Virus record (IMG/VR): IMGVR_UViG_3300003321_000433
Location: 1-32,260 of that record
From: a virus
Direction: 5' to 3' (one strand)
Length of the DNA stretch: 32,260 nucleotides
Each line of letters opens with the position of its first letter. The first letter of the stretch is position 1. The position numbers and the translations under genes are program-made. This document shows positions 1 through 32,260 of the stretch, piece after piece. The notes below the pieces were generated by a model. That model saw only the letters and a program-made list of their open reading frames with translations, did no database searches and was not told where the DNA came from.

Positions 1-90
1 GGCAAACCACAGAAACAAGCGGTTGCCATTGCACTAAGTAAAGCACGTAAATCAGTTGCTAAAATACTTAAAAAACGTAAGAAATATTAA
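1..90 (+). CDS. DUF6496-like small basic protein, 3' end only
   Basis: The open frame enters from the left edge and ends with TAA at 88-90, leaving 29 residues. It contains GKPQKQAVAIALSKARKS and a Lys/Arg-rich tail, the pattern I associate with the C-terminal part of small DUF6496-type proteins found in phages and bacteria. The function of that family is not established. A related 51-residue protein with GKPVKQAVAIA lies on the other strand at 18369-18524. The stop codon overlaps the stop of the convergent gene at 87-332, so this gene marks where a plus-strand unit meets the end of the late operon. The N-terminus and promoter lie outside the window. Confidence 0.7.
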   Translation, partial: GKPQKQAVAIALSKARKSVAKILKKRKKY

Positions 91-332
91 GGAGCAATTT
101 GAGTTATATCAATATTGCTTCCACTAACACTAATGGAACCTAAAAACTTTCCATCAGAACAATTGGCTAATATAAAATCACTATCTAAAAAAGCATATCC
201 TTGCTGTTTTAATGGTAAAAGATAATTATTAGCCAAAACAACAGCCATAGAATCATTGCTCATTAATGTTACTAATCTTGGATTTACATTTGAATGACCA
301 ACGAAATCTAACTTAATATCTGAAATATTCAT
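87..332 (-). CDS. Small protein at the end of the tail operon, unknown function
   Basis: This encodes 81 residues starting MNISDIKLDF with a good AAGGAG site about 6 bases before the ATG. It has no Cys-rich motif, signal peptide or membrane segment. The C-terminal half is beta-like (KFLGSISVSGSNIDI). It is the last gene of the long minus-strand structural operon, 10 bases beyond the 1028-residue fibre gene, so a role in tail or fibre assembly is plausible from position only. Its stop overlaps the stop of the convergent plus-strand gene. I do not recognise the family. Confidence 0.7.
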   Translation of the reverse strand: MNISDIKLDFVGHSNVNPRLVTLMSNDSMAVVLANNYLLPLKQQGYAFLDSDFILANCSDGKFLGSISVSGSNIDITQIAP

Positions 333-342
333 TTAAATCTCC

Positions 343-3300
343 TTATTGAATAACATACATAAATGATACAGAAACTACTTTTGTACCTGTTGTATCTGCT
401 GTCAATATCCCAAGCTGCACTCTCGTAAACCCTACATCAGCTACTACGTCCAATAAAGTACCGTCTCCAATAGCAGGAGATCCATTAACATAAACAGATC
501 CACCCATCAATGTTGCTTGATTTGCATTTGAGAAATTATTTGCTGCAATAACCGGAACATCAATAGTAACTACTTGTGTTGTAGCAGTTGCCGTATAGCT
601 AAATTCTAAAGCAACTTCTGCTGTATATCCTACAGCAACAAGGGGAGCATTAACCATAGCCTTAATTACGCTAATACCTGATGTACCAGATACGTTACTA
701 ACAGTAGCAGAAAAAGAACCACTTTGATTCTCATCTATGTAAGCATATTGATGATAATTAACTCCATCAAATGTTCCAGGTCTTGCAGACGGAGTTGCAT
801 CAGATATAAATGCTGTCATTCCAGCCTCTGGAGAAGCGATTGCAGTCCATTCCGCATTTGTCATAACAGGAGCTGGAATCGTTGCTTGAGTGGTGCTTTT
901 AGCTTGCATGAAAAATGCACTAGATTCATTTTGCACAAGAAATGTGGAAATAACAGTTTCTAATTGATATTGAAATGCTCCATATGGTGTAACATTAGCA
1001 GTTGCAGTATATGAAGTTGGAGCGCTCATTGGTATCGGAAATGCTTGAGAATCGCCGCTAGCAAATTCTGTAATAGAAATATCTGCTCCTGCGACAGCGT
1101 CAGCATTGTTTCGATATGTTTGGGCTGGTGGTACAATAGCCGTCAATACATACTCTATTGCGCCGGATAATAAAATAGGATTTGATAATGCATTAGTTCT
1201 ATAAGCTCCAACTAATGAATCAGTTTTAGATACTGTTCCAATTGTTAATTGAACACCAGTGGATTTTTCATATATAGCTAATGTTCTTACTTGACCAACT
1301 CCAAGTGTAGAATCTTCTACTTGGAATGAAGTAATAATAATATTAGAAGAAGGAACAAAGGTATATCCAAAAATATTATAATTAGAATTTATGTTAATTC
1401 CTGTGCTAGATGTGGTTACTCCATTAGTTACAGAACCAGCTTGACTTGCATTGATTAATAATGGTCTTCCTGCAACTACTTCTATCACATTTCCATTATC
1501 ATAAGCATCTTGTAATGTATCGCTAGAAGTAGAATTTAAAGTAATATCAATTTCACCATTAGTAGATAAATCAATATTAATAGAGCTGTCAGAGCTAACT
1601 AAATACCCAGCAATAGCAGGAGATGAATCTACACCAATGATTAATTGACCTTGGTTTAATGTTGGAACATTTGGAAGATCTGTTAAATAAGCCAGTCCAG
1701 ACCAGTCTCCAGTATAAATATAAGCTCTTTTAGGACTAACATCTGTTGCAAATACGGCATCTCCATTCTGAGGAGCAGCAATAGCATCTCTTTGAACAGT
1801 TGTCATTGATGGCAATGGATGAGATGACCTAGTGGTAGAATTAACTTCAAAAATAACACTGTTATCAGTTGTTGAATCATAGATATTTACATCATCTTCT
1901 CCAGTAAATTCTTCATACTGAAATGATCCTATATATAATGCATCAGCTAATACCGTAAAAGATGTAGGAAATTGCAAGGTAACAGGAGAAGAAGACGATG
2001 GTCCACTTGCATATCCCGTGACTGTAATATTACTTACAACAGCATCTTCATTAGAAAAACTAGATTCATTGGCTGGAATAACTGTTGCAAATACATATTC
2101 TGTCCCAGAAGATAATAAAACAGGATTATTTAATGTTTTTGTTCTAAAAGTATTAGTTGAATCCAAAGGATCGGATTGAAGAATAGTAGCGCTTGCTAGT
2201 AATTCTTCTGTATTTTTATTATAAATTCCTGTATCTCTTGGATATGCAGTAGTAAATAAAGAATCATCATATTGTAATGATGTTACGATCATGTCTACTG
2301 ATGGGATAAATGTCCATCCAAATACTCTATAATTAGCTACCGTATTTGTACCTGTTGCTTCTGTCGTAACAACGTTTACTTCAGCAGCTGAGCTTCCATT
2401 TATAAAGCTAATTGGTCTATTATTAGATAATAAAACATTAGCATTATCACCATTATCATATGCAGCTTGTAGTGTAACTCCAGTTGAACTACTTACTGAA
2501 AAATCAATAGAATTTGTATTTTGAGATGGAGAAATAGTAACAGATCCATCATTACTTGTTAATTCACCATTTCCAGTCAAAATACCATTTAATGCAGTTA
2601 CAGTAGCTACTGCTAACCATGATCCGTCTAAAGTAGAATTATCGGATAATTTCACAAATAATCCGCCTCTTGAAACAAGAGTGGTAAATGATGATCCCGA
2701 ATTCAAATTAATATCAACAGATTCTAATCCAATAGAATTAAATTGAGGTCCAAAAGATAATGAAAAAGCTCCCAAACCTTGAGCAAGGGGAAGTCTAATT
2801 TCATTACCAGGGTTATTACATAATATTTCTATAAAATTAGGACAAGGATTGGTTAATGTGTAAATTCCACCTGAAAAATCACTATCATTTAACTGTAATA
2901 TTTGACCATTTCCAAATCCAAGATTTGATATTGAATCTTGAACATTAGAAACATCACTTAAGTTTCCAGCTATTGTTAAATAAGGCCCTCCGCCTCCAGT
3001 TGAAACATCAACAAAATTAAAACTTGCACTACCTGTTCCTATTTGAACTGGCAATGGTTCAACTAAAATATATAAAGCACCAGCTAGCGTATTTCCAGCT
3101 CCTACAGAGAAAAACTGTCCAACTTTTAATTGTTCTACCGACTGAAAATCAGGAGCTCTTTCTAAAAGCCATATACCAACACTGCTACCAGCTGCTTTAA
3201 CAACATATATACCATTTTCATTAACATTGGTTTGATTATTTAATAATAATCTATCACCAACTTGAGCTAAAACTCCATCAACTAATAAAGATCCAGTAGA

Positions 3301-3429
3301 AGACGCGGTAAGAGTTGAACCTACGCCATTATTAAGTTGACCATTAAAGTAATTACCCGAAAGATTAGATGTTGTAGCCAACCTAACAGATGTTATTTGT
3401 TGATAAATATTATATGACGTAGTTGCCAT
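343..3429 (-). CDS. Long modular tail fibre / receptor-binding protein
   Basis: About 1028 residues. An in-frame ATG lies two codons upstream (3433-3435), but its GGAG would be only 2 bases away; the ATG at 3427-3429 has GGAG 8 bases upstream and is preferred. Modules (numbered from the upstream Met): 1-145, a fibre module with YNIYQQ, VDGVLAQVGDRLLLNNQTN and NENGIYVV, shared with the gene at 3458-4381; about 363-512 and 685-825, two copies of a DUF4082-like beta domain (VFGWTFIPS / IFGYTFVPS, then L..PVLLSSGTEYVF / L..PILLSGAIEYVL). Each copy is preceded by a TLQxAYDNG linker and followed by a P.MT..(Q/E) fibre motif (MTTVQRDAIAAPQNGDAVF). The C-terminus, 905-1030, is a beta-rich tip with no recognised domain. 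The probable role is host-surface binding on the virion. No glycosidase motif was seen. Confidence 0.85.
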   Translation of the reverse strand: MATTSYNIYQQITSVRLATTSNLSGNYFNGQLNNGVGSTLTASSTGSLLVDGVLAQVGDRLLLNNQTNVNENGIYVVKAAGSSVGIWLLERAPDFQSVEQLKVGQFFSVGAGNTLAGALYILVEPLPVQIGTGSASFNFVDVSTGGGGPYLTIAGNLSDVSNVQDSISNLGFGNGQILQLNDSDFSGGIYTLTNPCPNFIEILCNNPGNEIRLPLAQGLGAFSLSFGPQFNSIGLESVDINLNSGSSFTTLVSRGGLFVKLSDNSTLDGSWLAVATVTALNGILTGNGELTSNDGSVTISPSQNTNSIDFSVSSSTGVTLQAAYDNGDNANVLLSNNRPISFINGSSAAEVNVVTTEATGTNTVANYRVFGWTFIPSVDMIVTSLQYDDSLFTTAYPRDTGIYNKNTEELLASATILQSDPLDSTNTFRTKTLNNPVLLSSGTEYVFATVIPANESSFSNEDAVVSNITVTGYASGPSSSSPVTLQFPTSFTVLADALYIGSFQYEEFTGEDDVNIYDSTTDNSVIFEVNSTTRSSHPLPSMTTVQRDAIAAPQNGDAVFATDVSPKRAYIYTGDWSGLAYLTDLPNVPTLNQGQLIIGVDSSPAIAGYLVSSDSSINIDLSTNGEIDITLNSTSSDTLQDAYDNGNVIEVVAGRPLLINASQAGSVTNGVTTSSTGININSNYNIFGYTFVPSSNIIITSFQVEDSTLGVGQVRTLAIYEKSTGVQLTIGTVSKTDSLVGAYRTNALSNPILLSGAIEYVLTAIVPPAQTYRNNADAVAGADISITEFASGDSQAFPIPMSAPTSYTATANVTPYGAFQYQLETVISTFLVQNESSAFFMQAKSTTQATIPAPVMTNAEWTAIASPEAGMTAFISDATPSARPGTFDGVNYHQYAYIDENQSGSFSATVSNVSGTSGISVIKAMVNAPLVAVGYTAEVALEFSYTATATTQVVTIDVPVIAANNFSNANQATLMGGSVYVNGSPAIGDGTLLDVVADVGFTRVQLGILTADTTGTKVVSVSFMYVIQ

Positions 3430-3457
3430 ATTCATCTCTCCATGATGATTTAAAACA

Positions 3458-4381
3458 TTAAACTGTTGGGATAGCTATCCAATTAAGAGTTGTATTTGCT
3501 CCAGGATCTGCGCTAAAAGTAACGGTTAATGTATCAGCACTTGGAACAGCTTTTATTGAAACGACATTTGTTGATGTTAACAAACAAGCAACAACAATAT
3601 CAGTAGCAACTAATCCTGTTGCAACAAATGCATTTGATGTTCCTCCGCCTCCATAAACAGCTGTTGTTCCACGTTTAATACCAATAGTTGTCAATGCATT
3701 AAGATTTGCTGCATCATCAACTAAAGACGCTCCAAAAGAAGATACAGTAACATTAGCTGAACTAATATCTAATGTTCTTGCAGCATCTCCAGTTGATAAA
3801 GTAAATATTCTGTCAGCTGTTAAATTACTTCCTGGTTTAATTATAAGATCATGTGATGCATTAGTATCTAATATATGCAATCCTTCATTTGGAACTGTTA
3901 ATGTGTCTGTAATTATCACGTCACTAAATGTTACATCCCCACCGCCTGGTGATTGAGTTGATTCAAATAATAAAGAATCAATACCAAGTTGAGCCGGTAG
4001 TGGTTCAACTAAAACCCACATTGATCCAGCGCTTGCTGAACCAGCATTAACACTTAAAAATTGTCCTAATTTCATTTGCTCAATGTTTTGGAAATCCGAT
4101 GATCTTACTAATACCCAATTAGCGGCTACTCCACCAGCATTGTTGACAATATAAATACCATTTTCATTAGCATTGGTTTGAGCTGATAATAGAACCCTAT
4201 CATTAGCTACTAAACTAACGCCATCAATCACTAATGCACCAACACCACTTGACACTAATGTTGCTCCAACACCATTATTTAATGGGCCATTTAAATAAGA
4301 TCCAGCCAAGTTTGAAACAGACACGACACGAGCTGATGTTAATTGTTGATAAATATTGTATTGAACTACTTGAGCTACCAT
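3458..4381 (-). CDS. Second tail fibre protein sharing the N-terminal module
   Basis: 307 residues with an AAGGAG site 7 bases before the ATG. Residues 1-145 match the N-terminal module of the neighbouring 1028-residue fibre (YNIYQQLTS, GPLNNGVGATL, VNDRVLL-like loop, NENGIYIV, LVEPLPAQLG), so both probably attach to the same virion socket or to each other. Residues 150-205 contain the fibre repeat HDLIIKPGSN ... ADRIFTLSTGDAARTLDIS. The C-terminal 100 residues (TTAVYGGGGTSNAFVATG onward) look like a compact beta-sandwich tip. The gene is one of several adhesins in the tail operon, which suggests a branched or exchangeable receptor-binding apparatus. Confidence 0.82.
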   Translation of the reverse strand: MVAQVVQYNIYQQLTSARVVSVSNLAGSYLNGPLNNGVGATLVSSGVGALVIDGVSLVANDRVLLSAQTNANENGIYIVNNAGGVAANWVLVRSSDFQNIEQMKLGQFLSVNAGSASAGSMWVLVEPLPAQLGIDSLLFESTQSPGGGDVTFSDVIITDTLTVPNEGLHILDTNASHDLIIKPGSNLTADRIFTLSTGDAARTLDISSANVTVSSFGASLVDDAANLNALTTIGIKRGTTAVYGGGGTSNAFVATGLVATDIVVACLLTSTNVVSIKAVPSADTLTVTFSADPGANTTLNWIAIPTV

Positions 4382-4413
4382 TTTAAACTCCTTTTTAAAA
4401 TTAATTACAAATA

Positions 4414-4716
4414 TTAACTACCCCAAACTAATCCCAATGCTGTTGTTCCTACAGAATTAATTCGTATTGAATATATATTATGCCATATACCAGCAGAAAC
4501 ATTGGTTAAAACTTGAGTTGTTCCATCCCATTTAACATAAGATACATTTCCTGCTGTTCCTACATATAACCAAGATGCAAATTCAACTTGTCCATTTGGA
4601 CCATAATCAACATCTAATGTCACATTTCCTGATCGAACTGGTCCAGATACCAGTCTAAAAGGTCCTGTATATAAATTAGGATCTAACGGTGGACATGAAA
4701 ATAATTGTTGTGCCAT
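4414..4716 (-). CDS. Small beta-rich spike/fibre-associated protein
   Basis: 100 residues; AGGAG lies 6 bases upstream of the ATG. The central pattern FASWLYVGTAGNVSYVKWDG, followed by LTNVSAGIWHNIYSIRINSVGTTALGLV, resembles the small spike-base or fibre-base proteins of the Rcc01079 type, in which a YVGTAG strand and a xNSxGTTAxxIV C-terminus recur. From the family it would be a small trimeric or decorating component of a tail spike. It lies between two fibre genes with short gaps, which supports a tail role. The family match is from memory of the motif. Confidence 0.72.
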   Translation of the reverse strand: MAQQLFSCPPLDPNLYTGPFRLVSGPVRSGNVTLDVDYGPNGQVEFASWLYVGTAGNVSYVKWDGTTQVLTNVSAGIWHNIYSIRINSVGTTALGLVWGS

Positions 4717-4725
4717 TACTAACTC

Positions 4726-6321
4726 CTATAACTTAATTAACATATTATAATACGTAGAAGGTGGTTGAATACTGAAAGGAGTACTTGATCCTGGTCCATT
4801 ATTAGAAGTGTAATTTTTATTACCTATAAATGCCCCATTAGATCCACCTACTCCAGAAGTAGTTACTCCAGAATGGTCAATATTTACAGTTGTTGTATGA
4901 CTATGAGGAGGTAAATTAGCAGCAGATAGTGTAACTGTTGGATTACCGAATGCATGACCAAGCGCATTAGCTCCAGTTCCACGACCAGCCAATAATCTAT
5001 CAACCGTTGGTGGAAGCTGTAATCTTTTATTAGCATTCCAATCTGATAGCGCACTACCTCCTTTAGCAACTGGAGCTCCAGCGCTCGTAAATAAAGGACA
5101 ATCAGCAGCGGAAGTTCCTTCCCATATGGTTTTATATAATAACCAAGTATCTGGTTTGTTTCTCGTAGTAGCATTTGATGCACTGCTTCCTATTGTTCCA
5201 TCATTTAATGGTATATAACCATTTTGAAATAACTGAGATGCATTGTTAGAAAAAGCATTCATGCTTATTTTGACATCACCTGTTCTAGGCAAATTCATTT
5301 CAACTTCATTTTCTTCATTTGATTCAAATACCACTGTAGGATAATCACTACCTTCCCATAGCATTGGCTTGAATATATCAATAGTTGTAGTCCCACCACC
5401 GGGAAATCTTATTTGTAAGTAAGTAGCATCATCATCTGAATTGCTTAAAGTTCTTCCTAATGTACTTGGAACATTCACTGTTACTGTATAAAAAGCAAAT
5501 GAACCTGTTAAGTTCTTTGGTTGAACTAAATTAACAGGAGCAACAATAGAAGGAGATCCACCGCTACCAAAATATTGATAGATAAAAAAGTTCAGTTGAT
5601 TCTGAGTTCCACCAGAATGCCTAGCATAAAACGTTAATGTAAACTGCTTACCAGATAAATTATTAACATATTTGGATATTGGTATCTGAATACCTTTATA
5701 ATTTTCTGCACCTGCTAGTGTGCAATCATATCTCATGTAATAATAAGTTAAGTAATCAGGAGCTATTGGATTAATGCCAATACCTGGATCATCAGAAAAT
5801 AAAACAAATGAAACAGTATCAGCTCCACCTACAGCACCATCTCTTATAAAAGTTATATCAGGAAAAGTTAATCCAGAATGTGCACCTGGAGCTAATAAAG
5901 TATTATTTAAAACAGGAGAAACAATAGTTGCTCCTATATTGTTAGTAAATGATGAATTAGTAAGAATATTATCTATCTTTTCTACTACAGTTGCTCCACC
6001 GCCTCCACCACCACCTGATATTGGATAAATATTTTCTGACCAAATCAAGTTACCATTAGCATCTTCAAAATAGACATAATATAAATCTTGAGGGTTTAAG
6101 TCATCTAATTGCCAATAAATAGCTCCTGGAGCCATACCATCAGCATCAAATATAAGAGGATTTGCCCATGGTGTACTTCCACCAGGATCTTGGTAAATAT
6201 TCTTGAATTGAGTAGGATTTAAACTACTTTTAGCAAAAAGCTTTCCACCAGCAGCAGGTTTTCCTTGTAAATCATTAAATATCCATATTGGTTGAGGTTG
6301 CAGTGTATACGAAATAGTCAT
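4726..6321 (-). CDS. Tail fibre with collar-type C-terminal tip
   Basis: 531 residues. Residues 1-100 are a phage fibre attachment domain (PIWIFNDLQGKPAAGGKLF, NPLIFDADGMAPGAIYW, YYVYFEDANGNLIWSENI). A run of seven glycines at 103-109 is a flexible linker. Residues about 120-325 look like a jelly-roll carbohydrate-binding domain (LTNSSFTNN ... FTLTFYARHSGG ... LQIRFPGGG ... IDIFKPMLWEG). The C-terminal 140 residues are tail-collar-like: LPPHSHTTTV at 470-479 with an HxH motif of the kind that binds metal in T4 long and short tail fibres, ending FSIQPPSTYYNMLIKL. Its ATG overlaps the stop of the upstream gene as TAATG, so translation is probably coupled. Likely receptor-binding protein. Confidence 0.88.
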   Translation of the reverse strand: MTISYTLQPQPIWIFNDLQGKPAAGGKLFAKSSLNPTQFKNIYQDPGGSTPWANPLIFDADGMAPGAIYWQLDDLNPQDLYYVYFEDANGNLIWSENIYPISGGGGGGGATVVEKIDNILTNSSFTNNIGATIVSPVLNNTLLAPGAHSGLTFPDITFIRDGAVGGADTVSFVLFSDDPGIGINPIAPDYLTYYYMRYDCTLAGAENYKGIQIPISKYVNNLSGKQFTLTFYARHSGGTQNQLNFFIYQYFGSGGSPSIVAPVNLVQPKNLTGSFAFYTVTVNVPSTLGRTLSNSDDDATYLQIRFPGGGTTTIDIFKPMLWEGSDYPTVVFESNEENEVEMNLPRTGDVKISMNAFSNNASQLFQNGYIPLNDGTIGSSASNATTRNKPDTWLLYKTIWEGTSAADCPLFTSAGAPVAKGGSALSDWNANKRLQLPPTVDRLLAGRGTGANALGHAFGNPTVTLSAANLPPHSHTTTVNIDHSGVTTSGVGGSNGAFIGNKNYTSNNGPGSSTPFSIQPPSTYYNMLIKL

Positions 6322-7973
6322 TACTTGTTTTCCTCTAAAAGAAAGTCACCAATAGGTAAAACTTTCATCATTATATCATTAGCAGCATTTTCTACATCTT
6401 CTTTTTTGCCTGATTTTTGAGCTTCACGTAGCTGATTAACCCATTCATCACTTCGAATAAATTCAACAGCTTTTTTATTTGATTTCTTTCCTGTCATCTG
6501 TTTCCAGATGTTTTGTATTTTATCAATAGTGTTTCTAAATGCTCCTGTGTTAGCAGTCTCTTGGTGAGCAGATTGAGCTATATTTGGAAGATTTTTTAAT
6601 TGTCTCCATGCTAACTTCATGTCATCCAACATTGAAAGAGCGTCTGGGTTATTTCTTAATTTTTTTCTTAAATTTTGATATTGATCATCATTTTTTATAA
6701 TTCTATTGTAAAAGTTTGATCCAGAAACTTCTTCTTCTCTCATTTTCTTTTTAATTTCTTTTCTAGTGCTTTTTAATTCAGACATCTGTCTTGCTTCTTG
6801 ATAACCAGGCACAGCTTCATCTAAAACACCAACTAGATTATCTCTAGCTTGTTTATATTGTTCTGCTTCAGAAGGAGCATTTTTTCTTAAACCTCTTTCT
6901 TTATCATAAAGTGCTCTTTTAACTCTGTCTAAATAAGCAACATTATTTTCTGAAACACCTTCTAAATCTCTTTGCCAAGCTGGATTTTTAGATACTTCAT
7001 CAATAGCATTAGATATTAATGGATCTTTTTTTATCTCATTTAATATATTTGGTTTTAAATTCCACTTATATATATTTTCATACATTGATTTTATTTTATT
7101 ATTTGAAGCAGTGCTATTGTCATAAATCGTTCTTAATAATTTATTAATCGATTTCTTTTCTTGGCCAAGCCTTTCCATGCCTAATTCAACATTTCTAAAA
7201 GATGCTTCTCGTGTTTTTGGATATCTTGCTTCAATTCCTGAGATAAATGGATTTAAAGTTGCTTCAGATGGTGTAATTGGTGTTCCAAGTCTATTAGCAG
7301 CCTCAACTTGAGGAGCAACTTGCTCATATGTAAGTCCTTCAATAGACTCTTGTCCAGGAACTTTTCCAAAACCAAATTTACGTGCAGCAGCAGGTAATCC
7401 ATAACCTAATCCTGATATTCCTGCTCCTAAACCAAATCCAAGAGCACCACGTGTTCCTGCGTCTTCAGGATGTTGTGCGGCTTCATAAAGACCAAACTCA
7501 GCACCACGACCACCTATATCAAATAATTTATTTAAAATAGGCGATGCTTTCATAGCTTGTTCTAAAACTTTACCTACATGAGGAATTCCTTGTGCTGCTT
7601 TTAATCCACCAAGAATACCCGCTCGAGGAAGTCCCATTCCAAACATTCCACCAAATTCTTCAGCTCCTTTTTTTTCTTCAGGACTAAGTCCAGGAGATAA
7701 ATATTTAGCAACATCTGGTGTTGGAATTTTTTTATTGAGTAAAACATTGGCCATTTTTGCCGGTTCATACAAAGCGCCTTGAACAACATACGGTGATTCT
7801 CTTAAAACTTGTTTTTGTGTTTTAGCGAATTCTTTCTCTGCTTCAGCAGGATTAAAATTCAAAAAACTTTTTTTAGATGGTTTTTCTTCTTGCAAAACAG
7901 CACCTTCAGCAATAGGATCAAATCCTTCAGCTAAAGTTGCTCCTTCTGATATCGGATCAAATGCTTTAGCCAT
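6321..7973 (-). CDS. Putative ejection / internal virion protein
   Basis: 550 residues. The N-terminus carries a short tandem repeat (FDPISEGATLAEG then FDPIAEGAVLQE, residues 5-29). Residues about 105-200 are rich in Gly and Ala with hydrophobic helices (GALGFGLGAGISGLGYGLPAAA), and the rest is helical and very Lys-rich with long charged stretches. Such large Gly/Ala-helical proteins between the gp10-like gene and the fibres are usual for P22-like ejection proteins (roles of gp16/gp20), which enter the cell with the DNA and help form a conduit through the envelope. It is joined to both neighbours by TAATG overlaps. I see no enzymatic motif. The assignment rests on position and composition. 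Confidence 0.65.
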   Translation of the reverse strand: MAKAFDPISEGATLAEGFDPIAEGAVLQEEKPSKKSFLNFNPAEAEKEFAKTQKQVLRESPYVVQGALYEPAKMANVLLNKKIPTPDVAKYLSPGLSPEEKKGAEEFGGMFGMGLPRAGILGGLKAAQGIPHVGKVLEQAMKASPILNKLFDIGGRGAEFGLYEAAQHPEDAGTRGALGFGLGAGISGLGYGLPAAARKFGFGKVPGQESIEGLTYEQVAPQVEAANRLGTPITPSEATLNPFISGIEARYPKTREASFRNVELGMERLGQEKKSINKLLRTIYDNSTASNNKIKSMYENIYKWNLKPNILNEIKKDPLISNAIDEVSKNPAWQRDLEGVSENNVAYLDRVKRALYDKERGLRKNAPSEAEQYKQARDNLVGVLDEAVPGYQEARQMSELKSTRKEIKKKMREEEVSGSNFYNRIIKNDDQYQNLRKKLRNNPDALSMLDDMKLAWRQLKNLPNIAQSAHQETANTGAFRNTIDKIQNIWKQMTGKKSNKKAVEFIRSDEWVNQLREAQKSGKKEDVENAANDIMMKVLPIGDFLLEENK

Positions 7974-9094
7974 TATCCAATCCTCTTAAAACCATTCTCT
8001 ACAAATAATTGAGCCTTACCCTGTGGAACATTATAGACTTTTCCATCAGGCCCCTGCATTCTAAGAGATTCACCTTTAAATTCTTTAGCCGTCTTTTTAA
8101 TAGCTTCTTTCGCTGTTGATGGCTTTTCTTCAGGTGATCCAATAGCTTTAGTGGCTGATTTGTTAGCTGCCTGAACAGCATCATAAATAGCATTTTCAAC
8201 ATAATCATTAGCTTGATTAAATACTTCTGGTTTAACAAGAAATTGAAGGTTCTTACCATTAACCATCGCTTTATCAGTCATTTCTCTAATGGCTTCAATA
8301 CCAACGTTACCACCCATTGCCCTTAGACGAATGGCAGCTTGTTCTGGAGCTAACATACGAGCAGCTAAAAACTTAGCTTGTTGATCTTTATTCTTTCCAG
8401 TTAAGGCGTCTCTAACTTGAAGAGGAGAATATCCAGCTATTTGTTGAGAATAAGGACCAGCCCATTCTGATATGGTTTTTCCTAAAACACCAAGCTCAGC
8501 AATAGCAGATTGTCTTTGTTTTAATTGATTCTGTCCCGCTTTTGTTAAAGGATATATCGGTTCAGGAAGGCTATTAGGATCAAAACCTTTTTCTACAGCT
8601 ATATCAGATAATGATTTACCAGAAGTAAGCATTTTTCTAGCATCATCAGGATATATTCCCATTCCAGCAGCTTGAGCTAATACATATTCTTTAGTTCCTA
8701 CAGGAAGACTATTAAAATCATAACCAGCAGCTTGTTTAGCCATTAATTGCTGTTGAGTTTCTCTGGCTCCTAAATTAGCAGCTATCGATCTATTTAACAT
8801 ATTCAAAGCATTTGGATCAGAAACTAATTCTGGATTTTGTCTAATTAATTCAGCCGCCCCCAGTTGACCAGCTGTTCCAGGAAGTCCATATAAAGGATTT
8901 CTTTGTTGAAATAACATTTTATTAGTTTCAGCTTGTTTTTGTGCAATATTTGCTTGTGTTAAAGGCTCTGTAAATTGATTTTGAATAATTGCATTTTTTA
9001 ATGCCTCAACCTGTTGAGCGCTTTTAACATTTTGATTCAGGCTATTCTGGATCATCTGACCCATCGATTGATAAGCTGGTAATGGTAAAGCCAT
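7973..9094 (-). CDS. Putative ejection / internal virion protein
   Basis: 373 residues. The N-terminal 75 residues are Gln/Asn-rich helix (MGQMIQNSLNQNVKSAQQVEALKNAI, quoted only in part as QNSLNQNVKSAQQ), the middle is Ala-rich helical, and the C-terminus ends in MQGPDGKVYNVPQGKAQLF...GFKRI, a short motif often found at the end of phage internal proteins. It is placed second of three consecutive candidate ejection genes, with a TAATG overlap to the gene after it. The role, passage into the host with the genome, is inferred from P22-like gene order. No transglycosylase motif was noticed. Confidence 0.63.
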   Translation of the reverse strand: MALPLPAYQSMGQMIQNSLNQNVKSAQQVEALKNAIIQNQFTEPLTQANIAQKQAETNKMLFQQRNPLYGLPGTAGQLGAAELIRQNPELVSDPNALNMLNRSIAANLGARETQQQLMAKQAAGYDFNSLPVGTKEYVLAQAAGMGIYPDDARKMLTSGKSLSDIAVEKGFDPNSLPEPIYPLTKAGQNQLKQRQSAIAELGVLGKTISEWAGPYSQQIAGYSPLQVRDALTGKNKDQQAKFLAARMLAPEQAAIRLRAMGGNVGIEAIREMTDKAMVNGKNLQFLVKPEVFNQANDYVENAIYDAVQAANKSATKAIGSPEEKPSTAKEAIKKTAKEFKGESLRMQGPDGKVYNVPQGKAQLFVENGFKRIG

Positions 9095-9103
9095 AGTTAT
9101 ATC

Positions 9104-9697
9104 CTATAAAAACGCTAACATTGCTAAACTACCCAATCCACCAAATATATCAGACATTCTCTGATTACTTGCATTAGCAGATCCATAAGATCCTTGAGCA
9201 AGATTCTGACCTAAAGAATTATATATGTTAGATAAGTTATTCGCCGAACCTTGACCCATGCCAACTAATCCACCTAATCCAGCACCATACTGTGTATTTA
9301 TACCTAATACATTTTGTAACCATTGGTTCATATCTTGCGATGAAATATTAGCAGCATTTTGTTGAATAGCTTGATTCATGGCGCTTGATCCGCTTAGTCC
9401 AGATGCAGAAGCGGCATTTTGAGCAGCCTTAATCGATTGATCTTGCATATACTGTGAATAAGGAGACGCCTGGTATCCACCCATTAAATTATTAATAAAT
9501 GCTGATGGATCAGACATTCCTTGTAAATAGTTTTGATACTGTGGCAAAGCGCCTGTCCCAGCTTGATAAAATGGATTTTGATAAGATGCGGCTTGATTTG
9601 CATATTTTTCATATTGTTTAGATGCATCTTTATAAGGATCTTTTCCACCAAATAATCCTCCTACCAATCCACCTAAACTACTAAATAAATCTGCCAT
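9104..9697 (-). CDS. P22 gp7-like DNA transfer/ejection protein
   Basis: 197 residues with GAGG 8 bases before the ATG. It begins with a Gly-rich amphipathic stretch (MADLFSSLGGLVGGLFGG) and continues with a Gln/Asn/Ala-rich helical region containing YQASPYSQYMQDQSIKAAQN and ASASGLSGSSAMNQAIQQ. The pattern spSYqyqldqg..a..n.aaA.Gl.gsgA is a common signature of short-tailed phage injection proteins. The C-terminus is again hydrophobic (DIFGGLGSLAMLAFL). It is the first of the three candidate ejection proteins after the tail-hub gene. The size is close to P22 gp7 (about 229 residues). Confidence 0.72.
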   Translation of the reverse strand: MADLFSSLGGLVGGLFGGKDPYKDASKQYEKYANQAASYQNPFYQAGTGALPQYQNYLQGMSDPSAFINNLMGGYQASPYSQYMQDQSIKAAQNAASASGLSGSSAMNQAIQQNAANISSQDMNQWLQNVLGINTQYGAGLGGLVGMGQGSANNLSNIYNSLGQNLAQGSYGSANASNQRMSDIFGGLGSLAMLAFL

Positions 9698-9710
9698 TTA
9701 AATTACCTCA

Positions 9711-9995
9711 TTATGGTGTTGTATTTACAGATCTCCAAAGCGCATTTCCTGCTTTTATCTGCCATACTTGTAACTCATTCGTAGTAGTATTGTATATCAT
9801 TTGCCCTAGCTGTGGCGACTGAATTGTGTTTCTTTGAGCAGTTGTCACTTGAGGAACAAACATTCCGTATTGACCTAAATATCCCGCTAATGTCTGACCA
9901 AAAGTAGATATCCATGCAATCCATATATCACTCATTAGATTGCCAGGTTTTACTAATTCATCATAAATTGGTGGTCCATCAAAATCAGCAGCCAT
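9711..9995 (-). CDS. Small virion-associated protein with fibre-type motif
   Basis: 94 residues. The C-terminal half carries QVTTAQRNTIQSPQLGQMIY followed by NTTTNELQVW, the same motif type found after each DUF4082-like domain of the long fibre at 343-3429. The N-terminal part (WIAWISTFGQTLAGYLGQYG) is amphipathic. The CCGGAG ribosome site lies inside the stop region of the gp10-like gene, so expression is tied to it. It probably occupies the tail or proximal fibre region of the virion. The exact role is unknown. Confidence 0.72.
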   Translation of the reverse strand: MAADFDGPPIYDELVKPGNLMSDIWIAWISTFGQTLAGYLGQYGMFVPQVTTAQRNTIQSPQLGQMIYNTTTNELQVWQIKAGNALWRSVNTTP

Positions 9996-9997
9996 TT

Positions 9998-12037
9998 CTA
10001 CTCCGGCATTTGCTCAAATACCCACGCAGCTCCAAGCATCACAAAAGGTAATTGATTAAAAAATTCTATTTTTGGAACAAACCCTTGTCCCCTTGGAATA
10101 GTTCCTAATTTTCTCCAAACTGTTCTATAAGTTCTTTCTCCAGTTTGTCCCATGGTTCCTTGAAGTCTATTTCCGTATGTAACACCACCATCTTTTGAAT
10201 AAGAAAGATAAACAATAGGCGTTATGTCATTATTTTCTATAACCTGAACATAATTAACACCACTTGAATCAGTAGTTAAAGTAATAGGAGTTCCAGATAA
10301 TGCATTTGAATAAGTTGTAGCCAACTTTATTTGAGTTGAAGTAAATAAAATTACATAATAAGTAGTAAATGGAGCTAATGGCTGAGGCAAAGATCCAGCA
10401 GAAGTTGAAACCTGAACAGCCTTTCCTGTAAATAAATCACTTGTACTATTCATGATTAATATATCAGGAAATGTAAGTATATCAGTCGAGAATTCTTCAA
10501 AAAAATCCTCTGTCGTATCTTGACCTTGAACCAAGTCTAAGTGGAATCTATCAATTCTTAATCGTTTGTACTCAGAAGAAGTGATCGATTTTCCTATCCT
10601 TATTCTAGGAATATTTTCACCAGCATTAGTAACAACATTAGGGTCCACTCTATATAGAATATGTGTCTCATAATTTCCGTAATAATTGTTCCCATCAAAA
10701 TATGCATGTGTCTGCGCAGGGTGTCTATTACCATCAAGAACTTGCTCTTCATGCCAGTTCTGATCGCCACTATTAGGATTAGACATCGTAACATTATAAA
10801 CATATGTATGATTAGCCGCTGTAAAGTTTAATCTGTAAAATATTATTCCATTCTCTTTAATCAATATACCAGTAGCATCACTTATCTCATGTTCAGCAGC
10901 ATGTTGCGCAAAGTCATAGTCTAATGCTCTTGTGCTAACAGCCATAGCCTGCGCACCAACGACCATTTGAACAGAGCTTTGGCCATCCTTGTCTTGAGAC
11001 AAGAAAAACATCATGTCAAAACCTACTCTAATGCTTCCAATAGCAGGTGTTCCAAATTCAATTAATAATGAATTATTACGCCTAAATGGTAAATTTGTAC
11101 CTAAACCAGCGTTTTCCCATACTTCTGTATAATTTTCACTAAACAAAAATAATCTACGATGCAATGTTCTACATGCAACAATATTACCTGGATGTGATGT
11201 TATTGATCCAAACTGCAATTGACCTTGTTGAGTAATTGTCTGAGTTCCAACGCCAACGGTCGTTAACTGAATAGCAGCACCGCCTTTTGTTGCTGATACT
11301 TGAATAGTATTAGTTCCACTATTAACAGCAACTACATAATAAATATCACCAGCAACCAATGGAGCAGGCAAAGTACCTGTAGTTGAAAATATAACTGGAG
11401 TTCCAATCTGATAATATGCCCATGCACCCGCATTTGTTAATGTAATATCAAAAGTAGGTGGTCCAACCACTGTAAAATCATTAACACCATTACTCCAAAT
11501 CAATCCATTATTAAAACTTGATAAGTAGAAATTATTCGTTCCACCATCAGCTACAACAAAAAAACCATCTAAATAAGTTACATCAATAGGATTAGCCGGA
11601 AATGCAGGATCAGTTATTTGTAAAAATGTAGAGTCTTGTACATCATATATCCAACCATCAGATCCATCTACTAAAATAATCTGAAACTGATTTGCATCTA
11701 TTCCAACGTAACCCGTAGTTCCATTTATATTTCCTAATAAAGTTGCTGTTTGACCAGGAACAATAGTATTTATTCTATAAACACTATTTCCGATAACGCA
11801 TATCATTATTGGGTTACTATTAGCATATTTGTAAGAAAATTGACCTCTAAAACCACCAGATCCAATGGATGGAAATATAACTTGTTCATCATTTATTCCA
11901 GACGTAGGAATAAGAGTTCTAGGTTTCTTACCCAAAGGATCAATATATTCAAACATATTAATCGTGCGCTCAGCATCAATATTCGTATAACGCTGATTAT
12001 TGTAAGATCCAACAATTTCGTAATCTGTCCAAGACAT
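9998..12037 (-). CDS. P22 gp10-like head-completion / packaged DNA stabilisation protein
   Basis: 679 residues against 472 for P22 gp10. The start (YNNQRYTNIDAERTINMFEY), the central FxSITSHPGNIVACRTLHRRLFLFSENYTEVWEN-type stretch at about 275-308, and FFLSQDKDGQSSVQMVVG at 344-361 are typical of the phage stabilisation family (Phage_stabilise). The protein forms the tail hub that seals the head and plugs packaged DNA. Two segments look like insertions of one beta domain: about 195-270 and 519-600. Each has the pattern LPxPLxxxxxYYV, then xTxIQ/K(V/L), xxxA, (I/T)xLTT; removing both leaves a protein close to P22 length. The ribosome site is weak, and its ATG follows the upstream stop by two bases, which suggests coupled translation. 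Confidence 0.88.
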   Translation of the reverse strand: MSWTDYEIVGSYNNQRYTNIDAERTINMFEYIDPLGKKPRTLIPTSGINDEQVIFPSIGSGGFRGQFSYKYANSNPIMICVIGNSVYRINTIVPGQTATLLGNINGTTGYVGIDANQFQIILVDGSDGWIYDVQDSTFLQITDPAFPANPIDVTYLDGFFVVADGGTNNFYLSSFNNGLIWSNGVNDFTVVGPPTFDITLTNAGAWAYYQIGTPVIFSTTGTLPAPLVAGDIYYVVAVNSGTNTIQVSATKGGAAIQLTTVGVGTQTITQQGQLQFGSITSHPGNIVACRTLHRRLFLFSENYTEVWENAGLGTNLPFRRNNSLLIEFGTPAIGSIRVGFDMMFFLSQDKDGQSSVQMVVGAQAMAVSTRALDYDFAQHAAEHEISDATGILIKENGIIFYRLNFTAANHTYVYNVTMSNPNSGDQNWHEEQVLDGNRHPAQTHAYFDGNNYYGNYETHILYRVDPNVVTNAGENIPRIRIGKSITSSEYKRLRIDRFHLDLVQGQDTTEDFFEEFSTDILTFPDILIMNSTSDLFTGKAVQVSTSAGSLPQPLAPFTTYYVILFTSTQIKLATTYSNALSGTPITLTTDSSGVNYVQVIENNDITPIVYLSYSKDGGVTYGNRLQGTMGQTGERTYRTVWRKLGTIPRGQGFVPKIEFFNQLPFVMLGAAWVFEQMPE

Positions 12038-12039
12038 AA

Positions 12040-12777
12040 TTAATAAGCCAATATATTTGGCCAGTAAAACGGCTCTGGCGCATTCATGGTGACCGATGGA
12101 CGGATTGTTAAATCTGTTTCATTAGCATTCTTCAAAGTGCTGATATAATCCTGATACTTTTCCTCAGCAGTTTCATTCCAATTACCTGATGGATAATAAG
12201 ATCTAAATTCCCTAGCTAATGAATATTTTAAAAATCCATAATAAAAAGGTGGTAATGCAGTCAAATCTTGGTTTGCAGTGAGAGAATTAATCATGACCTT
12301 AGCTTGCAATATGCAAGGATATGGCTGATCAGGCGCTGGATAAAGAGTAACAAAAGATTCCGTGGCTTGTTTATTTAGAAATATGAAGCCAGGGCGCGCC
12401 AAAAGATTTTGCAATCTTACTACATTATTGTAAGTAGCCTTATTAATGATTCGCAAAGGATATACAATCGGCTCAGAAGCCAATGGCTGAACAATATAAT
12501 TAGCAAATTGCAGATCAACTACTCGATCAGCATTAATATCAGCAGGGACAATGTCAGAGATGCTGTATGTATCTTGTCCAACTACCATTGTGAAGTTGAG
12601 AGTAGTTAAATATGGGACATAAATACTATCTGCATCAAATCCATCAAGAATCTCATTAAGAATCTCTAATCCAGAAGAAAGCATAAATGAATCAGGGGCT
12701 TCACCAACCCCTAATTCACCTAATAGATAAAGAGAATTTATAATCAGATCATTCGTTGTCCGTGTGACTTGGGTCAT
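12040..12777 (-). CDS. P22 gp4-like head-tail adaptor
   Basis: 245 residues. The N-terminal helices (TTNDLIINSLYLLGELGVGE ... EILNEILDGFDAD) and the motif GFLKYSLAREFRSYYP near residue 185 match the gp4-like adaptor family of short-tailed phages, which binds under the portal as a ring and connects it to gp10. P22 gp4 is 166 residues, so this version is longer, as in many environmental podoviruses. An AGGGGAG site precedes the ATG. It lies directly upstream of gp10-like in transcription order, the same order as in P22 (4 then 10). Confidence 0.82.
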   Translation of the reverse strand: MTQVTRTTNDLIINSLYLLGELGVGEAPDSFMLSSGLEILNEILDGFDADSIYVPYLTTLNFTMVVGQDTYSISDIVPADINADRVVDLQFANYIVQPLASEPIVYPLRIINKATYNNVVRLQNLLARPGFIFLNKQATESFVTLYPAPDQPYPCILQAKVMINSLTANQDLTALPPFYYGFLKYSLAREFRSYYPSGNWNETAEEKYQDYISTLKNANETDLTIRPSVTMNAPEPFYWPNILAY

Positions 12778-12803
12778 AATCTCCCCTCACGCAATGACCA
12801 AAA

Positions 12804-13070
12804 CTATTTAACTGGATAAGCTTTTTTATCTAATCCAGCAGTTAATTCTCTACCAAATGATTGAGCATGCTCACCATCAGAAATCATACAAGAATCAAAA
12901 TTCATGTATCTTTCTTCTAAATTAGGAGCTTTTGCACCCATAACTGCCGTCATCGCTTGATGCTCCCTCACAAATGCGTTGTTCCCCATGTGTGCCGATT
13001 CCATCATCTTTTGACGAGAGTTTGCTCTTACGTTTTCTCGGCTTTTCAGCTTGCTGTATCCGTCGTTCAT
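12804..13070 (-). CDS. Small structural-operon protein overlapping its upstream neighbour
   Basis: 88 residues. AGGA lies 6 bases before the ATG at 13068-13070, a proper start although it sits inside the preceding gene in another frame. The sequence is polar and well-composed (MNDGYSKLKSRENVRANSRQ, NNAFVREHQAMTAVMGAKAP, NFDSCMISDGEHAQSFGRELT). I know no function. It is placed between the coat gene and the gp4-like gene, so a small virion or assembly role is plausible. The first 149 bases are shared with the gene at 12922-13197. The good ribosome site and protein-like composition argue it is real. Confidence 0.68.
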   Translation of the reverse strand: MNDGYSKLKSRENVRANSRQKMMESAHMGNNAFVREHQAMTAVMGAKAPNLEERYMNFDSCMISDGEHAQSFGRELTAGLDKKAYPVK

Positions 13071-13197
13071 AGTCTTTCCTCAATTGTTTAGCTTCATTAG
13101 GTGTATCAAACCACGTCCCTGTTGCTAGTAAACTTACTCTTTCCTCATCACTTACTACTTTCATCTTTTCAACTGGATGATAAACACAATTTAACAT
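12922..13197 (-). CDS. Small phage protein downstream of coat gene
   Basis: 91 residues with GAGG about 7 bases before the ATG. The first 60 residues (YHPVEKMKVVSDEERVSLLA, TGTWFDTPNEAKQLRK) match a widespread small phage protein type that begins with YHP and carries a WFD(T/S)P motif. It often follows coat genes; its function is unknown. The last 28 residues (DDGIGTHGEQRICEGASSDD...) look less natural and are read from DNA that also encodes the start of the next gene in another frame. The true product could use the full length, or the 3' end may have been extended by mutation. Confidence 0.68.
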   Translation of the reverse strand: MLNCVYHPVEKMKVVSDEERVSLLATGTWFDTPNEAKQLRKDYERRIQQAEKPRKRKSKLSSKDDGIGTHGEQRICEGASSDDGSYGCKSS

Positions 13198-13215
13198 CAG
13201 GGACCTCTTTAAATA

Positions 13216-14427
13216 TTACGATAATAACTTCACTGCATATTGGGGGTGCCATTTGAAACCGCATAGCAAGTCAATACGCATATAGTTTTGGTATCCCAAA
13301 ATATCACCACTTTGAGTAACAGCTAGTGATAATCCTGTTTCAGGATCTACAGCAACCGATGTATAAGGAACTTGTAATTTATACAAAGGAGGACAAACAA
13401 TATCCAATCCACGTGATGGATAAGCTACGTTCACATTGTAACTTGGTACCATGGTAACCGCAGCGTTGTTAGGTATAGCATTAGATACGTTTTGTAAAGG
13501 TGAAGAAGTTGAGCTAATAATCGTTGGATTAACTTGAACAGTGATGTTACCACCAGCATCGGAGCTCGCAGGAGCAGTAACCACAAACTGCATGTTCTGA
13601 CCAGTAGAAGCTCTAGAAATTGGGTTAACACTAAATACACCAGCAATAGAAATTAAGTCACCAGGTAAGAAGTAGTTAGAAACGCTTGCTGTTGCTCCAT
13701 CCATTACAATAGTGTTACCAGAAGCTACTGCACCATTAACTAACAAAGCATCACCAGGGAAGTTCGTTGGACCAGCGCCAGCAACGTGCTGAACAATGTT
13801 CTGAGATTGGAAAATATCAAAGTAAGATAAATGACCAATAGCTGATTGACGAACAATTTCTTCGTTAAATACTGGAGTAAATTGGTTCAATAAAGCGCCT
13901 TTCAAGGAAGATCCATCTCGTGGAGTCATAGCTAAATAAGCATCCATTGAGATGTTAACACCTTGTTCAATCAATTTAGTACCAGCTAAATCTACTGTGG
14001 TAAAGCTATTGATTGGAGTACCAGCGGTACCAGTAAAGAAATATAGATCTTGTTCAGCAGCTGCGCAAATATCACGTTCCATTTGAGAAATGATGTTTTG
14101 TATAGCTGGCTGAATAAACATACGAGAAAAATCTTCGATTCTTAAAGTTAAATCTTGTACAGTGTAAGCAATCAAAGCGTGATATTGGTGAGCAACTGTA
14201 ATAGTTTCAACCGTTTCAATGATATCTTGAGGGGTTGCAGTTGATCCATCACCAACAATAAAGTTATTTTGTCTACGAACTTGTAAAGTATCACCAATTT
14301 TATAGCCTGATGAAGTGAAATCATCTTGGTAAATACGAGATGCAGTCATGACAAACGGCGCATTGTTAGCAAACATCGCAAGAGCCGTATTACTTACGAG
14401 TTGCGTGGTAATAAATTGATTAGCCAT
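13216..14427 (-). CDS. Major capsid (coat) protein, P22 gp5-like
   Basis: 403 residues with GGAG 7 bases upstream of the ATG. The N-terminal pattern ITTQLVSNTALAMFANNAPF, then FTSSGYKIGDTLQVRRQNNF and VGDGSTATPQDIIE, and the block TVAHQYHALIAYTVQDLTLR are typical of the P22 coat family (HK97 fold; P22 gp5 is 430 residues). The middle of the protein (about 235-330) is beta-rich and Ser/Thr/Asn-rich and may be the counterpart of the P22 insertion domain. It follows the scaffold in transcription order, as in P22 (1, 8, 5). High G+C in its codons relative to the early genes agrees with high expression. Confidence 0.93.
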   Translation of the reverse strand: MANQFITTQLVSNTALAMFANNAPFVMTASRIYQDDFTSSGYKIGDTLQVRRQNNFIVGDGSTATPQDIIETVETITVAHQYHALIAYTVQDLTLRIEDFSRMFIQPAIQNIISQMERDICAAAEQDLYFFTGTAGTPINSFTTVDLAGTKLIEQGVNISMDAYLAMTPRDGSSLKGALLNQFTPVFNEEIVRQSAIGHLSYFDIFQSQNIVQHVAGAGPTNFPGDALLVNGAVASGNTIVMDGATASVSNYFLPGDLISIAGVFSVNPISRASTGQNMQFVVTAPASSDAGGNITVQVNPTIISSTSSPLQNVSNAIPNNAAVTMVPSYNVNVAYPSRGLDIVCPPLYKLQVPYTSVAVDPETGLSLAVTQSGDILGYQNYMRIDLLCGFKWHPQYAVKLLS

Positions 14428-14446
14428 TGTTAAACTCCAAATTTAA

Positions 14447-15253
14447 TTAGTAAGACCAATTCTTTCCGCCACTCTTCATCTTTGATCGAAGATCACTAAC
14501 GGAAGTATTTTCATTGACGCCGCGAGATACCACAGGATTATTCTTAATTTGACCCAATGGCTTGGCATTACTGTGAGGAGATTGGCTCTTTCCATTATTG
14601 CCACTCATCAAAGCAACAGACATTCTCACGACTTCTTTTGCTTGTTCTAATGGGTGGAGTTCAGATAACCTTTTTAATTTATCTCTGTCTTTGCCTAAGT
14701 GATATAAAACATCATCAGGATTATCTACAAGTAAAGCTGCATCTCGAATGGCATCTGTATAAGGAGCATCATTTGATCTAACAATGTCATCAAAATCCTC
14801 ATATTTACTTGATGCATTATCTAATCTGTCTTGAAGACTTTGATACTGTTTATGAACATGCTGCATTCTCTCTGCTTCTTTAGCCTTTTGCTCTTGAATC
14901 TTTTGTAATTCCATCGCACGGCTAACTGCTTTATAGATTTGATCATCCATACCTGGTTCAACTTGTGAAGTATATGGATTCATACCTTCTTGTGCATACT
15001 GCGGTTCAGGACGAGATCCTAAATGCGCACGCATTTCATCTAATTGTTGCTGCATTCTTCTCATTTCCTTTTTATGACGTTTTTCCTGCATGCCTAAACG
15101 CTTCTTAGCCACATCAGGTAAATCATCTCTTTCAGGTTCATCAGGATGCTCAGCAGCAGATATAGCAATTTCTTCTGGGTTTCCTAATGACGCATTTACC
15201 GCTTCTTCTAACCCTTCTTTTGCTTCACTCGACATTTCTTGAGATTGGTTCAT
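14447..15253 (-). CDS. Scaffolding protein, P22 gp8-like
   Basis: 268 residues against 303 in P22. It is highly charged and helical: an acidic N-terminus, a Lys/Arg/Met/Gln-rich coiled region (RLGMQEKRHKKEMRRMQQQL, 53-72), a second helical part (RAMELQKIQEQKAKEAERMQ), and a basic C-terminus (DLRSKMKSGGKNWSY) in the place where P22 gp8 binds coat protein. Scaffolds guide coat assembly and leave before DNA entry. The gene lies between portal and coat as expected. Its ribosome site GGAG is about 10 bases from the ATG and is preceded by a run of hairpins that may limit or protect its message. Confidence 0.88.
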   Translation of the reverse strand: MNQSQEMSSEAKEGLEEAVNASLGNPEEIAISAAEHPDEPERDDLPDVAKKRLGMQEKRHKKEMRRMQQQLDEMRAHLGSRPEPQYAQEGMNPYTSQVEPGMDDQIYKAVSRAMELQKIQEQKAKEAERMQHVHKQYQSLQDRLDNASSKYEDFDDIVRSNDAPYTDAIRDAALLVDNPDDVLYHLGKDRDKLKRLSELHPLEQAKEVVRMSVALMSGNNGKSQSPHSNAKPLGQIKNNPVVSRGVNENTSVSDLRSKMKSGGKNWSY

Positions 15254-15272
15254 CTTTTATAAACTCCAAACT

Positions 15273-15421
15273 GGCAATTAATGATTGCCCCGAAGGTGCG
15301 GCCCTTCGTAAGCCAGAAAATAACAGAATTGGCCAAAATTCTGTTATAAAAATTGTACTAATATATCTCAAATGCCGAAAGGTACACCGGTATAGCATAT
15401 TTATCTTTATGCTATACCGGT
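15273..15421 (-). promoter_or_regulatory. Cluster of four inverted repeats between portal and scaffold genes
   Basis: In the 183-base gap four inverted repeats stand in a row. They are GGCAAT/ATTGCC (15273-15289), CGAAGG/CCTTCG (15291-15308), TAACAGAATT/AATTCTGTTA (15321-15346) and ACCGGTATAGCATA/TATGCTATACCGGT (15386-15421, 14 bp perfect, 8-nt loop). The last one overlaps a 14-base palindrome, CTATACCGGTATAG, at 15412-15425. Read on the minus strand they lie just after the portal stop and before the scaffold start. They may serve as RNA processing, stability or attenuation elements, or as protein-binding DNA sites. I see no convincing promoter here. Confidence 0.6.
15317..15346 (-). terminator. 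Possible intrinsic terminator/attenuator after portal gene
   Basis: On the minus strand a perfect 10-bp stem (arms at 15321-15330 and 15337-15346, 6-nt loop) is followed at once by TTTTCTGG. The stem is A/T-rich and the T tract short, so termination may be partial. That would let portal be made in lower amount than scaffold and coat only if a further promoter lies downstream, which I did not find. Confidence 0.4.
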
Positions 15422-15436
15422 ATAGTAGGAGGGGAT

Positions 15437-17599
15437 TTATTGAGGGGATTTTTGAGAGGATTTATGCAAATCTGAAACTATTTTAGCAATCTTGGCAGTG
15501 TAATCTAACTCAGCTTTCTTATGATCTAATCCATGAGCTATCATCGATTTTTGTATATTAGCTTGATGATCATAAATATTAAGCTCACTATCCATCTGTG
15601 CCTTTTGAGCTTGCAATAATAATTCAGCTTTCTCTAATTCCAATTTCTGCATCTTCAAATCTAATTCTTTTTGCTTACTTTGTAAGTCAGCTTGCTTAAG
15701 TTGCATCTCCATTTGCATAGCCATTTCTTGAGGAGAAGGTGGCTGAGGAGGTAATTCTTTTCCTTCTTCTTTAGCCAAAATCTGTGGCGGAACAAGTGTT
15801 TTAAATCTATCCGCAATTTGCTGCATATATTGCACATCAAGATTCTTAGCCCAAAGATCAGCAATAAGCGGAAAGGTTTGAGGATTAGCCGCAAGAGTTT
15901 GTTGGAAAAATTCCAAAGCCATTTCTTTTTGTACCGCAAAGCTTGGACCTGTATCAAGTTCAATATCATAATCACCGTACTCTATTTTATTTTCTATCGA
16001 TCCATCAGACATTGATTTGTTCAAAACAACAGATTCCGTTCTGCCATCTTTTTTAGAAATAACCATGTGACGCTCATCTTCACCAACAATATAAGGCAAT
16101 AAGTCAAGAACAACTCTTCCACCTTGCTCAATGGATTGATTTAAATTATCCATGTAAACATAAGTTGCCATTGATCCTTCCATCTTTCTTTCACGACGAG
16201 CTTTTCCTGATATATCTCTACCTTGTATTTCTTGAGATTCTGAATATCCTAATATTTCACGAAGATCCTGAGATCCGCGTTGAAATTGAGATAATAATTC
16301 ATTAGAAAGTTGCCAAGCTGGTTGCTTAGTAGGCATTTGTCCTGTTTTAGGATCAGGTTTAGCAATTAATATACCCATCTGTAATTCAGGATTACGCCAT
16401 TGCTGCTCTTGTCCAATGATATTGTCCGGAGTTCCTAACCATTGTTCTCGTCTACGATTCTTAATTTCTGTCGCAATTTCGGAACCAACATAGTTAATAA
16501 ACTTCTGAGCATCACGTGCTTCATGAATAAAACTACGCGTATATTGGCGACCTTCAATGAAATGAGAGTTTCCATCAACATAAATAATAGGAAGATACTT
16601 AGATGGCCATTCAGAAAACTCTATGATTCGATCTTTAATCAATCTATAATGCATTATCCTGTAATCTTGCGTATGCCTTTCTCCAACCACTCTAGGAATC
16701 ATATCTAATATTGCCTGACCAACAATACCACCTGATTCCAAGCTTTGAGCAGCCAATTCTTTTTGTTTCTTTATATCTTTCTGCATCTCTTCCCATTGAC
16801 CTTCCGTAACTGCTTGTCCATTAGAAAGCTTAAGCAATTTAACAGGAAACCATTCCTTAACATAATAATCGCATACAATAATGGTATCTCGAGTTTCCCA
16901 TTGAAAGTCTAGAAACATACGTGGATCAGCATAAGAAACAGGATTAAAAATGTAAGGATAAGTTGCAGAAAACTCTTCTCGACTCATCACATATTGATAA
17001 GAACAGTAGTCACCATCACCTTTATGAGGTTTTACGCCAGCAGGATCCCATGCGCATTTAGTTGGATCAGATATTAACCTATACTTAATAACTCTATTGA
17101 ATGACAAAGGAGATTCGTAATCAATATCAACTTGGAAAGCACCCCATCCTAACAATAAAGCTGATTTAAATGCCGTTTGATAAACTAAATCTGTTTCAGA
17201 CCCATAAGCAATGGTTCTAACTAAATCTGCTCTTAAATTTATCGCATCTTGATCTGCTTTACCGGTTAAAGATCTAACCATAAGATCTGGTTTGTTCTTT
17301 CTTTGTTCTCCAACAACTTTATTTACAGGATCAAGCATTTTGTTAAAAGTAAAGCATACTTTAAATAACCTATTAAACTCAGATCTTTCAATTGCAGTCC
17401 ATTGATCACGCAAACAGAAGTTCATATCATCTTTTCCGCGTGTCATGTTTTCATTAAAATAGTTCTGCCAAATGTTTATATTATCTTTTGCTGTAGACAA
17501 AACATCCATTTCATTGATGCCTGCTTCATTAAGCCGCTCAATTCTTCTCTCTTCCATTTCATTAATGTCTTCATTAGACATCTGTGGTGAGGCTGACAT
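15437..17599 (-). CDS. Portal protein, P22 gp1-like
   Basis: 720 residues, nearly the 725 of P22. The N-terminal region (DNINIWQNYFNENMTRGKDD, RDQWTAIERSEFNRLFKVCF, LDPVNKVVGEQRKNKPDLMV) and the middle (GSETDLVYQTAFKSALLLGWGAF in part, HYRLIKDRIIEFSEWP) match the P22-type portal family. The last 110 residues are an almost uninterrupted helix rich in Gln, Lys and Leu (from about 628), which corresponds to the long P22 barrel helices. The dodecamer forms the DNA channel and binds terminase outside. AAGGA precedes the ATG, and the start lies 3 bases after the stop of the upstream 66-residue gene. Confidence 0.94.
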   Translation of the reverse strand: MSASPQMSNEDINEMEERRIERLNEAGINEMDVLSTAKDNINIWQNYFNENMTRGKDDMNFCLRDQWTAIERSEFNRLFKVCFTFNKMLDPVNKVVGEQRKNKPDLMVRSLTGKADQDAINLRADLVRTIAYGSETDLVYQTAFKSALLLGWGAFQVDIDYESPLSFNRVIKYRLISDPTKCAWDPAGVKPHKGDGDYCSYQYVMSREEFSATYPYIFNPVSYADPRMFLDFQWETRDTIIVCDYYVKEWFPVKLLKLSNGQAVTEGQWEEMQKDIKKQKELAAQSLESGGIVGQAILDMIPRVVGERHTQDYRIMHYRLIKDRIIEFSEWPSKYLPIIYVDGNSHFIEGRQYTRSFIHEARDAQKFINYVGSEIATEIKNRRREQWLGTPDNIIGQEQQWRNPELQMGILIAKPDPKTGQMPTKQPAWQLSNELLSQFQRGSQDLREILGYSESQEIQGRDISGKARRERKMEGSMATYVYMDNLNQSIEQGGRVVLDLLPYIVGEDERHMVISKKDGRTESVVLNKSMSDGSIENKIEYGDYDIELDTGPSFAVQKEMALEFFQQTLAANPQTFPLIADLWAKNLDVQYMQQIADRFKTLVPPQILAKEEGKELPPQPPSPQEMAMQMEMQLKQADLQSKQKELDLKMQKLELEKAELLLQAQKAQMDSELNIYDHQANIQKSMIAHGLDHKKAELDYTAKIAKIVSDLHKSSQKSPQ

Positions 17600-17602
17600 A
17601 AC

Positions 17603-17803
17603 TTATCCTTTCTTAGACAATATACAATTCTTTATCAAGTTTAATAATTTATCAGATTTACCTTCTTTTATATAGTCTATTGGTTTTTTTCCACTCATTG
17701 ATCCATTAATAGTATAAAACCATTCAAATGTCTTTTCATTGCTTCCATCAAAATGGTCTTTTATTAAATAAAAACATTCTTGAGATAATGATTTATTGCT
17801 CAT
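17603..17803 (-). CDS. Small protein resembling the ParS/MbcA/Xre antitoxin toxin-binding domain
   Basis: 66 residues. The pattern FEWFYTINGSMSGKKPIDYIKEGKSDKLLNLIKNCI (residues about 26-61; key parts FxW...N..M.GKKPIDYI..G....L...I..I) resembles the C-terminal DUF2384-type domain of Xre/MbcA/ParS antitoxins, which normally reads WL.tpN..L.G..P.d.L..G. That domain binds RES-type toxins. Here it stands alone, without a DNA-binding domain or an adjacent toxin, inside the packaging part of the late operon. It could neutralise a host toxin or be a derived virion protein. The ATG overlaps the upstream stop as TAATG. The family assignment is tentative. Confidence 0.6.
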   Translation of the reverse strand: MSNKSLSQECFYLIKDHFDGSNEKTFEWFYTINGSMSGKKPIDYIKEGKSDKLLNLIKNCILSKKG

Positions 17804-17931
17804 TATTTGTTTTCTTTATATACAGGATATTTTGGTAACGTTCTATCGCTTGGATAAACAAACTTCTGAGGATAATCTTTTGGTGGTTCACTTGGTGCAT
17901 CATAAAATGGAATCTTATCTGCATCTGACAT
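17803..17931 (-). CDS. 42-residue late peptide, unknown
   Basis: The peptide reads MSDADKIPFYDAPSEPP then KDYPQKFVYPSDRTLPKYPV, and is rich in Pro and Tyr. GGAGAG lies 5 bases before the ATG. Its stop overlaps the next start (TAATG), so it is translated with the antitoxin-like gene. There is no recognised domain. The composition suggests an extended, unstructured peptide. Good ribosome site and coupling support reality. Confidence 0.6.
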   Translation of the reverse strand: MSDADKIPFYDAPSEPPKDYPQKFVYPSDRTLPKYPVYKENK

Positions 17932-17942
17932 ATTTTCTCTCC

Positions 17943-18122
17943 TTATTTATGTAACTTCCTTAATGTTTTAGCTAACGAAGCTCTTTTCCTCATCGTCGGA
18001 TTTTTTGAATGCTCAGCTTTCTCCAACTTCTTTTCAGGTATATTCTCACCTTTTTTAACATGCAATGCTTTACGCAAAGCACCAGGCTTCTTGATAGCCT
18101 TTTGAATCCATTTCTCTGCCAT
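17943..18122 (-). CDS. 59-residue basic protein, unknown
   Basis: The sequence runs MAEKWIQKAIKKPGALRKAL, HVKKGENIPEKKLEKAEHSK, NPTMRKRASLAKTLRKLHK. The pattern KPGALxxxLxVxxGxxIPxxxLxxAxxSxNPxxRxRAxLAxTLRK is one I recall from many phage and contig proteins of this size, usually near terminase and portal genes; its function is unknown. It is strongly basic and helical, so nucleic-acid or virion binding is possible. It lies in a chain of small late genes. Confidence 0.72.
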   Translation of the reverse strand: MAEKWIQKAIKKPGALRKALHVKKGENIPEKKLEKAEHSKNPTMRKRASLAKTLRKLHK

Positions 18123-18123
18123 A

Positions 18124-18267
18124 TTACTTATCCTTCTTCTTTTTTTTCATTTTTCTAATGTCTTCTTTTTCATGCTTTTCAAGCATAGATAAATCTTTAA
18201 TCTCTTTTTTCTCACCTTTTTTTAACTTCTGTATATTCTTCAATGCTTTCTTATGATCATTACTCAT
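18124..18267 (-). CDS. 47-residue Lys-rich peptide, unknown
   Basis: The peptide starts MSNDHKKALKNIQKLKKGEK and ends in a run of Lys residues (KMKKKKKDK). GGAG lies 8 bases upstream of the ATG, in line with its neighbours, and the gap to the next gene is one base. It is entirely polar and probably helical. No family is recognised. It may bind DNA or be packaged, but only composition supports this. Confidence 0.55.
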   Translation of the reverse strand: MSNDHKKALKNIQKLKKGEKKEIKDLSMLEKHEKEDIRKMKKKKKDK

Positions 18268-18368
18268 CTATTATCTCCAATTTATTGCTAAAGGATAATT
18301 ATTTCATATATTCAATCCATAATATGTACATTTATTACAATTTTGGTTAAACAAGTATCATTATATAA

Positions 18369-18524
18369 TTATTTAGCCGCCTTTTTACCGTTTTTACGAT
18401 CTACAGCCTTTCTCTTAACGTTGTACGCAATAGCCACTGCTTGCTTGACAGGCTTACCAGATTTAACTTCTTTACGGATGTTTTCTTTAAATGCTTTGGG
18501 TGACGCTGATTTCTTTAATGGCAT
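18369..18524 (-). CDS. DUF6496-like 51-residue basic protein
   Basis: The sequence begins MPLKKSASPKAFKENIRKEV and contains KSGKPVKQAVAIAYNVKRKA before a Lys-rich end. The GKPxKQAVAIA block is shared with the partial plus-strand gene at 1-90, so the phage carries at least two members of this small family, on opposite strands. The start has AGGAGAT upstream (GGAG 6-7 bases away). It stands immediately after the large terminase gene in transcription order. Function unknown; the charge pattern suggests nucleic-acid contact. Confidence 0.72.
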   Translation of the reverse strand: MPLKKSASPKAFKENIRKEVKSGKPVKQAVAIAYNVKRKAVDRKNGKKAAK

Positions 18525-18545
18525 AAATATCTCCTATAAATTTCA

Positions 18546-20132
18546 TTACAAATATCGGAATACAGGGTTGTACATGTCCACTTTATTTCTTTCTTGCTTC
18601 GTCTCTGCAATACGATCTGAAGCAAACTCCAAAGATATGTATTGCAATGCATCATGTGGATGTGACGACATGTTCTTATCTGGCTCATTTCTGTATCTCT
18701 CCTCTCCTGCTACTGCAATTCTCTTATAAACGTAATCTTTAGTAAATCCTCTGAATAATGTTGGACAACGTTTTTTATCTATTATAAAACCGGGTTTACC
18801 ATCAACCATACGGTTGAGAAAAAACCTAACGCTATTAATGCGAGTACTAACAACATTAGTAGTAGCTGGAACAGTTTCGATACCCAATGCATTCAATTCT
18901 CCTATAAAACTAAACTCTGCCATTATCTCATCACGTTTAATACCCGATGGATCTGCTCTTGATATACCTATCTTTGGGTTATAAGGAAAATCCCTCTGCA
19001 AACTAGGCAATACAACATTCTCAGCAAATGTCCTAACACCCATATCTTCAGCAGTATATTCTTTCAAAACCAATAGCTGACCTCTAGGAGTAAACTGAAC
19101 TACTACACAAGCAGGAGTTAATCCACCATCCCATCCCAAATGTATTGGCTCACCTTGAATAACATCAACGTGATCTTTAGCATGAATATCGCTATTAAAC
19201 TCAGGATAAACCTTTTTACCTAATCCAACGCTCCCATATTCACCTAAACAATAAACGTTAATAAACTCTTGTGTTTGACCAATAGCTAGCTTCTTATAAT
19301 AGTCATAAACTAAAACGTTAGAGTTATCCAAAGACTTATGTGCTAAGTTAATCGCATTATCTGCGTTAACGTTATCAATCCAATCATCATTCTCATCTTT
19401 TATTAAACCCGGTGGCTGATGAAATATCCTATAACCATCAGGACAATCAAGTTCAAAAGTCTTATATAACCAATGATCAGTATCAGGGGGATTAGTATCA
19501 GCAATAACACCAGACCAATAAGGTTCAGAACAAAACTGACGAGACGGGTATCTTCCATTAAGTCTTCCTTTAATGTGAGATAAAACTCCAGGATGAAGCT
19601 CTGACATTTCATTCAAATAAGCAAATGTTACTTCTAATGACTTCATCTTACGTATGTCATCTTCTCTGTCCATAGCCAGAAAAACCAACTCTAATTCAAC
19701 GATTCCTTTCCCATCATTGAAAGTATGCTCATACGTTAATATGGGTTTCTGACGCTTATAAATGTCTCCAAGATCACCAAACCAAGATAGCCATGACTGT
19801 AAAGTAGTAGAATAAAGCTCGCCAGATGTATTTCTTATAACTAAACATCTAGAGCGCCTTCTTCCATTATGCCACGCAGGCATAGCGCAAGCCGACTTAA
19901 CAATCTTATGCAGGCACATTGTCGTCTTGCCGGAACCATATGGACCTATGACTAAATTAACAAATGCATTGCTACTCTCGAACTCAATACCAGTTGGTGA
20001 AGGAATATAAATCCTTTCGCCTTCTGACGTATGAATTAAAGTTCTTTGGTGTCCATGGGATATATGTTGATTTTCTCGAACATCAAATCCTTGTTCGAGA
20101 TATTTGATTCTATTATGCAGATTGCTTTTCAT
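18546..20132 (-). CDS. terL: Terminase large subunit
   Basis: 528 residues. The ATPase domain has Walker A GPYGSGKTT at 63-71 and a Walker B-like strand VTFAYLNE at 168-175 (Glu175 as likely catalytic residue). The RNase H-like nuclease domain has GWDGG (Asp335), ADPSG (Asp394) and HPHDALQY (Asp494), three acidic residues spaced as in large terminases. The enzyme pumps DNA into the prohead through the portal and cuts the concatemer. The start overlaps the end of the NrdR-like gene by 20 bases and has only a weak ribosome site, so it is probably translated by coupling. Confidence 0.95.
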   Translation of the reverse strand: MKSNLHNRIKYLEQGFDVRENQHISHGHQRTLIHTSEGERIYIPSPTGIEFESSNAFVNLVIGPYGSGKTTMCLHKIVKSACAMPAWHNGRRRSRCLVIRNTSGELYSTTLQSWLSWFGDLGDIYKRQKPILTYEHTFNDGKGIVELELVFLAMDREDDIRKMKSLEVTFAYLNEMSELHPGVLSHIKGRLNGRYPSRQFCSEPYWSGVIADTNPPDTDHWLYKTFELDCPDGYRIFHQPPGLIKDENDDWIDNVNADNAINLAHKSLDNSNVLVYDYYKKLAIGQTQEFINVYCLGEYGSVGLGKKVYPEFNSDIHAKDHVDVIQGEPIHLGWDGGLTPACVVVQFTPRGQLLVLKEYTAEDMGVRTFAENVVLPSLQRDFPYNPKIGISRADPSGIKRDEIMAEFSFIGELNALGIETVPATTNVVSTRINSVRFFLNRMVDGKPGFIIDKKRCPTLFRGFTKDYVYKRIAVAGEERYRNEPDKNMSSHPHDALQYISLEFASDRIAETKQERNKVDMYNPVFRYL

Positions 20133-20283
20133 GCTTGTAATCGAAGCTCTTAACTTTTTCTTCGGTGGTGTATCTTCTCTTACATGCTAAACATTCACGT
20201 CTTCTTACCGCAGACATATTCCTTTTAGCATATCTAATGTAAATAACCTCTGACTCTGTCTTAGCACAATAAGGACATTTCAT
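20113..20283 (-). CDS. NrdR-like zinc-ribbon protein (stand-alone)
   Basis: 56 residues, MKCPYCAKTESEVIY at the start and RRRECLACKRRYTTEEKV at 27-44. Two CxxC pairs (Cys3/Cys6 and Cys31/Cys34) and the RRRECLxCxRRxTTxE block are the signature of the N-terminal zinc ribbon of NrdR, the bacterial repressor of ribonucleotide reductase. The ATP-cone domain that follows in NrdR is absent. A phage copy could affect host nucleotide-reductase control or simply be a DNA/RNA-binding helper near terminase. The ATG overlaps the upstream stop (ATGA), and the 3' end overlaps terL by 20 bases. Such short genes are easily missed. Confidence 0.75.
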   Translation of the reverse strand: MKCPYCAKTESEVIYIRYAKRNMSAVRRRECLACKRRYTTEEKVKSFDYKHEKQSA

Positions 20284-20429
20284 ACTTTACGTACGCCTTG
20301 TAATGTTCTTCGTGTCATTACCTTAACTGGCTTACCATTAGGATTAACAGAAGGTTTATAAGCAACTTCAACAAATCTATTCTTGTTTTCCCTCTTAGGA
20401 GGAGAAGCTCGTTTTATTGGTTTAACCAT
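20280..20429 (-). CDS. 49-residue basic protein between terminase genes
   Basis: The start chosen is the ATG one base after the terminase small-subunit stop, with AAGG 5 bases before it; an upstream ATG at 20460-20462 exists but would run inside terS. The product (MVKPIKRASPPKRENKNRF ... NGKPVKVMTRRTLQGVRKV) is rich in Lys, Arg and Pro. No family is recognised. It is tightly coupled to both neighbours and may assist packaging. Confidence 0.6.
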   Translation of the reverse strand: MVKPIKRASPPKRENKNRFVEVAYKPSVNPNGKPVKVMTRRTLQGVRKV

Positions 20430-20430
20430 T

Positions 20431-20829
20431 TCACCCTTTTTCATCTTCAGTCTTCTCAGCATTGTTGCCTCTTTGTTTATTTTCCAAGTTTTCTACTCTT
20501 TCATTTAATTCTAATTCAGAAGTTTTAGAACTAAAATGTTTCCAAAATGAACGCTCTAACGTCCACTCAGAACCTCTATGACTTTTTTCGTTACTATTTA
20601 TGTTCGATAAATGACGTTTTATGCGTTCTTTTTCTATTTTTCGTATAGATGACAGAAATTGGGCATAATTTGAATTTTCTTTGCCCTCTTTTATGTCTCT
20701 TTCACCATATTGTATCCAACTCATGAGAGTACTTAATGCAACACCATTACTTTCAGCAGCATACTTATAAGGAACTTCGTCTCTAAGATCTTGCAAAATA
20801 GCTTCAGTTGTTGGTTTATCGAATTTCAT
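20431..20829 (-). CDS. terS: Terminase small subunit
   Basis: 132 residues from the ATG at 20827-20829, which has GAGTGAG about 7 bases upstream; a GTG four codons earlier is also possible. The N-terminus (TTEAILQDLRDEVPYKYAAE, SNGVALSTLMSWIQYGERDI) is a helix-turn-helix that would recognise the packaging site. It is followed by a helical oligomerisation part and the EWTLERSFWKHFSSK motif typical of TerS proteins of this class; the C-terminus is acidic and probably contacts TerL. It is the first gene of the leftward late operon. Confidence 0.85.
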   Translation of the reverse strand: MKFDKPTTEAILQDLRDEVPYKYAAESNGVALSTLMSWIQYGERDIKEGKENSNYAQFLSSIRKIEKERIKRHLSNINSNEKSHRGSEWTLERSFWKHFSSKTSELELNERVENLENKQRGNNAEKTEDEKG

Positions 20830-20855
20830 ATTTATACTCACTCAAAATTTGTCCA

Positions 20856-20884
20856 ATTATACCAATTTTATATCTACCTGTATA
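20856..20884 (-). promoter_or_regulatory. Leftward promoter for the late operon
   Basis: On the minus strand TATACA (20884-20879) and a perfect TATAAT (20861-20856) are separated by 17 bases, about 30 bases before the terS start. Four of six -35 positions match the consensus. No other promoter of this quality was noticed for the 20-kb minus-strand operon. Host sigma-70 type RNA polymerase would be used. Confidence 0.6.
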
Positions 20885-20914
20885 GCCCTTGTGAATAAAT
20901 CTGTTATTTACCTG

Positions 20915-20943
20915 TTGACATATATGACATCATGTCATAATAT
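20915..20943 (+). promoter_or_regulatory. Rightward early promoter with operator
   Basis: TTGACA (20915-20920), a 17-base spacer and TAATAT (20938-20943) precede the first early gene. The spacer and the first base of the -10 form a perfect inverted repeat ATGACATCATGTCAT (20924-20938). A protein bound here would block RNA polymerase. A related site with 12 of 15 identical bases lies in the promoter at 30394-30422 next to the Xre regulator gene, which is the obvious candidate to bind both. Confidence 0.75.
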
Positions 20944-20979
20944 CATATCTCACCAATAAACTTTTAAAGGAAAAACATT

Positions 20980-21093
20980 ATGGAAAATAAATTAATTTTA
21001 CCAGAAGGAGATAATCTAGAGGAATATTTAAATTATTTATTAACTCAACAAGAAACTGAAATTAACGAACTTTACGATAACTATTACCGTTAA
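20980..21093 (+). CDS. 37-residue acidic early peptide
   Basis: First gene after the operator-bearing early promoter, with AAAGGA 8 bases before the ATG. The peptide (MENKLILPEGDNLEEYLNYL, then LTQQETEINELYDNYYR) is acidic and helical. It has no recognised family. First-transcribed acidic peptides of phages often act on host proteins, but nothing specific is shown here. Confidence 0.6.
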   Translation: MENKLILPEGDNLEEYLNYLLTQQETEINELYDNYYR

Positions 21094-21120
21094 AATTTAT
21101 TAACTTTAGGAGACTTAACC

Positions 21121-21258
21121 ATGGATTGGTTTATAGAAATGTTATTGATATTAGGAGTAGTTTTCATCTCTGCTTATTCATTAAAGATTAATCATGAAGC
21201 AATTCAATCTATTAATGAAATGAATAAACAGATACAAGTTATGTTTGTTAAAAGCTAA
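21121..21258 (+). CDS. 45-residue membrane peptide
   Basis: TAGGAG precedes the ATG by 8 bases. Residues about 5-20 (FIEMLLILGVVFISAY) form one membrane helix, followed by a polar helix (NHEAIQSINEMNKQIQVM). The orientation is probably N-out/C-in or the reverse; it cannot be told. No family is recognised. It is one of several single-span peptides in this operon. Confidence 0.55.
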   Translation: MDWFIEMLLILGVVFISAYSLKINHEAIQSINEMNKQIQVMFVKS

Positions 21259-21266
21259 GGATTTTT

Positions 21267-21404
21267 ATGGATAAAACACATCATCAATTAATTAATAAAT
21301 CCATTGAGAAATGGATTATTTATTTTATGGAACATTATAAAGTTTCAAGAAATGAATGTATTGAAATGATAAAAAAAGAACTTTTAAAAAAGGAAATTAA
21401 ATGA
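21267..21404 (+). CDS. 45-residue early protein, unknown
   Basis: The sequence MDKTHHQLINKSIEKWIIYF, MEHYKVSRNECIEMIKKELL, KKEIK is helical with a basic end. GGATTTTT before the ATG gives a modest ribosome site. The last codons overlap the next start as ATGA. Nothing else can be said about its role. Confidence 0.5.
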   Translation: MDKTHHQLINKSIEKWIIYFMEHYKVSRNECIEMIKKELLKKEIK

Positions 21405-21541
21405 ACTTATTAGATAAATTAATGGTAGCAACAATGGTACTGGGCGTTTACGCCCTTACCACTATTTACACGTATAACGTATCAAAACGTGTATCACACT
21501 TAGAATCAGTAACCTTTTGGAGTTCACGATGCGTAAAATAA
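21401..21541 (+). CDS. 46-residue membrane peptide
   Basis: The ATG overlaps the previous stop (ATGA) and lies behind AAGGAAATTAA. Residues about 8-25 (MVATMVLGVYALTTIYTY) form one membrane span. The 3' end overlaps the following gene by 13 bases. Between its TM codons the DNA holds GGGCGTTTACGCCC, a 5-base inverted repeat that may be incidental. Unknown function. Confidence 0.5.
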   Translation: MNLLDKLMVATMVLGVYALTTIYTYNVSKRVSHLESVTFWSSRCVK

Positions 21542-21738
21542 TGTCTTTATTATTAATAAGTGCAAATTGTTTTTCAATGCCTATGACTAATTCAATATAT
21601 ATAAAACCAGAAAATTGCAAAGATCTTATAAAATTTGAGCAAGAATTAAAAATAGAAAAATGCAAATTAATGCCAACAAAAGAAACTAAAATTAAATGTT
21701 TAGATAATTTATTAATAATTTACAGGAATAGTAAATAA
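21529..21738 (+). CDS. Small exported Cys-containing protein
   Basis: 69 residues from the ATG at 21529-21531, which has GGAG 6 bases before it (a TTG four codons earlier is in frame but lies on the ribosome site). The start MRKIMSLLLISANCFSMPMT looks like a signal peptide with a short hydrophobic core; Cys14 is near the possible cleavage site, but the residues before it do not make a clean lipobox. The rest has a further three Cys (ENCKD, EKCKL, IKCLDN) and could be disulphide-bonded in the periplasm. Family unknown; a superinfection-exclusion role is possible but unproved. Confidence 0.6.
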   Translation: MRKIMSLLLISANCFSMPMTNSIYIKPENCKDLIKFEQELKIEKCKLMPTKETKIKCLDNLLIIYRNSK

Positions 21739-21782
21739 AAAAACTTAATTACCTAAATGATTAAATAATAATGGAGCTCACG

Positions 21783-22004
21783 ATGTCCGAAATAAAAATA
21801 TTGGATGATAATGAATTAGAAAGGTTAAGAAATTTTGTCAGAGAGCTTAGTTTGATGATTGGATTATTAAGAGGAATTATATTTGAATATCAGTGGAAAA
21901 TGGGTGATAAAAAAATAGAAACATTGAAAGAAATAGATAAAAAAATTGATTTGATGTTTTATAAACCATATTTCACCATTAAGGAACCACCATGCCAGAA
22001 ATAA
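21783..22004 (+). CDS. 73-residue early protein, unknown
   Basis: Starts at the ATG with GGAG 6 bases upstream (the same GGAGxTCACGATG arrangement as the preceding gene); an ATG four codons earlier overlaps that ribosome site. The product is helical (ILDDNELERLRNFVRELSLM, IGLLRGIIFEYQWKMGDKKI, a Lys/Ile-rich C-terminal helix), with heptad-like leucines. No family is recognised. It overlaps the next gene by 13 bases. Confidence 0.6.
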   Translation: MSEIKILDDNELERLRNFVRELSLMIGLLRGIIFEYQWKMGDKKIETLKEIDKKIDLMFYKPYFTIKEPPCQK

Positions 22005-22084
22005 CCTGCGAAACCTGCGGCCTCGCTCTATGCGAAGACGAGCAAGTAATATGTGAAATATGCGAAGAAAACTTAGAGGATTAA
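21992..22084 (+). CDS. 30-residue Cys-rich zinc-binding-type peptide
   Basis: The peptide reads MPEITCETCGLALCEDEQVI then CEICEENLED. Two CxxC pairs (Cys6/Cys9 and Cys21/Cys24) plus Cys14 suggest one zinc site. It is very acidic, and its DNA is richer in G+C than adjacent genes. AAGGAACCACC lies before the ATG. It overlaps the end of the preceding gene. It could be a minimal zinc ribbon that binds a host protein; function unknown. Confidence 0.6.
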   Translation: MPEITCETCGLALCEDEQVICEICEENLED

Positions 22085-22087
22085 TAA

Positions 22088-22276
22088 ATGCAAATAAACA
22101 TCATATCAAAAGACCAGATAAACATTTTAATTGAAAACGAAAACAAGTCATTAGACATGTACTACAAAAAGTTAAATGAGCAATCAACATTCAAGGGATT
22201 CACTGAGTTTTTAGATAAATTCATTGAAAAAGCGAATTACAAAAAATACCTTTTAGAAACATTGGAGAATAAATAA
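22088..22276 (+). CDS. 62-residue early protein, unknown
   Basis: AGAGGA lies 7 bases before the ATG. The sequence is helical and charged (MQINIISKDQINILIENENK ... FTEFLDKFIEKANYKKYLLE). It ends in LENK, and its last bases TTGGAGAATAAATAATG hold the ribosome site and overlapping start of the next gene. The same 17 bases recur at the end of the gene at 22438-22590. Confidence 0.6.
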   Translation: MQINIISKDQINILIENENKSLDMYYKKLNEQSTFKGFTEFLDKFIEKANYKKYLLETLENK

Positions 22277-22434
22277 TGATTTACTCAATAGAAAATATAA
22301 ACAAATTATTAAATCAAATTCCTGATTTTATAAAAAAATCATTTGAAAATGAGAATAAAACTTTAAGGCTATATGATTTATTAAGTTGGTATTATTCACA
22401 ATCAATGAAAACAAGCAATTTATTTGGAGTATGA
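22276..22434 (+). CDS. 52-residue early protein, unknown
   Basis: The start overlaps the previous stop (TAATG). The product MIYSIENINKLLNQIPDFIK, KSFENENKTLRLYDLLSWYY, SQSMKTSNLFGV is helical with an aromatic stretch. It has no recognised domain. Its 3' end supplies GGAG for the next gene. Confidence 0.55.
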   Translation: MIYSIENINKLLNQIPDFIKKSFENENKTLRLYDLLSWYYSQSMKTSNLFGV

Positions 22435-22437
22435 ATA

Positions 22438-22590
22438 ATGGAAATATCAAAAGAACAACTTGTATCATTATGCGAGCAATCTTTTAATGAAGGACAAGAG
22501 GAAGGTTTTGATTTAGCAATAGAAATGATTTCAAATTCATTAAATCAATTTAAAGGATTTCTTAAAGATAAAAAATTGGAGAATAAATAA
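22438..22590 (+). CDS. 50-residue early protein, unknown
   Basis: GGAG lies about 8 bases before the ATG inside the previous stop region. The product MEISKEQLVSLCEQSFNEGQ, EEGFDLAIEMISNSLNQFKG, FLKDKKLENK is an acidic helical protein. Like the gene at 22088-22276 it ends in LENK, encoded by an identical 17-base junction that carries the next ribosome site. Confidence 0.55.
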   Translation: MEISKEQLVSLCEQSFNEGQEEGFDLAIEMISNSLNQFKGFLKDKKLENK

Positions 22591-22775
22591 TGTCTTTTGA
22601 TAATGGATTACACAACACAATAATTGATTTATTTTTTCATAGAATAACTAAGCTAGAAGAACATAAAATTATGCAAATTGATGAAAATAGAAAATCAAGT
22701 AAAAAGATGGATGAATTAGAAAAAAAGATTAACGCAATTATGCAAGAAATAGGATTTATATGGAGAACTAATTAA
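22590..22775 (+). CDS. 61-residue coiled-coil protein, unknown
   Basis: The ATG overlaps the previous stop (TAATG) and uses TTGGAG. The sequence is one long helix after residue 15 (ITKLEEHKIMQIDENRKSSK, KMDELEKKINAIMQEIGFIW) with coiled-coil-like spacing. The stop overlaps the next start (TAATG). It immediately precedes the Tad2-like pair and may be co-regulated with it. No family is recognised. Confidence 0.6.
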   Translation: MSFDNGLHNTIIDLFFHRITKLEEHKIMQIDENRKSSKKMDELEKKINAIMQEIGFIWRTN

Positions 22776-23119
22776 TGAAATTCGAAGAAGCTTTGAAAGA
22801 ATTAAGAAATGGAAAAAAAATATCATGTATTAGCTTGCCATCATTGGAGTTTTCATTATCACCACAGTATGAATTATCCATAAAACTACCTAACAATTTA
22901 TCTAAATTTTCAATAATAGATTTTATAATAAAAGGTGAATGGTATGTTTTAGAAGAACCAGGAAAATCCTTCCCAGAAGTATTTGAATCGTTTAAACAAG
23001 GAAAGAAAATAAAGAGAAAATGTTTGTCAATCGATTCGTATCTCACAAAAAATGATTGTTATTACAATCTTAATGCAAAAGATTTACTCGCAACAGACTG
23101 GATTATAGTGGAGGAATAG
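22775..23119 (+). CDS. Tandem DUF2829/Tad2-like protein (copy 1)
   Basis: 114 residues that read as two related domains. Residues 1-60 begin MKFEEALKELRNGKKISC and end GEWYVLEE; residues 63-114 begin KSFPEVFESFKQGKKIKRK and end AKDLLATDWIIVEE. The shape FxEAlexlKxGKkixRxxW ... DLLAxDWxvve is the DUF2829 pattern, the family of Tad2, a phage protein that sequesters the gcADPR messenger of Thoeris defence. Known Tad2 proteins have one domain and assemble as tetramers. Here the first domain is diverged (no Trp after the GKK motif). The DNA start ATGAAATTCGAAGAAGC is identical to that of the next gene, so the pair arose by duplication. Domain assignment is good for the second half, weaker for the first. 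Confidence 0.72.
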   Translation: MKFEEALKELRNGKKISCISLPSLEFSLSPQYELSIKLPNNLSKFSIIDFIIKGEWYVLEEPGKSFPEVFESFKQGKKIKRKCLSIDSYLTKNDCYYNLNAKDLLATDWIIVEE

Positions 23120-23120
23120 A

Positions 23121-23465
23121 ATGAAATTCGAAGAAGCAATTTATTATTTTAAACAAGGTGCCACAATAAAAAGACATAAATGGCCATCTTATGATGTTTT
23201 TTATATAAATGAAAAAGAAGTAAATAAATATGCATTATCAAAAGAAGATTATCTTGCTGATGATTGGATAATAGTTGATAGAATAGAACAACCAGGTAAA
23301 TCCTTCTCAGAAGTATTTGAAGATTTTGAAAAAGGTAAAAAAATAAGACGTAAAGTATGGCCAAAGAATGTTGGTATAAGCATGAAAATGATGATTACAA
23401 AAGATGATTATTTGATGGCTTATATGAAAGATTTATTAGAAAAAGACTGGGAGGTAATAGAATGA
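23121..23465 (+). CDS. Tandem DUF2829/Tad2-like protein (copy 2)
   Basis: 114 residues in two clear domains. Residues 1-53 begin MKFEEAIYYFKQGATIKRHK then WP, and end EDYLADDWIIVD. Residues 60-114 begin KSFSEVFEDFEKGKKIRRKV then WP, and end MKDLLEKDWEVIE. Both carry the DUF2829/Tad2 signature, including the basic-Trp motif after the first helix and the terminal (L)xxDWxV strand. By family knowledge these proteins bind cyclic-nucleotide defence signals (Thoeris, and for some homologues CBASS). Binding residues cannot be confirmed by eye. The start lies one base after the previous stop; its GAGGAATAG ribosome site is within the previous last codons. The next gene starts within its stop (ATGA). 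Confidence 0.8.
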   Translation: MKFEEAIYYFKQGATIKRHKWPSYDVFYINEKEVNKYALSKEDYLADDWIIVDRIEQPGKSFSEVFEDFEKGKKIRRKVWPKNVGISMKMMITKDDYLMAYMKDLLEKDWEVIE

Positions 23466-23620
23466 AAGTATGGATAGCCTATATAGATGGATGGTCATGC
23501 GATGGGGAAGGAATTAAATCATTAGAAATATATTTATCAAAAGAAATTGCTATAAATACAATAAATAACTATGAAGATTATGATAAATATATAATACAAG
23601 AACACGAGGTAATAGAATAA
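23462..23620 (+). CDS. DUF7336-like small protein
   Basis: 52 residues, MKVWIAYIDGWSCDGEGIKS then LEIYLSKEIAINTINNYEDY and DKYIIQEHEVIE. The layout (kVwi.y......G.gI....iYlskE.A.......Y....I.E.ev) resembles short phage proteins of the DUF7336 type, whose function is not known. The gene overlaps the Tad2-like stop by 4 bases and the next start by 1 base. Its final bases GAGGTAATAGAAT repeat those of the preceding gene. Confidence 0.62.
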   Translation: MKVWIAYIDGWSCDGEGIKSLEIYLSKEIAINTINNYEDYDKYIIQEHEVIE

Positions 23621-24072
23621 TGGAACTTTTACATTGCGCATTTTGTGGATCAAATAGATTAGAAAACTATCAATGTATAGGACATGCAATAGTATTTTGT
23701 ACTGAGTGTGAATATAGAGCACCTACAAAAATATGGAACACTCGCCATTCACCATCAGCTAATTGGGATACTTTTGCAACTAATGAATTAATAAAATGTC
23801 AGAAAGCATATAATGAATTGCTAGAAAAACATAATTCGCCATGGGTATCAATTAAAGATAGATTACCAAAAATAAAAGAAAATGTTTTAGTTATTGATGG
23901 AGATCAATTAACAGTTGGATATCTTGATAGCGTAGTAGAAGAAAAAACACGTTATTCAGGACCAATTGGTGAAACTTCTTGGTATTTATCTTACGAATCA
24001 TGGTCAACTAGTGAGATTAGTCTATGTAATGTAACCCACTGGATGCTTCTCCCATCCCCACCAAAGGAATAA
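23620..24072 (+). CDS. Lar-like zinc ribbon fused to DUF551
   Basis: 150 residues. Residues 5-42 hold two CxxC pairs (Cys6/Cys9, Cys27/Cys30) and the ending IWNTR, the layout of Lar-type proteins (LxxCPFCG ... C..C......A...WN.R), a family named for relief of host type I restriction. Residues 75-148 match DUF551: PWVSIKDRLPKIKENVLVID, then VTHWMLLPSPP; its function is unknown. Fusions of small phage zinc ribbons with DUF551 occur in phage early regions. Position beside the Tad2-like genes is consistent with a counter-defence group. Whether it acts on restriction is unproved. Confidence 0.78.
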   Translation: MELLHCAFCGSNRLENYQCIGHAIVFCTECEYRAPTKIWNTRHSPSANWDTFATNELIKCQKAYNELLEKHNSPWVSIKDRLPKIKENVLVIDGDQLTVGYLDSVVEEKTRYSGPIGETSWYLSYESWSTSEISLCNVTHWMLLPSPPKE

Positions 24073-24075
24073 CAC

Positions 24076-24258
24076 ATGATTGATATAATATATGAGTTTT
24101 TAACAGGAAATTATATACAAAAAAGTAATTTTGAATTAACAAAATTTCAATATGATTTAACTAGAAATTATGCAGAACGTCATAATTCAACCATAGATAA
24201 TGTTATAAGTATACAAAGGAAACCAAATAATGAACGCACTATTCTACATATCAGATAA
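24076..24258 (+). CDS. 60-residue early protein, unknown
   Basis: AAAGGA lies 8 bases before the ATG. The product (MIDIIYEFLTGNYIQKSNFE, LTKFQYDLTRNYAERHNSTI, DNVISIQRKPNNERTILHIR) has no motif I recognise. The last 29 bases overlap the next gene, whose own ribosome site AAAGGA is within this frame. Possibly real over its full length. Confidence 0.5.
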   Translation: MIDIIYEFLTGNYIQKSNFELTKFQYDLTRNYAERHNSTIDNVISIQRKPNNERTILHIR

Positions 24259-24406
24259 CGATAAAAACCGTCACTACGAAATTAGTTTTCAGAAAGAAGG
24301 ACATAAAAATTACATATGGATAAGAAATGCTGGAGCAGAAGCAATGAGAATGGAAGAGCAACAATTCTTTGACTGCATAGACAAATATTTTAAGGAGAAT
24401 TTTTAA
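24230..24406 (+). CDS. 58-residue early protein, unknown
   Basis: AAAGGA is 9 bases before the ATG. The product (MNALFYISDNDKNRHYEISF, QKEGHKNYIWIRNAGAEAMR, MEEQQFFDCIDKYFKENF) looks like a small alpha/beta domain with two strands and a C-terminal helix. Its stop overlaps the start of the next gene (TAATG), and AAGGAG in its end serves that gene. Unknown family. Confidence 0.6.
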   Translation: MNALFYISDNDKNRHYEISFQKEGHKNYIWIRNAGAEAMRMEEQQFFDCIDKYFKENF

Positions 24407-24801
24407 TGAACCTAGAGAACCAATTTGTAAATTTAGAACTAAGCAAAAAACTAAAAGAATTAGGAGTTAAACAAGAAAGTTTGTTTTACTGGTATTATTG
24501 TGATGAAAATAAACCATTCATAGAATATGAAGAACTTTTATATGAAAATATATATAGAACAGGACCAGATCCTATAAAAATATGCTCAGCATTCACTGCA
24601 TCCGAACTATTAGAAATGTTACCTTTTGGTGAATTTGGATATAATTTTTTATTAATACAAAAAGATGATGAATATGACATTTCACATGCAATTGAAGATG
24701 CTTATATAGAAAATAATATACATTTTTTAGATAAAAATTTACAAAATGCACTAGCAAAAATGATTATTCACTTAATAGAAAAACAACTTATAGAGATTTA
24801 A
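24406..24801 (+). CDS. Conserved-type phage/plasmid protein (NLENQ..SKKLKELG family)
   Basis: 131 residues. The start MNLENQFVNLELSKKLKELG, VKQESLFYWYYCD, and the later SAFTASELLEMLPFGEF are motifs I have seen in a widespread group of small proteins in phages and mobile elements, often described only as hypothetical. The C-terminal half has further helices (NALAKMIIHLIEKQLIEI). AAGGAG is 7 bases before the ATG. No biochemical role is known to me. Confidence 0.72.
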   Translation: MNLENQFVNLELSKKLKELGVKQESLFYWYYCDENKPFIEYEELLYENIYRTGPDPIKICSAFTASELLEMLPFGEFGYNFLLIQKDDEYDISHAIEDAYIENNIHFLDKNLQNALAKMIIHLIEKQLIEI

Positions 24802-24802
24802 C

Positions 24803-25021
24803 ATGATAGAAACAAAAAAATGCATAGACGGATTATCTTACAAAGCAACATGCACTATTACAGGTAAATCATCTTTCTCCACATCAGAGAAAAAAGCTAT
24901 TGAATATTTGGAAGAAAGGTTAAAACAAGAAAAGTTACTTAAAGAAAAATACGGAGATAATTGGATAAAAGAGTTTTATGAAAGAGCAAATAAAAGATAC
25001 TTAGAATTAGGAATTTACTAA
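24803..25021 (+). CDS. 72-residue early protein, unknown
   Basis: The N-terminal half (CIDGLSYKATCTITGKSSFS) suggests three short strands with two Cys. The C-terminal half is a charged helix (KKAIEYLEERLKQEKLLKEK, YGDNWIKEFYERANKRYLEL). The ATG follows the upstream stop closely. The stop overlaps the next possible start as TAATG. Confidence 0.6.
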   Translation: MIETKKCIDGLSYKATCTITGKSSFSTSEKKAIEYLEERLKQEKLLKEKYGDNWIKEFYERANKRYLELGIY

Positions 25022-25116
25022 TGCCATTAATATTTTTAATTGTAGGTCTTATTGTATGTGGAGCACCACCTTGGGTATGGGTGGTGCTCTTTACGATATT
25101 TTTATGTGCGCTTTGA
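25021..25116 (+). CDS. Possible 31-residue membrane peptide
   Basis: An ATG overlapping the previous stop opens MPLIFLIVGLIVCGAPPWVW then VVLFTIFLCAL, two hydrophobic stretches around a Pro-Pro turn. No separate ribosome site is evident, and the frame runs through a strong terminator hairpin whose arms encode the GAPP and VVL residues. It may be a genuine coupled micro-protein, or simply a chance reading frame in the terminator. The 3' end overlaps the convergent holin gene by 15 bases. Confidence 0.3.
   Translation: MPLIFLIVGLIVCGAPPWVWVVLFTIFLCAL
25061..25104 (+). terminator. Terminator of the rightward early operon
   Basis: Perfect 10-bp arms GAGCACCACC (25061-25070) and GGTGGTGCTC (25080-25089) with a 9-nt loop are followed by a T-rich stretch (TTTACGATATTTTT). 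It lies where plus-strand early genes meet the minus-strand lysis genes. On the minus strand the hairpin is not followed by T's. Confidence 0.7.
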
Positions 25117-25578
25117 TTTTTTGAATACATTGGGGAGGATAGCAGAAACTTCCTCTCCTGATCCAAAATAGAAACGGTATATTTGCTTTATGTCAAACAC
25201 AAGCATTCCCATAAACACTAATAAAATTTGCTCTATCATATCATTTTCGACATACATAATAAGAAGTACATCAATAAATAATGCAGCAAAAGCGAGTAAA
25301 ACAAGAAAAGGGCGAAAATAGCGTATGGCTCCAATTTCGGAAGCAGCTTTTTGACGAGCATCTTGAATATCACTAAGCTGCGCCTCAAACGTTTTTAACT
25401 CCTCTAAAAAATTAGGATCTTGAAGTTTCTCTTTTAAGTACTCTGGCTTCTCCATATCAACTCCTAAGGCGTTAGACATGAGCGTGCCGACAACACCCCC
25501 TATTGGTCCTCCTAACAAGGTTCCGAGGGCTGGCGATACTTTACTTACTATAGAAACTATTTCGGAAGTTATATTCAC
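25102..25578 (-). CDS. Holin, 3TM type
   Basis: 158 residues. The Gly-rich N-terminal hydrophobic segment (LGTLLGGPIGGVVGTLMSNA, about 18-38), a cytoplasmic-type charged helix with FEAQLSDIQDARQKAASE, and two further membrane segments (about 89-110 and 113-131) follow the pattern of the 3TM holin family (first described for gene-transfer-agent release). It would open the inner membrane at the end of infection. It lies directly after the endolysin gene in transcription order with one base between them. The C-terminus is basic. No spanin genes were recognised nearby. Confidence 0.83.
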   Translation of the reverse strand: MNITSEIVSIVSKVSPALGTLLGGPIGGVVGTLMSNALGVDMEKPEYLKEKLQDPNFLEELKTFEAQLSDIQDARQKAASEIGAIRYFRPFLVLLAFAALFIDVLLIMYVENDMIEQILLVFMGMLVFDIKQIYRFYFGSGEEVSAILPNVFKKSKRT

Positions 25579-25579
25579 G

Positions 25580-26029
25580 TTAAAATTCTCCAGAAACCAT
25601 AATTCTCTTTAACTGAAAGGCTCGAGATGGTACTTCCTTATACCATCGACTATCTTCCATTTCGCGGGCTGCACCCACGTAATCATGTTTCTCGAGAGCT
25701 TTTATCATATCACGAAATTTTAATAACCCAACTATTCCTAAATTATAAGCCATAGAAATCAAAACAGTTTGACGTGCTTCATTTAGGCTATTCCAAAAAC
25801 TAAAATTTTCTTTGCATTGATCTTTTACCATGTTTAGAAGATACTCTAACCAATAATCTGCTACAATTCTTGGTAACTCTATAGAGTCTAAGTTAAATCC
25901 ATAACCTATCGTTAGGAATCCCTTGGTGTCTCTATAGGGTTTACCCCTAAATCCTTCCTGGTTAGCGATAAGTTCTTTTGTCTTTTCACTCACACCCCAT
26001 GTATCTACCGGAACGTGACAACCTGCCAT
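25580..26029 (-). CDS. Endolysin, GH24 (T4-type) muramidase
   Basis: 149 residues. The catalytic set is Glu25 (NQEGFRGKPYRD), Asp34 and Thr40 (TKGFLTIGYGFNLD); the 9- and 6-residue spacings equal those of T4 lysozyme Glu11-Asp20-Thr26. The later block QTVLISMAYNLGIVGLLKF and the C-terminal VPSRAFQLKRIMVSGEF fit the R-type autolysin branch. It cuts N-acetylmuramic acid bonds in peptidoglycan. There is no signal or anchor sequence, so it should depend on the adjacent holin. GGAG is 8 bases before the ATG; a 12-residue N-terminal extension precedes the fold. Confidence 0.93.
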   Translation of the reverse strand: MAGCHVPVDTWGVSEKTKELIANQEGFRGKPYRDTKGFLTIGYGFNLDSIELPRIVADYWLEYLLNMVKDQCKENFSFWNSLNEARQTVLISMAYNLGIVGLLKFRDMIKALEKHDYVGAAREMEDSRWYKEVPSRAFQLKRIMVSGEF

Positions 26030-26030
26030 A

Positions 26031-26363
26031 TTATAGGCTCCAATCTTTTATTTTATTATCGGATGTTTTTTCTTCTACTATTTCCCAATTGTCATCTAAA
26101 GTTGATTTAAATGAGATCATTAAGTACATACCTGAGTCACCACTTACATTTTCATCTATTAATCGAATTGGATCAGAATGAAACTTTTTATTTATAATTG
26201 AAGCACCTCTTTTCATGGCGCTTAAAGCTTCTTCAAAACTCAAACCTGTTTTAGGTTCTTCTCCACATCTAAAAATAAAGCTTTCCAAATGATCAATCCT
26301 CCTAATTTGAGTTAACATAAAATCATAAATTTGCTTTGCTTTCTCTTCGGCATTGCTTTTCAT
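26031..26363 (-). CDS. DUF2829/Tad2-like protein with N-terminal helix (copy 3)
   Basis: 110 residues. Residues 41-98 read LSFEEALSAMKRGASIINKK, then a loop, then YLMISFKSTLDDNWEIVEE: the DUF2829/Tad2 start and end motifs with an aberrant middle (the usual RxxW after the GxxI is KKF). Residues 1-32 form an extra charged helix absent from normal members. AAGGA lies 6 bases before the ATG. It is expressed with the endolysin and holin from the leftward operon, not with the tandem copies at 22775-23465. Possibly another nucleotide-signal sponge or a diverged paralogue. Confidence 0.62.
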   Translation of the reverse strand: MKSNAEEKAKQIYDFMLTQIRRIDHLESFIFRCGEEPKTGLSFEEALSAMKRGASIINKKFHSDPIRLIDENVSGDSGMYLMISFKSTLDDNWEIVEEKTSDNKIKDWSL

Positions 26364-26372
26364 TAAATATCC

Positions 26373-26555
26373 TTATGACAAAATGACATTATTTTGAACT
26401 TTATGAGAGTTGTACCAAATTTGGAATCTATCCGGATATTGATCTAATAATCCCGCTTCTTCTGTTTTTGATAAAATTTCTAACAGAAGATTAGTCGCCA
26501 CCTCTGCCACTTTTTTGTAACCTTCTAGTTCATTGTCACGGAACGTTTTCGTCAT
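26373..26555 (-). CDS. 60-residue protein, unknown
   Basis: MTKTFRDNELEGYKKVAEVA, TNLLLEILSKTEEAGLLDQY, PDRFQIWYNSHKVQNNVILS: a two-helix protein without a recognised motif. Its start overlaps the stop of the nuclease-like gene (TAATG), with GGGG 6-7 bases before the ATG. It belongs to the replication/lysis operon. Confidence 0.6.
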   Translation of the reverse strand: MTKTFRDNELEGYKKVAEVATNLLLEILSKTEEAGLLDQYPDRFQIWYNSHKVQNNVILS

Positions 26556-26878
26556 TAAAAATCCCCTTTCTTAACAATTTCAATCTCAATTGGATATAAA
26601 TCTTCCACCATTTTCTTTTTAAGCAAAAATTCTGATGTTTCCATACCCTTTACATCAATAAATGAACAAGTTTCATCAGAGTAGAACACCAAAAAATCGA
26701 CTACGTACTTTACTCCACCAGGAAGATGAAGCGGCACTTGTCTCAAAAAGAACAAAACTTCACCATCACTTTGCAATTTCTCTAAATGTTTAAAATATTT
26801 CCACTCTAAAGTGCTTGGAAAGTGATGTCCTTCGTCTTTCACTGATTTAGCTTTAAACTTATGCCCAAATTTTCTCAT
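26555..26878 (-). CDS. DUF1064-type PD-(D/E)XK nuclease
   Basis: 107 residues from the ATG at 26876-26878, which has GGAG 8 bases upstream; an ATG five codons earlier is less well placed. Motifs: STLEWKYFKHLEKL (Glu25), VVDFLVFY (Asp61) and FIDVKGMET (Asp75-x-Lys77), the ordered Glu, Asp, (D/E)xK of the PD-(D/E)XK fold in DUF1064. That family is thought to act on branched DNA during phage replication or recombination. Its place next to the O/P-like genes fits. It is a minus-strand gene whose upstream gap (26894-27028) has an inverted repeat GGTTTAAT/ATTAAACC (26943-26990). Confidence 0.8.
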   Translation of the reverse strand: MRKFGHKFKAKSVKDEGHHFPSTLEWKYFKHLEKLQSDGEVLFFLRQVPLHLPGGVKYVVDFLVFYSDETCSFIDVKGMETSEFLLKKKMVEDLYPIEIEIVKKGDF

Positions 26879-27028
26879 AACACCATCTCCCATCTTTAAT
26901 AAATTTTATTTCATGATTTAAATACATAAGGGTATATAAACGGGTTTAATCAAAAAATAATTTCAAGTTCATTGAGTGCATCATTAAACCTACTTAAAAC
27001 CCTCATATAAGCCCGTAATTAAATATAA

Positions 27029-27208
27029 CTAACTTACCACTAACTCACCTACGTCTTTCTCTGAAATCGTATCACAAGGCTTTAAACAAGCTTCACAAAC
27101 ATATACCCTATAGGCACTGTTTAAATTTTCTATTATTAATCCTTTTAAACAACACTTACTGAACAATCTTTCTCCATAAAGAAGATCAAGCAATCCGACA
27201 GGTTTCAT
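27029..27208 (-). CDS. 59-residue Cys-rich protein, unknown
   Basis: The product (MKPVGLLDLLYGERLFSKCC, LKGLIIENLNSAYRVYVCEA, CLKPCDTISEKDVGELVVS) has five Cys: Cys19, Cys20, Cys38, Cys41 and Cys45, which could hold one zinc ion. The ATG overlaps the stop of the P-like gene (ATGA), so translation is coupled. It lies where lambdoid phages carry small nin-type genes. No family is recognised. Confidence 0.6.
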   Translation of the reverse strand: MKPVGLLDLLYGERLFSKCCLKGLIIENLNSAYRVYVCEACLKPCDTISEKDVGELVVS

Positions 27209-27804
27209 TGAACTTTCTCCAAAGAAAATGCATCCATTAAATCCTGTTTACTGTACTTCTTTAGCTCTTCACAAAGTTCCAGGTCATTAAATCCTGGATA
27301 GAATGGTCTAGACTTCTTTTTTAAAGCTGTAAACTTATCGGCTATCTGGTACCAATTCAGTTCTGGATAAAGTTCTTTAAGATTACGGCATACAACCGCC
27401 CCTGCTTCGATAATCAACTCTACTTTGACATTAGGGTTCTTCTTTTTGGATGACGCTTTTTCAAAAACTTCATGTGCCCATGGTATTCTTGAAGAACCAC
27501 TGTAGGATTGAGCTAATTGTTTAAACTCAGCTACATCAGGTGGCCATGCAAACTTATCCAAACATTCATCCAAGGCTCTCGATATATCTTCTGGTGTTAT
27601 ATTCTTCAAAGCTTTCGTCCAAACTATTGCCGCTCTGTTTAGATCCTCTTCTGTCTTGTAGTTGATGTTCATTTTTTGAGGAAACATTAATTTCAATCTC
27701 GCCAGAATTTGATGTCCCAAATCCCAAGTTTCCTCCGAGGACTCTTTTGAAATAATCAATTTGCCAGTCTGATTTTTGTTTAGAACTTCCATTACCTTTT
27801 CCAT
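27205..27804 (-). CDS. Lambda P-like replication protein (helicase loader)
   Basis: 199 residues. The middle, RAAIVWTKALKNITPEDISR then ALDECLDKFAWPPDVAEFKQL (about 57-97), matches the lambda P family, including the WPP motif. Lambda P takes host DnaB helicase and loads it at the origin with O. An AAGGAG site 6 bases before the ATG lies inside the O-like gene; the first 80 codons overlap that gene in another frame. No phage helicase gene is in the window, which agrees with use of the host helicase. Confidence 0.83.
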   Translation of the reverse strand: MEKVMEVLNKNQTGKLIISKESSEETWDLGHQILARLKLMFPQKMNINYKTEEDLNRAAIVWTKALKNITPEDISRALDECLDKFAWPPDVAEFKQLAQSYSGSSRIPWAHEVFEKASSKKKNPNVKVELIIEAGAVVCRNLKELYPELNWYQIADKFTALKKKSRPFYPGFNDLELCEELKKYSKQDLMDAFSLEKVQ

Positions 27805-28522
27805 TCATATCTCCTTGTGATTTAATTTCGAACAATCCCGACCATCCATTAGCAATACTAGCTTCAATTACTTTCCTGATATCTTGCCCATTCTCCTTCA
27901 ATTCTTCTAACTTCTTAATAGCCATATTTGATCCTTGTTCTTTTAAAGGCTTTTTTATTTCTTTTCTGTGCTTAACAAATTTAATCCATAGATCTTTTTC
28001 TAACCAATCAGGTAAAAAAATATTTAATGGATCAAAAATGGCGTCAACGCGTTTTTTGCGTTGCGCCTTATTATCTTTTATCTTTTGTTTATTATCTGTG
28101 TTTATATCTGGTATAGGTGGGTTGGTATCAACCAAGACTTTGGTTGGCTCTAACCAAGGTCTTGGTTGGTTTTCACCAAGGGTTTGATCAATTTGTTGAC
28201 TACTTATATATGGGAATAACTTTAATCCTTCATCAGATAGCGTGTACCAATTGGTTCTGTCATAAGGAAGTTTGTTATAATTTCCTACAAGTAATAGACC
28301 TTGTTTTTTGCAGCTATCAATAACTCTTCTTAAGTTTTGTCTAGACCAGAAAGGAAATAATTTGGTAAAAGCTTTTTGAGAATTGAATGTCCAGTATCTT
28401 TCATCATAAAAATTTACATTGTTAGATTTATTTTGCATCATCCAATAGGCTACATTTTGTATAAATATTGATTCATCTACGCCAAATTGTTTAGCAATAT
28501 AAATGTTGAAAATATAATTCAT
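27566..28522 (-). CDS. Lambda O-like replication initiator
   Basis: 318 residues. Residues 1-106 form a winged-helix DNA-binding region (YIAKQFGVDESIFIQNVAYW, YDERYWTFNSQKAFTKLFPF, RQNLRRVIDSCKKQGLLLVG) of the phage replication-initiator type. A linker at about 110-160 is encoded by DNA with iteron-like repeats. Residues about 160-236 (WIKFVKHRKEIKKPLKEQGS ... ASIANGWSGLFEIK) are the C-terminal domain common in phage replisome organisers. The last 80 residues are polar, low-complexity and overlap the P-like gene by 239 bases. AAGGA is 6 bases before the ATG. Confidence 0.85.
   Translation of the reverse strand: MNYIFNIYIAKQFGVDESIFIQNVAYWMMQNKSNNVNFYDERYWTFNSQKAFTKLFPFWSRQNLRRVIDSCKKQGLLLVGNYNKLPYDRTNWYTLSDEGLKLFPYISSQQIDQTLGENQPRPWLEPTKVLVDTNPPIPDINTDNKQKIKDNKAQRKKRVDAIFDPLNIFLPDWLEKDLWIKFVKHRKEIKKPLKEQGSNMAIKKLEELKENGQDIRKVIEASIANGWSGLFEIKSQGDMNGKGNGSSKQKSDWQIDYFKRVLGGNLGFGTSNSGEIEINVSSKNEHQLQDRRGSKQSGNSLDESFEEYNTRRYIESLG
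28122..28183 (-). other. Putative origin of replication (iterons inside the O-like gene)
   Basis: Three successive units have the form TTGGT(N4 or N8)ACCAAG(N3): 28122-28139 (18 bases), 28140-28161 and 28162-28183 (22 bases each). Each unit is itself an inverted repeat of TTGGT/ACCAA. They lie in the linker codons of the initiator gene, as the lambda origin lies inside O. An A/T-rich stretch flanks them at 28000-28110. The O-like winged helix would be the binding protein. Confidence 0.68.
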
Positions 28523-28531
28523 ACATCATCC

Positions 28532-28732
28532 TTATAATTGTTTGTTTTCCATAGCTTCCCGCCATTCCAACATGGCTTTATGTGTAATAATTACCTTACT
28601 GTGGAACTGAATTTGTTTTGGAGCTTTCCCTTCTCTTTTAAGTTTATGGAAAGTCGCTGGAGTCATTTTGTGTAAATCACAAAATTCTTTTATAGTATAT
28701 ACCTGATTTTCGTTGTTATCCATATTTTTCAT
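28532..28732 (-). CDS. AlpA/excisionase-like winged-helix regulator
   Basis: 66 residues (or 63 from a second ATG, whose spacing to AGG is better). The sequence VYTIKEFCDLHKMTPATFHK, LKREGKAPKQIQFHSKVIIT, HKAMLEWREAM is a MerR-like winged helix as in AlpA-type regulators and excisionases (helix, LxREGxxPxxxxxxxRxxI, then W). It is first in the leftward replication operon and probably regulates it or acts at an attachment site. No integrase is present in the window to support the latter. Confidence 0.75.
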   Translation of the reverse strand: MKNMDNNENQVYTIKEFCDLHKMTPATFHKLKREGKAPKQIQFHSKVIITHKAMLEWREAMENKQL

Positions 28733-28741
28733 TACCTATTA

Positions 28742-28770
28742 TTGACAATTAATGATTATTAAAGTATATT
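28742..28770 (+). promoter_or_regulatory. Near-consensus rightward promoter before the structured region
   Basis: TTGACA (28742-28747), a 17-base spacer and TATATT (28765-28770; five of six consensus bases) would start a transcript near 28777. It is the strongest promoter-like sequence on this side of the window together with the one at 31781. The transcript would begin with the G+C-rich structured region. Confidence 0.68.
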
Positions 28771-28791
28771 ACATTTATGGCTATAAAACAA
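28763..28791 (-). promoter_or_regulatory. Possible leftward promoter for the replication/lysis operon
   Basis: Minus-strand TTGTTT (28791-28786) and TATACT (28768-28763) with a 17-base spacer lie about 30 bases before the AlpA-like gene. The -10 matches five of six bases and the -35 three. It overlaps the opposing promoter at 28742-28770, so the two may exclude each other. Confidence 0.45.
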
Positions 28792-29190
28792 CCTCCCGTA
28801 GGATCGACGGGCACTGGGATAAAATCCTTATAATTCCCTTGGGGAAATCCATACATGACAGTGAAAGCCGGTTTTGTAGCCACTTTTTTATGGCCGACGA
28901 TACTTGGACTAGATAGGTGCGCTGACAAGGAAAATAGGCCACCAGTTTATGGGGCAACAGCGAGTCCACTCGTGCTACCGGTTGGTAGGTCAATGATATC
29001 TTGGCGATTGCTCCACCATTTTACGGCAATCTCGGCGTGGACAGTGACACGTAGAAGGGACACTTCTGCATAACCTGGATGAAAATATCCTAGGAAAGAT
29101 AGTCAGGTTGCAAGTAGTTATCCATAGGAAAGAACGCGAAAATGATGCAAGTCAGTGCAATTCTGGCAGATTGCCACTTATTAACTTAAA
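28777..29190 (+). ncRNA. Candidate structured non-coding RNA, about 410 nt
   Basis: Bases 28801-29160 have about 47% G+C by hand count while flanking genes are near 30%. Open frames on either strand give unnatural proteins. Hairpins in order: CCCGT/ACGGG (28795-28811), GGAT/ATCC with AAA loop (28817-28827), TTCCC/GGGAA (28834-28846), CTACC/GGTAG (28975-28988), GATTGC/GCAATC (29006-29031), AGAAG/CTTCT (29053-29067), AACCTG/CAGGTT (29072-29109) and an 8-bp stem with one bulge (29054+100: 29154-29161 with 29170-29178). A strong promoter lies directly upstream. It does not match tmRNA, RNase P, 6S or the other RNAs I checked from memory. Strand and ends are inferred from the promoter; it could instead be a long leader of the gene at 29203. 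Confidence 0.6.
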
Positions 29191-29202
29191 GAGGTATTAA
29201 CA

Positions 29203-29457
29203 ATGGAATACGATTTTGCAGGTTTGTGCGCCGATCAATTAGAAAAGTTAGACAAAAAATTATCAAGTTTTAATAAATCATTGGTTAAAGAATATAAGTT
29301 CGCTCTAAATATTATCAATGATCCAAAAGCAAATGGAAATAGACCACAAATTTTTCAAGAAATAGAAAATATTTTGTCTGATCAACTTTCTAAATCTGTA
29401 ATATTTTATACAGAGGCTTTGAATAAAGTTCAAAGAGTTTTGAAAGACAATCTTTAA
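29203..29457 (+). CDS. 84-residue helical protein, unknown
   Basis: AAAGAGG lies about 8 bases before the ATG. The product (MEYDFAGLCADQLEKLDKKL, SSFNKSLVKEYKFALNIIND, PKANGNRPQIFQEIENILSD and on) is nearly all helix with possible coiled-coil spacing. No family is recognised. It is the first gene after the candidate structured RNA and would share its promoter. Confidence 0.65.
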   Translation: MEYDFAGLCADQLEKLDKKLSSFNKSLVKEYKFALNIINDPKANGNRPQIFQEIENILSDQLSKSVIFYTEALNKVQRVLKDNL

Positions 29458-29509
29458 TTAATTCTTAATTACCGTAAATTACAGCTTAATTACATCCAAA
29501 GGAAATGAA

Positions 29510-29824
29510 ATGAAAAATATAGAAGACGAAATACGTAAATTAACAATAGATCTTCTGGATAACGTATCTAAATGCATTGAAGATATATGGAGATCTTACC
29601 ATGAAAAAAAGAGAAAAGAGCATGAAGAAAATATAAACACTCATGATGAAAATTGTCATTGTTTATCTGATGTTTATGTAAATGCAAACTTCAATTTTTT
29701 GGTAAACGTGTTGTCTTATATTGTAGAATCTATGGTTAATAATAACTCATCAAAAGAAGTGAAAATAAAAATAATAGAAGAAATATGCTTAAAAGCTAAA
29801 GAAGGTCCTAGGTCATTGCATTAA
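29510..29824 (+). CDS. 104-residue helical protein, unknown
   Basis: AAAGGA is 6-7 bases before the ATG. The product contains ENINTHDENCHCLSDVY (His and two Cys in close spacing, possibly metal-binding) between two long helical parts (DEIRKLTIDLLDNVSKCIED; FNFLVNVLSYIVESMVNNNS). The gene is followed by a terminator and thus closes this transcript. Function unknown. Confidence 0.65.
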   Translation: MKNIEDEIRKLTIDLLDNVSKCIEDIWRSYHEKKRKEHEENINTHDENCHCLSDVYVNANFNFLVNVLSYIVESMVNNNSSKEVKIKIIEEICLKAKEGPRSLH

Positions 29825-29902
29825 ATTATATTATGAATTATAATTCTATTGAATTTTTTCATGACATTTCCTTATTACCCAAATATTTAAGTCTCATACG
29901 GT

Positions 29903-29934
29903 CCCTTGGATACCACCAAGGGTTTTTTTATTTT
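29903..29934 (+). terminator. Intrinsic terminator
   Basis: Arms CCCTTGG (29903-29909) and CCAAGGG (29916-29922), a 6-nt loop and seven T's (29923-29929) followed by ATTTT form a textbook plus-strand terminator after the two-gene unit that starts at the 28742 promoter. Confidence 0.9.
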
Positions 29935-29968
29935 AAATATTATATTATAATAACTTTGTGTGAATTTT

Positions 29969-30006
29969 TGTTACACCATTAGGTGATGCTCGTAACATAA
30001 CCTAAT
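29969..30006. other. H-type pseudoknot / interleaved inverted repeats
   Basis: Two inverted repeats interlock: TGTTAC (29969-29974) with GTAACA (29992-29997), and ATTAGGT (29978-29984) with ACCTAAT (30000-30006). The order A-B-A'-B' with connecting pieces of 3, 7 and 2 bases is that of an H-type pseudoknot. The gap 29935-30101 has no convincing protein gene apart from an 11-codon minus-strand frame (29979-30014). It could be an RNA element or a composite protein-binding site. Confidence 0.45.
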
Positions 30007-30101
30007 AATGACATTGTGGATCTCCTTAATTGACTATAGGGTTGCTGCCCTGGTTGATTAGAATCCATGAGATTTTTAAGATAGTAATCATTAAAAGCCT
30101 T

Positions 30102-30121
30102 GGGCGCTCTATGAAGCGCCC
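30102..30121 (-). terminator. Terminator of the regulator gene
   Basis: Arms GGGCGCT and AGCGCCC (30102-30108 and 30115-30121) lie 2 bases beyond the stop of the minus-strand Xre gene. On the minus strand the hairpin is followed by AAGGCTTTTAATG, a short and offset T tract. Confidence 0.6.
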
Positions 30122-30123
30122 TA

Positions 30124-30324
30124 TTACTCTTTCCTTATATCATCTATATTAACTTCTATCCCTTTAAGCTTAAGTAATTTAACAAACCTTGAACAAACCA
30201 AGAAAGATGGTTGTCTTATATTCGATTCATATTTAGATAAAGTTGATTGATCAATTGACAACAATTCGGATAATTCGTTTTGTGTAAGGCCTGATTCTAT
30301 TCTATATTTTTTAAAATTGTTCAT
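30124..30324 (-). CDS. Xre-family (Cro/CI-type) regulator
   Basis: 66 residues, essentially one helix-turn-helix domain: FKKYRIESGLTQNELSELLS then IDQSTLSKYESNIRQPSFLV, with the classical Q..L...L.....S..S..E motif. There is no C-terminal cleavage or dimerisation domain, so it resembles Cro or very small repressors. It is transcribed away from the plus-strand genes at 30456 and onward. The intergenic region carries an operator-like 15-mer in the opposing promoter and a possible promoter for itself. It is the best candidate to control the 20915 and 30394 promoters. Confidence 0.85.
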   Translation of the reverse strand: MNNFKKYRIESGLTQNELSELLSIDQSTLSKYESNIRQPSFLVCSRFVKLLKLKGIEVNIDDIRKE

Positions 30325-30352
30325 TTATTTCGCCTATATGACTATTAGGAAT

Positions 30353-30382
30353 ATCATAATTTAAAACATCTATAAAAAACAA
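30353..30382 (-). promoter_or_regulatory. Possible promoter of the Xre gene
   Basis: Minus-strand TTGTTT (30382-30377) and TATGAT (30358-30353) with an 18-base spacer stand about 30 bases before the ATG. Five of six -10 bases match; the -35 is weak. Confidence 0.4.
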
Positions 30383-30393
30383 TTATAAACTAC

Positions 30394-30422
30394 TTGCTAT
30401 ATGTATGCCACTATGTCATAAT
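30394..30422 (+). promoter_or_regulatory. Rightward promoter with operator-like site
   Basis: TTGCTA (30394-30399), a 17-base spacer and CATAAT (30417-30422) precede the gene at 30456. Within it ATGCCACTATGTCAT (30405-30419) matches 12 of 15 bases of the perfect palindrome in the 20915 promoter and keeps the half-site ATGTCAT intact. The position relative to -35 and -10 is nearly the same in both promoters. Confidence 0.65.
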
Positions 30423-30455
30423 TATTTCCGTAAACAACAAATAAGGAAATCATGT

Positions 30456-30638
30456 ATGGAAAATGTAATTTATGATATTGAGACTAAATATATTGTTAAG
30501 TATCTATTAGAAAAGTTTGGATTTATATCTTTATCAAATAGAGTTACAAGTGAACAAGTAGATTTGTTTATTAACTTTATTAAAGTTAAATCTAGAAGAA
30601 CAAATAAGTTTATAGAAGAAGTTAATTTTTATTTATAA
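30456..30638 (+). CDS. 60-residue protein, unknown
   Basis: Start at the ATG 8 bases after AAGGA; an in-frame ATG at 30405 lies inside the promoter and cannot be the start of a message begun there. The product (MENVIYDIETKYIVKYLLEK, FGFISLSNRVTSEQVDLFIN, FIKVKSRRTNKFIEEVNFYL) is helical and basic at its C-terminus. It is first in the operon opposed to the Xre gene, the position of Cro or CII in lambdoid phages, but it shows no clear helix-turn-helix. Confidence 0.65.
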   Translation: MENVIYDIETKYIVKYLLEKFGFISLSNRVTSEQVDLFINFIKVKSRRTNKFIEEVNFYL

Positions 30639-30647
30639 GGATATTTT

Positions 30648-30998
30648 ATGATAAACAAAAAGGAAGTTAGAGAATTTGCATATGATTTGGTTTCAGATAG
30701 AAAGAATGAATATTGCCTGTTAAGCGATGCAGAAAAAGAAAAAATAACAGGTTTAATTATTAAAAATACTGAAATAATAAATGTTTGGGAATATATAACT
30801 GAAGCAGATTATAAAAATGAATTACCAAATATGTTGTCAAAATACCTGGAAACAGGAAGCAAAGAAACTGGTATAGAAATACTTGAGTTACTTAAAAATA
30901 ACGCCATGAGATACGCATCACGAGAAGCTATAGAGATTATAGAGGAGCAGTCAAAAGAGTATAACTATAACAAACAATATGAATGTGAAGAGGAATAG
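30648..30998 (+). CDS. 116-residue helical protein, unknown
   Basis: AAGGA lies about 7 bases before the ATG. The sequence is charged and helical (KKEVREFAYDLVSDRKNEYC, SDAEKEKITGLIIKNTEIIN, REAIEIIEEQSKEYNYNKQY) and ends in CEEE. No motif is recognised. It is second in the operon that leads to the P-loop ATPase. Confidence 0.65.
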   Translation: MINKKEVREFAYDLVSDRKNEYCLLSDAEKEKITGLIIKNTEIINVWEYITEADYKNELPNMLSKYLETGSKETGIEILELLKNNAMRYASREAIEIIEEQSKEYNYNKQYECEEE

Positions 30999-31019
30999 AA
31001 AATAGCCATGGAGGGCTTA

Positions 31020-31100
31020 ATGATATACAAAAACATATCTTGGATAATAACAATAATGATATTAATTTATTTTTGCCTTAGAACAATAGGCGGATATTAG
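31020..31100 (+). CDS. 26-residue membrane peptide
   Basis: GGAGG lies 5 bases before the ATG, an excellent ribosome site. The peptide MIYKNISWIITIMILIYFCL then RTIGGY is one membrane helix with a short polar end. Its stop is followed by AGGAG for the ATPase gene 8 bases later. The good ribosome site makes it more likely to be real than most frames of this length. Confidence 0.5.
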   Translation: MIYKNISWIITIMILIYFCLRTIGGY

Positions 31101-31108
31101 GAGAACGT

Positions 31109-31780
31109 ATGAGTAACACAATATTAATTATAGGTGAATCAGGGACGGGAAAAAGTACTTCAATAAGAAATCTTAATCCTGAAGAAACAATTATTATAAA
31201 TGTTTTGGGAAAACCTTTTCCATTTAAAAGTGCTAGAAAAAAATATATATATTTATCAGAAGATAGGATGTCAGGAAATTTATTTTCTACTGATGATAAT
31301 TCAAAAGTAATGGCAATAATTAGATTTGTAAACCAAAAAAGGCCTGATATTAAAAATTTAATCATAGATGATTTTTCTTATTTGATGACAAATGAATATA
31401 TGTATAGATGCATGGAAAGAGGTTTTGATAAATATAGCGAAATGGCTAAAAACTCATGGCAAATAATAAGAGAATGCAATGCTACAAGAGAAGATTTGTG
31501 TTGTTTTGTAATGTCTCATTCTGAATCAGATGAAACTGGAAGAATGAAATGTAAAACTATAGGAAAAGTATTGTCTAATAAAGTAGTTTTAGAAGGAATG
31601 GTTACTTGCGTTTTGCACTCTATAATTTATGAAGGAAAATATAAGTTTTTAACTCAAGATAGTGGAACACACATGGCTAAAAGCCCAATGGGAATGTTCG
31701 AATCAAAACTTATAGATAATGATTTAAATTATGTAAAAGAAAAAATGAATGAATACTTTAATTCTGACATAGATATGTAA
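31109..31780 (+). CDS. Phage P-loop ATPase (AAA/RecA-like, Sak4-like type)
   Basis: 223 residues. Walker A GESGTGKST at 9-17 follows a beta strand at the extreme N-terminus; Walker B NLIIDDFS at 83-90; a possible sensor VMSHSES at 134-140. The family is that of phage nucleotide-binding P-loop proteins placed in early operons, some of which (Sak4) assist single-strand annealing recombination. No SSB or exonuclease gene is next to it within the window. AGGAG lies 6-7 bases before the ATG. It is followed at once by a promoter for the HNH gene. Confidence 0.8.
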   Translation: MSNTILIIGESGTGKSTSIRNLNPEETIIINVLGKPFPFKSARKKYIYLSEDRMSGNLFSTDDNSKVMAIIRFVNQKRPDIKNLIIDDFSYLMTNEYMYRCMERGFDKYSEMAKNSWQIIRECNATREDLCCFVMSHSESDETGRMKCKTIGKVLSNKVVLEGMVTCVLHSIIYEGKYKFLTQDSGTHMAKSPMGMFESKLIDNDLNYVKEKMNEYFNSDIDM

Positions 31781-31828
31781 TTGACAATCACCGATTTTTT
31801 TATATAATAATTTACTTTAATCGGTGAT
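31781..31828 (+). promoter_or_regulatory. Near-consensus promoter framed by 10-bp inverted repeat
   Basis: TTGACA (31781-31786), a 16-base spacer and TATAAT (31803-31808), both consensus hexamers. Arms ATCACCGATT (31787-31796) and AATCGGTGAT (31819-31828) flank the -10. The right arm contains the GGTGAT that would serve as ribosome site of the HNH gene at 31833. This may be an autoregulatory operator pair. Confidence 0.7.
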
Positions 31829-31832
31829 AATT

Positions 31833-32260
31833 ATGAAATACAAGTTACCTGAATACAAAATATGGAAATCAATGAAATCAAGATGTTACTCAAAATGTAA
31901 TAAAAATGTTGGTAAATATCAAAAAAATAATATTCAAGTATGCAAAGAATGGATTAATAATTTTGATAAATTTTATGAAGATATTGGCAAAAGACCATCT
32001 AAAAAACATAGTTTAGATAGAATAGATAATTCAAAAAATTATTCAAAAGAAAATTGCAGATGGGTAACTAATGATATACAAGCTAAAAATAGAGGTTCTT
32101 TTAATAAAGTATTTACATATGATGGTAAATCATTAGTTTTGAAAGAATGGTCAAAAGTTTTAAATATAAAATATACAACCTTATATACAAGAATATTTAG
32201 ATATGGATTATCATTCGAACAAGCAATAAAAATAGATCCATATAATAAATTAATAGAAAT
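31833..32260 (+). CDS. HNH-type phage endonuclease, truncated by window end
   Basis: 142 residues are visible. KIWKSMKSRCYSKCNKN, QVCKEWINNFDKFYEDIGKR, HSLDRIDNSKNYSKENCRWV and TNDIQAKNR form the pattern of a very common phage HNH/AP2-type endonuclease family (W..M..RC ... YxxIxVCxEW ... F..FxxDxGxRPSxxxSLDRIDN.G.Y...NCRW.....Q..NR). Residues from about 95 (YDGKSLVLKEWSKVLNIKYT ... RIFRYGLSFEQAI) form the DNA-binding helical repeat that often follows it. Such genes are mobile, frequently with their own promoter, as here. The 3' end is outside the window. Confidence 0.85.
   Translation, partial: MKYKLPEYKIWKSMKSRCYSKCNKNVGKYQKNNIQVCKEWINNFDKFYEDIGKRPSKKHSLDRIDNSKNYSKENCRWVTNDIQAKNRGSFNKVFTYDGKSLVLKEWSKVLNIKYTTLYTRIFRYGLSFEQAIKIDPYNKLIE

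Follow-up and report, generated by a model that had tools for sequence, protein, structure and literature searches.

Two neighbouring, duplicated genes of an uncultured bacterial virus each code for two shortened copies of a Tad2-like domain, which raises the question of whether the pair works as one of the known Tad2 sponges or has another role built on the same fold. The window (the whole stretch of DNA that was analysed, a virus record of 32,260 bases) encodes P22-like portal and coat proteins, a terminase, a lysozyme and replication genes. Its portal protein is about 24-27% identical to those of the best-matching named phages and 62-80% identical to those of uncultured contigs, and a similar coat protein is encoded by 226 stretches in viral contigs. 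A terminase search of genome contigs found no cellular host; the coat search returned two bins assembled from metagenomes, but these contain stray phage contigs and do not show a host. An accessory island between the lysis and terminase genes is common to the close relatives of this phage.

The initial annotation had described two adjacent genes for 114-residue proteins, each with two DUF2829/Tad2-like domains, and both open reading frames were recovered exactly (Table 1). The stop codon of the small upstream ORF overlaps the start of gene 1 by 1 base, the two genes are separated by 1 base, and gene 2, with a GGAGG site just 5' of it, overlaps the next ORF by 4 bases. The pair is therefore part of a series of coupled small genes (about 22088-25021) and, with this translational coupling, of an accessory operon; the phage itself is an uncultured P22-like podovirus. 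A promoter scan yielded fewer sites than shuffled sequences and thus no information. The same coupled operon carries a gene with a DUF551 domain (Pfam E 7.5e-11) and an N-terminus with a weak match to Lar, a restriction-alleviation protein (PHROG 599, Lar-like, E 1.8e-4; the Pfam Lar value of 0.11 is below the Pfam cut-off). Several related phages have relatives of this DUF551 gene in their own accessory islands. In one relative (L006:1838-2194), a helical segment resembling the product of the upstream ORF is fused ahead of a Tad2-like domain.

Table 1. Positions of the gene pair, its domains and repeats, and associated genes in the window.
Feature	Position	Strand	Length	Description
Upstream ORF	22590..22775	+	61 aa	coiled-coil-like; directly 5' of gene 1
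Gene 1 (P0001)	22775..23119	+	114 aa	ORF, PF11195, AlphaFold2 model
Gene 1, domain 1	about 22775-22954	+		short Tad2-like, strongly diverged
Gene 1, domain 2	about 22955-23116	+		short Tad2-like
Direct repeat, gene 1 copy	22950..23012	+		linker and start of domain 2; 84% identical to 23284-23346
Gene 2 (P0002)	23121..23465	+	114 aa	ORF, PF11195, AlphaFold2 model
Gene 2, domain 1	about 23121-23279	+		short Tad2-like
Gene 2, domain 2	about 23298-23462	+		short Tad2-like
Direct repeat, gene 2 copy	23284..23346	+	63 nt	linker and start of domain 2; 84% identical to 22950-23012
Lar-like/DUF551 gene	23620..24072	+		Lar-like zinc-ribbon N-terminus and DUF551; same operon, coupled
Third Tad2-like gene (P0003)	26031..26363	-	110 aa	domain about 26073-26243

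To place the proteins in a family we compared them with PF11195, now named Tad2-like in Pfam, for which the curated cut-off is 25 bits. Both whole proteins scored above it (gene 1, E 3.2e-8, 34.4 bits; gene 2, E 2e-13, 51.1 bits), which bears out the earlier assignment to DUF2829/Tad2 by a profile search, the kind of check proposed for it. When the halves were scanned singly, three again exceeded the cut-off (gene 2 domain 1, 9.2e-9; gene 2 domain 2, 1.1e-5; gene 1 domain 2, 2.2e-5), and the first domain of gene 1 fell below it (E 0.085, 13.8 bits). This domain has also lost motif residues, in agreement with its earlier description as strongly diverged. Its assignment as a Tad2-like domain, with its own Pfam score below the cut-off, would rest on alignments and on a confident model. 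In shuffling tests the halves matched each other with Z-scores of 5-22 and with 0-1 of 200 shuffles equally good; the one exception was gene 1 domain 1 against gene 2 domain 2 (Z 2.7, 5 of 200 shuffles as good). That same domain reached Z 10.8 against a relative (L018) and 5.4 against gene 2 domain 1. A profile of the window genes and their short relatives found ModTad2, SPO1 Tad2, AcrIIA7 and SptTad2 among solved chains at 2.8e-9 to 1.5e-7. The local profile was built iteratively with the window domains included, so that its E-values for these domains are not independent evidence. NCBIfam gave no significant model for the pair and PADLOC matched neither gene. Exonuclease VII small subunit and the remaining Pfam rows were all under the cut-off and were set aside.

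The predicted structures agree with the sequence profile. AlphaFold2 models of gene 1 (pLDDT 87.3, pTM 0.54) and gene 2 (pLDDT 81.9, pTM 0.50) had credible PDB matches only to Tad2/AcrIIA7, half by half, in support of a Tad2-like fold. In gene 2, residues 1-53 and 57-114 each matched with Z about 7; in gene 1, residues 61-114 matched with Z 7-8 and residues 1-60 more weakly (Z 5.9, rmsd 3.3). Z-scores of this size (5.9-8.0 per half over both models) can come from common arrangements, but the next unrelated rows, at 3.2 and 4.1, were well below the Tad2 rows. The diverged first domain of gene 1 was modelled as helix-strand-strand-strand-helix-strand, the same order of elements as in the other domains. 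The models thus predict two Tad2-like alpha/beta units per chain; the low pTM values limit this prediction to the units themselves and exclude their packing against each other. The best matches in BFVD were uncharacterised phage proteins and several named Tad2-like, with more than one in the Lactobacillus phages Semele and Iacchus.

The solved members of the family resemble the window proteins in fold and differ from them in architecture. SPO1 Tad2 (Bacillus phage, gp34.65; PDB 8SME, 8SMF, 8SMG; profile E 9e-9) and Myroides ModTad2 (PDB 9EIB, with His-ADPR; profile E 2.8e-9), both with fold Z about 7, are single domains of 84-85 residues that form homotetramers, whereas in the window two chains carry four domains. 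AcrIIA7/HgmTad2 and SptTad2 (PDB 8KBI-8KBM, 8WJD, 9KZR; 4e-8 to 1.5e-7, fold Z 6-7.5) have 101-104 residues without duplication and, according to the entry titles, bind cADPR isomers and cGG. For AcrIIA7, an anti-Cas9 protein, the relation in sequence has a profile E of 4.4e-8. Acb4 sponges were set aside as relatives, as Acb4 lacks structural homology to Tad2 (PMC11722364).

The main difference lies in the middle of the domain. The window domains comprise about 52-61 residues, and their strand-1 tryptophan position and the tryptophan of the closing DW motif (EW in the first domain of gene 1) lie 28 and 30 residues apart in gene 2 and 35 and 25 in gene 1, compared with 60 in SPO1 Tad2 and ModTad2. 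The long middle segment of these two proteins is lacking, and the GWNGK motif after strand 1 that is common to the solved Tad2s is absent from all four domains. Helix alpha3, strand beta4 and the beta1-beta2 and beta3-beta4 loops contribute to the gcADPR pockets, and those for cyclic dinucleotides involve an insertion between beta2 and beta5 (review, PMC12043709). Set against this description by sequence and length, all four domains lack the approximately 30-residue segment that supplies much of both pockets. The initial annotation had named a fold unlike Tad2 without the interdomain pocket as grounds for its rejection; this objection applies in part, as the fold is predicted and the segment forming much of the known pockets is absent. 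The two proteins therefore belong to the Tad2-like family and not to the characterised Tad2 sponges, since the parts that define the latter are missing. In a profile of the collected domains, scaffold positions are kept (F/I3, A6, G13, I/V16, R18, W21, D59, D64, W65), and the middle, short and variable in length and sequence, is nearly free. A tryptophan is present in the strand-1 region of 86 of the 101 collected domains; gene 2 keeps it in both halves and gene 1 has leucine in both.

The initial annotation is thus supported in part: for the family, the two domains per gene, the divergence of the first domain of gene 1 and the fold, whereas the counter-defence locus and the heteromeric sponge that it proposed are putative. 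Short Tad2-like genes probably form a diversified, host-directed binder family, for which nucleotide sequestration is possible. That the window pair itself is a host-directed binder with a counter-defence role is a reading to which we give slightly less than an even chance. It is favoured because the scaffold is kept and the middle is short and variable, as expected if each copy binds differently, and the recurrence and turnover of Tad2-like genes in related phages and the Lar-like/DUF551 gene in the same operon also speak for it; against it count the loss of much of the known pocket, the weakness of the Lar-like match and the features, discussed below, that fit a regulatory role equally. The two genes derive most simply by duplication from one ancestral gene that already had two short-form Tad2-like domains. 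The products would be made together from the coupled genes and could, for that reason, join as homo- or hetero-oligomers. As host-directed binders they may assist the phage in overcoming bacterial defence. The likelier binding subunit would be gene 2, which keeps both tryptophans, and gene 1 would more likely be a structural or modified partner. A nucleotide signal may be the ligand, but its binding mode would have to differ from that in SPO1, Myroides or Hgm Tad2, much of whose pockets comes from the segment that is absent here. Sponge-like working via another pocket or a hetero-oligomer is possible.

How widespread is this arrangement? A tblastn search of cultured (named) phages with gene 2 gave weak matches only (best E 0.1) and no relative of the pair; a search of viral contigs with the single protein returned one relative, at 32% identity. 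Within the phage clade, Tad2-like genes recur in 18 of 25 long contigs, but these are different genes, indicating recurrence with turnover. Eight of these clade records have two-domain proteins, with lengths from 115 to 143 aa. Like the window genes, the two-domain proteins of phages with the same coat protein (L157-L163, L166, L171) carry two short Tad2-like domains per chain; unlike them, they are encoded by one gene rather than a pair, have somewhat longer domains and, where checked, lie at another genome position. The domain tree does not settle their orthology with the window pair. A single-domain, middle-length Tad2-like type also occurs in the clade (L178, L164, L170, L179, L180, L181), with a motif like LPGMxxxWKI..PNPNAGN. 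Two relatives (L005, L011) have one single-domain short Tad2-like gene in the accessory island, in L011 beside the same DUF551 gene.

The window itself contains a third Tad2-like gene, P0003, in which a mostly helical-looking N-terminal segment precedes the domain. It has no Pfam match; it matched gene 2 at E 0.003, and the gene 2 domains and L018 with Z 7.0-9.0 (0 of 200 shuffles as good). Its position, between DUF1064 and lysozyme, is that of the Tad2-like genes in L006 and L011.

Larger clusters were also found. One contig (L001) has a run of five short-form genes, and L070 and L071 (contigs of 166 and 92 kb; the L070 run is at 2506-5401) share an eight-gene Tad2-like run, the largest cluster seen, in which one gene of 232 aa has at least two domains. 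At least two domains within 1.5 kb on either side were present at 13 of 24 distinct short-form loci versus 8 of 80 loci found with a long-form query; as the queries differed and the 80 are partly redundant, this describes a tendency and not a rate. Tandem or clustered short Tad2-like genes are thus widespread and the window arrangement is not singular. We found no account of them in the open literature, which is weak evidence because most subscription papers lay outside its scope. The short-form domains might even constitute a separate, fast-diversifying family of phage binders, arranged in tandem within a chain, as gene pairs or in arrays of as many as about eight neighbouring genes, and forming hetero-oligomers that capture signals or proteins not bound by known Tad2. 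The window pair would then be a minimal heteromer in which one subunit is modified; we regard this broader proposal as tentative and somewhat unlikely.

Other relatives point in a different direction. In L054, L064 and L067, runs of three to five short-form genes include some with an N-terminal helix-turn-helix (L064:3189-3596, L054:1428-1838, L067:789-1199; CENP-B_N 7e-7 in L064), which hints at a regulatory use of the short domain. PHROG 643 ('transcriptional regulator') matches both window genes (gene 1, 1.4e-3; gene 2, 2.4e-5). Together with the missing pocket segment, these observations would fit short Tad2-like domains that have lost the ligand pocket and serve as generic interaction or regulatory modules, such as the part of a phage regulator that binds a protein or mediates dimerisation. 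However, the window proteins lack a DNA-binding domain, PHROG names are annotations and not tests, and the solved relatives are all nucleotide binders or anti-CRISPR proteins by their PDB titles. We judge this explanation somewhat unlikely, though worth serious consideration.

The history of the pair bears on whether both genes still function. A 48-nt DNA segment occurs four times, once per domain, and the longer direct repeat, which spans the linker and the beginning of domain 2 (Table 1), is a trace of the duplication of a two-domain gene. The domain tree has too few columns for more than one usable relation, namely that the two second domains are sisters (94/86). Amino-acid-identical codons number 16 of 56 in domain 1 and 28 of 52 in domain 2, and the sequences are most simply explained by duplication of a two-domain gene, followed by divergence that was greatest in domain 1. 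Between the genes, pN was 0.52 and pS 0.41 in domain 1, with no sign of constraint, and 0.16 and 0.42 across the linker and the first part of domain 2, where constraint is suggested; the numbers behind these values are low and carry a base-composition bias. A dN/dS estimate was set aside because of too few sites and skewed base composition. The lost motif residues and the absence of constraint in domain 1 are what would be expected if gene 1, or both genes, were decaying duplicates with no present function. Yet neither reading frame is broken and each has a plausible ribosome site, the second stretch suggests constraint within the same limits, and the gene 1 model is confident, which makes decay improbable. 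A standard Tad2 sponge, in which the four domains in two chains would give one pseudo-tetramer whose usual pockets hold gcADPR, His-ADPR or cyclic dinucleotides, would agree with the family, the fold and the two gene 2 tryptophans, but it is quite improbable given that the segment for loop beta3-beta4, strand beta4 and the beta2-beta5 insertion (PMC12043709) is largely absent, as are GWNGK and, in gene 1, the tryptophan.

The short form has consequences for annotation. PF11195 is named after Tad2, so that many short phage proteins will receive an anti-Thoeris label by name alone, and part of this family, tandem and clustered, is without the greater part of the segment in which the known ligands are held. 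If the short forms still bind immune signals, the minimum size of a sponge would be far below what has been assumed, and its range could be extended by hetero-oligomers; otherwise many annotations would have to be revised.

Combinations of unlike Tad2-like domains exist among long forms as well. The proteins of Dorea phage DO134P1 (WAX12350.1) and of related prophages (L012-L019) resemble those of the window in having two Tad2-like domains per chain, the first divergent, but the DO134P1 protein has 164 aa, is encoded by a single gene and has a second domain of the full-length GWNGK type. Staphylococcus phage SpaA1 (P60/P61) and Lactobacillus phage Lenus (gp036/gp035) each have two adjacent Tad2-like genes that differ in type and are coupled or almost so, as in the window, but with one long domain per gene (GGYW type beside GWNGK type) instead of tandem short ones. 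Long domains of the GGYW and GWNG types thus recur side by side, as neighbours in SpaA1 (L191) and Lenus (L193) and fused in DO134P1 (L192), which suggests heteromeric Tad2 in Firmicutes phages.
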